Positions 1 through 64,000 of a DNA stretch of 64,000 bases are shown here, piece by piece. The notes beneath the pieces are model-generated. The model did no database searches. It was not told the DNA's origin and saw only the letters and a program-made list of their open reading frames with translations. How positions within the stretch are numbered: position 1 is the stretch's first letter; each line of letters opens with the position of its first letter. Both the position numbers and the translations under genes were made by a program. This DNA comes from Desulfospira joergensenii DSM 10085 (GTDB lineage Bacteria > Desulfobacterota > Desulfobacteria > Desulfobacterales > Desulfobacteraceae), in NCBI RefSeq assembly GCF_000420085.1, contig NZ_ATUG01000002.1:2108001-2172000 (forward strand). Direction: 5' to 3'.

Positions 1-818
1 ATCGTATCGTAGACGGTCTTTTTGGAAACATTAAAGGTGGCGGCCAGTTCTTTTGCCAGGTCCGAGGTTTTCGGATTTTCTTTTAATCTGTCCAGGATGA
101 CGGCCTCCAGTTCATCCGGGGAAAGAGAATTCTGGTCCGGGTCCTGTCCCTGGATAAAAAGAACGCATTCGCCCTTGACCTGGTCCCGGGTCTCAAGACA
201 GAGCAATATCTCGGACAGGCTGCCCCGCAGGTACTCTTCATGGCGTTTGGTCATTTCCCTTGTCAGACAGGCATTCCGGTTTCCAAACAGATCAACAGCC
301 CTTTTAAGAAGAGTCTTGATCCGTTTGGGGGATTCGTAAAACACCAGGGTGGCGGTCTGGGGTTTCAGGCGGTTGAGTGCCTGGTTCATCCTGGCCTGTT
401 TCCTGGGCGGGAAGCCGCAGAATAAAAAAGAATCCGTGGGCAGTCCTGAAACGCTTAACCCGGCAATGGATGCACTGCATCCGGGCACCGGTATGACAAA
501 AATATCATTTTCAGCAGCCAGCCGGACCAGTCTGTATCCGGGATCGGAAATGCAGGGGGTTCCGGCATCGGTTATCAGGGCAATGTTCTTCCCCTCTTGC
601 AAATGGCTGAGGATCTGACCCGATCTTCTCTCTTCGTTGTGTTCATGGCAGGAAATCATGGACGTCCGGATCCCGTAATGGTCGAGAAGTTTTTTTGAAT
701 GACGGGTATCCTCGGCAGCAATGAGGTCTGCCTCCTTAAGAATCCGGATCGCCCTAAAGGTCATGTCCTCCAGGTTTCCCAGGGGGGTGGCCACAATATA
801 TAAGGTGCCTGGTTTCAA
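1..818 (-). CDS. rsmI: RsmI, 16S rRNA ribose methyltransferase (3' part cut by window edge)
   Basis: SAM-dependent tetrapyrrole-methylase-fold enzyme that 2'-O-methylates C1402 of 16S rRNA. On the minus strand the protein opens with the family motif YIVATPLGNLEDMT, followed by AAEDTRHSKKLLDHYGI, LITDAGTPCISDPG and VPGCSA, all typical of RsmI. No ATG is available; TTG at 818-816 gives LKPGTLYIVATPLGN, only 3 bases after the yraN stop codon, so a TTG start is chosen. About 272 codons are visible and the reading frame runs off the left edge, so the C-terminus is missing. It is the last visible gene of the ffh-to-rsmI operon. Confidence 0.9.
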   Translation of the reverse strand, partial: MKPGTLYIVATPLGNLEDMTFRAIRILKEADLIAAEDTRHSKKLLDHYGIRTSMISCHEHNEERRSGQILSHLQEGKNIALITDAGTPCISDPGYRLVRLAAENDIFVIPVPGCSASIAGLSVSGLPTDSFLFCGFPPRKQARMNQALNRLKPQTATLVFYESPKRIKTLLKRAVDLFGNRNACLTREMTKRHEEYLRGSLSEILLCLETRDQVKGECVLFIQGQDPDQNSLSPDELEAVILDRLKENPKTSDLAKELAATFNVSKKTVYDT

Positions 819-821
819 AAT

Positions 822-1187
822 TTATCCGGCCTGGAATGCATTGGGAATCAGGTTGATCTGCCAGTCTCCGTTGGAAGGGATCATTTCAATCACATCAAAC
901 CGGGCCCTCTGATCCGTGAGTTTCTGTTCTTTGAGGAAAAAAGAGGCTGTGTTGATGATTTTTTTTTGTTTGGCCGGATTGACTGCCTGCCTGGGCAGGG
1001 CCTTTTGGATTTCACTCCGGGCCTTGACTTCAATAAAGCATAAGACATCCTTGTCCCGGGCAATGATATCGATTTCTCCGAACCGGGTTTTATAATTGGT
1101 CTCGACAAGAATGTAGCCCTGTTTTTTCAGATATCGGGCGGCCTGTTTTTCACCGCTTTTGCCCAGGTCCTGCCTGGCCCGGCTCAT
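822..1187 (-). CDS. yraN: YraN/UPF0102 family protein
   Basis: Predicted nuclease-fold protein of the UPF0102 family, 121 aa, the usual size. The N-terminus GKSGEKQAARYLKKQGY, then RFGEIDIIARDKDVLCFIEVK, shows the restriction-endonuclease-like core with the conserved GEIDIIA and FIEVK (Glu, Asp, Glu-x-Lys) residues. Its ATG overlaps the rnhB stop codon (ATGA), so translation is probably coupled. The rnhB-yraN order is common in bacteria. The cellular role of the family is poorly defined; a DNA repair or recombination nuclease role is only inferred from the fold. Confidence 0.9.
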   Translation of the reverse strand: MSRARQDLGKSGEKQAARYLKKQGYILVETNYKTRFGEIDIIARDKDVLCFIEVKARSEIQKALPRQAVNPAKQKKIINTASFFLKEQKLTDQRARFDVIEMIPSNGDWQINLIPNAFQAG

Positions 1188-1789
1188 GGGGCCTTTACTC
1201 CTCGGAAGGTTTTCCGGTGTACGGGACAGGGCCCGTGTTCAAGGATGGCCTGTTTGTGGGCCTTGGTGGGATATCCCTTATGCTTTGCAAATCCGTAAAC
1301 CGGATAGGTCCTGTCCAGATCCTCCATGATCCGGTCCCGGGTCACCTTGGCGATGATGGAGGCCGCGGCAATGGAGATGCTTCTTGAGTCCCCCTTGACC
1401 AGGGCCTGCTGGCCGATTTTCGACTCCGGGTCCATGTCCAGGGTGAACTTGCCGTCGATGAGCAGAAAATCAGGAAGAATGGCAAGCTTCTCTGCGGCCC
1501 GTTTCATGGAAAGCAGGGATGCCCGGAGGATATTGATCCGGTCGATCTCTTCATGGTCGCAGATGCCCACCCCCCATGCAAGGGCCTGGGCCTGGATGAC
1601 CGGAAAGAGGGCGTCTCTTTTTTTAGGGGATAATTTTTTGGAATCGTTGATGCCCGGACAGTGGAAATCCGGGGAAAGGATTACAGCAGCAGAAACGACA
1701 GGGCCGGCAAGGGGTCCCCTGCCGGCCTCATCCAATCCTGCGATATGCCTGTATCCTCTACCTGTTAAATCCTTTTCAAACTGCCACAT
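1184..1789 (-). CDS. rnhB: Ribonuclease HII
   Basis: Removes RNA from RNA/DNA hybrids and single ribonucleotides from DNA. The 201-aa protein has the RNase HII active-site block IAGLDEAGRGPLAGPVV (first Asp and Glu) near residue 18, NDSKKLSPKKRD, LLIDGK and IAAASIIAKVTRD with the remaining acidic residues. Length is normal. It lies 17 bases downstream of rplS and overlaps yraN by four bases, consistent with one transcript. Confidence 0.96.
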   Translation of the reverse strand: MWQFEKDLTGRGYRHIAGLDEAGRGPLAGPVVSAAVILSPDFHCPGINDSKKLSPKKRDALFPVIQAQALAWGVGICDHEEIDRINILRASLLSMKRAAEKLAILPDFLLIDGKFTLDMDPESKIGQQALVKGDSRSISIAAASIIAKVTRDRIMEDLDRTYPVYGFAKHKGYPTKAHKQAILEHGPCPVHRKTFRGVKAP

Positions 1790-1806
1790 GGGAGTCGAAA
1801 CAGGGT

Positions 1807-2157
1807 TTAGGCAAAACGTTTTTCTTTGATCCTGGCGGCTTTTCCGCGCAGGTTTCTCAGATAGTAGAGCTTGGAGCGGCGGACCTTGCCCCGGGTAACC
1901 ACTTCAATTTTGTCGATAATCGGGGAATACAGGGGGAAAATTCTTTCAACCCCGACACCGCCGGAAATTTTTCTTACAGTAAACCGGGCGCCGGCCATTC
2001 CTTTTGTTTTTTTGATGACCACACCCTGGAATACCTGGATGCGCTCTTTCTCGCCTTCCCTGATCTTAACATGCACTTTTACGGTATCCCCTGAATCAAA
2101 ATCGGGGATATCAAGGCGCATCTGTTCTCTTTCCAATTTTTCTATTACGTTTGTCAT
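1807..2157 (-). CDS. rplS: 50S ribosomal protein L19
   Basis: Large-subunit ribosomal protein at the 30S-50S interface. The 116-aa sequence carries the L19 signatures [47 protein letters not shown] and [22 protein letters not shown] strong GGAGG ribosome-binding site lies just upstream of the ATG at 2157. It follows the SPOUT methylase gene by about 50 bases in the conserved trmD-rplS order. Confidence 0.98.
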
Positions 2158-2210
2158 GTTTCCTCCTGGTTCCTTTCCTTTCGGCTGAACAACCCAGCCG
2201 TACTGAATGT

Positions 2211-2777
2211 TCAGTCGTTGGTAATCCTGTCTAAATATATGGATGCAGCAGACCGGACAGAAAGGTGATTATATGCCCCCGGGCCGTTAATGGGTGCAAG
2301 CCTCAGATTGCATGAATCGATAAACCCTTCTGTCAGCCCCCATGCCGTGCCAAAGGCCAGAACATGGGATGCATTGTTCTTTAATCTTGTCTTCAGTTCC
2401 CGGGGGGTGATGCAGTCTCCAGAATCTCTGGCACTGGTGGCAATGGTCACCACCTCCCGATTGTCTTTTTTTTCAATTTCCTCCAAAGCCTGTTCAAAGG
2501 TCCGGGTGACCCGGATCATTTCAAGGGCTTCTTTCCTGGAGGGGTTTAGCTCTCCTCCCTTTCCATGGGTCCAGTGCCGGATGATCTGGTCTGCCAGTTC
2601 AACCTGGTCCTCAAAGGGCGTCACCACGTAATATCCCCGGACGCCGAAGGTCCGGCAGGCCCTTGCAATATCATGGAGATCCATGTTGGTCAAGGCCGAT
2701 CCGATTTCCATGTTTTTCCGGTTCATAACCGGATAATGGACCAAAGCCAGATAAAGGTTGTCCGCAGGGGCTGCCAT
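2211..2777 (-). CDS. SPOUT-type RNA methyltransferase, unassigned substrate
   Basis: 188-aa protein inserted between trmD and rplS, a position where deltaproteobacteria often carry a SAM-dependent RNA methylase of the SPOUT superfamily. It begins [20 protein letters not shown] and has [20 protein letters not shown] followed by a glycine-rich [11 protein letters not shown] and a [19 protein letters not shown] tail, which fit the knotted SAM site of SPOUT enzymes. The target base and RNA are unknown. The gap to trmD is 9 bases, so co-transcription is very likely. Confidence 0.8.
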
Positions 2778-2786
2778 TCAGGGTCT

Positions 2787-3545
2787 CTAGACCGATTCTC
2801 CGGCCAGGGCCTTCAGTTCTTGGGCCCATTGGAGCAGGACCTTTTTTTCCTCTTTTGACGGCCGGGTCTGTTCGAACAGGTCCGGCCGGTTCAAAAAGGT
2901 CCGGGTCAGCCCGGATTTCAGCCGCCATTGGGCCACTTTTCCATGGTCCCCCGAAAGAAGGACCTCAGGAACCTTGATTCCCTCAAAACGTTCCGGCCGG
3001 GTATACTGGGCATGTTCAAGCCGGCCGTCCACAAAAGAATCTGCAAGGGGCGAGGCTTCACTTCCCAAAACTCCCGGGATCAGACGGGCCGTTGAATCAA
3101 TAATGGCCATGGCTGCCAGTTCTCCCCCTGTCATAACATAATCCCCGATGGACATCTCCTCATCCACAAAAAGGGAATGAACCCGTTCATCAATTCCCTC
3201 ATACCGGCCGCAGACAAAGATCAGGTCCTGATTTTCCTCTGCCATCCGGCAGGCGTCTTCCTGGTTAAACCGCTTGCCCTGGGGGGTCATGAGGATCACC
3301 TTTGCCCGGGGGGATTTTTCCCGTGCAGACCGGATTGCCCGGCCAAGGGGCTCGGGTTTCATAACCATTCCGCTGCCTCCCCCATAGGGCCTGTCATCCA
3401 CTGTCCTGTGCCGGTCCGTGGCAAAATCCCGGATATTGATGCTCTCTCCGGAAATCAGCTTCCTCTCCATGGCCCTGCCGATCATGCCGTGGTCAAAAAA
3501 AACCTCCACAAGTTCGGGGAAAAGGGTCAGCACTGTGAACTTCAT
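2787..3545 (-). CDS. trmD: tRNA (guanine-N1)-methyltransferase TrmD
   Basis: Methylates G37 at N1 in tRNAs reading CNN codons, preventing +1 frameshifts. The 252-aa sequence starts MKFTVLTLFPELVEVFF and contains the TrmD hallmarks DDRPYGGGSGMVMKPEPL, FVCGRYEGIDERV, SIGDYVMTGGELAAM and the catalytic-region DSFVDGRLEHAQYTRP. It overlaps rimM by four bases (ATGA), the usual coupled arrangement. Confidence 0.98.
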   Translation of the reverse strand: MKFTVLTLFPELVEVFFDHGMIGRAMERKLISGESINIRDFATDRHRTVDDRPYGGGSGMVMKPEPLGRAIRSAREKSPRAKVILMTPQGKRFNQEDACRMAEENQDLIFVCGRYEGIDERVHSLFVDEEMSIGDYVMTGGELAAMAIIDSTARLIPGVLGSEASPLADSFVDGRLEHAQYTRPERFEGIKVPEVLLSGDHGKVAQWRLKSGLTRTFLNRPDLFEQTRPSKEEKKVLLQWAQELKALAGESV

Positions 3546-4093
3546 TGATCAATCACCTGATCAAATCCCGGAGGAAGCCGTGTCCCCATGATCTTATTCT
3601 CCATGTCCACGCTCTTAACAAAGTGACGGTGCATGGGAATCAGGGCCTCCCGGCCGGTTTTTTTGTCCTTGACCACCAGAATATCATTGGCCCCGGTGGG
3701 GAAGATTCTCTCAATAATTCCTAAACTTCCCAGGTTCTCATCGATCACCTCAAGGTTGTAAAGATCTTCCCAGTACCAGGTATCTTCCTCAAGTTCAGGA
3801 AGTTCGTCCCTGGGAATCAGAATCTCCCACCCGATAAGCTCTTCGGCATCTTCCCTTGTATCCACACCCTTGAAGGCCAGGAGAAGTCCTTTTTTTCTGG
3901 GGGAAACCTTTTCAATGGTAAAAGACCTGCATTCCCCGGAGATCTTGGAAGAAAGATCATCGGGCCTGACCCTTACCTGCCCCCCCTTTTTAAAGGTATC
4001 CAGGGATTCGGCAAAGGATCTGACCTTGAGGTTTCCGCCAAGACCGTGGACCCCGGTGACCTTGCCGATGGTTAGCAGGCCGTTTTTATCCAT
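3542..4093 (-). CDS. rimM: 16S rRNA processing protein RimM
   Basis: Assembly factor for the 30S head that binds ribosomal protein S19. The protein (183 aa) has the N-terminal beta-barrel motif IGKVTGVHGLGGNLKVRSF and a PRC-barrel C-terminal half with WYWEDLYNLEVIDE and NDILVVKDKKTGREALIPM. Length and position between khpA and trmD are standard. Confidence 0.96.
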   Translation of the reverse strand: MDKNGLLTIGKVTGVHGLGGNLKVRSFAESLDTFKKGGQVRVRPDDLSSKISGECRSFTIEKVSPRKKGLLLAFKGVDTREDAEELIGWEILIPRDELPELEEDTWYWEDLYNLEVIDENLGSLGIIERIFPTGANDILVVKDKKTGREALIPMHRHFVKSVDMENKIMGTRLPPGFDQVIDQ

Positions 4094-4096
4094 GGT

Positions 4097-4327
4097 CTAT
4101 TCGATGATCTCCAGAACCGTCCTCTTTTTGAGTTTGGTGCTGGCCGCACTTAAAATGGTTCTCATGGCCCGGGCGGATCTCCCCTGTTTCCCGATTACCT
4201 TCCCCAGATCCTCTTTTGCCACCTTGAGTTCCAGTACAGATGTCTGATCTCCGACAATTTCAGACACCTGAACCTGGTCAGGATTGTCCACCAGTGCTTT
4301 GGCAATGTACTCTATCAGCTCTTTCAT
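4097..4327 (-). CDS. khpA: KH-domain RNA-binding protein KhpA
   Basis: Small single-KH RNA-binding protein (YlqC/KhpA family). Starting at 4327 gives [20 protein letters not shown], the family's normal N-terminus, with an AAGGAG ribosome-binding site upstream; a longer reading frame to 4375 is possible but poorly supported. The KH GxxG loop is visible in [19 protein letters not shown]. It sits between rpsP and rimM as in many bacteria. It probably acts with a KhpB partner, not in this window, in sRNA or cell-division control. Confidence 0.92.
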
Positions 4328-4395
4328 AAATCCATCTCCTTTTACCGTCTTGGGGGTGGGGGTGAGAATACTCAAGGTTTTTCAGTGGCGGTTCC

Positions 4396-4644
4396 TTATG
4401 CAGAGGCCATTCCCTGTTTCTTCAATATGCTCTGGACCGTGGTGGAGGGTTTGGCCCCTTCTCCCAGCCAGTATTGAATTCTTTCCTGCTTCAAATTAAT
4501 GGCGGCCGGTTCGGTCATGGGATCATAGGTTCCCAGTACTTCGAGGAACCTGCCGTCCCTGGGGCTTTCAAGGTCGGCGGCCACAATTCTGTAAAAAGGT
4601 TTCTTTTTGGTGCCTTTCCGGGTCAACCTGATTCTTACGGACAT
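4396..4644 (-). CDS. rpsP: 30S ribosomal protein S16
   Basis: Small-subunit assembly protein. The 82-aa sequence begins MSVRIRLTRKGTKKKPFYRI and continues VAADLESPRDGRFLEVLGTYDP, with RIQYWLGEGAKPSTTV near the end, all diagnostic for S16. It is 10 bases downstream of ffh and upstream of khpA. Confidence 0.98.
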   Translation of the reverse strand: MSVRIRLTRKGTKKKPFYRIVAADLESPRDGRFLEVLGTYDPMTEPAAINLKQERIQYWLGEGAKPSTTVQSILKKQGMASA

Positions 4645-4654
4645 ATTTTTCTCC

Positions 4655-5980
4655 TTAAAACGGAAGCATGCCTTTTAAAGACCGCATGCCGCCTTTATTA
4701 AATTTTTTAATCATTTTCATGGACTGGGTATAGCTTTTGAGGAGTTTGTTCACTTCCTGGACGCTTGTCCCGGAGCCAAGGGCAATTCTCTTTTTCCTGG
4801 ATGCCTTGATAATGGCATGCTGATCCCTTTCCTGGGGGGTCATGGAATTGATGATGGCCTCGATTCTTACAAATTCCTTATCACTGATATTCAGCCCTTT
4901 GAGTTGTTTCTTATTCATCCCGGGCAGCATGCCGAGAAGGTCCTTGATGGATCCCATTTTCCGGACCGATTTCATCTGGTTCCTGAAATCCTCAAGGGTA
5001 AACGCATTTGCCCGAAGTTTTTTCTCTATCGCCTTGGCTTCCTTCTGGTCAACGGCATCCTGGGCTTTTTCAATAAAGGAGAGGGTATCCCCCATCCCCA
5101 GTATCCTGGATGCCATCCTGTCCGGATGAAAGGGTTCAAGTGCAGTTGATTTTTCACCCACACCGATGAACTTCAAGGGTTTCCCGGTGACCGCCTTGAT
5201 GGAAAGGGCGGCTCCGCCCCTGGCATCTCCATCCATTTTGGTCAGGATAAATCCGTTCAGATCCAGACGCTTGTCAAAGGACCCGGCAATGTTCACCGCA
5301 TCCTGTCCGGTCATGGCATCTGCCACCAGGAGAATCTCCGAAGGATTCACCCCTTTTTTTATGCCCTCAAGCTCAGCCATGAGCTCTTCGTCCATGTGCA
5401 GCCGGCCGGCCGTGTCAAGGATCAGGGTGTCGCATCCCTGTTCTCTTGCGGCCAATTGCGCATCCTGGCATATCTTCAGGGGCTTCATATCCGTTGAAGA
5501 ATCAAACACCGGGACTTCCAACTGCTTCCCGATTTTTTTCAACTGATCAATGGCTGCCGGCCGGTAAACGTCCACGGGAACGAGAAAAGGCTTCCTGCCC
5601 TGCTTGCGCAGGTGGCGGGAAAGCTTTCCTGCCGTAGTGGTTTTACCGGATCCCTGCAGACCCACCAGCATGATTGACCCCAGGGTCTTGCCGTCAAGAT
5701 TCAAATCCTGGTGTTCAGACCCCATCATTCTGGTGAACTCTTCATTGACAATCTTAATGACCTGCTGGGCAGGGGTCAGGCTCTGCATGACCTCCTGGCC
5801 GATGGCCCTGGCTTTGATGTCTGAAATCACCTTTTTGGCAACCTTGTAATTGACATCCGCCTCAAGGAGTGCCATCCTGACCTGTTTAAGGCCCTCCTCG
5901 ATATTGGCTTCGTTCAGGGTGCCGTGACCTTTTAATTTTTTAAAGACTGAATCCAGCCTGTCACTCAAGTTGTCAAACAT
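4655..5980 (-). CDS. ffh: Signal recognition particle protein Ffh
   Basis: GTPase subunit of the signal recognition particle, targeting nascent membrane proteins. Starting at 5980 gives MFDNLSDRLDSVFKKLKGHG, the conserved Ffh N-terminus; an in-frame ATG eight codons upstream (6004) is less likely. GTPase motifs GLQGSGKTTTAGKLS, DTAGRLHMDEEL and TKMDGDARGGAALS are present, followed by the methionine-rich M domain with GMLPGM, SMTPQERDQH and a GMRSLKGMLPF tail. It heads the minus-strand translation operon and is divergent from rlmN across about 90 bases. Confidence 0.98.
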   Translation of the reverse strand: MFDNLSDRLDSVFKKLKGHGTLNEANIEEGLKQVRMALLEADVNYKVAKKVISDIKARAIGQEVMQSLTPAQQVIKIVNEEFTRMMGSEHQDLNLDGKTLGSIMLVGLQGSGKTTTAGKLSRHLRKQGRKPFLVPVDVYRPAAIDQLKKIGKQLEVPVFDSSTDMKPLKICQDAQLAAREQGCDTLILDTAGRLHMDEELMAELEGIKKGVNPSEILLVADAMTGQDAVNIAGSFDKRLDLNGFILTKMDGDARGGAALSIKAVTGKPLKFIGVGEKSTALEPFHPDRMASRILGMGDTLSFIEKAQDAVDQKEAKAIEKKLRANAFTLEDFRNQMKSVRKMGSIKDLLGMLPGMNKKQLKGLNISDKEFVRIEAIINSMTPQERDQHAIIKASRKKRIALGSGTSVQEVNKLLKSYTQSMKMIKKFNKGGMRSLKGMLPF

Positions 5981-6073
5981 AAAAGCGTCGGTCCAAAGTG
6001 TCAAATCAAATCATTGAAATTAGACTATATTCCGTGATATGTCAAGAAAATAAAAATTTAAAGCAGGGATTAT

Positions 6074-7117
6074 ATGGCAGAAAATATACTGGACTACACC
6101 CGGGACGAGCTGGCTCAATGGCTTGAAAACAGAGGCGTCAGACCCTTCAGGGCCGGGCAGATTTTCAAGTGGATCTACCTTCGCCAGGCCAGGGATTTTG
6201 ATGAGATGACCGACCTTGGCAAGGAACTGCGGGGAACGTTAAAGGAAAATTTTGTTCTGAGCCGCCTGGTCCTGGAAGAAAAGCAGGTTTCAAAGGATAC
6301 CACGGAAAAATACCTGTTCCGGCTGGAGGACGGGACCCATATCGAATCTGTCCTCATCCCGGAAAAGGATCATTTCACCCTTTGTGTTTCCTCCCAGGTG
6401 GGCTGTGCCATGGACTGTCAATTTTGTCTTACGGCTCGGGGCGGGTTTGTACGGAACCTTACGGTTTCCGAGATCATCTCCCAGGTCAGGGATGCCCGGT
6501 TTTTTCTCATCGAAAGGGGAATTGAGCCCCTGAGCCTGTCCAATATCGTGTTCATGGGCATGGGAGAGCCTCTTGCCAATTACGAGAATCTGATCCGCTC
6601 CCTGGGCATTATCACGGATACGGATTTCGGCATGAAGTTTTCCCCCCGCAGGGTGACCGTATCCACCTCCGGGCTGGTACCCAGGATATCCGACCTTGGA
6701 AATCAGACTGACGTTAACCTGGCCGTTTCCCTGAACGCCGTGGATGACAAAACTCGGACAAGGCTTATGCCCATCAATAAGAAGTATCCCTTAAAAGACC
6801 TGCTCAGGGCCTGCAAAGATTTCAAGATGAAGCCCAGGAACAAGATCACCTTTGAGTATATCCTTATCAGGGGGGTGAATGATTCCGACAAGGATGCCCA
6901 GACCCTTGTCAGGCTGTTAAGCCCTTTAAGGGCCAAGGTCAACCTGATTCCCTTTAACCAACACCCGGGCTGTGATTTTAAGCGGCCGGATAAGGAACGG
7001 GTCTCTTCCTTTCTCCAGATCCTGCTGGACCGGGACATGACCGCCATTGTCCGGAAGAGCAAGGGGGACGATATACTAGCGGCCTGCGGCCAGCTCAAAG
7101 CCAAGATGTTTGGATAA
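6074..7117 (+). CDS. rlmN: Dual-specificity RNA methyltransferase RlmN
   Basis: Radical-SAM enzyme making m2A2503 in 23S rRNA and m2A37 in tRNAs. The 347-aa sequence has the radical-SAM cluster motif C-x3-C-x2-C in GCAMDCQFCLTA, the substrate-related NIVFMGMGEPLANYEN, VSTSGLVPRI and NLAVSLNAVDD. Near the C-terminus, the cysteine in DDILAACGQLKA is the expected methyl-carrier residue. Length is normal. It is divergent from ffh and followed at once by a REP-like palindrome. Confidence 0.97.
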   Translation: MAENILDYTRDELAQWLENRGVRPFRAGQIFKWIYLRQARDFDEMTDLGKELRGTLKENFVLSRLVLEEKQVSKDTTEKYLFRLEDGTHIESVLIPEKDHFTLCVSSQVGCAMDCQFCLTARGGFVRNLTVSEIISQVRDARFFLIERGIEPLSLSNIVFMGMGEPLANYENLIRSLGIITDTDFGMKFSPRRVTVSTSGLVPRISDLGNQTDVNLAVSLNAVDDKTRTRLMPINKKYPLKDLLRACKDFKMKPRNKITFEYILIRGVNDSDKDAQTLVRLLSPLRAKVNLIPFNQHPGCDFKRPDKERVSSFLQILLDRDMTAIVRKSKGDDILAACGQLKAKMFG

Positions 7118-7123
7118 AGGTCC

Positions 7124-7213
7124 ACCCATCTGCGGCGTTGCTGAAAAAATCTAAGATCCTCACGTACAAAAGTACGCTCCGGTCTTATATTCTCTTGCGC
7201 CTTGCATATGGGT
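7124..7213. repeat. REP-like imperfect palindrome, copy A
   Basis: A 90-base imperfect palindrome with ACCCAT/ATGGGT ends and a GTACAAAAGTAC centre. The same 90-base element occurs in the opposite orientation at 45174-45263, sharing GGAGCGTACTT, GTACGTGAGG, the CAGATGGG end and the CCCATATGC end. It begins six bases after the rlmN stop codon, so it may stabilise or terminate that transcript. I infer an interspersed repetitive extragenic palindrome; no transposase is nearby. Confidence 0.75.
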
Positions 7214-7323
7214 AAATTTTTATCCAAACATGGGGGCCGAGTTGCAAAATGTGAAGTCGCCGTTTTCAGGGGAGTTGCCCATGTGTTTTTTTCAGGGTAT
7301 AAAATGTCCCTTCAGAAAAATTT

Positions 7324-7800
7324 AAATCGGTATTGGGATCTCGTCGGTTTTTCCCTCTCAACAAAACCAAATTTAAATTGAACGGACAGGCATAACCCGG
7401 CAGGGAGAGGCAAGGGGTGTTCCGCTAAATCATCTGCTCCCGTCCATGGGAGCAGATGAAGCTGAAAAGCCCGTGGTTTTCCCATCCTGGGACCCCGGTC
7501 TTTTAAGCCGCTTAACCCCTTGCCTTCCCTGTCTGATCCTCCAGGCGTGCCAAAATTGATCCTCTTCAAAGGTCATGCTGGCAGGGAGGCTGTTGAGGGC
7601 TGCAAGCGGAGTCATCGGACGGGATTCTTTACAGGCTCTTGGCCGTGCTTCTATGTTAAAAAAGGGGAACTGATTGAACGAAGTGAGTTTTCCCCTTTCT
7701 TAAGAAGTGCAGGTTAGAGCCTGTTAGAATCGTTCGCCCTGCGGAGCTGCGGTCCTTGACGGTCGGTTAGAATAGTGTCTTTCTCTCAAATTTACACTTG
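7324..7800 (+). repeat. Structured interspersed repeat, copy 1 (about 477 bp)
   Basis: Direct repeat of 26597-27075, same orientation, almost identical length, clearly homologous over its whole span. It folds into two arms. Arm 1 pairs 7401-7418 with 7515-7531 and encloses an 11-bp perfect hairpin (7431-7441 with 7448-7458). Arm 2 pairs 7623-7639 with 7716-7731 and encloses a hairpin around 7661-7699. The paired segments are preserved in both copies. Short frames inside (for example one reading GELIERSEF) are not kept open between copies, so it is probably non-coding: a structured RNA or a non-autonomous mobile element. Confidence 0.75.
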
Positions 7801-7976
7801 TATTTCTGGGTTAGGAATGATTATCTCCAAATTATCCTTAATATGCGGTTTCTTTCCAATGGGGAATGCACCAGGTGGATTTCTCGGACGTCTTGGTCAA
7901 CTTTTAAAAAAATAGCACAAAGATGTTTTAAAAGCTCTAATAGTCCATTTTAAAGAATGATTGAATAGGAAAATCA
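7801..7976. other. AT-rich spacer between repeat and island gene
   Basis: Base composition drops sharply after the structured repeat and stays AT-rich through the next gene. I see no gene here. It must hold the promoter of the 7977 gene, but no convincing -35/-10 pair stands out. Confidence 0.4.
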
Positions 7977-8702
7977 ATGATTAATTACCAGGAATTACCA
8001 CCAGGTTGGGGTAATGATTCCTTGTCGAAATATCTTGAACAGGCTTATAAAAATACACTTGCATCGTTTGTGAATTTAAGAACCGAATATCAAGTTTTGC
8101 ATGATATTGTTAACAGTTTTGGGAAAATTATTGATCACATACAAAAAACCGAAGATTTGTACTATTCTTTTTTCATAATGCGGGTTCAATGTTCTTTTAT
8201 GGGAAGTATAAGCCTTGCCCTCGCTGGGCAAACGTTTGAAACTTATTTGGTTTTACGAGGTTGTCTTGAAGTTAGTCTATATGGCCTTTATATCTCCCAA
8301 AGTCCTAAAAGACTGCAAATATGGCTAAATCGAGAGAAAAATGAAGAAAAAAAAGAACGATGTAAAAAAACATTTTCTGCGTACAATACTTTGGAATGCC
8401 TTAGAAAAATTGACAACGAGACCTTTTGCATCGCACAAAAATTATATGATTTGACCATCGATCTTGGTGCTCATCCGAATGCAACAGGAGTGCTGTCAGC
8501 GATCAAAGCTTGTAAAGACGAAAAAGCCGTTGTTTATAAAACTCATTGTCTTGCAGCAGGCGACACACAAATGATGTTGAGCTTGAAAACATGCGCTCAA
8601 GTTGGAGTTTGTTCTTTGCAGATATTTAAAAATATATTCCCTCAAAAATTTGACATTTTGGGAATTTCTGAAGATTTAAATCGCCTCAAAGCGGGCTTGT
8701 GA
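7977..8702 (+). CDS. Hypothetical protein of AT-rich island
   Basis: 241-aa protein not recognised from its sequence. It is predicted to be mostly helical, with no signal peptide and no clear membrane segment; the stretch FMGSISLALAGQTFETYLVLRGCLEVSLYGLYIS is hydrophobic and resembles the buried helices of helical-bundle proteins. Its codon use is strongly AT-rich (many AAA, ATT, TTT), unlike the genes on both sides, and it lies directly right of the structured repeat, so horizontal acquisition is likely. A HEPN-like helical domain is a weak guess only. Confidence 0.65.
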   Translation: MINYQELPPGWGNDSLSKYLEQAYKNTLASFVNLRTEYQVLHDIVNSFGKIIDHIQKTEDLYYSFFIMRVQCSFMGSISLALAGQTFETYLVLRGCLEVSLYGLYISQSPKRLQIWLNREKNEEKKERCKKTFSAYNTLECLRKIDNETFCIAQKLYDLTIDLGAHPNATGVLSAIKACKDEKAVVYKTHCLAAGDTQMMLSLKTCAQVGVCSLQIFKNIFPQKFDILGISEDLNRLKAGL

Positions 8703-8843
8703 TCTAATAAGTATTTAATTTTAATATATGATATTATAAGTGCAATCTTTCAGTCAACTACCGAAAAGTCTACTCAATACTTTATCAATTTGAGAGCCGG
8801 GATTTAAAATTTAAGTTGAACTGTTTGTATGAGTTCGTGATAT

Positions 8844-9872
8844 TCAGATCATCAAGTCCTGGAATTCGGAAGAGACCGGGGTAGTTACCTGAATGAGGGA
8901 TTCTTTTTCGTTTTGAATAATTCTTACTTCCGAAGGAGTGCCGGGTTTGGCCTTGGTGTAGGAGGCCAGCATGGCTGCGGCAGTCTGCACTTGTTCCCGG
9001 CCGAACTTTCCGGTTAAAACCGCATCCGGGCCGGGCAGGGAGGTATGGCGGAGCCGAAGATCCTTTTCCGGGTCAACCAGGGAAAGGATGTTTTTGTTGT
9101 CTGCTTTGTTTCTTCCCATGATGAGTTTGCATTTGTCTGTGCTTTCCGGAGAGTTGAGCCTGAAATGACGCCCGTGCTTGAGCAGATGGATCTGCCGCAC
9201 TTCACGGGTTTCCTGGACAAAGAGAAGGTCCCTGAGCCGTTTGGAAAAACCAGGATCCGTGAGCAGGCATCCCCCGGCAGGGGAGGGGTAGTCACGGATT
9301 TTGAATTCCCGGGCCATGTCCATCTGAATTTTCCTGGACCGGCCGTTAATGCCCAAAAGCGTTTCCCTGTTCACCAGGCCCTGTTTTTCCATGGGGGTTT
9401 CCGGCAGGCACAGGGCGCTTAGGGGCCTTAAGATATATCCGTCCATGCCTGAATTTTTCTCAACATATCTCAAGGCATTTTTGGTCTGGGATTTGGGGCG
9501 CTGCCCCACCACCTCACCGGAAAAAAGAAAATGAAATCCCCTTTCTTTCATCAGGTCTCCGGCCTTGGCAAACATCAGGGCATGGCAGTCCATGCAGGGA
9601 TTCATGTTTTTGCCGTACCCGGCCCTGGGCGCCAGGAGCATTTCCATGTAATCTTGGGTGATGTCCCGGGTAATGAGTTCGATTCCGGTCCGGGCAGATG
9701 CTTTCCGGGCGGATTCCGATGAAAAGAACGGGGTCTCAAAACTGACCCAGGTGACTTCAATACCCTGTTTTTTCAGCACCAGGGCCGAAAGCATGCTGTC
9801 CAGCCCTCCCGAGCAGAGGCCCAGTGCTTTTATCCGGGGGCTTGTCGATCTTGTGATTTTATCCTGATTCAT
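8844..9872 (-). CDS. PP-loop ATPase of the ThiI/MnmA-like class with C-terminal NFACT-R-like region
   Basis: 342-aa N-type ATP pyrophosphatase. The PP-loop LGLCSGGLDSMLSALVLKKQ lies near residue 17, followed by NPCMDCHALMFAKAGDLM and LFSGEVVGQRPKSQTK, as in 2-thiouridine-type tRNA-modifying enzymes. A second cysteine is in SPAGGCLLTDPGFSKRL. The C-terminal third (KLIMGRNKADNKNILSL, then LPGPDAVLTGK) resembles the NFACT-R fold seen in ribosome quality-control proteins. The likely role is sulfur transfer to a tRNA base; the exact substrate cannot be read from sequence. It is divergent from nth with a 24-base gap. Confidence 0.82.
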   Translation of the reverse strand: MNQDKITRSTSPRIKALGLCSGGLDSMLSALVLKKQGIEVTWVSFETPFFSSESARKASARTGIELITRDITQDYMEMLLAPRAGYGKNMNPCMDCHALMFAKAGDLMKERGFHFLFSGEVVGQRPKSQTKNALRYVEKNSGMDGYILRPLSALCLPETPMEKQGLVNRETLLGINGRSRKIQMDMAREFKIRDYPSPAGGCLLTDPGFSKRLRDLLFVQETREVRQIHLLKHGRHFRLNSPESTDKCKLIMGRNKADNKNILSLVDPEKDLRLRHTSLPGPDAVLTGKFGREQVQTAAAMLASYTKAKPGTPSEVRIIQNEKESLIQVTTPVSSEFQDLMI

Positions 9873-9896
9873 ATATAAAAGCAGCTTATAAAAACG

Positions 9897-10541
9897 ATGA
9901 AAAAATCCAATATTAAAATTCTGCTAAAGAGACTAAGCAGGCGGTATCCGGTTGTCAAGACCCAGCTTGAGCATCAGACGCCGTTCCAGCTTCTCATCGC
10001 CACCATCCTTTCGGCCCAGTGCACCGACCGCCAGGTGAACCAGGTAACCGGGCCGCTGTTTGCCGAGTTTCCCACGCCGGAAGCCCTGGCCGGGGCTCCC
10101 CTGGAGAATATCAAAAAGATCATTTTCTCCACCGGGTTTTACAATAACAAGGCCAAAAACATCAAAGCCTGCGCCGGGGCTCTGGTGGATCGGCACCAGG
10201 GCGTGGTCCCCGGGGATATCGAATCCCTGACTCGGCTTCCCGGGGTGGGCAGGAAAACGGCAAATGTTGTCCGGTCAGTCTGTTTCGGCATTCAGACCAT
10301 TGTGGTGGATACCCATGTCCACAGGATTTCCCGGCGGCTGGGGCTGGCGGATCATAAGGATCCGGTCCGGGTGGAGTTTCAACTCATGGACATCATTCCC
10401 AAATCCTCCTGGAATGATCTCTCCCTGCAGCTGATCTATTTCGGCCGGGAGATCTGCAATGCCAGAAAACCCCAATGCAATGGCTGTCCCCTTTTTGACA
10501 TCTGCCCTTCGGGTAAAAGTCTGGGAGCCGGTACAAACTGA
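9897..10541 (+). CDS. nth: Endonuclease III
   Basis: DNA glycosylase/AP lyase that removes oxidised pyrimidines. The 214-aa protein has ILSAQCTDRQVN, the helix-hairpin-helix with catalytic lysine LPGVGRKTANVV, the catalytic aspartate in VVDTHVHRISRRLGL, and a C-terminal [4Fe-4S] motif in CNARKPQCNGCPLFDICPSG (C-x6-C-x2-C-x5-C). Length is normal for Nth. Confidence 0.97.
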   Translation: MKKSNIKILLKRLSRRYPVVKTQLEHQTPFQLLIATILSAQCTDRQVNQVTGPLFAEFPTPEALAGAPLENIKKIIFSTGFYNNKAKNIKACAGALVDRHQGVVPGDIESLTRLPGVGRKTANVVRSVCFGIQTIVVDTHVHRISRRLGLADHKDPVRVEFQLMDIIPKSSWNDLSLQLIYFGREICNARKPQCNGCPLFDICPSGKSLGAGTN

Positions 10542-10663
10542 TCTTGATTCTTCAGCCGGGATTATGATAGAAATGTGGAAAATCCTGTAAAGGCCCCGTC
10601 TTTATTTTGCAGAAGCAGGATTCACTGAACTCCTTAGAACAATGGGTTTAAAAGCCGCCAAAA

Positions 10664-11455
10664 ATGGATAAAACTTCTCTTTTTTCTGAAAGTTTCAGTC
10701 TTCTGGACAGCATTCCCATTGGTGTTTGTGTCATCGATAAAGACCATGATATTGTTTTTTGGAACAGATGCCTTGAGGCGTGGACAAAGAAAACAAGAAA
10801 AGAGGTTGCCGGCAGGAGTCTTGGCGATGTCTATCCCCATTTTAATAAAGAGGATTTCAAGGGCCGGATCAATACGGTTTTGGCAGAGGGAGCACCGCTT
10901 GAATTTTCCTCCCAGGTCCACGGACTTCTTTTTCCTTCCGCCCTTCCCAATGGAAAGTCCAGGATTTTCCAGACCACGGTATCCCGGGTCTCCATTCCCG
11001 GTGAGCCGGGCTTTTTCGCCCTGTTTGCCGTTGAGGATTTTACCCAGGCGACCGGCAGGATAATGGATTTCAGGAAGATCCAGGAAAAGGCCGAGCATGA
11101 AATCGAGCACAGAAAATCCATGGAGGCGGAACTTCGGGCTGCCAATGAGAAGATTGTTCAGCAGCAAAAGGGGGTGATTGAGGAGGAGCGCCTTAAGGTC
11201 CTTCTCCAGATGGCCGGTGCCACGGCCCACGAACTCAACCAGCCCCTGATGATTCTCCTGGGAAACATCGAGCTTTTAGAAATGGATCAAAACGATCCTG
11301 AAAAGATGGCCGTTCATATCTCAAAGATAGAACAGGCCGGCAAGCGCATGGCCGATATCGTCAGAAAGATCCAGGAGGTCAAGCGGGTTGCCAAAAAACC
11401 CTATTCCGGCGGGGATGAAATCATCGATTTTGACTCCCCGTCCCAGAAACCCTGA
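10664..11455 (+). CDS. PAS-HisKA protein lacking the histidine-kinase ATPase domain
   Basis: 263-aa soluble signalling protein. An N-terminal PAS domain (about residues 10-130, DSIPIGVCVIDKDHDIVFWN) leads through a coiled coil to a dimerisation/phosphotransfer helix with the H-box ATAHELNQPLMILLGNIELL around residue 185. It then stops after KKPYSGGDEIIDFDSPSQKP: the N, G1 and G2 boxes of the ATPase domain are absent. A protein at 63566 has the same build and almost the same tail, so this is a designed short form rather than a truncation. It could receive phosphate from another kinase or act as a dimerisation regulator. Confidence 0.85.
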   Translation: MDKTSLFSESFSLLDSIPIGVCVIDKDHDIVFWNRCLEAWTKKTRKEVAGRSLGDVYPHFNKEDFKGRINTVLAEGAPLEFSSQVHGLLFPSALPNGKSRIFQTTVSRVSIPGEPGFFALFAVEDFTQATGRIMDFRKIQEKAEHEIEHRKSMEAELRAANEKIVQQQKGVIEEERLKVLLQMAGATAHELNQPLMILLGNIELLEMDQNDPEKMAVHISKIEQAGKRMADIVRKIQEVKRVAKKPYSGGDEIIDFDSPSQKP

Positions 11456-11540
11456 TCCTTGAAAAGCCCTGATTGTCAACCTTTACCCGGACATCCCCGA
11501 GGATTGCTGAAGACAGATTTTTTTGGCTGCAACTCCAGGA

Positions 11541-11741
11541 TTAAAGAACCTGCAGCCTGATATTGTGACCTTCAATGGTGGCGTTTACCGCCTTGATCAA
11601 TTCGCCGGTACTGACATTGGCCGTCAGCTTTCCCTGCCTCTCTTCTATCTCAATCCCGCCGATGTTTGTTTTTGTCAGTTTCAGCAATACGCCGAGGCCG
11701 AATGTTTTTGTTATTTCAAAGGGTTTGTCCAGGTCTTTCAT
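11541..11741 (-). CDS. Small hypothetical protein
   Basis: 66-aa frame beginning MKDLDKPFEITKTFGLGVLL with an AAGGA ribosome-binding-like sequence about 12 bases before the ATG. No signal peptide, no cysteines, no recognised domain. The predicted alternation of charged and hydrophobic residues suggests a small beta-rich fold. It stands alone on the minus strand between the HisKA-only gene and a long intergenic region. I do not recognise the family. Confidence 0.5.
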   Translation of the reverse strand: MKDLDKPFEITKTFGLGVLLKLTKTNIGGIEIEERQGKLTANVSTGELIKAVNATIEGHNIRLQVL

Positions 11742-12541
11742 TTCGGTTTTGCATCCTTACTATTTTACCGCCCTTTTGAATTCAGGGCTTTGGTTTTTCA
11801 TTTCATTTTAAGCAAACAAGTTTCATTGAAATAGCTCAGCAACTTCTGTGCCAATCTTGTTAGTCCTGTAATTAAAGGGGTTTGCAAGATGGATTGGGTT
11901 TTGGGGTCTGAAAATCTTACAAAATTGAATGCAGATTGATTACAAAATTGAATTTTTTAAGATCCATATAAAGTGCCGCCCTAAATCGCATTTTTGTATC
12001 ATATCGGGCGGTCCGGCATGGAGGCGGGAGGCAGGTTTTGATTGTCTGGGGGCAGAGGCGGATTGCACCAGAAGGGTATCGTTCTTATCCGGGTCCAAGG
12101 TTGGCTGAGGGGAGGGCCGTCTTCCCTGAATGCTCCGGTCCGGTAATTCCAGGAAATTGGATTCTGTGCATTAAAAAAAATGCAGCGCAATGAATTTATT
12201 GCACATTCCAATGCCTGTCCCCGGGGAAAAAAAATCACGGCAGACTCCGGAAAATCCTTTATATCCACTGTTTCAAGAGGTTTGACGTTCCTGTTTTATA
12301 CCCGGATGCCGGCAGGGGAATATTCGAATGCCGGATCTAATTAATTATTTATTATTTCAAGGTGTTATTATCCAAGTCCCCACTATTTTGACTGTAAAAA
12401 AGCCATTGGCATGCTTATCGCAGTCTTTTCAACAGATGGCCTGAAAATCGCCATGGAAAAAGAGCACCGGGATTATAGTGCAGCCCGGTCAAAAGAATAA
12501 ATAGAAAATGGTAATTCACAATTGACAGCCGGAGGCGTTGA
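11742..12541. other. Long intergenic region upstream of the redox operon
   Basis: About 800 bases without a convincing gene. The left half (11830-12000) is AT-rich; 12000-12300 is GC-richer and has a minus-strand open frame (11999-12268) without a ribosome-binding site or recognisable product. A possible sigma-54 promoter lies at 12407-12422, about 120 bases before the ferredoxin gene at 12542. Confidence 0.5.
12407..12422 (+). promoter_or_regulatory. Candidate sigma-54 (-24/-12) promoter
   Basis: The sequence TGGCATGCTTATCGCA has the invariant GG (12408-12409) and GC (12420-12421) separated by exactly 10 bases and matches TGGCAYG-N4-TTGCW at all but one position. It points into the operon that starts at 12542 and ends with an NtrC-type sigma-54 activator at 21643, which makes autoregulation plausible. 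Seen by eye only. Confidence 0.45.
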
Positions 12542-13054
12542 ATGAGCAAATACTACCTGTTCCAGGACAATAAAAAATGTATTGGATGCCATACCTGTGA
12601 GATCCAGTGCAAGTCCAATAAACATCTTGCCATGGGACCCAAGCCCTGCCAGGTCATCCAGGTGGGGCCCAAAACCATTGGATCCGTACCTAAAATTTCG
12701 TTCATCTTCATGTCCTGTTTCCATTGTGAGAATCCCTGGTGTGTGTCTGCCTGTCCCACCGGCGCCATGCAGAAAAGGCCTGAAGACGGGATTGTCTTTG
12801 TTGAAAAGGATCTCTGTGTCGGGTGCAAGACCTGTGTGTCTGCCTGCCCCTGGGGAGCACCCCAATGGAATCAGGAAACCGGGACCGTGGTCAAATGCGA
12901 CTTCTGCATGGACCGGATCGACCAGGGGCTTGAGCCGGCCTGTGTCTCCACCTGCACCACTGGCTGCCTCAAATTCGGCCAGGTGGAAGAGATGAGTCAG
13001 ATCCGCAGGGAAAGGCATGCCAAGGCAATGGCATCCTTTGAAGACACCGTCTAG
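12542..13054 (+). CDS. DmsB/HycB-like four-cluster ferredoxin subunit
   Basis: 170-aa electron-transfer protein with four cubane-type cysteine motifs: CIGCHTCEIQC, CFHCENPWCVSACP, CVGCKTCVSACP and CDFCMDRIDQG..CVSTC. This is the pattern of the iron-sulfur subunit of DMSO-reductase-family enzymes and of CooF/HycB. No signal peptide, so it is cytoplasmic. It is the first gene of the operon and sits 17 bases from the flavoprotein gene. The natural partner would be a molybdopterin catalytic subunit; one lies at 32644 beyond the AT-rich island. Confidence 0.88.
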   Translation: MSKYYLFQDNKKCIGCHTCEIQCKSNKHLAMGPKPCQVIQVGPKTIGSVPKISFIFMSCFHCENPWCVSACPTGAMQKRPEDGIVFVEKDLCVGCKTCVSACPWGAPQWNQETGTVVKCDFCMDRIDQGLEPACVSTCTTGCLKFGQVEEMSQIRRERHAKAMASFEDTV

Positions 13055-13071
13055 TCCATAAGGAGCATTAT

Positions 13072-15231
13072 ATGGCTGAAAATACCTGCCCGGTCAGGGA
13101 AACCATTATCTATCTTTCAGGATGCATCGGTCCGGAAGGGCTGACAGATCCGCGGGGAAGACGGATTTCAGAACAGATCCTGCACATGGCCGAAGAGATT
13201 TCCGAGGGGGCGGCCGGTCCGGACCACCTGGCTGCCATTGATTCCCTGATTGAGGAATATGCCTATGATCGAAACCTTGGGCAGAATCTGGAAACGGCCG
13301 GGGTTCTTAAACAGATCCTCAAGACCCACAGGGAAGTTTTCATCAGCCATATTGAATCAAAGAACTGTCCTTCCCACGACTGCGGGAAACTGGCCCCTTC
13401 CCCCTGCCAGATGGCCTGCCCGGCCGGTATTGATGTTCCCACCTATCTGAGCCTCATTGCCGAAGGCAAAGATGCCCAGGCCATTGAGGTGATCCGGCGG
13501 GACAACCCTTTTCCCTGGGTGTGCGGCCTGGTCTGCACCCGGCCCTGTGAGATGATGTGTGTGAGGGGCAGGATCGATACCCCGGTTTCCATCAAGTTTG
13601 TAAAGGCCTTTGCCGCCGAGCGGGCCATGTCCCAGAGGGCCTATGAGAATCCCGAGAAAAAAGAGGCCAACGGCAAAAAGGTCTGCGTCATCGGCGCCGG
13701 TCCCGGTGGTTTGTCCGCTGCCTATTACCTGGCGCTCATGGGCTACCAGGTCAAGGTGATCGAGGCATTGCCGGTTCCGGGGGGCATGATCATGGTGGGA
13801 ATCCCGAGATACAGGCTGCCCAGGGAGGTCATTGACCGGGAAGTGGGCATGATCGAGGACCTGGGGGTGGAGATCTGCTATAACACACGGTTCGGTGAAG
13901 ATGTCACCTATGAAGAATTGAAAAATGAAGGCACAGACGCCTTTTTCATCGCCATTGGCGCCCACAAGGCATGGGATCTGGGTATTGCAGGGGAAAAAGA
14001 GTTTTCCAGGGCCATTGATGCCGTAACCTTTCTCAAGGATGTCGCCCTGGGGGACCGGCATCTGCCGGGCAAGCAGGTGGTGGTCATCGGCGGGGGCAAC
14101 GTGGCCATTGATGCGGCCCGGACCTGCCTGAGACTGGGGGCCCAAAAGGTGAGTATCGCCTATAGGCGGACCCGGACCCAGATGCCTGCGGATATCGAAG
14201 AGGTGGAGCAGGCAGAGGAGGAGGGGGTTGAATTTTTGTTTCTGACCATCCCCAAATCCATCTCCGGGGAGAATGATACCATTACCGGGCTGGAATGCAT
14301 CAAGGCGGAGCTGGTGAAGCAGAAAGGATCGGACCGGCTTTCCCCGGCACCCATCCCGGGCAAGGATTTCACGGTTCATGCAGACTGTGTGATCAGCGCC
14401 ATCGGCCAGTATGTGGATGATTCCGGGATGAAGGCATTTGAAAAGATCAACTGGACCAAGAGAGGGACCATTGAGGTCAACCATGCCAGCATGGAAACCG
14501 GGATGCCCGGGGTATTTGCCGCCGGAGACGCCGTATCCGGCCCGGCCACGGTGATCGAGGCCATTGGCGGCGGGAAACGGGCTGCCGAGGCCATTGACCG
14601 ATACCTCAACGGCATTCCCCAGCCCAGGATGCCGAAAATTCCGGTCCGGTACAATATTGAACCGGTCATGGAGATGTCGGCTGCCCGGAAGATGACCCTG
14701 AAGCGGCCTTCCATGCCCATGCTGAATATGGACAGGCGCCGGACCATGTTCCAGCAGGCAGAACTGGGGTATGACGAGGAGGCCGTCCGAAGGGAAGCCG
14801 GCCGGTGCCTGCGGTGCGATATCTGCAGACGGTGCGGAAAATGCGTGGAGATCTGCCGGGACAAAATGGGGATCGACGCCCTTCAGATGGGATATCTGGA
14901 TTTTGATCATCCCGTGGAAACCGATTTCAGGACCACATCTGAACGCTGCATCACCTGCGGGGCCTGTGCAGCCAATTGCGAGAACCATGCCCTGGTCATT
15001 GAAGAGAAACAGGGACAGCGCATGCTCAAGCTCTGCGGCACCATACTCAACAGCCAGGAAATCCAGTATTGTGAAGAGTGTAATGCCATTCTGCCCTCTG
15101 CGGAATATATGCAGTTTATCTCCAGGAAAACCGGCAATATGACCCAAATTACCCAGGACAGGCTGTTGTGCAATGAGTGCCAGCGCAAGCTGAGCGCCAA
15201 AATCAATGTAACCACCCGGCCGATACCTTAA
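13072..15231 (+). CDS. NfnB/GltD-like FAD-NAD(P)H oxidoreductase with added Fe-S domains
   Basis: 719-aa flavoprotein. A helical NuoE-like N-terminal part is followed by the glutamate-synthase small-subunit core: cysteines in PSPCQMACPAGIDVPTYL and CGLVCTRPCEMMCVRG for Fe-S centres, FAD site VIGAGPGGLSAAYYLALMG (about residue 205), and NAD(P)H site [20 protein letters not shown] (about residue 340). The C-terminal region adds CLRCDICRRCGKCVEIC and CITCGACAANC clusters and CxxC zinc-ribbon-like pairs. It probably passes electrons between NAD(P)H and the ferredoxin-type proteins encoded around it; flavin bifurcation is possible but not shown by sequence. Confidence 0.88.
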   Translation: MAENTCPVRETIIYLSGCIGPEGLTDPRGRRISEQILHMAEEISEGAAGPDHLAAIDSLIEEYAYDRNLGQNLETAGVLKQILKTHREVFISHIESKNCPSHDCGKLAPSPCQMACPAGIDVPTYLSLIAEGKDAQAIEVIRRDNPFPWVCGLVCTRPCEMMCVRGRIDTPVSIKFVKAFAAERAMSQRAYENPEKKEANGKKVCVIGAGPGGLSAAYYLALMGYQVKVIEALPVPGGMIMVGIPRYRLPREVIDREVGMIEDLGVEICYNTRFGEDVTYEELKNEGTDAFFIAIGAHKAWDLGIAGEKEFSRAIDAVTFLKDVALGDRHLPGKQVVVIGGGNVAIDAARTCLRLGAQKVSIAYRRTRTQMPADIEEVEQAEEEGVEFLFLTIPKSISGENDTITGLECIKAELVKQKGSDRLSPAPIPGKDFTVHADCVISAIGQYVDDSGMKAFEKINWTKRGTIEVNHASMETGMPGVFAAGDAVSGPATVIEAIGGGKRAAEAIDRYLNGIPQPRMPKIPVRYNIEPVMEMSAARKMTLKRPSMPMLNMDRRRTMFQQAELGYDEEAVRREAGRCLRCDICRRCGKCVEICRDKMGIDALQMGYLDFDHPVETDFRTTSERCITCGACAANCENHALVIEEKQGQRMLKLCGTILNSQEIQYCEECNAILPSAEYMQFISRKTGNMTQITQDRLLCNECQRKLSAKINVTTRPIP

Positions 15232-15390
15232 AAAAGCTGAAGGTAAAGGCTAGGTCTGAATGGATGGAATAACGACCATGGACCGACCAAGATTCGCCCG
15301 CAAAATCCATAACAGTTTTGAAGAGTACAGCAGGCAATCTAACCGTCTTCAGCCTAAAAACCTTCAGCCTTTCATAGATAAGGAGGGATC

Positions 15391-15600
15391 ATGCAGTTTC
15401 AGCGCGGAAATAAAATAGAGGTATTTCAGAAGTCCGGGGACGAGGCCTGGGAACCGTATATGGATGATTTTATAGGACTCCACGGATATGTGACCGACCC
15501 GGATACCAATATCAATGATCCCGAAGCCCTGATCGAGGTGAGCCTGGAGGGCAAGGGCACCCACAGACTGCCCCAGGACTGCCTGAAACTGGTCGAATAA
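15391..15600 (+). CDS. Small conserved-looking protein in redox operon
   Basis: 69-aa acidic protein with a strong AGGAGGG ribosome-binding site before the ATG. The sequence EPYMDDFIGLHGYVTDPDTN and LIEVSLEGKGTHRLPQDCLK suggests a small beta-barrel (SH3/KOW-like) that could bind a partner protein. No enzyme motif. It lies between the flavoprotein and the CBS protein, so it is likely an accessory factor of this redox module. Confidence 0.7.
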   Translation: MQFQRGNKIEVFQKSGDEAWEPYMDDFIGLHGYVTDPDTNINDPEALIEVSLEGKGTHRLPQDCLKLVE

Positions 15601-15634
15601 GGCAAAATTTTCAGGAAATACGGAGAAAACAAGG

Positions 15635-16084
15635 ATGAAGGTTAAAGCTCTTTTGGAAGACGGAAAAGGCGGATTCCATACCATCGCCCCGGATCAGAAT
15701 GTGGATCAGGCAGTCAAACTCATGTCAGGATACCATGTTTCGGCCCTCATGGTCATGGACGGGGATCAGTCCTGCGGGGTCTTTACCGAACGGGACCTGG
15801 TCCGGTCCCATATTCTTTTCCCGGGAAAGGAGATCTGTGACATCCCCATCCGGGACGTGATGACCGACAAACTCATCGTTGCCGAACCCCGGGATACCCT
15901 GGAAGATGCCATGGGCATGATGATTAAAGCCGGGATCCGGCATCTGCCCGTGGTTGAGGATGGGAAGATCGTCTCTGTGATGGCCCTGGAGGATCTGGTA
16001 AAAAAACATGTCAAAGTTCTGACCCGGGAACTCCACTACCTCAAAGATTATATTTCAGATCTCCAGGACGCAGCCCATGATTGA
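15635..16084 (+). CDS. CBS-domain protein
   Basis: 149-aa protein made of a pair of CBS repeats (about residues 10-65 and 75-130), with DQAVKLMSGYHVSALMVMD, GVFTERDL and IRHLPVVEDGKIVSVMALEDL. CBS pairs bind adenine nucleotides such as AMP, ATP or SAM and usually regulate a neighbouring enzyme or transporter. The stop overlaps the next gene by eight bases, pointing to translational coupling with the HoxU-like protein; energy-charge control of this redox module is an inference. Confidence 0.88.
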   Translation: MKVKALLEDGKGGFHTIAPDQNVDQAVKLMSGYHVSALMVMDGDQSCGVFTERDLVRSHILFPGKEICDIPIRDVMTDKLIVAEPRDTLEDAMGMMIKAGIRHLPVVEDGKIVSVMALEDLVKKHVKVLTRELHYLKDYISDLQDAAHD

Positions 16085-16835
16085 AATTCGTATTGATGAC
16101 AGGAAAATTGAGGCACAGGAGGGGCAGACCGTTCTCAGTGCGGCCAAGGAAAACGGAATTAAAATCCCCCATCTCTGCTTTCATCCGGCGTTAAAACCCT
16201 CGGGTTCATGCAAGCTCTGCGGGGTTGAAGTGGCCTCGCCAACGGGGAAGCAGGTGGTGATGCTCTCCTGTATCATGAAGGTGAAAAAAGGCCTGGAGGT
16301 GAAGACCGATTCCCCCCTGGTCATGGAGGCCCGGGAAAAGGCCTTTAACAAACTCCTGCAGATGGCACCCGACTCGGGCCGGATCCGGGCATTGGCCAAG
16401 GCCTATGATGTAAAGGTGACTCCGCCTCCCAACGGGTGTATCCGCTGCCGGCTGTGCATCCGGGTCTGCAGTGAAATCGTAGGGGCCAAGGCCCTGAAAA
16501 TGGAGAAAACTCCAGAGGGTCCCCAGGTGGTTCCCCGGGCCGGCCAGTGCATTGGCTGCGGTACCTGCGCCAATCTCTGTCCCACCAACGTGATCCGGGT
16601 TCTGGATGAGGGAAATGTCAGGACCATTTTTATCAAGGAGATGATCGCAGGCCAGCACACCCTTGGAAGATGCGAGGCCTGCGGAAACACCTATGCCACG
16701 GAAAGTTTTCTCCGCCACGTGGAGGAAACCACCCAGGGACATCCGGACACTAAAGAGCATCATCATCTCTGTCCTTCCTGTGTCAAACTGATGTCCAACA
16801 GGGCCTTAACTGAAAAGGAAAGGGTGAAGAAATGA
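16077..16835 (+). CDS. HoxU/NuoG-N-like iron-sulfur protein
   Basis: 252-aa electron-transfer protein. The N-terminal 80 residues are a plant-type [2Fe-2S] ferredoxin (CFHPALKPSGSCKLCGVEV and a fourth cysteine in VMLSCIMKV), then two [4Fe-4S] motifs CIRCRLCIRVC and CIGCGTCANLCP, as in HoxU and the N-terminus of NuoG. The C-terminus carries CEACGNTYA and LCPSCVKL, a zinc-ribbon-like tail, similar in style to the tail of the 13072 flavoprotein. It overlaps the following membrane gene by four bases. Confidence 0.87.
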   Translation: MIEIRIDDRKIEAQEGQTVLSAAKENGIKIPHLCFHPALKPSGSCKLCGVEVASPTGKQVVMLSCIMKVKKGLEVKTDSPLVMEAREKAFNKLLQMAPDSGRIRALAKAYDVKVTPPPNGCIRCRLCIRVCSEIVGAKALKMEKTPEGPQVVPRAGQCIGCGTCANLCPTNVIRVLDEGNVRTIFIKEMIAGQHTLGRCEACGNTYATESFLRHVEETTQGHPDTKEHHHLCPSCVKLMSNRALTEKERVKK

Positions 16836-17206
16836 CCATTTCAGCCTTAAAATCGGTCTGCATCGGGGTCGGGGGATCATTGATCCTGGCGGCTTTTTGT
16901 TCGACCTTTATCACAATGGAGAAGATTTTTTTTATTATGCCTCTTTTTGTCGCCTTTAACGGAGCAATGACCGGTTACAGGCTGGTGGAGGCATTGACGG
17001 ACAGAATTCACAATACAGGGCTTTTCAGCTTTGTTCTGGGAATCGGGGGCGGAGCCCTGACCTTTGTGGCCGTGAATGCGGCCGGTTCCCTGTTGCCGGG
17101 CGGGTGGTTTGCCCTGGGTGTCTTGGATCTGTTTGTCTATATGATTGTTTCAGGTGTGACAAGTTATCTGGGGGCCAAACTGGCCGTCAGGTATTTTAAA
17201 TTATAG
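16832..17206 (+). CDS. Small integral membrane protein
   Basis: 124-aa protein with about four hydrophobic segments (residues 8-25, 30-45, 65-90 and 95-115). It is glycine-rich in helices (FSFVLGIGGGALTFVAVNAAG). No metal or catalytic motif is seen. Overlap with the preceding Fe-S protein gene and 22-base spacing to the TauE-like gene place it in the same operon; it could be a membrane anchor or a transporter accessory. Family not recognised. Confidence 0.75.
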   Translation: MTISALKSVCIGVGGSLILAAFCSTFITMEKIFFIMPLFVAFNGAMTGYRLVEALTDRIHNTGLFSFVLGIGGGALTFVAVNAAGSLLPGGWFALGVLDLFVYMIVSGVTSYLGAKLAVRYFKL

Positions 17207-17228
17207 TTAAATTTATAAGGAGAGTTAG

Positions 17229-18923
17229 ATGAAGAAATTTTTTAGGGGTTTCATTTTGACGGCATTGGTTTTGGCGTTCGCCGCCACCGGAAGCCATGCG
17301 GCCAACAGCATTTCGGCAGGATCCTACAAGGCCGGCGATATGGTCGAGTTCTCGGGTAAGATCGAACCGGGTCAGGACCTCTACATCGCCGTTTCCCAGC
17401 AGGATATGTTTGCCCCCAAGGATACCAGCGGGGTTCACGAAATCAAGAAATTTAAAAAAGCATATGAGAAGGGCGGGTTTACCAAAGAAACAAGCATTCC
17501 TCCCCTCTATTACCTGATCACCAATGTGCCGGAAAAATTCGGGAAAGTGGATAAGAAAAAATTCGGCGGTCCCTCGGTTCTTCTGGGAAAAGGCAACGGA
17601 ATCTACTCCACCACCATGTTTTACCTGAAAAAGAATTTCAATGACGTGGATGCCCAGGCCAGGGCCATGCTGGGTCCCATCAAGAGCGACGACCAGTGGA
17701 ATTTTTTCAGGTGGGCCAATGAAAACAGCTACGGGATCAACACCATTGTCAAAGAAGGCAATCGGATCGGAAAAGTGGTTATCTTTTCCAGAAGCGTGAT
17801 CGGTGACCAGTCCAGCGGCAACTACTGGGACAAGGGCACCAACGTGAAACTGGACAAGGCCACGGGTGAATATACGGTTTCCTTTAAGTCCTTTCGCCAT
17901 ACGCCTCCCGATACCCAGTTTGACGTTTATGTCAACGGAGCCAAGATCGGGGACTATAAAATTGAGAAAAACGGGTACTGGCTCACCAAGGGCTTTCGGT
18001 ACATGAACCCCCTGTGGATCGTCATCGGGGCCATCCTGGTGGGGACCTACTTCTCCATGATCGGTGCGGCCGGCGGCATGCTCATGGCCGCCTTCCAGGT
18101 GCTTGTGGTCAATACCATGGGGCCCGTGGGCATCAACGCGGCCAACGTGCTCAAACCTTCCAACATGGCCCTGACCCTTTTCTCCCCCCTGGGATCCTTT
18201 TACCGGTATGCCGTGGTTGAAAAACGGGTGGCATGGCCCGTAGGTCTTTCTTTCGGCGTGGGCATCTTTATCGGTTCCATCTGGCTGGGCAAATACGTGT
18301 CTGCAGTTCTTCCCATGAAGGCCTATAAGGAATGGCTGGCCGTTCTGGTGGTGATCATGGGGATCAAGACCCTCATGGAGATGCGCCCGGCTGCCATGGC
18401 AAAGAGAAAAAACATCAAGGCCATGACCAAGAAGTTCAACGAAGAGATCGCCAAGGCCAAAGCCGAGGGCAGGTCCGCTGAAATGGGCAGCATCGAGCCC
18501 GTGAAAACCGGCCTTACAGATTACCGGTTTAAATTCTGGGGCGAGGAATTCAGGATCAATCCCCTGTTGTTTGCCATCCTGGGTCTGGCCATTGGTGTGG
18601 TTTCCCGGTCCTTCGGTATCGGCGGCGGCTTCCTCCTGGTGCCGGCCATGACCACCCTTGGGGCACTTCCCATGTACGTGGCCGTTCCCATCTCCCTCAT
18701 TGGTACCTGTTTTTCCAGTGTGGGCGCCTTTATCGGCTATCTCATGACCGGATATCTCCCGGACATGACCCTGGCCGTTGCCATCATCATCGGCGGGTTT
18801 GCCGGCGGCATGCTGGGCTCCAGGGCCCAGAAGATGTTCTCGGAGATGACCCTGAAGGTTGTTCTGGCCATTACCCTGTTCTTCCTGTTCTTCAGATTCT
18901 TTAAAATTGAAATCTGGATCTAG
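17229..18923 (+). CDS. TauE/SafE-family anion exporter with periplasmic N-terminal domain
   Basis: 564-aa membrane protein. It has a signal peptide (ILTALVLAFAATGSHA), then roughly 220 residues of hydrophilic, probably periplasmic sequence, then a TauE/SafE permease core from about residue 260 with the repeated glycine-rich helices AILVGTYFSMIGAAGGMLMAAF and VVSRSFGIGGGFLLVPAMTTLGALP that mark the two halves of the family. The family exports sulfite and organosulfonates; in a sulfate reducer sulfite or a related sulfur anion is the reasonable guess. The long extracytoplasmic domain is uncommon in the family. A terminator-like hairpin follows. Confidence 0.88.
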   Translation: MKKFFRGFILTALVLAFAATGSHAANSISAGSYKAGDMVEFSGKIEPGQDLYIAVSQQDMFAPKDTSGVHEIKKFKKAYEKGGFTKETSIPPLYYLITNVPEKFGKVDKKKFGGPSVLLGKGNGIYSTTMFYLKKNFNDVDAQARAMLGPIKSDDQWNFFRWANENSYGINTIVKEGNRIGKVVIFSRSVIGDQSSGNYWDKGTNVKLDKATGEYTVSFKSFRHTPPDTQFDVYVNGAKIGDYKIEKNGYWLTKGFRYMNPLWIVIGAILVGTYFSMIGAAGGMLMAAFQVLVVNTMGPVGINAANVLKPSNMALTLFSPLGSFYRYAVVEKRVAWPVGLSFGVGIFIGSIWLGKYVSAVLPMKAYKEWLAVLVVIMGIKTLMEMRPAAMAKRKNIKAMTKKFNEEIAKAKAEGRSAEMGSIEPVKTGLTDYRFKFWGEEFRINPLLFAILGLAIGVVSRSFGIGGGFLLVPAMTTLGALPMYVAVPISLIGTCFSSVGAFIGYLMTGYLPDMTLAVAIIIGGFAGGMLGSRAQKMFSEMTLKVVLAITLFFLFFRFFKIEIWI

Positions 18924-18945
18924 AGTATAGGAAAGATCATTCTTG

Positions 18946-19006
18946 AAACCCGTGGTCCGACACCCTATAATACCCGGAAGGGGCAGGGCGTCGACCACGG
19001 GTTTTT
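18946..19006 (+). terminator. Long-loop hairpin followed by T tract
   Basis: AAACCCGTGGT (18946-18956) pairs with ACCACGGGTTT (18994-19004), and a CGAC/GTCG extension lies inside. A run of T follows. It sits between the exporter gene and the 19065 gene, so it could end transcription partly and lower expression of the signalling genes downstream. Confidence 0.55.
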
Positions 19007-19064
19007 AAATTGTGTTTGTTCAAGCATAGCGTTTCCATGAGTGGCTGATATATAGAAGGATTTT

Positions 19065-19658
19065 ATGGATGCATTTTTAGACAGGGCCTGGGAGCAGATC
19101 AGCATCTTTCTGGAGAATCTGGTTCTTTTTCTGGACGGCCTGGCTTCCCCCCTGGAAAGATTCGGTCCGGGTGTGGTGATCTTTGTCCTTGCTTTTTTTA
19201 CGGTCCTGTTCACGAGATTCATGTCACGGATCTTTGTGACCCAGAGGTATCGATCCCTGGAAAAGGAGTTTGAGCACTGGCAGGGGGTGAGGCAGGAGGC
19301 CATGAAACATCCGGACCCGGAAAAGGGCAAAGCACTGGCCAGGAACATCGACCAGGCCCGGTTGAACCGGGTCTATTACGATTATTTTTTTGAAGGCCTT
19401 TTAAAGGGGCTGTTCACCAATATCCTGCCCATTCTTCTCATGGCCGCCCATGTCACCACCGTGTATACACCCGGAACTCTGCTGGAACGCTTTGGAGACC
19501 AGTGGGTCCTGACCGCAGACCTGTTCGGAACCCGGGTCAATTTCAGTTCCATGTTCTGGTTCGTGGTCTGCGTGATCTTTTCTTTTGTGATATATGGGGT
19601 TTTTAAAATTTCCATCCACGCATGGAAAAAAAGGGCCGGTCATGATTCTGTGGATTAA
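19065..19658 (+). CDS. Membrane protein, possible EMC3/TMCO1-like (DUF106, Oxa1 superfamily)
   Basis: 197-aa protein with an N-terminal helix (GPGVVIFVLAFFTVLFTRFM), a charged cytoplasmic coiled-coil hairpin (YRSLEKEFEHWQGVRQEAMK, then ARNIDQARLNRVYYDYFFEG), and two further membrane helices. This order of one helix, a cytosolic coiled coil with an NP/ND-type turn, and two helices resembles the DUF106/EMC3 branch of the Oxa1/YidC superfamily. No enzyme motif is visible. It might help insert the exporter or sensor kinase of this operon; that is inference. Confidence 0.7.
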   Translation: MDAFLDRAWEQISIFLENLVLFLDGLASPLERFGPGVVIFVLAFFTVLFTRFMSRIFVTQRYRSLEKEFEHWQGVRQEAMKHPDPEKGKALARNIDQARLNRVYYDYFFEGLLKGLFTNILPILLMAAHVTTVYTPGTLLERFGDQWVLTADLFGTRVNFSSMFWFVVCVIFSFVIYGVFKISIHAWKKRAGHDSVD

Positions 19659-20127
19659 GAGAAGCCCGGGTTTGAGAGCCCTGATCTGGGCCGTCCTGGT
19701 CCTGGCTCCGGTAAATGCCCATGCCATTCAGCTCCATGCGCATTCCGAGGGCATCATTACCCATCAGATGGGGCATCTCTTTTTTTTGTTTTCCATGGTC
19801 ATGCTCATGTTCATCATCCGGGGCAAGGCCCTGGACCGCCAGAAAGGATGGCGGCTGATCCAATTTTCCGCCCTTTTTTTTATCCTGTGGAACCTGGATG
19901 CAGTGGCCGCTCATTTTTTTGACAACCAGATCCGGGCGGTGAAACTGGAGATCCAGGATTTTTACCGGATCAAGGTGGTTGCCCAAAACGGATCAAAGAT
20001 CCTGACCTGGGTCTATTACGGGCTGAAGCTGGACCATCTCTTCTGTGTCCCGGCCATGTTCTTTCTTTACATGGGGCTGTCCAGCCTGGTGGATGATCAG
20101 CGCCGGCAGGCAGAGGACGAGAAATGA
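19642..20127 (+). CDS. Exported or membrane hypothetical protein
   Basis: 161-aa protein. Starting at 19642 it has a basic N-terminus and a signal-like helix ending LAPVNAHA, then AIQLHAHSEGIITHQMGHLF, a short histidine-rich stretch next to a membrane helix (FLFSMVMLMFII), and two more helices. The histidines could bind metal or haem, but no standard motif is present. It overlaps the previous gene by 17 bases and the kinase gene by four, so it may act as a sensory or membrane partner of the kinase. Confidence 0.72.
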   Translation: MILWIKRSPGLRALIWAVLVLAPVNAHAIQLHAHSEGIITHQMGHLFFLFSMVMLMFIIRGKALDRQKGWRLIQFSALFFILWNLDAVAAHFFDNQIRAVKLEIQDFYRIKVVAQNGSKILTWVYYGLKLDHLFCVPAMFFLYMGLSSLVDDQRRQAEDEK

Positions 20128-21614
20128 CAGGCTATTTTCTCCCCATACTGGCCGTTGATATTCTGGGGTCTGTGGCCATGGTAGTGATCTCCCTGCTCTG
20201 CCTTTACAAGGCCAGAATCCTCAGATCCACCGATCCGGATAACGCCTTGTTTCTATATCTGATGTGGATCACCACCGGGTTTACCATTTTTGCCATATCC
20301 AGGTCCTTTGGCCACATCCTGCGGCAGTTCCTGGTGCTCACCGCCAATGAGCAGACCTGGCAGGCCATCTCTGCCTATTCCGGCAGTGTGAATACGGCTA
20401 CCTTCATGCTGGTAGGGTTGATCACCCTCTTTTTTAACCAGACCTGGAATATCAACCAGAAGATTCTTTCCTCCAGAAAGAGGCTGGAGGCAGCCCATGG
20501 GAAACTCGTGGATCTGAATCAGACCCTGGAGCACAAGGTGATCCAGAGAACCGAAAAGCTGACCTCCAGCGAGCACAAGTGCAGGCGGATCTTTGAGCAG
20601 TCCCTGGATACCATCATCGTCACGGATCATAAGTTCCAGATCATGGAGATCAATCCGGCCGGGATCGCCCTGACCGGATACGGGCGGGAAGAGATAATGG
20701 AAATGGGTCTGGGCGGTTTTTTCTCCCACGCCTCGGACTGGGAGCAGCTCAGCCGGAAAATTGCCGCCAAAGAGTATATCCTCAACGAAGAGGCTGAATT
20801 TTCAAGGAAAGACCAGGAATCCCTGCTGGTCCTGATTACCGGAGGCGTGGATTACGGGGCATTCGGGTGTGCCAAAACCCATCATTTCATCATCAAGAAC
20901 GTGAATGAAAAGCGACAGATGGAAAGACAGATCGCCCAGGCCGACAAACTGGCCGCCCTGGGAGAGCTGTCCGCCGGTGTGGCCCATGAGATCAACAATC
21001 CCCTGGGCATTATCCTGGGATACGCCCAGCTTCTGCTCAAGGAATCCCCAGAGCACCAAGAGGATTTAAAGATCATTGAAAAACATGTAAAAAACTGCAA
21101 AGGTGTGGTGTCGGATCTGCTCTCCTTTTCCCGGAAAGGATCTTCCGAACAGGGGATGGTGGATGTCAACAAGGTCATTGATGACGTGGTTAAATTTTTG
21201 TCAAACCATTCCGATTTCAGGAATATTGAGATCACCCTGACTCCCGACACCGGGGACCGGCTCAATGTCCGGGGCAATGAACAGGAACTCTCCCAGGTGC
21301 TGATCAACCTCATGATCAACGCCTGCCACGCAGTGGATAAAAAGGGGCGCATTCAGATCCGCACCATGAAGGACATGGATGAGAAGATCAGCATCATGGT
21401 CAGGGACGATGGAAAGGGAATTGAAGAAAGGCATCTGTCCAAGATCTTTGATCCCTTTTTTACCACCAAGCCCGTGGGCCAGGGAACAGGCCTGGGACTT
21501 TCCGTGGGCTACGGCATTATCAAGCGCCACCACGGGGATATCCGGGTTCAAAGCCGGAAGGGGAAGGGAACGGTTTTTACCATTCTCCTTCCCGCAGGTG
21601 AAACCAAGGCATGA
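20124..21614 (+). CDS. Membrane PAS histidine kinase
   Basis: 496-aa sensor kinase. About four membrane helices occupy residues 1-110, then a coiled coil ([20 protein letters not shown]), a PAS domain (about 145-260, [20 protein letters not shown]), the HisKA H-box [20 protein letters not shown], and a complete ATPase domain with N box [25 protein letters not shown] and [19 protein letters not shown]. It is 28 bases upstream of the NtrC-type regulator and is its obvious partner. The signal is probably membrane or redox-linked given the operon. Confidence 0.93.
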
Positions 21615-21642
21615 GGTGGTTTAAGAAAACCAGAGGATGAGA

Positions 21643-23028
21643 ATGAAGGCAAATATACTGGCAGTTGACGACGAAAAAGACATGACCCGGCTGCTCCAGA
21701 GAACCCTTGAGCCTGAAATCGACTGTAAAGTGGCCATGGCCTTTTCAGGAGCAATGGCCCTGTCCATCCTGGAGCAGGAAGAGTTTGACCTGGTGATCAG
21801 CGACATCCGGATGCCGGGCATGGACGGGTTTGAACTTTTGGAGAGCATCAGAAAAAAATATCCGGACCTGACCGTTGTCATGCTGACGGCATTCGGAAAT
21901 ATCGAATCCGCGGTCAAAGCCATAAAAAGGGGCGCCTATGATTTCATCCCCAAGCCCTTTGAACAGGGAGAGATCATCTTTAAAATCCGGAAAGCCCTGG
22001 AAAGAAGCCTGCTCATCCGGGAGAACAAGCGCCTGTTAAGGGAAAACCAGGACTCCACCTTTGAGATCATCGGGAAGAGTACCCCCATGCAGCGGGTGTT
22101 TGATCAGATCCGACTGGTGGCCTCCTCGGATGTGACCGTGCTGATAACCGGGGAGTCCGGCACGGGTAAGGACCTGACCGCCCGGGCCATTCATGCCCAG
22201 AGTTCCCGGAAAGACAATTCCTATGTCCCGGTGAACTGCCCCACCATTCCGGAGCATATCCTGGAGAGTGAGTTGTTCGGATATAAAAAGGGGGCCTTTA
22301 CCAATGCCGCAGGGGACAAGCAGGGGCTTTTCCAGGAGGCGGACAAGGGAACGATTTTTCTGGATGAAATCGGGGACATCGGACCCAGTATCCAGACCAA
22401 GCTTTTACGGGTTCTCCAGGAAAAAGAGATCAAGCCCCTGGGAGATACCAAGGTCAAGAAGGTGGATGTCAGGATCATTGCCTCCACCAACCGGGATCTG
22501 AAGCAGAAAATTGCCGACAATGAGTTTCGGGAGGATTTCTTTTACCGGCTCAATGTCCTTCCCATTGAACTGCCCCCCCTGCGGGATAGGATCGACGATA
22601 TTCCTTTGATCACAGAGCATCTTGTGGCGCGGCATTGCAGAAAGTTCAATAAAAGTCCCAAGGAGATGTCCCGGGAAGCCATGGATTTTTTAATGAAACA
22701 GCCCTGGCCCGGAAATGTCCGGGAACTTGAAAATGTCCTGATCCAGGCCATTCTCTATTCAAAAGAGGACCGCATTTCCAAATCCGACATCATGATTAAC
22801 GACATGGGCCGGAAAGACGAATGCCTGGATACGGGCAGCGTATCCAACCTGGCCTATAAGGAGGCAAAGGAAAATATCCTGAACCGGTTCAATCACGATT
22901 ATATCGGGGCCAAGCTGTCCATGTCCCAGGGCAATATCACCCAGGCGGCCAAGCAGTGCGGCATGGACCGTCAGGCATTGCAGCAGATCATGAAGCGGTA
23001 TAACATCGATGCCGCAGACTACAGGTGA
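21643..23028 (+). CDS. NtrC-family sigma-54-dependent response regulator
   Basis: About 461-aa activator (start at 21643; an ATG two codons upstream is also possible). Receiver domain with phosphoacceptor Asp54 in LVISDIRMPGMDG, AAA+ domain with Walker A GESGTGKDLTARAIH, sigma-54 contact loop KKGAFTNAAGDKQG (GAFTNA in place of the canonical GAFTGA), Walker B GTIFLDEIGDI, and a C-terminal Fis-type HTH (ITQAAKQCGMDRQALQQIMK). It ends by overlapping, tail to tail, the ModE-like gene. It probably activates the sigma-54-like promoter at 12407. Confidence 0.94.
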   Translation: MKANILAVDDEKDMTRLLQRTLEPEIDCKVAMAFSGAMALSILEQEEFDLVISDIRMPGMDGFELLESIRKKYPDLTVVMLTAFGNIESAVKAIKRGAYDFIPKPFEQGEIIFKIRKALERSLLIRENKRLLRENQDSTFEIIGKSTPMQRVFDQIRLVASSDVTVLITGESGTGKDLTARAIHAQSSRKDNSYVPVNCPTIPEHILESELFGYKKGAFTNAAGDKQGLFQEADKGTIFLDEIGDIGPSIQTKLLRVLQEKEIKPLGDTKVKKVDVRIIASTNRDLKQKIADNEFREDFFYRLNVLPIELPPLRDRIDDIPLITEHLVARHCRKFNKSPKEMSREAMDFLMKQPWPGNVRELENVLIQAILYSKEDRISKSDIMINDMGRKDECLDTGSVSNLAYKEAKENILNRFNHDYIGAKLSMSQGNITQAAKQCGMDRQALQQIMKRYNIDAADYR

Positions 23029-23450
23029 TCCGGATTCTTTTTTTGAAAGATCTCGTCAAAAATCCGGTCATCTTCCCGGATGCAGCGTTGTTTGAGTTCC
23101 CTGTATGTCTCCAGCAGGGACCTTCCCTCTGAGGTCAGCCGGGTTCCCTTTTTTCTGTCGGCCAGGACCACGGCCTTTCCGAAATTCTCTTCAGTGGATT
23201 TAATCTTGCTCCAGACGGTCTTGTAAGACATGTTCAGCTCTTTGGCGGTTTTGTTGATGGAACCGGTCCGGTCAAGGGTTTCCAGGATGGTCATCCTGCC
23301 GGTCCCCATGATGATATTCCCGTCGTCATTGACCAGGAGCTGACTGGATCGAATCTGCATAAAAAATTTTGTATCTCCATTTGGGTATTTAGCCTGAAGA
23401 CTAAAGGGTCTCACCCGGAATCTTTCATCCTTCAGTTTGAACACCTTCAT
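23019..23450 (-). CDS. ModE-like (LysR-type HTH) transcriptional regulator
   Basis: DNA-binding protein of the ModE N-terminal domain type: ILETLDRTGSINKTAKELNMSYKTVWSKIK is the winged-HTH signature, followed by KKGTRLTSEGRSLLETY. No molybdate-binding TOBE/MOP domain is present, so it resembles the short ModE-like repressors found beside molybdenum-enzyme genes. The start is uncertain: 23450 has an AGGTGG ribosome-binding site, 23360 (MQIRSSQLLV) is shorter, and the open frame reaches 23516. It is divergent from the FmdE-MoeA-MobB genes with a perfect palindrome between them. Confidence 0.85.
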   Translation of the reverse strand: MKVFKLKDERFRVRPFSLQAKYPNGDTKFFMQIRSSQLLVNDDGNIIMGTGRMTILETLDRTGSINKTAKELNMSYKTVWSKIKSTEENFGKAVVLADRKKGTRLTSEGRSLLETYRELKQRCIREDDRIFDEIFQKKNPDHL

Positions 23451-23546
23451 CCCATCCACCTGACATACATACAATGTCCGGGCCGGAATGTATATGTTTT
23501 TCAGGTAAAAAGGCAAAATTTCTTTGGTAAATCAGAGTTTTAACTT

Positions 23547-23574
23547 GACCTTATGTTAATTTTAACATAAGGTC
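23547..23574. promoter_or_regulatory. Perfect 13-bp inverted repeat, candidate operator of the ModE-like regulator
   Basis: GACCTTATGTTAA (23547-23559) is repeated exactly in inverted form at 23562-23574 with a two-base spacer. It lies in the divergent promoter region between the ModE-like gene and the fmdE-like gene, 37 bases before the latter's ATG. ModE-type operators are AT-rich inverted repeats of similar size, so auto-control plus control of the Mo-cofactor genes is a sensible inference. Confidence 0.6.
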
Positions 23575-23610
23575 GATTCAGCATATGGAATCATGGAAAC
23601 GGAAATATAA

Positions 23611-24258
23611 ATGAAAGATTTTGAAACCCTTTTGAAAGGCTCGGGCGAGGCCCACGGCCACCTTTGTCCGGGCCAGGTGGTGGGGGTGAAAATGGCCATG
23701 GAAGGATGCCGCCTCATCGGGCTGGACGAGCCCAGCATCCTGCCCCAGATCAAGAAACTCCTGGTTTATGTGGAAATGGACCGGTGTGCTGCCGATGCCA
23801 TCTCCTATGTTACCGGGGCAAAGCTGGGCAGGCGCTCCCTCAAGTTCGTGGACAACGGCATCATGGCGGCCACCTTTGTCAACCTTGAGTCGGGCAGGGC
23901 CTTCCGCATCGTTTCCAGGGAAGAGGCCAGGGAACTGGCCCTTGTCCTTGCCCCGGAAATCCCGGATAAGCGGGGCCGGCAGATGGAAGCCTACAAGAGG
24001 ATGAGCATTGAAGAGCTGTTTGACATTGAGGAGGTCCGGGTGGATGTCCCTGCCTGTGACATGCCCGGTCCCACCCGGTTCAAGGCGGTCTGCGCCCGGT
24101 GCGGACAGATGGTCAGGGACAAGCGGGAAATCATGAAAAACAATGAGATCCTCTGCAGACCCTGCGGCCTGGGATCCTATTTTCAACCGATAAATGAACA
24201 AGGAAAAGAGAATGTGCCAAGACGCAGAGCACAGGGCAGCCAAAACCCTGCCCTTTAA
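23611..24258 (+). CDS. FmdE-family protein with C-terminal zinc ribbon
   Basis: 215-aa member of the FmdE family (formylmethanofuran dehydrogenase subunit E domain). The N-terminal motif GSGEAHGHLCPGQVVGVKMA, with the conserved HGHxCPG, is diagnostic; a second conserved segment is VEMDRCAADAISYVTGAKLG. The C-terminus has CARCGQMV and LCRPCGLGS, a zinc ribbon. In non-methanogens these proteins occur beside molybdenum formate-dehydrogenase or Mo-cofactor genes and their role is not settled. Its 3' end overlaps the next gene by 65 bases. Confidence 0.9.
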   Translation: MKDFETLLKGSGEAHGHLCPGQVVGVKMAMEGCRLIGLDEPSILPQIKKLLVYVEMDRCAADAISYVTGAKLGRRSLKFVDNGIMAATFVNLESGRAFRIVSREEARELALVLAPEIPDKRGRQMEAYKRMSIEELFDIEEVRVDVPACDMPGPTRFKAVCARCGQMVRDKREIMKNNEILCRPCGLGSYFQPINEQGKENVPRRRAQGSQNPAL

Positions 24259-25282
24259 AACCATTCCTGTGGAAGAGGCGGTGGGAACCACCCTTGCCCA
24301 CGATATGACCCAGATCATTCCGGGCAAGTTTAAAGGCCCTGCATTCAAAAAAGGGCACAAGATAGAGTCTTCCGATGTCTGCCGGCTCATGCGCATGGGG
24401 AAAAATCATCTCTATGTCCTTGATCTTGAGGAGGGCCAGGTCCACGAGGATGATGCGGTCTATGAACTGGCCTCTGCCCTGGCCGGTCCCGGCGTCATCT
24501 TTTCCGGCTCCCCCAGTGAGGGAAAACTGGAACTGAGAGCCGCCTATCCCGGTCTTTTCAAGGTCAACGTGGAGGGGCTCACCCAATTCAATATGACCCA
24601 GGACGTGGTCTGTGCATCCATCCACAACAACACCGCCGTTGAAAACGGCCAGAGCCTTGCCGCCACCCGGGCCATCCCCCTGGTGATCCAGCAGGAAGAA
24701 CTGGACCGGGCCACGGCCATTGCCCGGGAAAATTACCCGGTCTTTTCCGTCCAGATGTTTAATCCCTTGAAGATCCGCCTCATTATCACGGGAAATGAAG
24801 TCTATAAGGGGCTGATCAAAGACCGGTTCCGGGAGATCGTGGAGAAAAAGGCCGCGGCCCTGGGGGCCAGTCTGGAAGAATCGGTTATCCTGCCCGATGA
24901 CCGGGACAGGATCGCCTCCCAGGTCAAAACCTTTCTGGAAAAGGATACAGACCTGATCATCACCACCGGCGGCATGTCTGTTGATCCCGATGATGTGACC
25001 CGGGCCGGGATAGAAGATGCCGGTTTTGACGAAGTCCATTATTCAGCCGCTGTGCTGCCCGGTGCCATGTTTCTTCTGGGATACCGGGGAGACAAGGCTG
25101 TCATGGGGCTGCCGGCCTGCGGCCTCTACCACCGGATCACCGTGTTTGACCTGATCTTTCCCAGGATCATGGCCGGAGAACATCCCGGTAAAAAGGATCT
25201 GGCAACCCTCTGCCACGGCGGCCTCTGCCTCAACTGCCCCACCTGCAGGTTCCCGGCCTGCTCCTTTGGAAAGGCCGGCTAG
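24194..25282 (+). CDS. MoeA-like molybdopterin-binding protein
   Basis: 362-aa protein of the MoCF-biosynthesis fold. It begins like the truncated MoeA family (LPFKTIPVEEAVGTTLAHDM) and carries the molybdopterin-binding segment IRLIITGNEVYKGLI..LIITTGGMSVDPDDVTRAGI. The C-terminus is cysteine-rich (LCLNCPTCRFPACSFGKAG), which could bind a metal or iron-sulfur centre. The start at 24194 overlaps fmdE-like by 65 bases; an alternative ATG is at 24212. It should act in molybdenum or tungsten insertion or in sensing the cofactor. Confidence 0.86.
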   Translation: MNKEKRMCQDAEHRAAKTLPFKTIPVEEAVGTTLAHDMTQIIPGKFKGPAFKKGHKIESSDVCRLMRMGKNHLYVLDLEEGQVHEDDAVYELASALAGPGVIFSGSPSEGKLELRAAYPGLFKVNVEGLTQFNMTQDVVCASIHNNTAVENGQSLAATRAIPLVIQQEELDRATAIARENYPVFSVQMFNPLKIRLIITGNEVYKGLIKDRFREIVEKKAAALGASLEESVILPDDRDRIASQVKTFLEKDTDLIITTGGMSVDPDDVTRAGIEDAGFDEVHYSAAVLPGAMFLLGYRGDKAVMGLPACGLYHRITVFDLIFPRIMAGEHPGKKDLATLCHGGLCLNCPTCRFPACSFGKAG

Positions 25283-25797
25283 TGAAGCCCTTCCATATCA
25301 TCGGCCAGCCCGGATCAGGCAAGACCACCCTGATGGTGGATCTCATCAGCGAACTGGTCCGGCAGGGGATCCGGGTGGGGAGCATCAAGCACAGCGCCCA
25401 TGTCCATGAACTGGACAAGCCGGGCAAGGATTCCTTCTGCCACAGAAAGGCAGGAGCCTCACCCGTGACCATGATGGCCGGGGACATGGCCGCCATCTAT
25501 CTTCCCCTGTCCCGGGGGAATTCAAAGCCCACACCTCAGATGTTCCTGGAAAACCCATTGTATCAGAATCTGGATATGGTGCTGATCGAAGGCTGGATCA
25601 GCGGCCCCTATCCCAAAATCGAGATGTGGCGGAAAGAGGCCGGTCGTCCTCCCCTGTTCACAAAGGTTGAGGGAGTCAGGGCCCTTGTCACCGACGATTC
25701 CCTGGATCCTGACTCCTCATCAGAAGCCAAGTCTGCCGGACTCAGGCTTTTCCAACGGAAATCCCCCCGGGACATCGTGGCCTATCTGCTTGAATAG
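25282..25797 (+). CDS. mobB: MobB-like GTP-binding molybdopterin-guanine dinucleotide protein
   Basis: 171-aa P-loop protein: IIGQPGSGKTTLMVDLISEL (Walker A) then GSIKHSAHVHELDKPGKDSF, the MobB signature. It supports formation of the bis-MGD cofactor for DMSO-reductase-family enzymes. The start is GTG, overlapping the last base of the MoeA-like stop codon, so translation is coupled. Target enzyme could be the oxidoreductase at 32644. Confidence 0.93.
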   Translation: MKPFHIIGQPGSGKTTLMVDLISELVRQGIRVGSIKHSAHVHELDKPGKDSFCHRKAGASPVTMMAGDMAAIYLPLSRGNSKPTPQMFLENPLYQNLDMVLIEGWISGPYPKIEMWRKEAGRPPLFTKVEGVRALVTDDSLDPDSSSEAKSAGLRLFQRKSPRDIVAYLLE

Positions 25798-25839
25798 AAT
25801 CCGGTATGGATCTGTTTCTGGTTTTAAAAATTCTTCTCT

Positions 25840-26493
25840 CTAATAATTCCAATGGAACACCCCAAGACCCAGGATATTCATGACAATGGGAACCGCATAA
25901 ATAAAACCGATGGTGATGATCTTGGTCTTCATGGCTTTCCGTGTGATGACAAAGATGGCGGCGCAGAAAAAATGGAAATAGCCGATGAGAAAGATCAGCC
26001 AGACTCCTTGAAAGGACCTTTCCCAGAAAGGATACTCCCAGACCAGGTGACCTCCCATATTGAGAAAGCACTCGATAAATACGCTGAAAGCGGAATAGCC
26101 GATCGCCCAGAACCACATATCCGGAATCCCTAGGATCTTTGCTTTTCTGTCCGGATTCAGGGAATGATAGTAGACAATGCCCATGATGGAGAACATGAAC
26201 ATGATTTCAATGTTCCAGCCGACCAGGGTCCTCAGAGCCGTCTCCCCGGGGGTGGTCCAGAAGGCGGCCCGGCCCGAGAGCACCATGACCCAGGAATTCC
26301 AGGTCTCATTGAAAAAATCCATCCCGAATATGGTCAGGCCGGCAAGCACAGCATCCCAGTTCCGGGTCTGCCTGGCCTCCTTGATCTCCCGCGTATAGAT
26401 GTAGAAAACGATGGCCAGCAGGGGAATGACATACCATTTGAGCATGGACAGGTCCCTCAGGTTCTCAAGGGCTTTAATCGTGGCTTCAGTCAT
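25840..26493 (-). CDS. Polytopic membrane protein of unknown function
   Basis: 217-aa protein with about six membrane helices (for example WYVIPLLAIVFYIYT, IEIMFMFSIMGIVYYH, GVWLIFLIGYFHFFCAAIFV). Conserved-looking polar groups within helices include NETWNSWV and FIECFLNMGGHLVWEYPFWE, which could form a substrate or metal site. It is convergent with mobB and its upstream region borders the structured repeat. I do not recognise a characterised family. Confidence 0.8.
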   Translation of the reverse strand: MTEATIKALENLRDLSMLKWYVIPLLAIVFYIYTREIKEARQTRNWDAVLAGLTIFGMDFFNETWNSWVMVLSGRAAFWTTPGETALRTLVGWNIEIMFMFSIMGIVYYHSLNPDRKAKILGIPDMWFWAIGYSAFSVFIECFLNMGGHLVWEYPFWERSFQGVWLIFLIGYFHFFCAAIFVITRKAMKTKIITIGFIYAVPIVMNILGLGVFHWNY

Positions 26494-26596
26494 AATCGCC
26501 TCCTTTGGTTTGCAGGAATCAGGACCGGAACACCAGTCCGGTAAGATTCAACCCAACTGCCTCAAATATGCTTTTACAGCCTTTTTTGTCAACTCA

Positions 26597-27075
26597 AAAT
26601 CGGTATCAAGACCGCGCCGGTGTTTCCCTTTCAGCAAAGCCAGATACAGGTCAGAGGGATCGGCATAACCCGGCAGGGAGAGGCAAGGAGTGTTCCGCTA
26701 AATCATCTGCTCCCGTCCATGGGAGCAGATGAAGCTGAAAAGCCCGTGCTTTATCCGTCCTGGAATCTCGGTCTTTTAAGCCGCTTCAACCCCTTGCCTC
26801 CCCCTGCCTGACCCTCCTGGCAGGCTAAAAATCAATCCTCTTCAAAGGCCATGCTGTCGGGGAGGCTGTTGAGGGCCCTAGCGGAGACATCGGGTGGGAT
26901 TCTTTACAGGCTCTTGGCTGCGCTTTTCTGCGAAAAAGGGGAATTGTTTGAACGAAGTGAGTTTTTCCCTTTCGGAAAAGTGCTGATTAGAGCCTGTCAG
27001 AATCGTTCACCCTGCGGAGCTGCGGCTCTCAACAGCCGGAGTTGGAATGGTCTTTTTCTTTCGGATTTGTACTCT
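26597..27075 (+). repeat. Structured interspersed repeat, copy 2 (about 479 bp)
   Basis: Same-orientation homologue of 7324-7800. Arm 1 pairs 26674-26691 with about 26789-26806 and encloses the identical hairpin at 26704-26731. Arm 2 pairs 26898-26914 with 26989-27004. Differences between the copies fall mainly in loops or leave the arms able to pair, which suggests the fold matters. As with copy 1, an AT-rich, foreign-looking gene block begins immediately to its right. Confidence 0.75.
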
Positions 27076-27738
27076 ATAGATCGGGAAAAATTAATCCGCA
27101 GATTACACAGATGAACTCAGATAAAATACATGAAAATAATCTGCGCCCATCTGAGTTATTCACAGATATTCTCCAAGTATTCCTAACAATGACCTTTCAA
27201 AAAACGATAAGGTAAGGTTACTCTCCAATAAACCTGAATTTTGGTTGTTTGGCACAACCACCAGATCTTGTGGTTGGGCAATTTCAGAAAAAGCGATCAA
27301 TCATACCATAAGTGCACACTTGGACAGGATAAAATTGATTCAGGAATATTTAACTGATCGGCTTTTTACTCAGCCACATTTTCGAACAGGGGAATCTATG
27401 ACATTTTCTCGCACCGCCTGAAACTATGAATATAAAATCTCTTAGCACATCAATGATTAACGCAAAAACCCTGCCTGTTAAAGCATTATCTTCTGTTATT
27501 TATAGGCATTAATTACCCTCTATTGACATCAGTTTTATTATTCGATAAAAATTTTGGGTACTGTTACATCCTGTTCTTATTTTTTTTCATCTGTGCCGAA
27601 AAATGATATTCAATTCTGTCTGTAGAATTTTACGGTTCGTTTATATTAGCTTGTAATCTGTTGTGTTCATTAGGCAAACAGCTAATGATTTAACCATTGA
27701 TATTTCTTCAAAGCTTAAATGACATGAGGATAAATCAA
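27076..27738. other. AT-rich non-coding left edge of the subtilase island
   Basis: About 660 bases with no gene. At 27112-27160 a 9-base inverted repeat (AACTCAGAT / ATCTGAGTT) lies within the CGCAGATTACACAGAT-type sequence often seen in bacterial intergenic repeats. A possible sigma-70 promoter is TTGACA at 27523-27528 with a TAAAAA -10 at 27546-27551 (17-base spacer), about 190 bases before the subtilase ATG. Confidence 0.4.
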
Positions 27739-29502
27739 ATGAATAAAATAGATAGATACTTACTTTACAAAATGAAAGAGCAGAAAATAGAATCGTTCGG
27801 TGAAAATTCAAGGATAAACAATCTGATGATTCCATTTTTAATGAGAGTTAAATCAAAGGGATGGAAGCCTGAAGGTATTCCAGATCTCAAAATCATTTCT
27901 CGATTGGGTGTGGTCCTTGCCTGCCTGGGGTCACGCTCCACGTTATATGCATTAGAAGAAGATCAAGAAGTCATTTCAATAAATGCGAGTCGAGTAGGAG
28001 GAGGATTAGAATTAGATAAATCTAAACTATTTATTCAGGCAGATACTATTTTATCTCCACCACTATCTGAAAAAGGAGATCAATCAATTATAGCAATAAT
28101 AGATTCAGGAATTGATATTTTACATGAGGCTTTTATAGATTCAAGGGGTAACACCCGAATTTTGGAAATATGGGATCAAACCGATGATAGCGGTACCGGC
28201 CCTTTGCTAAAAAATTTAGCAGGATTAGGGCAGACTTTTGGAACCATTCATACCGAAAAAGATATTAATAAATACATAAAAAAGAATAACGTGCCCAATA
28301 ATTTGGGAAGAGACACAGATGGTCATGGGACACATGTTGCTAGCATTGCTGCAGGTAGTTGTAGTAAAACGTTTCCTGGAGGCGTCGCCCCTGAAGCTAA
28401 GTTGCTTATTGTTAAAACTAATAATTATATCAGAGTCAACCCAGGAGACCCAAAGAGTTTGGGGTATTCGATTGAACATCAAACAGCACTACAATATATA
28501 GAAGAATTTGCAGCTAAAATAAAATTACCAGTTGTAGTCAATCTGAGCCAAGGGATGAGTGCTGGGGCACACGACGGGAAATCAGCATTGGAAGCTTCAT
28601 TTGATTCCTTTTCTGGTTTTGGTAGAAAACGAGGGCGTATTATTGTGAAATCTGCTGGGAATGAAAGAGGTGAGGATGGTCATGCAAGACTGAAGCTGTT
28701 AAGCAACACAATAGATTTCTTGCAATGGGAATCTAAAGATGTGTATCGGCAGGAAGATTATATTGAGTTGTGGTTTTCTTCTTCGGATGAATTTGAATTT
28801 AGGCTAAAAGATCCAAATGGTAAGGTTTCTCCTGTATTACGGTCTGGCGACAATTTTTCTGATACTTTTAAACAATCAAATAATGAATTTTTTATGGAGT
28901 ATGAACGCTACAATTTGGATAACGGTGATAGCAAAGTGACAATTTCTATCCAACCTGGTCCAACAAGAGGTATACTGAAAGGAATTTGGGAACTTGAAAT
29001 TGAAAGCAAAAAAGTAAAAACAAACACGCCAATTGATGCTTGGATTGAGAGAAGGCATAAAAGACCCATTCGGTTTCGAAACTATCAAGAAAACGGGACT
29101 ACAATTAGTATTCCAGGTACTGCTGAGTCGATTCTTTGTGTTGCGTCTGTCCAAAATGAGAAAAAGCCCTTTATGGTTTCTAATTTTTCATCGCTTGGCC
29201 CCACAAGAGATGGAAGAGAGAAACCAGATTTATCCGCACCTGGTGAACTCATATGCGCCGCAAAATGTAACACTTATAGAGGGGTATGCTCAATGCAAGG
29301 TACAAGTATGGCCGCACCACACGTTTCAGGGGCAGTCGCTTTAGCTTTCTCATGTAAACAGAAAATTGATCCAAATACGGTCCCATCTGCAGCACAAATC
29401 CGTAAAATTTTGAAAGATACCGCTCAAAATTCAAGTGTGAATTTTTGTCAAAAAATGGGATTTGGCGTGCTGAGTGTAAAAGACTTTCTTAATTCGATAT
29501 AA
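27739..29502 (+). CDS. CspB-like subtilisin-family serine protease
   Basis: 587-aa S8 protease without a signal peptide, so apparently cytoplasmic. The start at 27739 is preceded by GAGGA. Residues 1-85 are a propeptide-like domain (IPFLMRVKSKGWKPEGIPDL, then VISINASR). The triad is complete: Asp122 in IIAIIDSGID, His196 in DTDGHGTHVASIAAG and Ser523 in MQGTSMAAPHVSGAVALAF; the oxyanion Asn is in IIVKSAGNERG. About 180 residues between Asn and Ser form a beta-rich insertion, as in the jelly-roll of clostridial Csp proteases. The neighbouring 29526 gene encodes a lone copy of its propeptide. Base composition is AT-rich, unlike the backbone. Confidence 0.92.
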   Translation: MNKIDRYLLYKMKEQKIESFGENSRINNLMIPFLMRVKSKGWKPEGIPDLKIISRLGVVLACLGSRSTLYALEEDQEVISINASRVGGGLELDKSKLFIQADTILSPPLSEKGDQSIIAIIDSGIDILHEAFIDSRGNTRILEIWDQTDDSGTGPLLKNLAGLGQTFGTIHTEKDINKYIKKNNVPNNLGRDTDGHGTHVASIAAGSCSKTFPGGVAPEAKLLIVKTNNYIRVNPGDPKSLGYSIEHQTALQYIEEFAAKIKLPVVVNLSQGMSAGAHDGKSALEASFDSFSGFGRKRGRIIVKSAGNERGEDGHARLKLLSNTIDFLQWESKDVYRQEDYIELWFSSSDEFEFRLKDPNGKVSPVLRSGDNFSDTFKQSNNEFFMEYERYNLDNGDSKVTISIQPGPTRGILKGIWELEIESKKVKTNTPIDAWIERRHKRPIRFRNYQENGTTISIPGTAESILCVASVQNEKKPFMVSNFSSLGPTRDGREKPDLSAPGELICAAKCNTYRGVCSMQGTSMAAPHVSGAVALAFSCKQKIDPNTVPSAAQIRKILKDTAQNSSVNFCQKMGFGVLSVKDFLNSI

Positions 29503-29525
29503 CGAGAAAAAAAACACACCTGCGT

Positions 29526-29759
29526 CTATTTGCTTGCTTCTATTTTAATGACGCGAGGATCTTGTTCAAGGGACCGTATTGAATCCAAACTGCCCGTGCA
29601 GGCCAATATTTTACCCATTTTGGAAAAAATTTTTAAATCAGGAATTTTTTTTAAAGGCTCCCAGTTTTTAGTTTCAACCTGTACTAAAAATGGAACAATA
29701 ATTTTACCAGGAAGGTTATTGTTTGTACATTTGTAATATAAATATTTATCCGTGATCAT
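29526..29759 (-). CDS. Stand-alone subtilase propeptide-like protein (candidate inhibitor or chaperone)
   Basis: 77-aa protein homologous to residues 5-85 of the adjacent protease: DKYLYYK, VPFLVQVETKNWEP, IPDLKIFSKMGKILACTGS and LEQDPRVIKIEASK align with DRYLLYK, IPFLMRVKSKGWKP, IPDLKIISRLGVVLACLGS and LEEDQEVISINASR. It has no protease domain and ends normally with a stop codon. It is encoded tail to tail with the protease, 23 bases apart. Subtilase propeptides fold against the enzyme and block its active site, so a trans-acting inhibitor or immunity function is the natural inference. Confidence 0.82.
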   Translation of the reverse strand: MITDKYLYYKCTNNNLPGKIIVPFLVQVETKNWEPLKKIPDLKIFSKMGKILACTGSLDSIRSLEQDPRVIKIEASK

Positions 29760-30250
29760 AGTACTCTATCTTTATATTAAAATCTTGATTTATCCATGCA
29801 ATAAATACGCCTAACTATTATGTTTTTTATAAGATATTATAATCAAAACACATTTAGCTTTCGTTGTTTTGTGAATTTAAAAAGTGGAAAGGAAAATCTT
29901 TCCACAATGCACTTTATTATTCCAATTATTGTAACATAAAGTATATAATTTGTCCGATTCATTCCTTTATCAAGGATAAAGTACAGCCTCAACTTTTTTA
30001 TATCTCAAAAATTTCAATCTTTTTTTGGTGTTTGTTCTTTTTGAATGAATTTAAAATATGTTTACACAATCTCAAAATACTGTTATTCAAATCTACATGC
30101 TTAATCGCTAATTCTTTAACGATAAAGACTTTTATATTCTGTTTGCTCCAGTTCGAATCCGTGTTTCTCGTGTATTTTGTCCCCTTGCTTGCTATGTATT
30201 GACGTCATTGCGAATAGGAAAGTTATCTTATCGGTGGAAAGGATTAATTT
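29760..30250. other. AT-rich intergenic region
   Basis: Very AT-rich, about 490 bases. It should hold the promoter of the minus-strand propeptide gene and of the plus-strand 30251 gene. A 112-codon frame (29864-30202) is rich in Phe, Ile and Leu as expected of random AT-rich DNA and lacks a ribosome-binding site, so it is not called. Confidence 0.4.
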
Positions 30251-30883
30251 ATGGCACGAACAGTCATCAGCAAAAAGGACGTGAAAGCATCGATAGAAAA
30301 AATATCACATGATTATAATACCTCTGTGTCGATTGAAAACAGGTTTATACCTATGATGAACACAGAAGACATCATGTGGACATGTAAATTCAGGAATGGG
30401 GTCATAAAGCGATTCAAATTTCCTATTCGTACAAGCCCTGAAGGCGAGAGTGTTAGTTACGAGGACTCAGAGGAAGGTTCTCAAAAATTAGCAAGTGAAG
30501 ATCTGGGGTTGAACAGTTCTCCAGAGATAATTTCTGAGTTACCTTTGGAACCAGATAAATACAAATCAAGACTCTTAAAATATATTCCTGCTGAGATAAT
30601 AGCTTTATATATGACTCTTGATTCGTTGATTCGATCTTTGGAAAAAACGCCAATAGGGATTTATTGGGTTATAGTGATTTTTTGTCTTGTAAGTACTTAT
30701 TTGTACCTTTGGCGTGTGCAAAAAGTGAAAAAGCAAGCTCAACTTTTTATTTCGGTAATGGCTTGCTTAGTTTGGATCTTTGCGATAGGGGGGCCCTTTG
30801 CCTATCTGAACTGGTATAATCCAGTTTATGGAGGTTTATTATTGCCAGCATATACTTTCTCGATAGCCATTTTCGAAGCCTGA
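30251..30883 (+). CDS. Membrane protein with soluble N-terminal region, island-encoded
   Basis: 210-aa protein. Residues 1-110 are soluble and polar (with an acidic SYEDSEEGSQ stretch); residues 115-210 hold about three or four hydrophobic helices (YIPAEIIALYMTLDSLI, IYWVIVIFCLVSTYLYLW, AQLFISVMACLVWIFAIGG). There is no signal peptide. It is AT-rich and lies inside the island next to the protease. A short soluble domain linked to a multi-helix module is a common build for membrane-disrupting effectors of defence systems, but no named family is recognised. Confidence 0.7.
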   Translation: MARTVISKKDVKASIEKISHDYNTSVSIENRFIPMMNTEDIMWTCKFRNGVIKRFKFPIRTSPEGESVSYEDSEEGSQKLASEDLGLNSSPEIISELPLEPDKYKSRLLKYIPAEIIALYMTLDSLIRSLEKTPIGIYWVIVIFCLVSTYLYLWRVQKVKKQAQLFISVMACLVWIFAIGGPFAYLNWYNPVYGGLLLPAYTFSIAIFEA

Positions 30884-31042
30884 GAATCTTTAGAATTTTT
30901 TGCAATAAACGTGTGCAATCTGTCTATTAGGGCTCGTGTTTTTTGAGATTAACCCAGATACAACATGTTGTATTCAGAGAACTCCGGTCAAAACGACATT
31001 TCATACCGGTGCTTGGTCTACTGTGTGGTAAATTGAAAAAAA

Positions 31043-32221
31043 TCATTTACTTTTGTCGGGCCAATGCCATGAAGGTTGATCCAATAACCCCTGATCCACC
31101 ACCTGCGTTTGACCCAGGCTTTTCTCTAATTGAAGTGAATTACATTCATTTGAATCTTCCAATGCGGCAATTAATCTGGTGGCATGTGAAATCACCCAAA
31201 CCTGAGTATTCTTTGCTGCCTGGATAATTAACCTGGCAAGTGCTGGAAGCAAATCGGGATGCAAGCTTGTCTCTGGCTCATTCAGTACCATCAGTGAGGG
31301 TGGTCTAGGTGTTAGAAGGGCGGCAACCCAAAGTAAATATCTCAAAGTACCATCTGACAATTCCGCCCCGGACAATGGCCTCAACAACCCATTTTGATGG
31401 AGGTTTACATTGAATCGCCCATCTTCTTGCACCGGAATGCTTAAGCTCGCACCCGGAAATCCATCGGCAATAGCATTTTCGAGTGCTGCGACATCTCCAA
31501 TCTCCATAATTGTTTGGAGAGCTGCTGCTAAGTCTCTTCCATCATGATGAAGAACGGGTGTGCGAGTTCCGAGCTGGGGTAATCTTGCCGGTGCTTCCGA
31601 ATCAGATCTAAAGTGATCATAGAATCTCCAGCTTTTTATCTCTTCTTTCATCGTTACTATTTCAGGTGCTTTTACAGGGTCAACCGCTTGACTGAAGATA
31701 CTTTCAAAACTGCTGGCGTGCTGCGTAATAACTTCCCAGCTTCGATTTGTTCGAACCTTTATTGCGGGCCCTGACCGATCAACTAACGAACTTGACGGTC
31801 GATATACATTCCCAGCCCAGATGCATTCCTGCTTTATTTCTGGGTCTAAAGCAAAAGCTGTTGGTCCCAAGTTTCCAGGAGTAGGCAATCCTAGTGAAAT
31901 GGAATAGCCGAATTCGTCGCCGGAAAAACCTAAGCGTAACCTGACAGCTTTTTTTTTCGGTCCTCCCTGAACCTTTACTTCTCCTTGACGCATCCGCTTT
32001 GTGATATTCTCTGGTCCGGCCCAGAATGTCGATTTTAGACCTCCTTCCCTAGCCAAAGAATTTATCACTCCACCTTGTGCTGTTTCAGATAATAATCTTA
32101 GCGCCTTGTATAAGTTTGATTTACCGCTGGCATTTTCACCGGTGATGACGTTTAGACTCCCAAAGGGAATAACTAAATTTAATAGAGATCTATAGTTTCC
32201 GATTGCGAGGGTTTTTATCAT
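31043..32221 (-). CDS. AAA_21-type ATPase (RecF/SMC-like ABC ATPase fold), single gene
   Basis: 392-aa ATPase: IGNYRSLLNLVIPFGSLN, Walker A ITGENASGKSNLYKALRLL, an ABC-type signature LSGAELSDGTLRYLLW, Walker B LMVLNEPETSLHPDLL and a histidine switch VWVISHATRLI. There is no TOPRIM or nuclease domain after the ATPase, so this is not an OLD nuclease such as GajA. Such stand-alone ATPases are frequent in defence islands, where they pair with separate effectors. It points left from the island's right edge; its base composition is closer to intermediate than the subtilase gene. Confidence 0.86.
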   Translation of the reverse strand: MIKTLAIGNYRSLLNLVIPFGSLNVITGENASGKSNLYKALRLLSETAQGGVINSLAREGGLKSTFWAGPENITKRMRQGEVKVQGGPKKKAVRLRLGFSGDEFGYSISLGLPTPGNLGPTAFALDPEIKQECIWAGNVYRPSSSLVDRSGPAIKVRTNRSWEVITQHASSFESIFSQAVDPVKAPEIVTMKEEIKSWRFYDHFRSDSEAPARLPQLGTRTPVLHHDGRDLAAALQTIMEIGDVAALENAIADGFPGASLSIPVQEDGRFNVNLHQNGLLRPLSGAELSDGTLRYLLWVAALLTPRPPSLMVLNEPETSLHPDLLPALARLIIQAAKNTQVWVISHATRLIAALEDSNECNSLQLEKSLGQTQVVDQGLLDQPSWHWPDKSK

Positions 32222-32573
32222 TCTGATTTAGCTATTTTAACGGATAATAAGTTTATCTGTGGTTTCCGTTTATTCTTCATGCCTATTTATCTATCGGGAT
32301 AACATGTTTAAAATCAATTTAAATTGAAGATTAACCATCCCTGACAACGAAAGGCAAGATAAATTTAATATATTAACGCCTTCCTCTGTTTAAATCCCGA
32401 AAAAGGCGAGCATTGTGTCTATCAAAGCTCAGATTTTCAATTTTAGCTCCATCACTACATCTGGGGATTGCTACTTCCCGATGAGGATTCAATTTTATAC
32501 ATTATTTCCCTGACAGCCCGGAAATATCAGAATTAAAATTTCTATTGCTGCTACAAGCAGCCGGAGAAAAAAA
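32222..32573. other. Intergenic region at the right edge of the island
   Basis: AT-rich sequence gives way to backbone composition at about 32500-32580. No gene seen. I found no third copy of the structured repeat here and no clear direct repeat marking an insertion end. Confidence 0.4.
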
Positions 32574-32600
32574 CGGCCGGTCCTGAAAAGGACCGGCCGC
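32566..32600 (-). terminator. Intrinsic terminator of the Mo oxidoreductase gene
   Basis: On the minus strand CGGCCGGTCC (32599-32590) pairs perfectly with GGACCGGCCG (32583-32574) around a six-base loop, followed by seven T residues. It lies about 45 bases after the stop codon of the 32644 gene. Confidence 0.85.
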
Positions 32601-32643
32601 TGGCAAAGAAGGGGCAGGAAATTGAATGGGCCTAACCCCGGGT

Positions 32644-34728
32644 CTAAGCTTTGGACACTTTGACAAAATGTTCCTGGTAGGCAATGGCTCCGCCTGCCTT
32701 GTCCCAGATATCCATTCCGCCTTTCATGAACTTGTTGTCGGCCAGGCCTTTGCCGAAAGCCCGGGATTCGGCTTCCAGGCGGTGGCCGAAACCGTGGATG
32801 ACAAAGACAGCCTCGGGGTGGATGATGTCCGTGACCTTGGCCTTAATGGTTTCCGTGTAACCGTCCTGGCTCACGTTGACCGTGTCCCCGTCTGAGATTC
32901 CCAGTTTTTCCGCCTCTTGGGTATGAATCCAGAGGACATTTTCCGGCATCTGCTCATAGAGCATGGGGTTGTTCACGGTGTGACCCTGGGTGTGGAGGGC
33001 GCACCGGCCAAAGGTTATCCTGAATTCGCCTTCCTCCGGCTTTTTCGGGGATTCATAGGGCTTGAGGGAAGGGATTCCGTTGTCTTCCAGTTTCTGGGAA
33101 ATCATTTCGATCTTGCCGCTGGGGGTCTTGAACTTATAATCCTGAAAATCCAAATATACGGGCTTTTCCGCCAGGGAGACCATTCCTTTTTCATCAAAAT
33201 CCTCTATGGTGAGGCCAGTGCCTTGAAGCTGGAAGTTCCAGACATCCTCCCGGGTCTCAAAGGCCAGTTCAGGCAGGTCCAGACGCTTGGCCAGGCCCGA
33301 GACGATTTCCCAGTCGGATTTGGTGTCATAGCAGGGATCCACGGCCCGGCGCCGGACAAAGAACTGGGGCTTAAGGGCATTTTTGGTGGCGATGATGCTT
33401 TCCCTCTCCAGATAGGGAGACAGGGGCAGGACAACGTCGGAATACCAGGCTGTGTCTGACCAGCTGAAGGTGACGGAAACCAGTAGGTCCAGCTTGTCCC
33501 ACATCTTTTTGACCCGATCCGGATCCGGGTATCCCATGAGGGGATCATGGCGGTAGGCGATATAGGCTTTGACCGGGTAGGGATCTTCGGTTTCCATGGC
33601 TTCAAAGAGCAGGTGGGCAAGGCCCGGCCCCTCTTCAAAGTGTTTGTATTTCCAGCCGATGCCGTCGGCCCGTTTTTCTTCGGGCTTGGGGTATAGATCC
33701 ATGAATTTTTTCAGGCCCTTTGCCCCCACATCTCCGGGCTTGCTTACAAAGGGAAGTCCGCCTTTGGCGCCGTAGGATCCCAGCAGGGCATTGATGATAT
33801 AGATGGAACGGCAGATATAAAAGGAGTCCTTATACCGGGCCGCCATCCAGCCCGGATGCCAGATCACGGCAGGGGCGGCATCGGCAATCTCCTTGACAAA
33901 GCTTTTCAGGGTGTCGGCCGGAATTCCGGTTTCCTGTTCCGCCCATTCCGGGGTGTAGGGAACCACAAACTGCTCCAGATCCCTGAAGCCTTCGATATAC
34001 TTTCTGACAAATTTATCATTGTAAAGACGCTTGTGGATCAGTTCGTGGATGACGGCCAGGTTAAAGGCATAATCGGTTCCCGGGCGGATTTTCATGAAAT
34101 TATTGGCCTTGGAGGCCGAGACATTGGAGCGGATGTCGATGACGGAAAGGCGGCATCCTTTTTCCATGGCATCCATGAGGTTGTTGACCTCCTGGACATT
34201 GACGGATTCAAAGATATTCCGGAACTGGAGGATCACATGTTTGCTGTTCTTCAGATCATAGGCCACGGCTTTTCTTCCCATCCCGGTGAGGGAAAGGGCG
34301 GAGTGCTGGACGTTTCTGGCACAGGAGGAGTCATGGTTGTTGTAGTTCGGGGTTCCCAGTCCTTTGAGGAATGCCCGGTGAATGTCCCGGAAAGGGCCTC
34401 CCCGGTCCGTAAAGGCGATGGCCCTGGCCCCATGGGTCTCCTTGATCTGTCCCAGACGGTCGGCCACATGGTCAAAAGCTTCTTCCCAGCTGGCTTTCCG
34501 CCATTTCCCCTCTCCCCGCTCTCCCTCCCGGATCAGGGGGGTCTGGGGGCGTTCATGGTCGTATATCAGGCCGGTACCGGCCGCGCCCCTGGGGCATACA
34601 GCGCCTTTCATGGCAGGGACATGGGGATTGCCTTCGATAAAGGACACCCGGCCATTTTGAACCTGTACTTTGATGGGGCAGCGGACCGTACACATGCCGC
34701 ATACGCTGAAAACAGAACTTTTTGCCAT
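32644..34728 (-). CDS. Molybdopterin (bis-MGD) oxidoreductase, DMSO-reductase family catalytic subunit
   Basis: 694-aa catalytic subunit. An N-terminal [4Fe-4S] motif uses Cys10, Cys13, Cys17 and Cys45 (CGMCTVRC..VCPRG). The probable molybdenum ligand is Cys136 in HDSSCARNV. Further family motifs are DIRSNVSASKANNFMKIRPG, WYSDVVLPLSPYLERES and the C-terminal bis-MGD-binding GDTVNVSQDGY. It resembles the thiosulfate/polysulfide-reductase (PhsA/PsrA) branch in length and motifs. There is no Tat signal, so it is cytoplasmic, and no small subunit is adjacent; the ferredoxin and flavoprotein genes at 12542-16835 are plausible partners. The substrate cannot be assigned. Confidence 0.9.
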   Translation of the reverse strand: MAKSSVFSVCGMCTVRCPIKVQVQNGRVSFIEGNPHVPAMKGAVCPRGAAGTGLIYDHERPQTPLIREGERGEGKWRKASWEEAFDHVADRLGQIKETHGARAIAFTDRGGPFRDIHRAFLKGLGTPNYNNHDSSCARNVQHSALSLTGMGRKAVAYDLKNSKHVILQFRNIFESVNVQEVNNLMDAMEKGCRLSVIDIRSNVSASKANNFMKIRPGTDYAFNLAVIHELIHKRLYNDKFVRKYIEGFRDLEQFVVPYTPEWAEQETGIPADTLKSFVKEIADAAPAVIWHPGWMAARYKDSFYICRSIYIINALLGSYGAKGGLPFVSKPGDVGAKGLKKFMDLYPKPEEKRADGIGWKYKHFEEGPGLAHLLFEAMETEDPYPVKAYIAYRHDPLMGYPDPDRVKKMWDKLDLLVSVTFSWSDTAWYSDVVLPLSPYLERESIIATKNALKPQFFVRRRAVDPCYDTKSDWEIVSGLAKRLDLPELAFETREDVWNFQLQGTGLTIEDFDEKGMVSLAEKPVYLDFQDYKFKTPSGKIEMISQKLEDNGIPSLKPYESPKKPEEGEFRITFGRCALHTQGHTVNNPMLYEQMPENVLWIHTQEAEKLGISDGDTVNVSQDGYTETIKAKVTDIIHPEAVFVIHGFGHRLEAESRAFGKGLADNKFMKGGMDIWDKAGGAIAYQEHFVKVSKA

Positions 34729-35067
34729 TGTTGCTCTCCTTAATAAATTCCTTGGCTGAAGTTTTACCTAAGGTTATATTTTATATAGCCTTTAATCTAA
34801 AATCATCATCACGAGTCATCATGGATATATAAGCCAGAATCATGCCAGTCTCTGATCCCGGCTTTAATTCCCATGAAGAGTGTCCGGGTTCAGGTCAGCC
34901 CGCAAAAGAAAGGTTTTTGGCTTATTCCGGATCCCGGGAAAAAGTGCAGTAAAATTACTGCATCGCATATTTTTTGTTGCGTGATCGATTTAGATCTTGA
35001 CTTTGCATTCCATTATCGGGATTGATGGGAAAAGATCAATCGATACACAAGGAGCCCGGGATCTGAA
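34729..35067. other. Divergent promoter region with small palindrome
   Basis: About 340 bases between the oxidoreductase and MBL genes. TGCAGTAA (34945-34952) is inverted at 34955-34962 with a two-base spacer, a possible operator about 105 bases before the MBL gene. No other signal is clear. Confidence 0.4.
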
Positions 35068-35901
35068 ATGAAAATAACCACCCTGGTGGAAAACACCGCT
35101 GAAAAGGAAAATCTCGTGTCCAGGCACGGGATCAGTCTGCACATTGAAATGGAGGATCAAAATATCCTCTTTGATACGGGTCCGGATGATTCTTTTATCA
35201 AAAATGCCCGGGACCTGGGCATTGACCTGTCCGGGGTCGATCTGGCCTTCATCTCCCACGGCCATTATGATCACGGCGGGGGAATCAAGGATTTTTTACG
35301 GGTCAATTCCAAGGCCAGGATCATCTTAAAAGATGGTGCTGCAGGCCAGTTTTACGCGAAAATACTCCATGTGATCAAAAAAAACATCGGCCTGAAACCG
35401 GATGAAATGGATAAAAACCGGTGTGAGTTCATCTCCGGCAGCCTAAAGGTCAACGATCAGATCCGGGTGGTTACCGATTTCAGCAAACCCGGGTTTATCC
35501 CCAGGGGCAATCACAGCCTTTTTAAAAAGAACCGGGCCGGCAGACTTGTTCAGGATGATTTTTCCCATGAGATCTGCCTTGTGCTGGAATCCGGGGGAAA
35601 GCATGTCCTGCTTACCGGTTGTTCCCATTCGGGCCTGGGCAATATGATGCGCAGTGTCAGGCAGGAGACGGGAATTGACCGTTTCGACCTGGTTCTGGGC
35701 GGTTTCCACCTGTACAATCCAGTCAGGAAAAAAACAGAGTCCAGACAGGAGATGGACCGGCTGCTGGACGAAATCCGTGCCTTTGAAACTTCGGTCTTTT
35801 ATACAGGGCATTGCACAGGCCAGGTTGCATTTGAGTATTTGAAAGAGAAACTGGGGGACAGGGTAAAACCCTTTCGAACGGGAACGGTGATTGAAGTATA
35901 G
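35068..35901 (+). CDS. MBL-fold metallohydrolase
   Basis: 277-aa metallo-beta-lactamase-fold protein. The metal-binding motif is AFISHGHYDHGGGIKDFL, with further histidines in LLTGCSHSGLGNMMRS and GFHLYNP and a terminal VFYTGHCTGQVAFEYLK. It belongs to the branch annotated as beta-ribofuranosylaminobenzene 5'-phosphate synthase-like proteins, which in practice have varied roles. The AAAGATG-like start is ATG at 35068. The physiological substrate is not evident. Confidence 0.88.
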   Translation: MKITTLVENTAEKENLVSRHGISLHIEMEDQNILFDTGPDDSFIKNARDLGIDLSGVDLAFISHGHYDHGGGIKDFLRVNSKARIILKDGAAGQFYAKILHVIKKNIGLKPDEMDKNRCEFISGSLKVNDQIRVVTDFSKPGFIPRGNHSLFKKNRAGRLVQDDFSHEICLVLESGGKHVLLTGCSHSGLGNMMRSVRQETGIDRFDLVLGGFHLYNPVRKKTESRQEMDRLLDEIRAFETSVFYTGHCTGQVAFEYLKEKLGDRVKPFRTGTVIEV

Positions 35902-35954
35902 TCTTGACCCCGGGGGCTGGAACCCAAAGAGATCTTTTTTTCTGTGAACCGGGT

Positions 35955-36272
35955 TTATGGATGATTTTTTATGTGCCGGGCCAGGTCCAGGCCCTCTTTT
36001 TCAAGAAGAGAGAGCTTCAAATCCATTCCTTTCAAGGCCTTTTCTCCTGGGGCAGACTCAAGGGCCTTGGCTGCCCTGGCTGCTTTTTCCGCCGTGAGAT
36101 ATCGGAGCATTCCCTTGAGTCTGTGGGCGGCCCGGTTCAGATGTCCGGCTTTCCCGGCCCGGCCTGCCGCCTTGATCTCCCTGAACATACCCGGCCATTC
36201 AGACAGGAAATCATTGAAACACTCCCGGACAAGTCCCGTGTCATTGTCCATGATCCCCATGAGTTCATTCAT
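35955..36272 (-). CDS. Stand-alone HPt phosphotransfer protein
   Basis: 105-aa helical protein with the HPt motif LNRAAHRLKGMLRYL, phosphoacceptor His50, preceded by VRECFNDFLSEWPGMFREI. It ends in basic residues. It is the last gene of the minus-strand operon that includes a receiver/solute-binding fusion (37058), its likely phosphotransfer partner. No kinase is encoded in the operon, so phosphate may come from a kinase elsewhere. Confidence 0.88.
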   Translation of the reverse strand: MNELMGIMDNDTGLVRECFNDFLSEWPGMFREIKAAGRAGKAGHLNRAAHRLKGMLRYLTAEKAARAAKALESAPGEKALKGMDLKLSLLEKEGLDLARHIKNHP

Positions 36273-36358
36273 ATTGATTATCCCTTCATCGGGACGGGGT
36301 TCCGGTACGATCTCCTCCCGTTAAAAGCCGAAGATTTTGCCGGGCATTCTTCCTGAAA

Positions 36359-37048
36359 TCAGGACTCTTTTTTCTGATCCCAGAAATCGCGGCTTTCTTT
36401 GAGGATATCATTGATATCCTCATCAAGAACCTCCTCCTGGAGCAATTCTTCATCTTCCAGATCCATATTTTCCAGGCTGTTCTCTTCCGGGTCCTGGTCT
36501 GCCCCGTCTTCGGTTTCCTGTGTCAGGGGATCTGATTCCTCCAGGGCAGGGGATTGGCCGTCATCACCGGGTTCATCCTCCAGCCCGTAGTCCGGAAGAT
36601 CAATCTGGAGTTCTTCCTCATCCTCATCAACAGGGGCAGGGTCGTCTGAATCTTCATTTTCGGACAATGGATCCATTTCGTCTCCGGGATCGTCCAAATC
36701 CATTGATTCAAGACTGCCGTCCATGGCATCGGATTCATCAATCTTATTTTCCGTTTCACTGTCCGGGTCCTGGTCCATGGAATCTTCCGAATCTATGTCC
36801 TCGGAGGAACGGATATGGTTTCCCTCCCGGTCAAACAGCAGGCTGCCGCTCAAGTGGACATCAAAATCAAGTCTGAAAGCCACTTGGTTGTCATGGACCA
36901 CGATCTGCCCCCCTTTTGAAGAAAGGGATCTGGCCGTGAGCCTGTTTTTGATGATGTCTTTTACGGCATCCAGGTCCAGGTCTTCCTTGACCGCATCAAT
37001 AAGGTCTTTTTCTCCGCTTTTAATGACGTCAGGGTCTGTTATTTTCAT
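36359..37048 (-). CDS. Highly acidic protein with short N-terminal domain
   Basis: 229-aa protein. The N-terminal 80 residues (KSGEKDLIDAVKEDLDLDAV, then GGQIVVHDNQVAFRLDFDVH) look like a small alpha/beta domain. Residues 80-220 are almost only Asp, Glu, Ser, Pro and Gln, clearly disordered and strongly negative. The final DINDILKESRDFWDQKKES could form a docking helix. It lies 9 bases after the receiver/solute-binding fusion in the same operon. An adaptor or decoy for a basic partner is possible; the family is not recognised. Confidence 0.75.
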   Translation of the reverse strand: MKITDPDVIKSGEKDLIDAVKEDLDLDAVKDIIKNRLTARSLSSKGGQIVVHDNQVAFRLDFDVHLSGSLLFDREGNHIRSSEDIDSEDSMDQDPDSETENKIDESDAMDGSLESMDLDDPGDEMDPLSENEDSDDPAPVDEDEEELQIDLPDYGLEDEPGDDGQSPALEESDPLTQETEDGADQDPEENSLENMDLEDEELLQEEVLDEDINDILKESRDFWDQKKES

Positions 37049-37057
37049 GGGCGACTC

Positions 37058-38434
37058 CTAGAGGTTATACGCCTTGTTTGCGAAATCCGGCTCAATGAAT
37101 TTTTCCAGATCGATTATTTTACCGATTTCCATGACATCGTGCATGTACTTCTGAATTTTGTCCAGGTCTTTGGCATTGGGATACAGCCCGTCCCAATGGA
37201 TGGCCTTGGGCTGGGAAAAAACGTTTTTCAGAACCTCGGGGTTGAGGCCCAGTTTGCCTTCAGGGTCGAGGAATTCCACGGCGATTCCGGCGGCTCTGAC
37301 CTTATCGTTTTCAATGTATTCCCCGGTTTCAACGAGAAGGGATACAAATTCCTGGGCTGCCTCGGGATGGTTCTGGATAAAATCATCCTGCATGGCCACG
37401 ATGCAGCAGGGATGGTCATCCCAGCGGGTGGCAGAGTAAAATTCAAGGTTGCCGACCTCGGTGGCAATGGCCTTTGTGGCCACGGGTTCGGCCACCATGA
37501 ATCCGGCCACATCTTCGTTTTCCTTCATGATGCCCGGCATTTTTACCGGGGGAACCACCTCAAACCGGACGTTGATGGCCTTTTTCCCGGGGACCCCGGG
37601 TTTGAGTCCCAGTTCCTTTAGAAACTGGTGGGCCAGCATATGATGGACGGACATCTTGTGGGGAATGTCCACGACCTTGTACTTGTAGAAGCTCTGGAGG
37701 GAGTCGAACCTGTGGTCGTAATGCCTGGATCGGACAAAGGTGGATCCGTTCTTATGGGCGTACAGGACCAGACGGATGGGCGAATCATAGGCAAAAAGGT
37801 CCATGGCAATGGGAGCAAGGACAAAGGCACAGTCTATTTCCCCGGTTTCAAGCCCTTCCTGGATGGGATTCCATCCGCCTTTCATGCTGGTGGTCAGGTC
37901 AAAATGCTGGGGCTCCACATCCCCGTTCTCGATCCTGTGCTTGAGAGCTCCCAGGGCAAGGTGGTCTGTGATCTGGATATGGGCGACGTTGAGCTCGACT
38001 TTCCCGCCGATTACGCTTCTTTTCCTGGGGGTTCTGGCCGTGTCCTGGGTTTCCCCGGAAAATGCCTTTTCAATGGCTTGGCCGATCTGGTTCTCGTCAA
38101 AGGGTTTGGGAACATGACCGCTTCCCCCGGCCTCCATGATGGCGATCTGCTGGCCCTTGTCCGACTGGGCCGTAGCCATGATAAAGGGAAGATCCTTGAA
38201 CTCTTCGGTCTTTCGCAGTTCCTTCAGGAACTCCAGTCCGTCCATCTGGGGCATATTCCAGTCGCTGACCACCAGGTCGGGCTTTTCGGATTTGACCTTT
38301 TCCAAACCGTCTGCGCCGTTCACCGCCATTACCAGGTTTTCATATCCAGCCTTTTTGAGGATCTGCTTGAACATGATGCGCATGGTTCCTGAATCATCGG
38401 CCACGACAATTTTAATATCCGGGTTTACTGCCAT
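37058..38434 (-). CDS. CheY-like receiver fused to an NrtA/SsuA-type solute-binding domain
   Basis: 458-aa cytoplasmic protein with a rare build. Residues 5-128 are a receiver with acidic pocket VVADDSG, phosphoacceptor Asp58 (VVSDWNMPQMDGLEFL) and the conserved Lys in GSGHVPKPFDENQ. After a linker, residues 148-458 are an NMT1/NrtA-like periplasmic-binding fold (VAHIQITDHLALGALKH, DDHPCCIVAMQDDFI) with no export signal. The second half is a paralogue of the 41279 protein. It sits between an ABC permease and an HPt gene, suggesting that ligand binding in the cytoplasm is tied to phosphorylation. Confidence 0.93.
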   Translation of the reverse strand: MAVNPDIKIVVADDSGTMRIMFKQILKKAGYENLVMAVNGADGLEKVKSEKPDLVVSDWNMPQMDGLEFLKELRKTEEFKDLPFIMATAQSDKGQQIAIMEAGGSGHVPKPFDENQIGQAIEKAFSGETQDTARTPRKRSVIGGKVELNVAHIQITDHLALGALKHRIENGDVEPQHFDLTTSMKGGWNPIQEGLETGEIDCAFVLAPIAMDLFAYDSPIRLVLYAHKNGSTFVRSRHYDHRFDSLQSFYKYKVVDIPHKMSVHHMLAHQFLKELGLKPGVPGKKAINVRFEVVPPVKMPGIMKENEDVAGFMVAEPVATKAIATEVGNLEFYSATRWDDHPCCIVAMQDDFIQNHPEAAQEFVSLLVETGEYIENDKVRAAGIAVEFLDPEGKLGLNPEVLKNVFSQPKAIHWDGLYPNAKDLDKIQKYMHDVMEIGKIIDLEKFIEPDFANKAYNL

Positions 38435-38525
38435 TGCAACGCTCCTTGGTTTTATATAATATTATGCTAATTTAAATTTTTGTTTATCCTTGTCCCCTTG
38501 GGGACCCTAAACGTATCTGCCCAAA

Positions 38526-39356
38526 TTATTTATTCCAGGACCAGGCCAGCGACTGCTGGAGCTTTTGAAAAAAACGGTCCAATATAAAGCCCAGGATTCC
38601 GATGGCGATGATCATGGCCATGAGTTTGTCGTACTCCATGGTGTCCCTGGCATCATTGATGAGATATCCCAGACCGCTGGAAACTCCTAAAAATTCTGCA
38701 GGCACGAGTACGATCCAGGCCACTCCCAGGGCCAGCCTCAGGCTGGTGAGCATATTGGGAACCGCAGCCGGAATCACTATGGTTCGAATAATCTGAAAAT
38801 TATTCGCTCCTTGATTCAAAGCCATTTTAATCCACTGGGGATTTATATTTAAAACACCTATGGTCGTGTTCAATATTATAGGACAAATGGTCGCCATTAC
38901 AATCAAAAAATACACGGCAGACTCAAAGCTTGCAAATAAAAGCAGGGCAATGGGCATCCAGGAAAGGGGGCTGATCATCCGGATAAACTGAATGGGGGAG
39001 TAGGAAAGTCCGCGGAGTTTGGGGAAAAACCCCACCAGGATGCCGATGGGAAATCCCAGGATGGAGGCGAGCAAAATTCCCGCCAATATTCTTCTCAGGC
39101 TGGTAAAGACCGAAACCCAGAACTGGTTTTCCTGGAGGGCCCTGCCCAATGCGGCAAAGGTGGGGCCGGGCAGAAATCCGTTGAATTGGGAGAATTCAGG
39201 TTTTGAAAAAATCAGTTCCGCTCCCAGGATCCACACCCCGGCAAAGAAGGCAAGCCCCAGAAGTTCGTATTTCCAGCCAAACTCTTTGGTTCCGAAAACC
39301 GCATTGAGCCCCACCTGTTTCGCGTTTTTATAGATGAATTTATTAATTGATTTCAA
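38526..39356 (-). CDS. ABC transporter permease of the nitrate/sulfonate/taurine type
   Basis: Inner-membrane permease, about 277 aa, with six helices and the EAA-type loop ALNQGANNFQIIRTIVIPAAVPNMLTSLRLALGVAW facing the ATPase. It belongs to the SsuC/NrtB/TauC family. The start is unclear: TTG at 39356 (overlapping the binding-protein stop by 14 bases) is taken here, but the frame remains open to a TTG at 39410. The ligand is not deducible from the permease. Confidence 0.9.
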   Translation of the reverse strand: MKSINKFIYKNAKQVGLNAVFGTKEFGWKYELLGLAFFAGVWILGAELIFSKPEFSQFNGFLPGPTFAALGRALQENQFWVSVFTSLRRILAGILLASILGFPIGILVGFFPKLRGLSYSPIQFIRMISPLSWMPIALLLFASFESAVYFLIVMATICPIILNTTIGVLNINPQWIKMALNQGANNFQIIRTIVIPAAVPNMLTSLRLALGVAWIVLVPAEFLGVSSGLGYLINDARDTMEYDKLMAMIIAIGILGFILDRFFQKLQQSLAWSWNK

Positions 39357-40521
39357 CGATCTCTTCCCTTGAGTAGGGTGTTGCCGTGGTGCAGTCGCAG
39401 AAGGCTTCAATCCCGCCCATCTGCTCGATTGCCTTTTTTACAAACCGGTCGTCCACCAGTTCTTTTGCGGCAAGATCCGTATCCAGGGCCTCTAGAAAAT
39501 GAGTGTCCCCTTCCACCCGGGTAACTTTCATCTGTTCCAGGATAAATTTCGTGGCAGAGGGAAACGGATAGGGCTGGAACCCGATCCTTGACGGTTTCCA
39601 GTCCGGATGGACCAGTTCTCCGGGTTTGGGATCCTGGAACACTTTGATCAGAACTTTTTCAGGCAAAGGCAGGTATCCTTCTCCGTCCCGGCTCAAAAGA
39701 TGGGCCGTCTCCCTGGGATTGTTCCTGCACCAGACCTGGGCCCGTACAATGGCGTTCACCGCCTTTTGGACAAGGACGGGATCTTTGTCGATCAGGGGCT
39801 GGCCTGTGACAATCACACAGCAGGGATGATTCTTCCAGATATCTCCGGTATACCGCATGATCTTTGCCTTGAATCTGGTCTGGGCCAGGGCGTTGAAGGG
39901 GTCGGCTACGATAAAGGCATCTATCTTTTTCCCCAGAAGAGCCGCGGGCATATCCGGGGGCGGCAGGATGAAGAGGTTGACCTGACCGGGACCAAGCCGG
40001 TCCGACTGGGGACGGATCACCGGTTCCAGCCCCTGGGTCCTCAGACCCAGCTGGAGAATGAGATTATGCATGGAATACCATGACGGGACAGCCACCTGGC
40101 GGCCGCCCAGGTCGGCAAAACCGTGGATGCCTGAATCCCCCCGGACGGTCACGGCACTGCCGTTGGTGTGATCCCAGGCCAGTACTTTGACCGGAAACTT
40201 GCGTTTGAATCTCATCCACACCGGGATGGGAAAGAGCATATGGGTCAGATCAAATTTCCCGGCCAGAAAGGATTCAGTCAGAATTTTCCATGACCGGACC
40301 ATGACGGGACGTTCAACCTCAAGCCCTTCCTGGGAAAAATATCCCAGTCCGTGGGCCACCAGCAGGGGAGTGGCGTCGGTGATGGGCAGATATCCCAATT
40401 TTAAAACCGGCCTGGCGGAAAAGGCCTTCTGGGGAATCGCCAGGCCGGAACATGCGGCCGCTGCGGTTTTTAAGAAATTTCGCCGACTCATGGGCAGGGA
40501 ATTTCCTTGGAAATTGTCCAT
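39343..40521 (-). CDS. Tat-exported ABC solute-binding protein of the NrtA/SsuA type
   Basis: 392-aa binding protein with a twin-arginine signal (MSRRNFLKTAAAACSGLAIP), so it is exported folded. The mature part starts LKLGYLPITDATPLLVAHGLGYF, typical of the NMT1/nitrate-sulfonate binding family, and contains WKNHPCCVIVTG, a motif shared with both signal-less paralogues in the operon. It lies one base from the ATPase gene and is the only one of the three binding domains likely to serve transport directly. Confidence 0.92.
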   Translation of the reverse strand: MDNFQGNSLPMSRRNFLKTAAAACSGLAIPQKAFSARPVLKLGYLPITDATPLLVAHGLGYFSQEGLEVERPVMVRSWKILTESFLAGKFDLTHMLFPIPVWMRFKRKFPVKVLAWDHTNGSAVTVRGDSGIHGFADLGGRQVAVPSWYSMHNLILQLGLRTQGLEPVIRPQSDRLGPGQVNLFILPPPDMPAALLGKKIDAFIVADPFNALAQTRFKAKIMRYTGDIWKNHPCCVIVTGQPLIDKDPVLVQKAVNAIVRAQVWCRNNPRETAHLLSRDGEGYLPLPEKVLIKVFQDPKPGELVHPDWKPSRIGFQPYPFPSATKFILEQMKVTRVEGDTHFLEALDTDLAAKELVDDRFVKKAIEQMGGIEAFCDCTTATPYSREEIVEIN

Positions 40522-41289
40522 CTAAAGCAGGCTCCTCTTGGCCAGATAGGCGGTTTTAAACCTGTCCAGGATCTTATGCCGGATTTCCTTGAACCGCATC
40601 TGGTTCCGGTCCCTTGGATAGGCTTCGTTTATTTCAAACGTCTGGGTGATATTGGCCGGCTCGCCGGCCAGGAGAATAATTTTATTGCCCAGACGGATGG
40701 CCTCGTCAATGTCATGGGTGACAAAAACAGCCGTGAACTGCTCGGAGAGCCAGAGGTTGACCAGTTCCTCCTGGATATGGGCCTGGGTAAAGGTATCCAG
40801 GGATGCAAAGGGCTCATCCAGGAGCAGAACCCTGGGATGACCTACCAGGGCCCTTGCCAGGCATACCCGCTGGGCCATGCCCAGGGAAAGCTGGTGGGGC
40901 ATGGAATCGGTAAACCCGACCAGCCCCATGATCTCAAGGAACTGATTGACACGATAATCCAGGTCCTCCAGATCGCCCCGGATCCTGCATCCGTATGCCA
41001 CATTCTCCTTTACATTCAGCCAGGGGATCAGGGCAGGCTGCTGAAAGAGAATGGACCGGGACGGATGAATTCCCAGGATGGGCTCCCCATCCCCGAGAAT
41101 GGTGCCCGAGGTCGGCTGTTCAAGCCCTGCCAGAAGATTGAGAAGGGTGGTCTTGCCACAGCCGGATTCTCCCAGGATAACGATAAAATCTCCGGGTTCA
41201 ATGGAAAAGGCAATATCCCTTAAAACAACGTGTTCGCCCTTTTGGGGATCGGTATAGGTTTTGGTGATTTTCTGGAGTTCAATTTTCAA
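40522..41289 (-). CDS. ABC transporter ATPase of the nitrate/sulfonate/taurine type
   Basis: 255-aa ATPase energising the 38526 permease. Walker A VILGESGCGKTTLLNLLAGL, signature LSLGMAQRVCLARAL, Walker B RVLLLDEPFASLDTFTQ and the switch VFVTHDIDEAIRLG. The Q-loop is FQQPALIPWL. Its start overlaps the end of the preceding signal-less binding-protein gene by 11 bases, so they are in one operon. Confidence 0.95.
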   Translation of the reverse strand: MKIELQKITKTYTDPQKGEHVVLRDIAFSIEPGDFIVILGESGCGKTTLLNLLAGLEQPTSGTILGDGEPILGIHPSRSILFQQPALIPWLNVKENVAYGCRIRGDLEDLDYRVNQFLEIMGLVGFTDSMPHQLSLGMAQRVCLARALVGHPRVLLLDEPFASLDTFTQAHIQEELVNLWLSEQFTAVFVTHDIDEAIRLGNKIILLAGEPANITQTFEINEAYPRDRNQMRFKEIRHKILDRFKTAYLAKRSLL

Positions 41290-42232
41290 TAGTTACTTCC
41301 GATACGGCGTTTAACGCCCAGGTGGGGTTGAGAAAATCGTCCAGATCAATTTTGCCGGACAGGATGCCCATGACCTCAACCATATAGGTCTGGATCATGT
41401 CGATGATGCCGGGGTCCGGCACCAGTTTGGGCGGGTCAAAGCTGATCCTGCTTTCATAAAGGGCCTTTAAAACAATGGACTCTTCCTGTTCCAGAAAATC
41501 CAACATCCAATCCATCTCCCAGGACTCCTCTCCGGCCGCGATCTGCTCTTCCAGGAGCCGGGCAGAATGGAAAAAATGACGGATCAGCTCTTCCATGGCC
41601 GGAAAAGATTCCCTTGCAAGCTCCTTTTCAAGGACAAAAGCACAGCAGGGGTGGTCTTTCCACAGGCTGGCCGATGTGCAGAACAGGTCTCCGAAACCCC
41701 GGTTGACGGCCAGGGTGCCAAAGGGTTCGGCTGCCATGTACCCTCCGATATCTCCATCCCCGTCCGATTCCATGATCTGGGGCATGAGAAAGGGTGGGGT
41801 GACCTGCATGGCCACATCTGATGTGGATTCAGGTCCAAAGCGGATTCCGGAGGCTTCCAGGAGTCTGTGAAAAAGCATGTGCTGAACGGACAGTTCCGAG
41901 GGGATCAGAAAGGTCTTATTCTTAAATGATGAGATATTTGTACGGGTCTTGTTTTTAATGATCATACTGCCGGATCTGTGGGCAAACATCAGACATTCCA
42001 AGGAAAATCCGGATGCGTGCAGATCCATAGCCATGGGCAGGGGGATGAAAGCCCCCTGGATATCCCCCTGTCTGAGCCCGTCACAGACCTGATCCCAGGA
42101 GTTCATGGGAACGGGAACAAGATCTGAGTGAACCAGTTGCTTTTCCCTCTGCCTGAACGCTGACATGCCCAGGACCAGATGATCCAGGATTTTTAAATGC
42201 CCGATTCGAATCCCTGCCGGTTTTCCCCCCAC
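41279..42232 (-). CDS. Signal-less (cytoplasmic) NrtA-like solute-binding protein
   Basis: 317-aa binding-fold protein with no signal peptide: it opens MGGKPAGIRIGHLKILDHLV, directly at the first strand of the fold. It aligns with the binding half of the 37058 fusion throughout (IGHLKILDHLVLG vs VAHIQITDHLALG; IPLPMAMDLHA vs LAPIAMDLFA; WKDHPCCAFVLEKE vs WDDHPCCIVAMQDD). It is the first gene of the operon. A cytoplasmic ligand sensor, or a soluble competitor of the fusion protein, is more likely than a transport role. Confidence 0.88.
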   Translation of the reverse strand: MGGKPAGIRIGHLKILDHLVLGMSAFRQREKQLVHSDLVPVPMNSWDQVCDGLRQGDIQGAFIPLPMAMDLHASGFSLECLMFAHRSGSMIIKNKTRTNISSFKNKTFLIPSELSVQHMLFHRLLEASGIRFGPESTSDVAMQVTPPFLMPQIMESDGDGDIGGYMAAEPFGTLAVNRGFGDLFCTSASLWKDHPCCAFVLEKELARESFPAMEELIRHFFHSARLLEEQIAAGEESWEMDWMLDFLEQEESIVLKALYESRISFDPPKLVPDPGIIDMIQTYMVEVMGILSGKIDLDDFLNPTWALNAVSEVTIEN

Positions 42233-42466
42233 GAATGTCTAAACTCCCTGATATCTAACTGCTTTATTTGCAAAAAAATAAAATATTCATCCGCTACTAT
42301 TAGCACAGACACCCGGGTCTTGGCAAGAGAGAGGGCCGGAACCGGGAACCCGGGTGAAAAGCTAGGGTGAAAATAGAGATGTCAAAGAAATCCCCGGCCA
42401 AAGATTCGGGGTTGAACTCAAGGGGTAAATATTATAAAACCGGATTGATTCAAAATAAAAAACAAC

Positions 42467-42979
42467 ATGGATACACATTCTGAAAAACCAGTCCCCCTGG
42501 ATTATTTTTTAAAACCGGGATACATTTATCTGCCTGAAAAACCCACGGTCATCTCCACGGTCCTGGGTTCTTCGGTTTCCGTCAGTCTTTTTGACAGATC
42601 CATGAAGAGCGGCGGCATGAGTCATTTTCTTTTCCCCTTTTCAAAACATCCTGAAAAGACAACGGCCCTGTACGGAAATATTGCCGTGGCCACCCTGGTG
42701 AGGATGATGCTTGAAAACGGATCCAACCGCTCGGATCTGGAGGCCCAGATATTCGGGGGAGCCTACAATCCCAATCTATGTGACCGGGATATCGGCCGGG
42801 ACAATCTAAGGACGGCCCGGAATATTCTGAAAAGAAAAGGGGTGAAAATCGTTTCCCAAGACGTGGGCGGGGAACGGGGCCGGAAAATCGTCTTCAACAC
42901 CCAGACCTGCGAGATCATCACGCTTAAGGTAGACCGCCTCCGGGACTCCGACTGGTATCCCTACGAGGGAGACCGGTAA
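42467..42979 (+). CDS. CheD-like protein lacking the catalytic cysteine
   Basis: 170-aa CheD homologue. The family segment usually read as TLGLGSCVAV here is STVLGSSVSVSLFD, so the nucleophilic Cys is Ser36 (codon TCG). His53 in GGMSHFLFPF and the Thr are retained, and the downstream DLEAQIFGGAYNP (usual AKIFGGA) and RDIGRDNLRTARNIL are conserved. Glutamine deamidation of chemoreceptors is therefore unlikely, although a serine nucleophile or a binding-only role is possible. It is divergent from the solute-binding operon and may belong to it functionally. Confidence 0.85.
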   Translation: MDTHSEKPVPLDYFLKPGYIYLPEKPTVISTVLGSSVSVSLFDRSMKSGGMSHFLFPFSKHPEKTTALYGNIAVATLVRMMLENGSNRSDLEAQIFGGAYNPNLCDRDIGRDNLRTARNILKRKGVKIVSQDVGGERGRKIVFNTQTCEIITLKVDRLRDSDWYPYEGDR

Positions 42980-43015
42980 GGACAGAACATTTTTCCAAAC
43001 GGAAGTGGAAACGGC

Positions 43016-44722
43016 CTACAACCTGCCCTTTTTAATGATGGCCACCACCAGCCAGATCCCCATGACAGCGGCGGCAATGAATCCCACAATGCCGATGACG
43101 GATACCCCGAACATCAGGGGAGGGACATTGGAGTTCACCACAATGGCAGAGCCCAGGATCAGGGAGGCGATGATAATGGAAAAAGAGATCCTGTTGGAGG
43201 TCTGGTCCTGGGTTCTCATCATCTTTTCAATATGGTCGATGTTGACGCTGATATGGATTTTCCCAGTCTTGGCCAGTCTGAGCAGTTCTTTAATGTCTGC
43301 CGGCAGAATCCGGAGAAGATTGAAGGATTCCCGGGCGATCCCCAGAATATCCCGGGCAATCCTCGGAGGGGAATATTTCATGTACTTGGCATTTGTCGCA
43401 TAGGGCATGGCGTGGGCGATCATATCAAAATCCGGATCCAGTTTTCTGGCCACCCCTTCAATGGAGATAAAGGCCTTCATCATCAGAAAGAGATCCGGCG
43501 GGATTCTAAGCCCATGGCCCGCACAGAGCTCAAGGAATTGATTGAGCATCTTGGCGGTTTTGATCTCTTTCAGGGACTTTGACAGATGAAGGGAAACAAA
43601 ATGGGAGATGCCCTTTTCCAGGTCTGCCATGTCGGGCAGATCTTCATATTCGGCCAGCTCGCATAGGAGGCCGGCCGTGGCCTTTGCATTGTCCGAGGCA
43701 ATGGAATGGATCAGGTCCACAAAGATCTCCCGGGTGGTCTGGTCCACAAATCCGGTCATGCCGAAGTCAACGGGACAGATTCTGTTGTTCTCCAGGATAA
43801 AGATATTTCCGGGGTGGGGATCTGCATGGAAAAATCCATATTTAAAGATCTGCTTCATGATAAAGTCAGCCCCCAGCCGGGTGATCCGTTTCCGGTCCAG
43901 GCCGGACCGGTCAATGGCCTCTATATCGTCTGCCTTGATCCCCTGGATGTACTCCATGGTCAGGACGCGCTCACTGGATTGATCGGGATAGGTTTTGGGA
44001 ATGTGGATGGCCTTGTCACCGGCAAACTGCCGGGCCATGCGTTCCATATTGGCGGCTTCAACTGTGTAGTCGAGTTCCTTTTCAAGGGTTTTTGCAAATT
44101 CTTCAACAATTTTTACGGGCCTGAAAACAGCGGCTTCCTCTATATTCCTTTCGATGATGGAGGCGATGTGGTGCATGATCTCAAGATCCGCCTCAATGGT
44201 CTTGCGGATGGCGGGGCGCTGAATTTTTATGGCGATTCTGTGATTTTCACGGATGGATGCCCTGTGGACCTGACCGATGGAGGCCGAGGCAAAGGGCTCT
44301 TTTTCGATGGATTCAAAAATCTCATCGTAGGGACGGCCAAACTCCGATGCAATGATATTTTTGACATGTTCAAAGTCAAAGGAGGGGATTTTATCCTGGA
44401 GATGGGCAAGTTCATCGATCAGGTCCACAGGGATCAGATCCGGCCGGGATGAGAGAACCTGGCCCATTTTAATGAAGGTGGGGCCCAGTTCTTCCAGGGC
44501 CATCCGGATTCTCTGGTTCCGGTTGAGACGGTCAACTTTTTCCACGGATTCGGGTACGCCCATATGAATCAGCTTCAGACCCGATTCAATATAATGATCG
44601 ATGTTCATGGCATCCAGGATATTTTCAAACCCGTACTTGAAAATGATGCCGATGATCTGCTGGTACCGGATGAGATGCCTGTACCTTTGGGTGACCTTTC
44701 CTATGGACTTGATGCTCAACAT
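43016..44722 (-). CDS. UbiB/AarF (ABC1/ADCK) family atypical kinase
   Basis: 568-aa protein with the UbiB KxGQ motif (FIKMGQVLSSRPDLIP), nucleotide-site lysine region HRIAIKIQRPAI, catalytic FHADPHPGNIFIL and metal-binding PVDFGMTGFVDQTT. Two C-terminal hydrophobic helices anchor it in the membrane (ISFSIIIASLILGSAIVV, VIGIVGFIAAAVMGIWLVVAII). The family supports quinone biosynthesis or lipid handling, fitting a menaquinone-using anaerobe. It is 10 bases downstream of the phasin-like gene. Confidence 0.94.
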   Translation of the reverse strand: MLSIKSIGKVTQRYRHLIRYQQIIGIIFKYGFENILDAMNIDHYIESGLKLIHMGVPESVEKVDRLNRNQRIRMALEELGPTFIKMGQVLSSRPDLIPVDLIDELAHLQDKIPSFDFEHVKNIIASEFGRPYDEIFESIEKEPFASASIGQVHRASIRENHRIAIKIQRPAIRKTIEADLEIMHHIASIIERNIEEAAVFRPVKIVEEFAKTLEKELDYTVEAANMERMARQFAGDKAIHIPKTYPDQSSERVLTMEYIQGIKADDIEAIDRSGLDRKRITRLGADFIMKQIFKYGFFHADPHPGNIFILENNRICPVDFGMTGFVDQTTREIFVDLIHSIASDNAKATAGLLCELAEYEDLPDMADLEKGISHFVSLHLSKSLKEIKTAKMLNQFLELCAGHGLRIPPDLFLMMKAFISIEGVARKLDPDFDMIAHAMPYATNAKYMKYSPPRIARDILGIARESFNLLRILPADIKELLRLAKTGKIHISVNIDHIEKMMRTQDQTSNRISFSIIIASLILGSAIVVNSNVPPLMFGVSVIGIVGFIAAAVMGIWLVVAIIKKGRL

Positions 44723-44732
44723 GGGCAGGCGT

Positions 44733-45029
44733 CTATTTTTCTATTTTTTCGGCAAGGGCGTCAATGCGGCGGTTGAGTTCCAGGAGATCGGACCGGGACG
44801 GCAGATCCAGCCTTTTTAAGACATTTTCAATGGCCGCCTCGATTTTTTTGTCCAGACCTGACCGGGCATCCTCGTATTTCTGGCGGCATTCATCCAGAAA
44901 CTCCTCTGCCTCGGCCTGATTCATCTTGGCGTTTTCTGCAAATTCCTTTGCCATCTCTTCAATTTCGGCCTTGGATCTCAATGCCATGCCCACACCGGTC
45001 AGAACGCTTTTTTTCAGATATTCCAGCAT
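44733..45029 (-). CDS. Phasin-like / coiled-coil small protein
   Basis: 98-aa helical protein, VGMALRSKAEIEEMAKEFAE then a long coiled coil ending LLELNRRIDALAEKIEK, as in the phasin (PhaF/PhaI-like) family. These small proteins are often encoded just before a UbiB/AarF gene. It may coat a granule or act as an adaptor for the kinase; no enzyme motif exists. Confidence 0.82.
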   Translation of the reverse strand: MLEYLKKSVLTGVGMALRSKAEIEEMAKEFAENAKMNQAEAEEFLDECRQKYEDARSGLDKKIEAAIENVLKRLDLPSRSDLLELNRRIDALAEKIEK

Positions 45030-45173
45030 GATCTTACCTCCAAATTCTATTGATGATGTTCAACAGCGGGAAGAGCAGGTGCTGCATCCGTTCAGACGGT
45101 TTCCGCTGCTTTCATCGTTCACCTTTTTATCCAAACAAAATATATTATTTTCCCCGGGTTGAGATGGATGCTT

Positions 45174-45263
45174 GCCCATATGCAGGGCACAGGAAATTCT
45201 GAAACCGGAGCGTACTTCCGTACGTGAGGGTTTCAGAATTTTGCAGCACCGCAGCAGATGGGC
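45174..45263. repeat. REP-like imperfect palindrome, copy B
   Basis: 90-base palindrome in inverse orientation relative to copy A (7124-7213), centred on CGTACTTCCGTACG. It lies in the 250-base gap between the acyl-CoA dehydrogenase stop codon and the phasin-like gene. The identical length and matching ends in two unrelated gene settings show an interspersed repeat. Confidence 0.75.
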
Positions 45264-45282
45264 GAGATTCCATTCCACCCCT

Positions 45283-47130
45283 TTATTTTGATCCAAAGGA
45301 GACGTCGAGTATATCCTCCACACAGGAGTCCCCTTCCAGAATCGCGTCCATCTTACCATAAACCGAGGGCAGAAGGGTATGAATAAAAAACCGGGCCGTT
45401 TCCATCTGTCCCGAATAAAAGGCGGCATCCTTGTTCTTGGCCGCTTTTTTGGCCACGGCTTCTTTTTCAAGGGATCCAGCCTTTTTGGCCAGCTTGGGTG
45501 CGGCGACCGAGGCCCGCCACAGGTGCATCCAGGCAAAGGTGATCTCCCCGGTGATTTCCAGGAAGGGATGGGCAAAGGCATAGGCGTTGAGAGCCTTTTC
45601 CGACCTTGACCGCTGCTTCATCTCTGCGGCCAGCTCTTCCAGCCGGGTTAGGGCATGGGATACTTTCCCGGCCAGTTCCTCCACCCCTTGAATTTCCCGG
45701 GCCTTTGTAACGGTCTTTTGGATCTGTTCCAGGAAATAGTCAAAGGATTTGCCGTTGTTCATGGACAGTTTCCTGCCCAGAAGATCCATGGCCTGGATCC
45801 CGTTGGTGCCCTCGTAGATCATGAAAATTCTTGAATCCCTGAGCAATTGCTCCACAGGGAACTCCCTGACATATCCGTATCCGCCGTAAACCTGGATCCC
45901 GTGGGAACAGACCTCAAAGGATTTGTCCGTGACAAACCCCTTGACAATGGGGGTCAATACCTCAATAAGAGCGGCGGTATCTGCTTTTAATTCTTCATCA
46001 TCCGTGGTGCGGACAATGTCCGAGCATTTGGCGTAATAGTAGATCAGGGAGCGCATGCCTTCGGTATAGGCCTTCATGTTTAATAGCTGGCGGCGCACAT
46101 CCGGGTGCTGGATAATGGGCACGCTCTTGGCATCGGCAGCCTTGCCCGCGGTCAGGTGTCTGCCCTGGATCCTTGTCCGGGCATATTCCAGGGCATACAT
46201 ATAGGAGGCCGAGGCAACGGCAAATCCCTGCATGCCCACAAAGGCCCGGGCCTCGTTCATCATCTGGAACATCTCCGGCATGCCCTTGTTTTCCTCGCCC
46301 AGGAGAGTGCCGATGCATTCGCCTTTTTCACCCAGGGAGAGGGAGGCCGTGGCATTGCCGTGGATTCCCATTTTCTTTTCAAGGCCCGTGCAGACCACGT
46401 TGTTGAATTCACCTAGGGTACCGTCTTCATTGACATGAAATTTTGGGACCAGGAACAGGGAGATCCCCCGGGTTCCGGCCGGTGCTCCTTCAATTCTGGC
46501 CAGGACCGGATGGATGATGTTTTCGCACAGATCATGCTCCCCTGCGGATATGAAGATCTTGGATCCCTGGATGGAGTACGTGCCGTCTGCCTTTTTCCTG
46601 GCAATGGTGGTCAATGCCCCCACATCGGAACCGGCCTCGGGTTCGGTGAGCAGCATGGTGCCTCCCCAAGTTCCTGCAAACATCTTTTTCATATAGAGGT
46701 TTTTCTGGGATTCGGTTCCAAAGACTTCCACCAGCTTGGCAGCCCCGTGGGTCATACCGTAGTAGAGCATAAAGGCGGAATTGGCGCCCGTCATGTACTC
46801 CAGGGCCGCACACCCCACGGTCTTGGGCATGCCCTGTCCCCCCACTTCCGGAGAATCGCACATGGCCAGCCACTCCCCCTCGCAATAGAGTTCCCAGGCC
46901 CGTTTAAAGGAGTCGGGAACCTTTACCTTGCCGTTTTCAAGGATGCAGCCTTGTTCGTCTCCGTCCTTGAAGGTGGGCAGGATTTCCTTGATGGCCAGGT
47001 TCCTGGCTTCGGAAACGATCAGATCAACGGTTTTTTTATTGAATTCCTCAAAAAGCTCATGTTCAACCATTCCGACCTGTTCATGAAGTACAAAGTCAAC
47101 ATCCCTTCTGTCTGCGATAAGTTGTGCCAT
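45283..47130 (-). CDS. Acyl-CoA dehydrogenase, long form with C-terminal extension
   Basis: 615-aa FAD enzyme catalysing alpha-beta oxidation of an acyl-CoA. It shows GGTMLLTEPEAGSDVGALTT (FAD/substrate region), KIFISAGEHDL, GIQVYGGYGYVREFPVEQLL and the probable catalytic glutamate in IFMIYEGTNGIQAMDLLGRK. The length and the extra C-terminal helical domain (about residues 470-600) match the long-chain/multidomain subfamily often involved in degradation of fatty or aromatic-derived acids. Substrate chain length is not deducible. Confidence 0.95.
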   Translation of the reverse strand: MAQLIADRRDVDFVLHEQVGMVEHELFEEFNKKTVDLIVSEARNLAIKEILPTFKDGDEQGCILENGKVKVPDSFKRAWELYCEGEWLAMCDSPEVGGQGMPKTVGCAALEYMTGANSAFMLYYGMTHGAAKLVEVFGTESQKNLYMKKMFAGTWGGTMLLTEPEAGSDVGALTTIARKKADGTYSIQGSKIFISAGEHDLCENIIHPVLARIEGAPAGTRGISLFLVPKFHVNEDGTLGEFNNVVCTGLEKKMGIHGNATASLSLGEKGECIGTLLGEENKGMPEMFQMMNEARAFVGMQGFAVASASYMYALEYARTRIQGRHLTAGKAADAKSVPIIQHPDVRRQLLNMKAYTEGMRSLIYYYAKCSDIVRTTDDEELKADTAALIEVLTPIVKGFVTDKSFEVCSHGIQVYGGYGYVREFPVEQLLRDSRIFMIYEGTNGIQAMDLLGRKLSMNNGKSFDYFLEQIQKTVTKAREIQGVEELAGKVSHALTRLEELAAEMKQRSRSEKALNAYAFAHPFLEITGEITFAWMHLWRASVAAPKLAKKAGSLEKEAVAKKAAKNKDAAFYSGQMETARFFIHTLLPSVYGKMDAILEGDSCVEDILDVSFGSK

Positions 47131-47398
47131 ATCAGACGCTCCCTTTTAAAATTGAGTTATCCTCATTCTCATTTATTTCCCTAAGCGATAATATACGGCT
47201 TGTCAACGGGTGGAAGGCAGAAAGTTTGATATGATTTAACTTTTTTTAAAAATAATTAAATTTCATTAAATGAATCTGATTTGTCCGTGGTTTTCAGCCC
47301 TGTTTAAGAAAAAAATATTGATTTTCCTTCAGATTCATACGATTCTATATAAATTAAGTTAGGAACTGAATCTAATTTTAGCTCCATGTGGGAGAAAC
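47131..47398. other. Divergent promoter region
   Basis: About 270 AT-rich bases between the acyl-CoA dehydrogenase and MBL genes. GAATCTGAT (47271-47279) and a CAGATTC further on (47331-47337) could be half-sites of a regulator, but spacing is irregular. No strong promoter is assigned. Confidence 0.3.
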
Positions 47399-48253
47399 AT
47401 GTATATTAAATGCTGGGGATCACGGGGTTCAATATCGGTATCGGGTCGGGAATACGCTGAATTCGGAGGAGATACCACCTGTCTGGAAGTGATTGCAAAA
47501 ACCGGAGAGGTCATCATCATCGATGCAGGAACCGGAATCCGAAGGCTTGGCAAATCCCTGGTCCGGAGAAAGGCATCTGAATATTTCATGCTGTTAACCC
47601 ATACCCACTGGGATCATATCCTCGGCATTTCTTTTTTTGCTCCCCTTCTGTATAAAGAAAACAGACTGGTCATCCAGGACCGGAAATTTGACGGGCTGAG
47701 CACCAGACAGGTCTTTGAAAATGTCATGAGACCTCCGTTTTTTCCCATAAAACTGACGGATTTTGATGCGGATCTTTATTTTGACCCTTCCCTGAACCAG
47801 AAGTTCACCATCGGATCCATAGAGGTGGAGGCCATCCCCACCAGCCATTCCGAGGACAGCATGGGGTATAAGTTCACGGAAGAAGGAAAGAGCTTTGTCT
47901 TTTTAACGGACAATGAACTGGGATACGACCATCCCCAGAGCCAGGGGGCTGAAGCGTATGTAAATTTTGCCCGGGGGGCCGACATCCTGTTCCATGATGC
48001 AGAGTACACTCAAGAAGAGTACAAAGACAAGATCGGCTGGGGTCACTCCTCTGTTTCAGATGTCCTTGACCTTGCCGTAAAGGCCGGAGTCGGTCAGCTG
48101 GGCCTGATCCACCTGAATCAGGACCGGACAGATGCCCAGATGAAGGAGATGGTCAGACAAAGCTGCCGGATTCTTGAAAACCGGGCCCGGAAAACCGGGG
48201 CGCCTCCCATTTCCTGCTTCGGGGTCCCTTCGGACCTGGAACTATCCCTTTGA
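47399..48253 (+). CDS. MBL-fold metal-dependent hydrolase, PhnP-like
   Basis: 284-aa metallo-beta-lactamase-fold protein beginning MYIKCWGSRGSISVSGREYA, then GGDTTCLEV, a form shared by PhnP-like phosphodiesterases and phage-type MBL proteins. The metal motif is LLTHTHWDHILGISFF, with later histidines in AIPTSHSEDSMGYKF, ILFHDAEYTQEEY and WGHSSVSDVLDLA. It probably cleaves a phosphodiester, perhaps a cyclic nucleotide; this is inferred from the fold only. Confidence 0.87.
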   Translation: MYIKCWGSRGSISVSGREYAEFGGDTTCLEVIAKTGEVIIIDAGTGIRRLGKSLVRRKASEYFMLLTHTHWDHILGISFFAPLLYKENRLVIQDRKFDGLSTRQVFENVMRPPFFPIKLTDFDADLYFDPSLNQKFTIGSIEVEAIPTSHSEDSMGYKFTEEGKSFVFLTDNELGYDHPQSQGAEAYVNFARGADILFHDAEYTQEEYKDKIGWGHSSVSDVLDLAVKAGVGQLGLIHLNQDRTDAQMKEMVRQSCRILENRARKTGAPPISCFGVPSDLELSL

Positions 48254-48269
48254 TATTTTTTCTGAAAAG

Positions 48270-49832
48270 ATGAACCCTCCGCCCGTGCGAAACTGGCAGG
48301 AATCCGTGGCCGCTTTTTTCCATCCAAGGGTTTTGACCATGCTGGCCTTTGGATTTTCGGCCGGCCTGCCCCTTCTTCTGATCTTTTCATCCCTTTCCCT
48401 CTGGCTCAGGGAGGCAGGTGTGGAGCGCTCTTCCGTTACCTTCTTCAGCTGGGCGGCCCTGGGATATTCATTCAAATTTGTATGGGCTCCCCTGGTGGAC
48501 CAGATCCCCATTCCCTTTTTAACCCGCACCCTGGGCCGGAGACGATCCTGGATGCTGGCGGCTCAAACCGGGGTGATCCTGGCGATTTTATGCATGGCAT
48601 GGATTGATCCGGGTTCAGGCAGCCACCCCCTGACCTTCATGGCGGCGGCAGCGGTGATGCTGGGGTTTTCCTCGGCCACCCAGGACATCATCATTGACGC
48701 TTACAGGATAGAGTCTGCTGCCACAGAACTCCAGGCCCTCATGGCCTCATCCTATATCGCCGGGTATCGGACCGGGATGCTGGCGGCCGGTGCCGGTGCC
48801 CTTTTCCTGGCTGAGGTTTTCGGCTCTACCATGGGCAGTTACTCCTTTTCGGCATGGCACGCCACCTATTGTATCATGGCCGGGCTGATGCTGGTGGGAG
48901 TGGTGACCACCCTTGTGATTCCTGAGCCCGAGATGGCGGATGATTCCAGAAGAGGCCGCTCTTCAAGGGATTATTTGGGGTCTATTCTGGTATTTCTGGC
49001 CGGAGCTTCCATGTTTGTTACGGTCTTTTATTTGAGTGCGGGCCCTGCCTCAGCCGTTAAACACCAGTTGAATCAGATATTTCATAATCCGGGCCTTTCC
49101 GGATTTTTTATAGAGTTCTGCCGGTTGGGCCTCGGGATTACATCCTCGGCAATCCTGGGAAGGCTTCTCATGGCAACCGGGATGGTGAACAAAGAGATGA
49201 TCCGGGAAACCTATGTGGAGCCGGTACATGATTTTTTCAGGAGATACGGCTTGTCCCTGGCCTGCCTCATGCTGGCCCTGATCGGTCTGTATCGGATTTC
49301 GGATATCGTATTGGGGGTGATCTCCAATGTGTTTTACCAGGACCTGGGATTTTCAAAAATAGAGATCGCCGGCATCGTAAAGACCTTCGGCCTTTTCATG
49401 ACCATGGCCGGCGGATTCCTGGGGGGAATCCTCTCCCTGAGATTCGGGGTGATGAAAATTTTATTTGCAGGGGCCGTGCTCTCCTCTTTGACCAATCTAT
49501 TGTTCATGACCCTGGCCCAGGCCGGGCCGAATCTGCCCCTGCTTTATCTGGTCATCTCTGCGGATAATCTTGCTGCGGGAATGGCCAGTGCCGCCTTTGT
49601 GGCCTTTTTATCCAGCCTGACCAGTATCCGTTTCACGGCAGTTCAATATGCTATTTTTTCCTCTTTGATGACCCTGATTCCCAAGGTGTTCGGCGGGTAC
49701 TCCGGTTCTATTGTAGATTCCCTGGGCTATCCCGCTTTTTTTCTGATTACGGCCCTCATGGGAACGCCTGTCCTGGTTCTGATCTGGTTCAGTAATAAAC
49801 TTCTCAAGTTGAAAGAAAAGAACCGGGAATAA
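48270..49832 (+). CDS. AmpG-like major facilitator superfamily transporter
   Basis: About 520-aa inner-membrane transporter. Starting at 48270 gives MNPPPVRNWQESVAAFFHPR and then about 12-14 helices. The segments GFSAGLPLLLIFSSLSLWLREAG and FSWAALGYSFKFVWAPLVDQ resemble AmpG muropeptide permeases, as does FSSATQDIIIDAYRIE with its ATQD motif. Muropeptide or other peptidoglycan-fragment import is the family function; not proven here. Confidence 0.88.
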   Translation: MNPPPVRNWQESVAAFFHPRVLTMLAFGFSAGLPLLLIFSSLSLWLREAGVERSSVTFFSWAALGYSFKFVWAPLVDQIPIPFLTRTLGRRRSWMLAAQTGVILAILCMAWIDPGSGSHPLTFMAAAAVMLGFSSATQDIIIDAYRIESAATELQALMASSYIAGYRTGMLAAGAGALFLAEVFGSTMGSYSFSAWHATYCIMAGLMLVGVVTTLVIPEPEMADDSRRGRSSRDYLGSILVFLAGASMFVTVFYLSAGPASAVKHQLNQIFHNPGLSGFFIEFCRLGLGITSSAILGRLLMATGMVNKEMIRETYVEPVHDFFRRYGLSLACLMLALIGLYRISDIVLGVISNVFYQDLGFSKIEIAGIVKTFGLFMTMAGGFLGGILSLRFGVMKILFAGAVLSSLTNLLFMTLAQAGPNLPLLYLVISADNLAAGMASAAFVAFLSSLTSIRFTAVQYAIFSSLMTLIPKVFGGYSGSIVDSLGYPAFFLITALMGTPVLVLIWFSNKLLKLKEKNRE

Positions 49833-50419
49833 AATTCTTGACAAAAAATTCTCATTTTTTTACTTAGGAATGGGGAAAGATAATCGTGTGACACCTGAGA
49901 AGTGAATTGTTGTGAATGAAAGCTGATTTCCTGTTGAGCGGGTAATTTCTGGGCGGCACTGGTTTGTGGTTGATGCGGAGACTGGTCTGAATAACCGGTT
50001 GATGCGACAAGAACGTTTCAGGCTATCATACTATTGAGTTATGAGCTGTGAAATTCCGAATACCGCTTGCAGATGATATGAGGTGCCAAATAGCTTATTC
50101 CAATATCACGCAGTCCACGCGTAACGATATATTGTCCATGGCCGGCAGAATTATCCGGCCAGGCAGAGCTTGCGGACAGAAACCGGCCGGGATATCGAAA
50201 ACGGATTATCCGTTTTCAGGATGTGGCGGGCACGGTTTTCCAGTCTGTTTTCCGGCAGTCTCTTTTATCCTAAGTGGAGCAGGTTCAATGACCGGCTGAT
50301 TGAAGAAATTCAATGGCCGGTTTTTTTATGCCCTTTGGCATACGGCCTGTTGTGTCATTGGACCATGGAAGACCGCTCATGATCAATGCGGCTAAAATAA
50401 TGGTTAGGAGATAGAGATA
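49833..50419. other. Long, structured leader region upstream of hdrA
   Basis: About 590 bases with no gene. A possible sigma-70 promoter is TTGACA at 49838-49843 followed after 17 bases by TACTTA. Hairpins can be drawn at 50141-50162 (GGCCGG / CCGGCC) and at 50198-50217 (AAACGGAT / ATCCGTTT). The region ends in an intrinsic-terminator-like hairpin at 50290-50327 about 90 bases before the hdrA start. I do not recognise a named riboswitch. Confidence 0.5.
50290..50327 (+). terminator. Terminator-like hairpin in the hdrA leader (possible attenuator)
   Basis: GACCGGC (50290-50296) and ATTGAA pair with TTCAAT and GGCCGGT (up to 50321), closed by a GAAA tetraloop-like turn and followed by a run of seven T. 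Because the only gene downstream is hdrA, the hairpin may control entry into the selenoprotein operon. Confidence 0.6.
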
Positions 50420-53400
50420 ATGACGCAAAATTCAACATCCGGCAAAGACCTTTCAGGTTCTGTTATGGTTCTCGGCGGCGGTATCGCAGGAATGCAGTCC
50501 GCCATTGATCTTGCCAATTCAGGGTACTATGTTTATCTGGTTGAGAAATCATTCGCCATCGGCGGTATGATGGCCCGGCTGGACAAGACATTTCCGACCA
50601 ATGACTGTACCATGTGAGTGATCTCACCCAAACTGGTCGAGGTCGGCCGGCATCTGAACATTGAACTCCTGACAAACACAGAACTTCTCGAGCTTGACGG
50701 TGAACAGGGAAATTTCACTGCCAGGGTAAGGGAAAATCCGCGATTTGTTGATCTGTTAAAGTGTACCTCGTGTGGAGAGTGTACCAAAGTCTGCCCTGTG
50801 GATGTTCCCAGTGAGCACAACCAGGGACTGGCTCCGAGAAAAGCCATTTTTAAACAATATGAACAGGCCATTCCCGGAGGGTACGGGATCTCCAAACGTT
50901 CCGTGGCGCCCTGCAAGGCCACCTGCCCGGCCCATGTATCCATCCAGGGATTCATCGCCCTGATGAACCAGGGCAAGCACCATGAGGCCCTGAAGCTGTT
51001 CAAACAGGAACACCCCTTTCCCGGTTCCTGCGGCCGGGTCTGCCACCATCCCTGCGAGTCTGTCTGCACCCGGGGGGACGCGGACCAGCCCCTGGCCATC
51101 CAATATCTTCACCGGTACATTGCCCAGCTGGACCTGGACAGTGAAGAAGGTCCCTGGGTCCCCGATATTCTTGAAGAACGGCCCGAAAAAGTGGCGGTTG
51201 TGGGTTCCGGCCCTGCCGGGCTGACCGCTGCCTATTACCTGGCCCAGAAAGGGTACAAGGTCACCATATTTGAAAAGCTGCCCGTCAAGGGCGGGATGAT
51301 GGCCGTGGGCATCCCGGAATACCGCCTGCCCAAGGCGGAACTTGCAAAAGAGATCGACGTCATAGAAAAACTGGGTGTTGAGATCAAAACCTCTGTGGAA
51401 TTCGGCAAAGACATCACCCTGGAGAGCCTGAAAAAGGAGGGGTACGCCTCTTTGTTCATGGCCACGGGCCTGCACGGGTCCAGGGGACTGGGCGTCAAAG
51501 GCGAAGACCTTGAGGGCGTGCTCAAGGGAACCGAGTTCCTGAGAAATGCGGCCATGGGCAAGGGAGAGAAACTCTCCGGCAAGGTCATTGTCATCGGCGG
51601 CGGCAACGTGGCCGTGGACGTGGCCCTGACCGCCCGGCGCCTGGGCTCCGACGATGTGACCATGGTCTGCCTGGAAAAGCGGGACGAGATGCCGGCCTGG
51701 GATTACGAGATCGAAGAGGCCCTGGAAGAAAAGGTCCACATCGTCAACAGCCAGGGACCTTTGCGTTTCTACGGGGACGACTCCGGAAAAGTCAACGAGG
51801 TCGGCTTCCAGGAATGCACGGCCGTGTTTGACGAGAACGGAAGATTCAATCCCCAGTACGACGACTGCAAGCTCACCTCCTATGAGGCGGACACGGTGAT
51901 CGTGGCCATCGGCCAGATGGGAGAGACCGGTTTTGCCGATAAAGAGGGCATCGCCCTGACCCCCCCGGGGGGATACGAGGCAGATCCTCTTACCCTCCAG
52001 ACCCCCATTGACTGGGTCTTTGCCGGGGGGGACGCCTATTACGGCCCCAAATCCGTTGTGGACGCCATTGCCTCGGGCAAGACCGCGGCCGAGTCCATCC
52101 ATAGATTCATCAACGGCCTGGACCTTGCCGAGGACCGGGAAAAGAGCTATGAGTTTGAAAAGCCGGAGATCGAGAATGTTCCCCGGCTGGACCGGGTGCA
52201 CCCGGACAAGATCAGCGTGGCCGACCGGGAGGGCAACTTTAAAGAGGTCACCCTGGACCTGGCCCTTGAAGCCATTGAAAGGGAAGTATCCCGGTGCCTG
52301 TCCTGCGGGATCTGTTCCGAATGCTACCAATGTGTGGAGGCCTGTCTGGCCGGAGCCGTGGAGCACGATCAGCAGCCCCTGGTAAGGGATCTCGACGTGG
52401 GTGCCGTGATCATGACCACAGGCGCGGAAGTCTATGATCCTTCGGGCCTGGACGATATATACATGTACAAACGCTCCCAGAACGTCATGACTTCCCTGGA
52501 ATTTGAGCGGATCTTAAGCGCCGGCGGTCCCACCATGGGACATCTGGTCCGGCCTTCGGATGAAAAGGAACCCGAAAAAATCGCCTGGCTCCAATGTATC
52601 GGCTCCAGGGATACCAACAAATGCGGTAATGGATACTGCTCCTCGGTATGCTGCATGTACGCCATCAAGGATGCCATGATCGCCAAGGAGCATTCGGAAA
52701 AAGAGCTGGATGCGGCTATTTTCAACATGGACATGCGCACATTCGGCAAGGATTACGAAAAATACTATAATAGAGCCGCTGAAGAGGAAGGGGTCAGGTT
52801 TGTCAAATCCAGGATCCATTCCGTGACCGAGGAACCGGGCACGGACAACCTGGTTCTCAAATATGCCGACGAACTGGGGCAGATACAGGAAGAGATTTTT
52901 GACATGGTGATTCTTTCCGTGGGCCTGACCATTCCCAAGGAGAGCGCAGACCTGGCCAGCCGCATCGGCGTGGACCTGGATAAGTACAACTTTGTGAAAA
53001 CCACTACCTTCAATCCCCTGGAAACCTCCAGGCCCGGGGTTTACGTGTCCGGATCCTTCCAGGGACCCAAGGATATCCCCTCATCCGTAACCGAGGCATC
53101 CGGCTCTGCCGGGGCCGCCGGGGTCCATCTGGCACCGGCCAGGCATACCCGGACCAAGACCGTGAGCATGCCCGAGGAGAGGGATGTACTGGGTGAGGAT
53201 CCCCGGGTCGGGGTCTTTGTCTGCAAGTGCGGGATCAATATCGCCGGGGTAATCGACGTGGAAGAGGTGGAAAAGTATACCAAGGATCTTCCCAATGTGG
53301 TCTACACCGGAGAGAATCTTTTCACCTGTTCCCAGGATACCCAGGTGACCATCAAGGAGGTGATTGACGAATATAAGCTTAACCGGGTGGTGGTGGCCTC

Positions 53401-54871
53401 CTGCACCCCCAAGACCCATGAGGGGATCTTCATGGACACCCTGGAAGAAGCAGGGCTTAACAAGTATCTTTTTGAGATGGCCAATATCCGGAACCAGGAT
53501 TCATGGATGCATTTCCACGAGCCGGAAAAGGCCACTGCCAAGGCCAAGGACCTTATCCGCATGGCCGTGGCCAGGGTGACCACCCTGGGACCCTTGCACG
53601 ACAAACAGATCACCATCATTGACAAGGCCCTGGTCCTGGGCGGGGGTGTGGCCGGCATGACTGCGGCCAGGGGACTGGCAGACCAGGGATTCCATGTAAC
53701 CCTGGTGGAAAAGGAAGCCGAGCTGGGCGGATTTGCCTTAAAACTTCACCACACCATAGAAGGGGACGATATTCAGGCCTTTGTCAAGGATCTTGTGGCC
53801 GATGTTGAGGGCCATAAAAATATCGATGTGCTCAAGCAGGCCCTGGTGGTCGGATTCTCCGGCTACAAGGGCAATTTTAACACCCAGGTCATGGTGGGGC
53901 CCTCCATGGCCGAGAAAAAGATCGACCACGGGGTCATGATTGTGGCCACCGGAGCCCTGGAATATCAGCCCACTGAGTTCATGTACAATGAAAGCGAATC
54001 TGTGGTTACCCAGGTGGAGCTTGCCGACATGCTGGAAAAAGGCGAGGTCAAAGATCTTGACCGGGTGATCATGATCCAGTGCGTGGGATCAAGGAACGAA
54101 CAGAATCCCAACTGCTCCAGGATCTGCTGCCAGGCAGGCGTCAAGAACGCCATTGCCATCAAGGAAAAGAGCCCGGATACGGATGTGTTCATCCTTTACC
54201 GGGATATGAGAATGTACTCCATGCTCGAGGAGTTTTATACCAAGGCCAGAAACCTGGGGGTGATTTTCTCCCGGTACGATAAGGAACATCCGCCCCAGGT
54301 GGAGAAGGGAGACGGCAAGAAGATGTCAGTGACCTTCAAGGATCATGTCCTGGACGCCAGGGTGGAGGCCGAGGCCGATCTGGTCATCCTGAGTACCGGG
54401 GTGACCGCCTCGGATACCGAAGAGCTTTCCACCATCATCAAGACCCAGAGAAATCCCGAAGGATTCTTCATGGAAGCCCATGTCAAGCTCAGGCCCGTGG
54501 ATGCCGCCACAGAAGGGGTGTTTATCTGCGGAACAGCCCACGGTCCCAAGCTGATCACGGAAACCATTGCCCAGGCCATGGCAGCCGCTTCCCGGGCCAC
54601 GACCTTCCTGGCCCAGGAGTATCTGACCCTGTCTGCGGTGACCGCAGAGGTTGACCCGTATCATTGCGCATCCTGTCTGGTCTGCGTCAGGTCCTGTCCC
54701 TATAATGTCCCCGTGATCAATGAGGACGGGGTTTCCTATATCGATCCTGCCCTGTGCCAGGGATGCGGTGTCTGTGCATCGGAATGTCCGGCCAAAACCA
54801 TAAAACTGAATTGGTATGAAGACGATTCATTGCTAAGCAAGGTGGAATCTTTGCTGGAGGGAGTGATATGA
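50420..54871 (+). CDS. hdrA: HdrA selenoprotein fused with NfnB/GltD-like module (HdrA-NfnB-HdrA), UGA at 50615-50617 read as Sec66
   Basis: 1483-aa flavin/iron-sulfur electron-transfer subunit of a heterodisulfide-reductase-like complex. FAD motif [15 protein letters not shown] is at about residue 17. Then [19 protein letters not shown]: HdrA normally has Cys at that position, and the frame continues 1417 codons with perfect homology, so UGA encodes selenocysteine. Next: ferredoxin [12 protein letters not shown] (115-126); an inserted NfnB/GltD module with FAD site [15 protein letters not shown] (about 259) and NADPH site [13 protein letters not shown] (about 390); the rest of the first HdrA; a second HdrA unit ([15 protein letters not shown], about 1073); and C-terminal [12 protein letters not shown] and [12 protein letters not shown]. 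Its stop overlaps mvhD (ATGA). Confidence 0.93.
50633..50650 (+). promoter_or_regulatory. Candidate bacterial SECIS element of hdrA
   Basis: Fifteen bases after the UGA, CUGGUC (50633-50638) pairs with GGCCGG (50645-50650), including two G-U pairs, closing the loop GAGGUC. The GGU in the loop is the SelB-contact feature of E. coli fdhF SECIS (loop AGGUCU), and the distance from UGA to the loop (about 24 bases) lies in the bacterial range. Confidence 0.7.
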
Positions 54872-55308
54872 CAAAAGAATTCGAACCCGTTATCCTGTCA
54901 TTCTGTTGTAATTACTGAGGGTATTCAGCCGCGGACCTGGCAGGTTCCATGCGATTGAAGATTCCCTCAAGTTTTCGAATTGTCCGGCTGCCGTGCACAG
55001 GCAAGCTCGATATTATTCACATCCTCAGGGCCTTTGAAAAAGGGGCGGACGGAGTTTACGTGGTCGGTTGCATGGAAGGGGACTGCCACTTTAACGAAGG
55101 AAATTTCAGGGCCAGGAAACGGGTGGAACAGGCTGCCAGAATTCTGGATCAGGTCGGCGTCGGCGGAGAGCGGGTCCGCATGTTCAATCTGTCTTCCGGG
55201 GAAGGCCCCCTGTTTGCCCAGTATTCCATTGAGATGGTGAACAAGATCAAGGAGCTGGGACCCAGTCCCATCCGGATCGCCAAAAAGAAAAAGGCCCAGG
55301 CCGCCTGA
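54868..55308 (+). CDS. mvhD: MvhD/FrhD-like electron-transfer selenoprotein, UGA at 54916-54918 read as Sec17
   Basis: 146-aa delta-subunit-type [2Fe-2S] protein that links HdrA to a hydrogenase, formate dehydrogenase or, here, MetVF. ATG at 54868 gives EFEPVILSFCCNY-UGA-GYSAADLAGSMRL; the family consensus is CNWCSYAGADLAG, so UGA replaces the second cluster cysteine. Later conserved segments are IVRLPCTGKLDIIHILRAFE, DGVYVVGCMEGDCHFNEGN and RVEQAARIL. A caller treating UGA as stop would start the gene at 54949 and lose the N-terminus. Spacing to metV is 40 bases. Confidence 0.93.
54933..54948 (+). promoter_or_regulatory. Candidate bacterial SECIS element of mvhD
   Basis: Starting 14 bases after the UGA, GGACC (54933-54937) pairs with GG-U-UCC (54943-54948) leaving one bulged U, around the loop UGGCA. 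A bulged U in the upper stem and a G near the loop's 5' side agree with bacterial SECIS rules. It is weaker than the hdrA element. Confidence 0.55.
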
Positions 55309-55348
55309 ATCAATAAAAAATATTAATCGCTGTAGATGAGGTGAGCAT

Positions 55349-56017
55349 ATGATAATAGCAGAGAAAAAACCCCTGGAAGAGATTATCGAAGAGGTCAAGG
55401 ATTTCGACCGGATATTGATCCTGGGGTGCAACGAATGTGTAACCGTGTGCGAGGCCGGCGGCAAAAAAGAGGTGGAGGTTCTGGCATCGGCCCTGAGAAT
55501 GTATTTCATCACCCAGGGAAAGGAAAAAGTCATTTCCGAGAGGACCCTGGAGCGCCAGTGCGACCACGAATATCTGGAGGAGATCCGCTCCAATATCGAT
55601 GATTACGACGCTGTTGTCTCCCTGGCCTGCGGAGTGGGGGTCCAGTTTGCAGCGGAAAAATATCTGACCACGCCTTTGCTTCCGGGCGTCAACACGGTCT
55701 GTCTGGGGGCCAATGAAGACCGGGGACTCTGGACCGAACGGTGCCAGGCCTGCGGCTCCTGTGTTCTGGCCAGGACCGGGGGAATCTGTCCGGTCTCCCG
55801 GTGCGCCAAGCGGGTGCTCAACGGTCCCTGCGGCGGGTCCACCAACGGCAAGTGCGAGCTGGGGCCGGACACGGACTGTGCCTGGCAGCTCATCATTGAC
55901 CGGCTCAAGGCCCTGGGCAAAATGGATGACTACGAGAAAGTCGCCCCCATCAAGGACTGGTCCACAGACCGGGCCGGCGGCCCCAGAACCGTAACAAGGG
56001 AGGATGTGAAGATATGA
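55349..56017 (+). CDS. metV: MetV, zinc/Fe-S partner of methylenetetrahydrofolate reductase
   Basis: 222-aa protein of the MTHFR C-terminal (MetV) family, which forms the core of MetVF in acetogens and sulfate reducers. Cysteine motifs ILGCNECVTVC, CQACGSCVLARTGGICPVSRC and LNGPCGGSTNGKCELGPDTDC are the expected Fe-S and zinc ligands. It overlaps metF by four bases. In the Wood-Ljungdahl pathway it passes electrons to MetF from the HdrA/MvhD module. Confidence 0.95.
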   Translation: MIIAEKKPLEEIIEEVKDFDRILILGCNECVTVCEAGGKKEVEVLASALRMYFITQGKEKVISERTLERQCDHEYLEEIRSNIDDYDAVVSLACGVGVQFAAEKYLTTPLLPGVNTVCLGANEDRGLWTERCQACGSCVLARTGGICPVSRCAKRVLNGPCGGSTNGKCELGPDTDCAWQLIIDRLKALGKMDDYEKVAPIKDWSTDRAGGPRTVTREDVKI

Positions 56018-56946
56018 GCGAGCTGATGACACAAAGCAGACTGGAAAAGATATTAAAGGCCGGCCACCTGGGCGTCACCTCCGAGTGCGGACCGCCCAGG
56101 GGAAGTGACGCGGAAGAGGTAAAGGAAAAAGGCCGGCTCATCAAGGATTATGTGGATGCCATCAATGTCACGGACAACCAGACCGCCATGACCCGGATGT
56201 CCTCTCTGGCCGCCTGTATCCACCTCAAGCTCATGGGCATTGAGCCGGTTCTGCAGATGGTGACCCGGGATAGAAACCGGGTGGCCCTCCAGAGCGATAT
56301 CCTGGGCGCCGCCTCCTTTGACATCCCAAATATGCTCTGTCTTTCCGGGGACCACCAGAGCTTCGGGGACTGCGCCCAGGGCCAGAACGTCCATGATCTC
56401 GATTCCATGCAGCTGCTCCAGACCGTCCGCCACATGAGGGACCAGGGCAAGTTTTTGGGCGGAGACGACATCAAGCGTCCGCCCAAAATATTCGTGGGCG
56501 CCGCAGCCAACCCCTTTGCCGATCCCTTTGAGATAAGGGTGCCGAGGCTTGCCAAAAAGATTGCCTGCGGTGCCGAGTTCATCCAGACCCAGTGCATCTA
56601 CAACATCGACAAGTTCAAAGAGTGGATCAAAAGGGCAAGGGATAGGGGCCTTACCCAAAAGGTCTTTATCATGGCCGGCATGACCCCCATGAAATCCGTG
56701 GGTATGGCCAAGTACATGGCCAAAAAAGTGCCGGGCATGGACGTGCCCGAGGAGATCATAAAGCGCCTTGCCGGGGTGGAAAAAGGCAAACAGGCCCAGG
56801 AAGGCATTGATATCTGTGTGGAGCATATCCAGGAACTCAAGGAGGTGGACGGGGTTGCAGGATTCCACATCATGGCCATTGAGTGGGAGGAAAAAGTTCC
56901 CGAGATCGTGGAAAGAAGCGGCCTGTTTCCCAGGCCTGAAGTGTAA
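56014..56946 (+). CDS. metF: Methylenetetrahydrofolate reductase MetF
   Basis: 310-aa FMN/FAD TIM-barrel enzyme reducing methylene-THF to methyl-THF. Family features are TSECGPPRGSDAEEVKEKG (catalytic Glu region), INVTDNQTAMTRMSSLAACI, LCLSGDHQSFGDC, FVGAAANPFADPFEIRV and GAEFIQTQCIYNID. Length and lack of a C-terminal SAM domain are normal for the short anaerobic form. It closes the hdrA-mvhD-metV-metF operon, followed by a strong terminator. Confidence 0.97.
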   Translation: MSELMTQSRLEKILKAGHLGVTSECGPPRGSDAEEVKEKGRLIKDYVDAINVTDNQTAMTRMSSLAACIHLKLMGIEPVLQMVTRDRNRVALQSDILGAASFDIPNMLCLSGDHQSFGDCAQGQNVHDLDSMQLLQTVRHMRDQGKFLGGDDIKRPPKIFVGAAANPFADPFEIRVPRLAKKIACGAEFIQTQCIYNIDKFKEWIKRARDRGLTQKVFIMAGMTPMKSVGMAKYMAKKVPGMDVPEEIIKRLAGVEKGKQAQEGIDICVEHIQELKEVDGVAGFHIMAIEWEEKVPEIVERSGLFPRPEV

Positions 56947-57001
56947 GACTCCCACGAAAATCAGTCTTGCCGGTAAACAATAAATCCAAAGGATAGGCTT
57001 T

Positions 57002-57042
57002 AGGGCCCGGGAAAGGAAAGTTCTTTACCCGGGCCCTGTTTT
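57002..57042 (+). terminator. Intrinsic terminator after metF
   Basis: AGGGCCCGGGAAAG (57002-57015) pairs with CTTTACCCGGGCCCT (57023-57037) with a short loop, followed by GTTTTATAA. It is about 55 bases after the metF stop codon. Confidence 0.85.
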
Positions 57043-57153
57043 ATAATATGAGTATGGATTGATGAGTTTTGAGGATTAAGGCTTTCTCTCCTTGTCCGGG
57101 TCCGGGCAAGGAAAAAACAAGTGTTGATTCAGAAAGGATTTAAGGGAGATAAA

Positions 57154-57465
57154 ATGGCTGTCATTGTAAAGTATATAGTGGTCAGGAATGGAGAGGAAAA
57201 AATGACATTTGCGACAAAAAAAGAAGCAGACGCCTATGATAAAATGCTTGATATTGCCGACAATTTGTTTGAATTCCTGGAAACCTCAAAGATCAAACTG
57301 AATGAAACCCAGATGGAAGCCGTGTCCCTTCTTTTTGCCCAGAACCGGGATGACCTGATTCCCATCCTCAGGGGAACCAAGCCCAAAAAAGCTCCGGCAA
57401 CCCCTAAAACCGCTGCGGCCGGCAAAGAAAATCCCAAACCCAAAGGAACAAAATCCAAAAAATAA
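57154..57465 (+). CDS. yebG: YebG family protein
   Basis: 103-aa member of the YebG family, known in E. coli as a DNA-damage-inducible protein. Start at 57154 gives MAVIVKYIVVRNGEEKMTFA followed by TKKEADAYDKMLDIADNLFE, close to the E. coli sequence. The C-terminal 35 residues are Lys/Pro/Ala-rich and disordered and may bind nucleic acid. I see no clear LexA box upstream. It stands alone between the metF terminator and the PEP-CTERM gene. Confidence 0.9.
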   Translation: MAVIVKYIVVRNGEEKMTFATKKEADAYDKMLDIADNLFEFLETSKIKLNETQMEAVSLLFAQNRDDLIPILRGTKPKKAPATPKTAAAGKENPKPKGTKSKK

Positions 57466-57790
57466 TCTTTCCTTTCCCATTCGCAGTCCCATTTTACTCC
57501 TTATTGTGAAAAAAATTCGCAATTATGTGTTTAAAAGTACACAAAAAATATTACATTTTTTTCACAACTTTAGAATTTATTCTTTTATCCCATCCGGGAT
57601 GAAAACCGCCTCATATAAAAATAATTTCCAAAATTTCAAGCGGTTGTATTGTTTTTCCTTTCGAGGATGAGGCTTTGGTACGCATGATGCAGTCGTACAA
57701 AGGCAACGTGGATGAATGAATCCGTAGATGTTCCAAAGCTGATGAAAGCGGAAACTGATTTGAACTAAAAATCCAACGGAAAAGAAAACC
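57466..57790. other. Intergenic region upstream of the PEP-CTERM gene
   Basis: About 325 bases, AT-rich on the left. No gene supported: a minus-strand frame covering 57577-58140 is the shadow of downstream genes. No strong promoter could be fixed. Confidence 0.3.
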
Positions 57791-57994
57791 ATGAAAACCT
57801 TGATGAATATATTGATATGCATGCTGATCCTGACCTGTTTTGCGGCAACAACCTGGGCTTTCTCCATCACCATGGGAAATGACATCCTCATGGGCAAGGA
57901 AACACTCAATCCCGAGCCCGCAACCATGATTCTCCTGGGATTCAGCCTCATCGGTCTGGCCGGTCTGGGCAGAAAGACCCTGAACAAAAAATAA
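57791..57994 (+). CDS. Minimal PEP-CTERM protein
   Basis: 67-aa exported protein made of almost only sorting signals. A signal peptide (LMNILICMLILTCFAATTWA) is followed by about 16 residues (FSITMGNDILMGKETL) and then a PEP-CTERM tail: NPEPATMILLGFSLIGLAGL with basic RKTLNKK. Exosortase (EpsH/XrtA) cuts such tails at the cell envelope. The mature product would be tiny, so it may be a peptide, or a degenerate or regulatory substrate. No exosortase gene is in this window. Confidence 0.85.
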   Translation: MKTLMNILICMLILTCFAATTWAFSITMGNDILMGKETLNPEPATMILLGFSLIGLAGLGRKTLNKK

Positions 57995-58003
57995 AATCCT
58001 TTG

Positions 58004-58035
58004 GGCAGTGCCTGTCCGGGCACTGCCTTTTTTTT
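58004..58035 (+). terminator. Intrinsic terminator after the PEP-CTERM gene
   Basis: GGCAGTGCC (58004-58012) pairs perfectly with GGCACTGCC (58019-58027), followed by eight T residues. Confidence 0.9.
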
Positions 58036-58154
58036 CCTTCCAAAGTATTCTCCGGTTCTTCCCGGTTTCCATTTTAAAAACCCCCTTTTAAAAAAGAATT
58101 TCATGGTATATAGAGATAACTTATTCTCCATTGACTTCATCCAGAGGAATTAAA

Positions 58155-59453
58155 ATGGAAAATCAATTTCGATCCGGAAAAATTTTATCTTTTTTATTCA
58201 GACTCTTGCGGGTAATCCTGATTTTCGGTATTGCCGGCGCCATTGCCTTTGGGCTGGTTAAGGGCAGAAAGAAAACCCAAAAAAAAGAATGGGTCCAGAC
58301 CCCGCCTTCCGTCCGTGTGGTAAAGGCGTCCCCTGAATCCCAGGCAATGGTGGTGGAGGCTTTTGGAACCGTAAAACCGAGAAAACTGGTCCGGGTTTCC
58401 GTGGAAGTTCCCGGTCGGATCGAGGTTATTCATCCCGCTTTTGTAGAGGGGGGATTCATCCCCAAAGGGGATCTGCTGGTTGGGATTGACCGGCGTGTCT
58501 ACGACCTGGACCGGCAGGCCGCCGCCGTCAGGGTCCGGCAGACCCGGGCGGAAATCAGGAGTCTGAACCAGGATATTGAAAATCTTAAAAAAGATGTTGA
58601 GCTGTCAAAAACCAACGTGGAACTGGCCCTCAAGGAAATGAAACGGATACGGGCGCTGAGTATGAATGATTTTGCCTCAAAGAACAGCCTGGACAAGGCA
58701 GAGCAGGCCCATCTGGGGGCCCGGATCCAACTCCAGGGGATTGAAAACCGTCTCACCCTTACCGGTCCTCTGATGGAACAGAAAAAGGCTGCCCTGGCCA
58801 TGGCAGAGGTGGACTTTCAAAGGGCCGACCTGGCCTTTCAAAAGGCAAGGATAAAGTCCGAGTTCAACGGCTGGGTCCTGGAAAAGCATGCAGAACTGGG
58901 AGAAGTGGTGAGTGCAGGACAGTTTCTGGGATCCTTTTATGAGCAGGGAGCCCTGGATGTGGATGTGAGGATTCCCCTGGAGGAGATGAAATGGATTGAA
59001 AGTTTTTTCAAGAACGGGAAAACCCCAAGGGCCAGGGTCATGGCATCCAATGGGGAGACCCTGGCCTGGGAAGCCCGGGTGGCCAGAATCAAGGCAAAGA
59101 TCGATGAAAAGACCCGGACCCTGCCCATGACCCTTGAGATCCTCAACAAGGAGAACCCTTCTCCTGGAATCTTTGATCTAAAGCCGGGCAGTTTTGTCAA
59201 ATGCAGGATCATGGGGGATGTCCATGAAAATATATTTGTACTGGACCGGGATCTTTTAAAATCCGGGGACCGGCTCTTCCTGGCCACGGGAAGTGTTCTT
59301 GAGATCCGCAAGGTCAGGGTGCTGCGAAAATTTGAGGACAAGGTTTATGTCAGCCAGGGGATCGGCCGGGAGGATCTGATCATATCTTCTCCCCTTCCCG
59401 GTGCCGTGGAGGGGATGGCCTTGAACATCAAGCCGGTAGAGGATGCACAATGA
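58155..59453 (+). CDS. RND efflux periplasmic adaptor (HlyD/AcrA family)
   Basis: About 432-aa adaptor. Start at 58155 has AGAGGA upstream. One N-terminal helix (LFRLLRVILIFGIAGAIAFG) anchors it; then lipoyl/barrel halves (VEVPGRIEVIHPAFVEGGFI and SEFNGWVLEKHAELGEVVSAGQ) flank a long coiled-coil hairpin. It links the inner-membrane RND pump to an outer-membrane channel, which is not encoded here. It overlaps the pump gene by four bases. Confidence 0.93.
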   Translation: MENQFRSGKILSFLFRLLRVILIFGIAGAIAFGLVKGRKKTQKKEWVQTPPSVRVVKASPESQAMVVEAFGTVKPRKLVRVSVEVPGRIEVIHPAFVEGGFIPKGDLLVGIDRRVYDLDRQAAAVRVRQTRAEIRSLNQDIENLKKDVELSKTNVELALKEMKRIRALSMNDFASKNSLDKAEQAHLGARIQLQGIENRLTLTGPLMEQKKAALAMAEVDFQRADLAFQKARIKSEFNGWVLEKHAELGEVVSAGQFLGSFYEQGALDVDVRIPLEEMKWIESFFKNGKTPRARVMASNGETLAWEARVARIKAKIDEKTRTLPMTLEILNKENPSPGIFDLKPGSFVKCRIMGDVHENIFVLDRDLLKSGDRLFLATGSVLEIRKVRVLRKFEDKVYVSQGIGREDLIISSPLPGAVEGMALNIKPVEDAQ

Positions 59454-62400
59454 AAGCCCTGGGCAGATGGTCGGTGGAGCACAGGGTCTCCGTGAATCTG
59501 ATCATGGTTTTCCTTATCGTGGCCGGACTCTATACGGCCATGAACATGAGGCGGGAGATGTTTCCCCAGTTCCAACTGGACATGATCAGCATCAGTGTAT
59601 CCTATCCCGGGGCCACCCCGGAAGAGGTGGAAGAGGGGATCTGCATTAAGATCGAGGAGCAGTTAAAAAGCCTTGAAGACATCAAGAGCATGCATTCCAC
59701 AGCCATTGAAGGAAACGGGTCCGTCACCCTGGAATTGGCTGGCGGGACCGATATCAATGAAAAACTGGATGAGGTAAAAACCGAGATTGACCTTATCGAC
59801 TCCTTTCCCGAGGAGGCGGAAGATCCGGTTACCGTTGAAATCAAGAACAATGATCCGGCCATTTATGTGGCGGTTTACGGGGATGTGGAAGAACGTCTGC
59901 TCAGGGATACGGCGGAAAGAATCCGGGACGATCTGGTGGATACTCCTGAGATCTCCCTGGCGTCCCTTTCCGGTGTCCGGGAGTTTGAGATTTCCGTTGA
60001 GATCTCAGAACAGAGCCTGAGGCGGTTTAATCTCTCCTTTGACGATGTGGCCGAAGTCGTTAAAACCGGTAGCCTGGAACTTCCAGGCGGAAAGATCAAG
60101 ACCAGGGGAGGGGAGTTTCTGGTCCGGGCCAAGGGGAAGTTGTACACGGGTGAGGAATTTGAAAGGATCCCCCTGGTGACCCGGGAAGACGGGACCCTGA
60201 TCCGGCTCGGGGATGTGGCAAAGGTCAGGGACGGATTTGAGGAGAGCGACATCGAGGCCAGATTCAACGGGAAGCCCGCTGCCATGGTGGTGATCAGAAG
60301 GACGGATTCCCAGGATACCATCGCCATTTCCGACCGGGCCATCCAGTATATTGAAGAACACCGGGAATCCATGCCCAAGGGTATCAGCCTGGGGTATTGG
60401 TTTAACATGGCCGACCTGGTCCAGGACCGGATTGATCTTCTTCTTAAAAACGGGATACAGGGAATTTTACTGGTCTTTATCGTCCTGGCCCTGTTTCTCA
60501 ATCTGGGGCTTTCCTTCTGGGTGGCCGTGGGGATTCCCGTATCTTTCATGGGGGCCTTTCTGGTTTTCGAATTTTTCGGGGCATCCATCAATATGCTCTC
60601 CTTATTCGGATTTATAATGACCCTGGGGATCCTGGTGGACGATGCCATTATCCTGGGGGAAAATGTCTATACCCATTTTTCCATGGGCAAGTCTCCCAGA
60701 CAGGCTGTGATCGACTCCATGGATCAGATCGGAGCCCCGGTGGTTATGGCTGTGACCACAACCATTGTGGCCTTTGTCCCCCTCATGCACATCACCGGCA
60801 TCATGGGGAAATTCCTGCGCATCATGCCCCAGGCCGTTGTCATTATCCTGGCCGTATCTCTGCTGGAAGCGTTCTTCATTCTGCCGGCCCACCTGGAGCA
60901 TGCCCTGACGCCCCCCAATCCCAGGAAATCCCGATTCCAGAAGATATTTTTTTTCTGGCTGGAATGGCTGAAAACAGATATCCTGGCCGCCCACACATGG
61001 ATCAGGGAAAGGGTGGAGCGCGTGCTCAACAGAACCATTGACTCGGTCTACATTCCGGTCCTAAAGTACAGTGTGAGGAACCGATATCTGACCCTGGCCC
61101 TGGGGGCGGCCTGCCTCATTGTATCCATGGGGCTTATGGCCGGGGGGCATGTGCCTTTTGTCTTTTTCCCCAAGACAGACTCCAACTGGATTATTTCAGA
61201 GGTGATCTACCCCCTGGGCACCCCCTTTGAAACAACGGAGAAAACCATAAAGCAGATTGAAGCGGGCGCCGTTGAAATCAACGGGTTTTTCAGGGACCGG
61301 GTCAGGGACGGACAGGACCTGGTCCTGAACACCTATTCCCAGGTGGGCGTGATTCCGAGAAGAGACTGGAAGCCCCCGGTATATGGAGGACACTGCGCAG
61401 AGGCCTGGGTCGAGATCCAGCCGGCTTCCCTGCGGCCGGGAATATCCGCCTCGGAAGTGGTGGCCAAATGGAGGGAGTTGACCGGAGATGTCCTGGGAAC
61501 CGAGCAGCTGACCTTTACCACCATCGGCGGCGGCCCAGGCGGAAACCCCATAGAGATCCGCCTGGTGGGAGCCGATTTCGATCAGCTTGAGAAAGCGGCC
61601 CAGGCCCTTAAAGACGAGATCGCCACATTTCCGGGTACCTTTGATATTACAGACGATTTCAGGCCCGGAAAAATGGAAAAACAGGTTCATATCCGGGAAG
61701 GGGCAAAGTCCCTGGGGGTCACCATGGCCGATATTGCCACCCAGATCCGGCAGGCCTATTACGGGGACGAGGCCCTTAAGGTGCAGCGGGGCAAAAACGA
61801 GGTAAAGGTCATGGTCCGGTATTCCAAGGAAGAAAGAGAGTCTGAAGCCAGCCTAAGCGAACTCCGGATCCGGACCCGGGACGGAAGGGAGATTCCCTTG
61901 AACCAAGTGGCCCGGATAGAGGAAAAACAGGGATACTCCGCTATCCAGCGGGTGGACCGGAACCGTGTTATTACCGTGATTTCCGATATAGACGAGAATA
62001 GGGCCAATGCCAGGAATATCGTTGAGTCCCTGAAAGCGGAGTTTCTCCCCCGGCTTCAGACCCGGTTCCCCGGTGTTACCTACGACCTGGAGGGCCAGGC
62101 CAAGCGGACCCAGGAATCCCTTGACAGCCTTGCCAAAGGATTTTCCATTGCCGCCATGGTCATGTTTCTTCTCCTGGCCAGCCAGTTCCGGTCCTATGTC
62201 CAGCCCGTGATCATCATGACGGCCATTCCCTTTGGTCTGGTCGGCGCCGTTGCCGGACACCTGGTCATGGGTCTGGATATCACCATGTTCTCCATCTTCG
62301 GTATCGTGGCCCTGTCCGGCATCGTGGTTAACGATTCCCTGATCCTCATCGATTCTGTCAACACCCGGGTCAGGGAGGGGGCCGAACTGTTCCGGGCCGT

Positions 62401-62704
62401 GATAGACACGGGCAAAAGCCGGTTCCGGCCCGTGCTCCTCACCTCGGTAACCACGGTGGCAGGACTCTTTCCTCTGCTCCTGGAAACCAGCTTCCAGGCC
62501 CAGTTCCTGATTCCCATGGCCGTTTCCATCAGCTTCGGTCTCATCGCAGCCACCGGGCTGACCCTGGTCTTTGTTCCGGCACTTTACGTGGTAATTCAGG
62601 ACATTGTGGAGCTCTTCATCCCGGGGGACAGAGATCCGGGGGGAGAGGGGAAGACCCATTCTCCGGCTGTTGAGAACCAGACATCAAGAATGATTGGATC
62701 ATGA
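59450..62704 (+). CDS. RND-family efflux permease (AcrB-like)
   Basis: 1084-aa proton-driven exporter with 12 helices and two large periplasmic loops. N-terminal SVNLIMVFLIVAGLYTAMNM, SYPGATPEEVEEGICIKIEE, the proton-relay helix LSLFGFIMTLGILVDDAIILGEN with the paired Asp residues, and the matching FSIFGIVALSGIVVNDSLILI in the second half. Length is typical. Closest in style to the heavy-metal-free HAE family used for lipids, dyes or drugs; the substrate is unknown. Confidence 0.95.
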   Translation: MKALGRWSVEHRVSVNLIMVFLIVAGLYTAMNMRREMFPQFQLDMISISVSYPGATPEEVEEGICIKIEEQLKSLEDIKSMHSTAIEGNGSVTLELAGGTDINEKLDEVKTEIDLIDSFPEEAEDPVTVEIKNNDPAIYVAVYGDVEERLLRDTAERIRDDLVDTPEISLASLSGVREFEISVEISEQSLRRFNLSFDDVAEVVKTGSLELPGGKIKTRGGEFLVRAKGKLYTGEEFERIPLVTREDGTLIRLGDVAKVRDGFEESDIEARFNGKPAAMVVIRRTDSQDTIAISDRAIQYIEEHRESMPKGISLGYWFNMADLVQDRIDLLLKNGIQGILLVFIVLALFLNLGLSFWVAVGIPVSFMGAFLVFEFFGASINMLSLFGFIMTLGILVDDAIILGENVYTHFSMGKSPRQAVIDSMDQIGAPVVMAVTTTIVAFVPLMHITGIMGKFLRIMPQAVVIILAVSLLEAFFILPAHLEHALTPPNPRKSRFQKIFFFWLEWLKTDILAAHTWIRERVERVLNRTIDSVYIPVLKYSVRNRYLTLALGAACLIVSMGLMAGGHVPFVFFPKTDSNWIISEVIYPLGTPFETTEKTIKQIEAGAVEINGFFRDRVRDGQDLVLNTYSQVGVIPRRDWKPPVYGGHCAEAWVEIQPASLRPGISASEVVAKWRELTGDVLGTEQLTFTTIGGGPGGNPIEIRLVGADFDQLEKAAQALKDEIATFPGTFDITDDFRPGKMEKQVHIREGAKSLGVTMADIATQIRQAYYGDEALKVQRGKNEVKVMVRYSKEERESEASLSELRIRTRDGREIPLNQVARIEEKQGYSAIQRVDRNRVITVISDIDENRANARNIVESLKAEFLPRLQTRFPGVTYDLEGQAKRTQESLDSLAKGFSIAAMVMFLLLASQFRSYVQPVIIMTAIPFGLVGAVAGHLVMGLDITMFSIFGIVALSGIVVNDSLILIDSVNTRVREGAELFRAVIDTGKSRFRPVLLTSVTTVAGLFPLLLETSFQAQFLIPMAVSISFGLIAATGLTLVFVPALYVVIQDIVELFIPGDRDPGGEGKTHSPAVENQTSRMIGS

Positions 62705-63558
62705 CCCCTAAAGACCGGGAATTCTGGATAAAAGAGTGGGAGCGGGAAAAACCCGGGGACACCCATGCGGTTCACAAGGGGTTTGCCTCTCCGGAATACT
62801 GGGACAGAGCAGCCGCAAGCTATAATAAAAATCCCGACGAGGTCCGGGAAAGGCGGATGGACAAAACCCTGGAAATGCTCAGCCAAAAAGGGCTTCTCCA
62901 TGAAGGGATACGGATTCTTGACATCGGCTGCGGCACCGGGCTGCATGCCATGACCTTTGCCCGCCAGGGCGCAAGGGTCACGGCCCTGGATTTTTCAAGG
63001 GGAATGCTGGACCGGTGCCGTCTGGATCTGGAAAAAGAACCCGGCCTGAAAGGAAAAATTCTTCTGCTCTGTGAAGACTGGCACGGGATCGACACCCGGA
63101 AAAGAGGCTGGGAGGGTCACTTCGACCTGGTCGTGGCCTTCATGTCTCCCGGGATCGCCACGCCGGATACTTTTCTCAAGATGATGGCCTGCGCCAAAAA
63201 GGGCTGCGCCATCCGGAGCTGGGCAGCCAAAAGAGAGAATCCGATTATGGAGGCCCTCTGGAAGAAGATCATGGACAGACCCCTGGAGGACAAGCCCCAG
63301 ACGATCTTTTATAAGATCAATCTGCTTTTCTCCATGGGATTCTTTCCGGATGTGTTTTTTGATCCCGTGGCCTGGGATCAGAAGATCCCCTTGGAGGACG
63401 AATTCCGGAACCAGCTGGCTTTTTTTAAAAATGTCAGCCGGCGGCCCGGAAAAGAGCTTGCCGGTCTGATCCGGGCGTATCTGGAGGAGATTTCCGTTGA
63501 CGGACATGTGATTAAACAGCTGGAAAGTGTGACTGCGACAGTGATCTGGACCGTATAG
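62701..63558 (+). CDS. Class I SAM-dependent methyltransferase
   Basis: 285-aa Rossmann-fold methylase: motif I RILDIGCGTGLHAMTFARQG, motif II VTALDFSRGMLDRCRLDLE, and HFDLVVAFMSPGIATPDTFL as motif IV. The N-terminal WIKEWEREKPGD is a helical substrate-side extension. ATG overlaps the RND stop (ATGA), so it is co-translated with the pump; a small-molecule or lipid substrate handled by that pump is conceivable. Target unknown. Confidence 0.9.
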   Translation: MTPKDREFWIKEWEREKPGDTHAVHKGFASPEYWDRAAASYNKNPDEVRERRMDKTLEMLSQKGLLHEGIRILDIGCGTGLHAMTFARQGARVTALDFSRGMLDRCRLDLEKEPGLKGKILLLCEDWHGIDTRKRGWEGHFDLVVAFMSPGIATPDTFLKMMACAKKGCAIRSWAAKRENPIMEALWKKIMDRPLEDKPQTIFYKINLLFSMGFFPDVFFDPVAWDQKIPLEDEFRNQLAFFKNVSRRPGKELAGLIRAYLEEISVDGHVIKQLESVTATVIWTV

Positions 63559-63565
63559 GAATGGA

Positions 63566-64000
63566 TCAGGGACGGCTTGAGGAAGAGTCTATGTCAATGA
63601 TTTCACCCTTGAGATAGGGCTTGGTTCGGTATTTGGTAATGGTCATCAGTTTTTTGGTGATGCTTCCCATGCGCTCTACCTGTTCTTTGATCTTCATCAG
63701 ATTTTCAGTCTGGCCATGGCCCTCAGGCAGATCTTGCATCATGATTTCCGTAAGACCCTGGACGATCATCAATGGCTGGTTGATTTCATGGCATACGGCT
63801 CCCAGGGTCTTCATGACGGCGGACAGTTTTTCTTTTTCAACCAGGGTGCGTTCATGTTCTTTGGCTTCGGTCATATCTTCCAGGGACAGAAGGACTACCC
63901 GTTCCTTATCCAGGAGAATGGGAAGGGTGAATATCTTCAGATGTCTTTCCCCAAACTCTTTGAAAATCATGCTGGTTTCCACCATGTGATGGGGCTTTTG
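63566..64000 (-). CDS. PAS-HisKA protein lacking the ATPase domain (N-terminus cut by window edge)
   Basis: Minus-strand frame still open at base 64000, so the N-terminus lies outside. The visible part is the end of a PAS domain (LKIFTLPILLDKERVVLLSL), a coiled coil, the H-box LGAVCHEINQPLMIVQGLTE, the second DHp helix (MKIKEQVERMGSITKKLMTI) and the tail TKPYLKGEIIDIDSSSSRP, then stop. No ATPase domain exists. Build and tail match the protein at 10664 (KKPYSGGDEIIDFDSPSQKP), showing a paralogue family. The proper role is unknown. Confidence 0.85.
   Translation of the reverse strand, partial: QKPHHMVETSMIFKEFGERHLKIFTLPILLDKERVVLLSLEDMTEAKEHERTLVEKEKLSAVMKTLGAVCHEINQPLMIVQGLTEIMMQDLPEGHGQTENLMKIKEQVERMGSITKKLMTITKYRTKPYLKGEIIDIDSSSSRP

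Follow-up and report, generated by a model that had tools for sequence, protein, structure and literature searches.

NasS, an NrtA-like protein of the cytoplasm, acts through the receiver protein NasT (PMC3795266). The C-terminal domain of NrtC/CmpC (8wm7, 9uai, 9u9z) is a cytoplasmic, NrtA/CmpA-like reader of the solute of an ABC importer, and a domain of this type keeps the ATPases blocked until nitrate binds (PMC13249358). The initial annotation of the locus described here noted that NrtA-type domains normally act outside the cytoplasm; these proteins show that a cytoplasmic role for them is already known. CheV combines a CheW-type coupling domain with a phosphorylatable CheY-like receiver; the role of its phosphorylation is still called uncertain (PMC12691637). 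CheWS, in which a spirochete CheW is joined to a CheR-like domain that senses SAM, is cytoplasmic and governs chemotaxis, and is presented by its authors as the first characterised CheW-fused chemotaxis sensor (PMC10653840).

The operon considered here lies on contig C2 of the 6.1-Mb genome of Desulfospira joergensenii DSM 10085, in a window of 64,000 nucleotides, that is, the whole stretch of DNA that was analysed. It encodes REC-NMT1, a receiver fused to a signal-less solute-binding domain. We lean towards the reading that REC-NMT1 serves chemosensory (CheA-type) pathways as a cytoplasmic sensor-adaptor, reading both a ligand and phosphorylation, and that its CheW-less form, the one found in the window, would report imported solute. 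Among the papers searched, there was no description of the REC-NMT1 module or of a cytoplasmic solute-binding chemosensor.

The operon and its conservation

The seven ORFs of the operon run on the minus strand from 42232 to 35955 (Table 1), and an ORF check reproduced the ends given initially. The spacing is operon-like, as the gaps between adjacent genes, where these do not overlap, are of no more than about 100 bases. The ATPase, the permease and the Tat-exported binding protein form a complete ABC importer with an exported binding protein; the start codon of the permease is uncertain, and its ORF overlaps the gene of the exported protein. The ATPase (255 aa) matches ABC_tran only, the C-terminal NMT1 domain being absent by Pfam, and its NCBIfam matches, of the SaoA/ntrCD/TauB/SsuB-like kind, are every one below the cut-off. 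In the signal-less first-gene protein (SBPcyt) the NMT1_2 match begins at residue 5, and the motif is WKDHPCC. All three NMT1_2 (PF13379) domains of the operon exceed the Pfam cut-off (79–147 bits versus 24.7); thus the three related W-x-x-HPCC binding domains of the initial annotation, one Tat-exported (39343) and two signal-less (41279 and 37058), were recovered both by Pfam and by the motif check. There are no CheA, CheW or receptor genes within the operon. The molybdopterin oxidoreductase found beside it is related to the thiosulfate reductase PhsA, with a score of 539 bits, under the equivalog cut-off, and its adjacency to the operon is not kept in relatives.

Table 1. Genes of the operon and its neighbours, in window coordinates
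Feature	Position	Strand	Basis
SBPcyt, signal-less cytoplasmic NMT1_2 protein, first gene	41279..42232	-	Pfam NMT1_2 5.9e-22
ABC importer ATPase	40522..41289	-	Pfam ABC_tran 1.3e-33
Tat-exported NMT1_2 substrate-binding protein (SBPtat)	39343..40521	-	Pfam NMT1_2 1.2e-42 and TAT_signal; WKNHPCC
ABC importer permease	38526..39410	-	Pfam BPD_transp_1 8.6e-22
REC-NMT1 fusion, 458 aa	37058..38434	-	Pfam Response_reg 7.7e-27 and NMT1_2 3.2e-26
Acidic protein	36359..37048	-	no Pfam or NCBIfam family
Single-domain HPt, His50 in AHRLKG	35955..36272	-	Pfam Hpt 3.4e-9
CheD, divergent from the operon	42467..42979	+	Pfam CheD 9.2e-22
Molybdopterin oxidoreductase, PhsA-related	32644..34728

The gene order SBPcyt-ATPase-SBPtat-permease-REC-NMT1 is retained in 20 fetched relatives, and this conservation rules out the operon being a product of chance or an assembly artefact. 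REC-NMT1 is 69–87% identical across other genera of the Desulfobacteraceae, the fusions in Desulfotignum, Desulfobacula and Desulfobacter being 82–86% identical. It is generally the most conserved product, with 73–87% identity in the 20 relatives versus 56–81% for the permease and 31–49% for SBPcyt, the fastest-evolving member, whose orthologues occur in each of the 20 fetched importer operons. CheD occupies the same divergent position in 12 of these 20 operons. A search at 1e-30 yielded no plasmid-borne REC-NMT1.

The two distal genes, said initially to complete the operon, are both present, the HPt being dispensable. The acidic protein is kept in nearly all of the 20 relatives, and its orthologues lie beside stand-alone REC-NMT1 at about 36 loci. 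Its N-terminal approximately 80 aa (by alignment of the N-terminus) and its C-terminus are conserved, with a variable acidic stretch between them; the AlphaFold model is poor (pLDDT 69, pTM 0.34). The HPt gene is found in only seven relatives, hence its rejection as an essential part, although the His is conserved in all eight sequences. These two genes are the ones that would matter if the locus encoded a NasS-NasT-like switch, in which ligand and phosphate control expression of the importer via the acidic protein or an HPt relay to another regulator, and chemotaxis plays no part. The operon has an HPt with the conserved His, its acidic protein is inherited along with the stand-alone fusion, and NasS provides a precedent for an NrtA-like protein working through a receiver. 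However, Pfam and NCBIfam detect no ANTAR, HTH or other nucleic-acid-binding domain in the operon's proteins, the HPt is confined to the seven relatives, and the outputs carried by relatives of the fusion are CheW, not DNA or RNA domains. We consider such a switch quite improbable.

The REC-NMT1 module and its architectures

REC-NMT1 consists of a CheY-like receiver (residues 3–129) and an NMT1_2 domain (residues 143–458), predicted to be cytoplasmic. The fusion, and the intact Asp58 noted at the outset, are borne out by Pfam and by an alignment of 87 modules from the Desulfobacterota, a spirochaete and Bacteroidota/Ignavibacteria MAGs, the presence in the Bacteroidetes and Spirochaete lineages being known from single MAGs. 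The active site of the window receiver is complete (D13/D14, D58, T88, K110). D14, D58 and K110 are present in 87/87 modules and T88 in 86/87; a loss of active-site residues was sought as grounds for refutation and not found, and neither was evidence of export of the binding halves in the modules compared. The cleft motif is invariant at the sequence level, as residues H152, D157, H158, H227, H259, W338 and H341–C344 (HPCC) of the pocket are the same in 87/87 modules.

W-x-x-HPCC is common to all three binding domains of the operon. The first-gene protein does not always retain HPCC, having YPPD in the L054 relative, and W-x-NHPCC marks the subfamily of the importer's binding protein in general and is not specific to the operon. 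The Tat-exported protein shares with REC-NMT1 the motifs ITD, HxNGS, SMH and W-x-x-HPCC; it lacks H152 and H158 of the module, and hence the pockets of the two proteins are expected to be similar, not identical. Its nearest solved sequences are 3un6, the regulatory domains of CmpC/NrtC, and NrtA. Nitrate or bicarbonate is doubtful as a ligand, since every module has Cys in place of the Lys of the HPEK/HPGK type; this Lys, which follows the conserved HP, presumably has a role in NrtA.

The AlphaFold model of REC-NMT1 is confident (pLDDT 90.2, pTM 0.87). The receiver half is closest to CheY both in sequence and in structure (Z 23), and the binding half is two-lobed, with Z-scores of 37.2 for 3un6, 35.8 for NrtA, 34.8 for CmpA and 33–34 for the CmpC/NrtC regulatory domains. 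In binding-protein domains the ligand closes the lobes, and in receivers phosphorylation remodels the alpha4-beta5-alpha5 face; we infer that REC-NMT1 combines the two events. An NMT1 half that binds nothing, serving as a scaffold or spacer to position an ordinary CheY-like receiver, is hardly credible. It has no known ligand, and the motif has decayed in the first-gene relative of L054; but the predicted fold is that of a complete two-lobed binding protein, and the inspected pocket motifs are invariant in 87 divergent modules, whereas a mere spacer would have no need of such constancy.

The fusion used as a query retrieved full-length relatives, 41–49% identical, within longer ORFs. By Pfam these are mostly REC-NMT1-CheW, with three instances of REC-NMT1-HATPase-STAS and one of REC-NMT1 followed by SpoIIE. 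REC-NMT1-CheW in a single ORF accounts for 34 of the 87 full modules. One ORF (L045:5790-9407) encodes a 1205-aa tandem protein, REC-NMT1-REC-NMT1-CheW, with two complete modules in one polypeptide. In a phylum-wide draw outside the Desulfobacteraceae, a CheW profile built for this analysis matched 18 of the 20 loci fetched, that is, every resolved relative, the remaining two being left unresolved by the ORF tiling. The statement that receivers normally carry output domains still holds: the binding domain would act here as a second input, and it is the relatives that carry the output.

In the tree of the 87 modules, 42 stand-alone forms, including that of the spirochaete MAG, make up one branch (SH-aLRT 100), and the rest are mostly CheW forms. 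CheW was likely lost in the lineage of the window, the tree being unrooted. The window protein has Response_reg and NMT1_2 only by Pfam; thus the fusion of CheW to a candidate ligand-binding domain is seen in relatives and is absent here. The search for relatives yielded no CheW-fused copy of the module in the window's genome.

Chemosensory surroundings and the importer

Stand-alone REC-NMT1 may also be situated in a chemosensory cluster. At L075 it lies, together with a signal-less NMT1 protein, among genes for two CheA, CheW, a CheY-like protein, CheR, CheB, two CheD and CheX. At L053, the second REC-NMT1 copy in its genome adjoins two CheA, hybrid kinases and a CheX-like protein, and at L044 REC-NMT1-CheW is followed by a receiver and CheA. 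The genome of the window has six matches to the CheA dimerisation domain and several CheW; the nearest CheA cluster found (C2:2184446-2187651) is outside the window, about 35 kb from the operon. Together with the CheW fusions and the divergent CheD, these clusters give strong genomic support to the initial suggestion of routing into a chemotaxis-like response.

Two arrangements recur. Three loci (L042, L048, L050) share a trio of a REC-SpoIIE phosphatase, REC-NMT1-HATPase-STAS and CheA, reminiscent of a partner switch joined to a chemosensory kinase. A convergent pair is found in two genomes (L055:7204-8142 and 8290-9738; L075:6379-7317 and 7324-8637), formed by a signal-less stand-alone NMT1 protein of 312 aa and a protein of 437–482 aa with no Pfam match. 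The 312-aa protein is present in most of the Desulfobacteraceae.

The module is co-inherited with the importer. Among 98 relatives, the Tat-exported binding protein and the module are both present in 47 and both absent in 48, the importer alone is found in one and the module alone in two. The importer-only genome (G024) is represented by a 6253-base contig ending just past the permease, where the fusion would begin. This co-occurrence partly reflects shared descent within one family. Outside the family, the module is present in 5/5 genomes with the importer versus 2/34 without it (Fisher p 4e-5), and in several of these importer genomes the module lies on another contig than the importer or at a great distance from it. 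At L041, a REC-NMT1-CheW gene is directly upstream of an importer of the same type. In the wider phylum, the module is found in 20 of 395 genomes and most CheW-fused relatives have no orthologue of this importer, while the only further genome with the importer binding protein (45% identical) lacks the module. Hence the importer is not the only signal source of the module, and reading of imported solute cannot hold everywhere. The initial proposal that the protein monitors the solute after uptake has indirect support: co-occurrence and shared pocket motifs speak for it, and the importer-less CheW-fused relatives against it.

In another reading, SBPcyt and a phospho-controlled REC-NMT1 regulate in trans as NrtC/CmpC-type domains, docking on the ATPase and gating transport by the ligand in the cytoplasm, and motility is not involved. 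Both in sequence and in structure the binding half can be aligned with the C-terminal regulatory domains of NrtC/CmpC, domains of this type do hold ATPases blocked, and the gene of SBPcyt, present in all 20 importer operons examined, overlaps that of the ATPase, like a split-off domain. On the other hand, such a function has no need of a receiver; most REC-NMT1 relatives carry CheW or another signalling output in the same chain and are encoded away from such importers; and importer homologues of Methylocystis, Marinobacter and Pseudosulfitobacter have neither SBPcyt nor REC-NMT1 annotated nearby. Regulation of this kind is unlikely in our opinion.

These latter homologues (L209, L210, L211) are on plasmids, and their binding proteins are 47–53% identical with WKNHPCC kept. 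They sit with OsmC and acyl-CoA-dehydrogenase-family genes, and in some cases with a sulfurtransferase or cyanase, which hints weakly that the solute is an organosulfur or thiocyanate-like compound; the literature searched for this yielded nothing usable. A more distant homologue (45%, L207 in G470) adjoins a CO-dehydrogenase/prismane-family protein whose N-terminus is rich in His.

Under the sensor-adaptor reading that we prefer, a CheA-class kinase would phosphorylate the CheY-like receiver, the NrtA/3un6-like domain would close on a small cytoplasmic ligand, possibly shared with the importer, and the two states would jointly set the action of REC-NMT1 on its partners. The C-terminal CheW found in most lineages would place the sensor into the receptor-CheA array, as a CheV-like protein with its own ligand-binding domain. 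In the window lineage, CheW-less REC-NMT1 would be a separate CheY/CheV-like input, co-produced with the importer and presumably coupled to the array, so that uptake of the solute would be reported to the chemosensory pathway and could affect steering or other CheA-controlled behaviour. Absence of CheW from the window fusion, of a CheW-fused copy among the relatives retrieved from its genome, and of CheA, CheW and receptor genes from the operon count against this reading, as do the few fusions with non-chemotaxis outputs, such as SpoIIE, or the one beside a REC-GGDEF protein (L046).

More tentatively, REC-NMT1 might define a widespread class of intracellular chemosensors that integrate occupancy and phosphorylation, with interchangeable outputs (CheW arrays, RsbW/RsbV-type partner switches and SpoIIE phosphatases are proposed), by which anaerobes could steer or reprogramme themselves according to imported solutes. 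If so, binding-protein domains, mainly known as outside nutrient catchers, would double as internal receptors of chemotaxis arrays. REC-NMT1-CheW would offer a conserved model for testing how phosphorylation of a coupling protein is combined with ligand occupancy, and the stand-alone form a possible route to metabolism-dependent (uptake-reporting) taxis in the Desulfobacteraceae.

Comparison with described systems

Among solved folds, 3un6, a Staphylococcus aureus binding protein solved with zinc, comes closest to the NMT1 half, and it shares CC of the HPCC motif; unlike REC-NMT1, it belongs to an import system according to the entry title, and has no signalling domain. The regulatory domains of NrtC/CmpC are the nearest solved relatives after it. 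They differ from REC-NMT1 in being fused to the ATPase, in having no receiver and in regulating transport directly, and have HPGK/QPKK at the position of HPCC; the window ATPase, in turn, carries no fused NrtA-like domain.

NasS-NasT resembles REC-NMT1 in that a signal-less cytoplasmic NrtA-like protein works with a CheY-like receiver. It consists, however, of two separate proteins with an RNA-binding ANTAR output and senses nitrate/nitrite, whereas no operon protein of the window matches ANTAR.

REC-NMT1-CheW relatives share with CheV the CheW-type domain and the phosphorylatable receiver, although the two come in the opposite order and are separated by an entire binding-protein domain. With CheWS they share the covalent joining of CheW to a cytoplasmic small-molecule sensor, a putative one in their case; CheWS has a CheR-like sensor in place of an NMT1-like one, and lacks a receiver. 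A supplementary figure of the CheWS paper counts 30 undescribed CheW architectures, and REC-NMT1-CheW may already be, unstudied, among those represented there (PMC10653840). The window protein does not have CheW and a receiver in one chain, and since CheW is absent, we class it neither as CheV nor as CheWS. Each of its parts has a precedent, in NasS-NasT, the NrtC/CmpC domain, CheV or CheWS, and it may be regarded as a variant chemosensory input protein.
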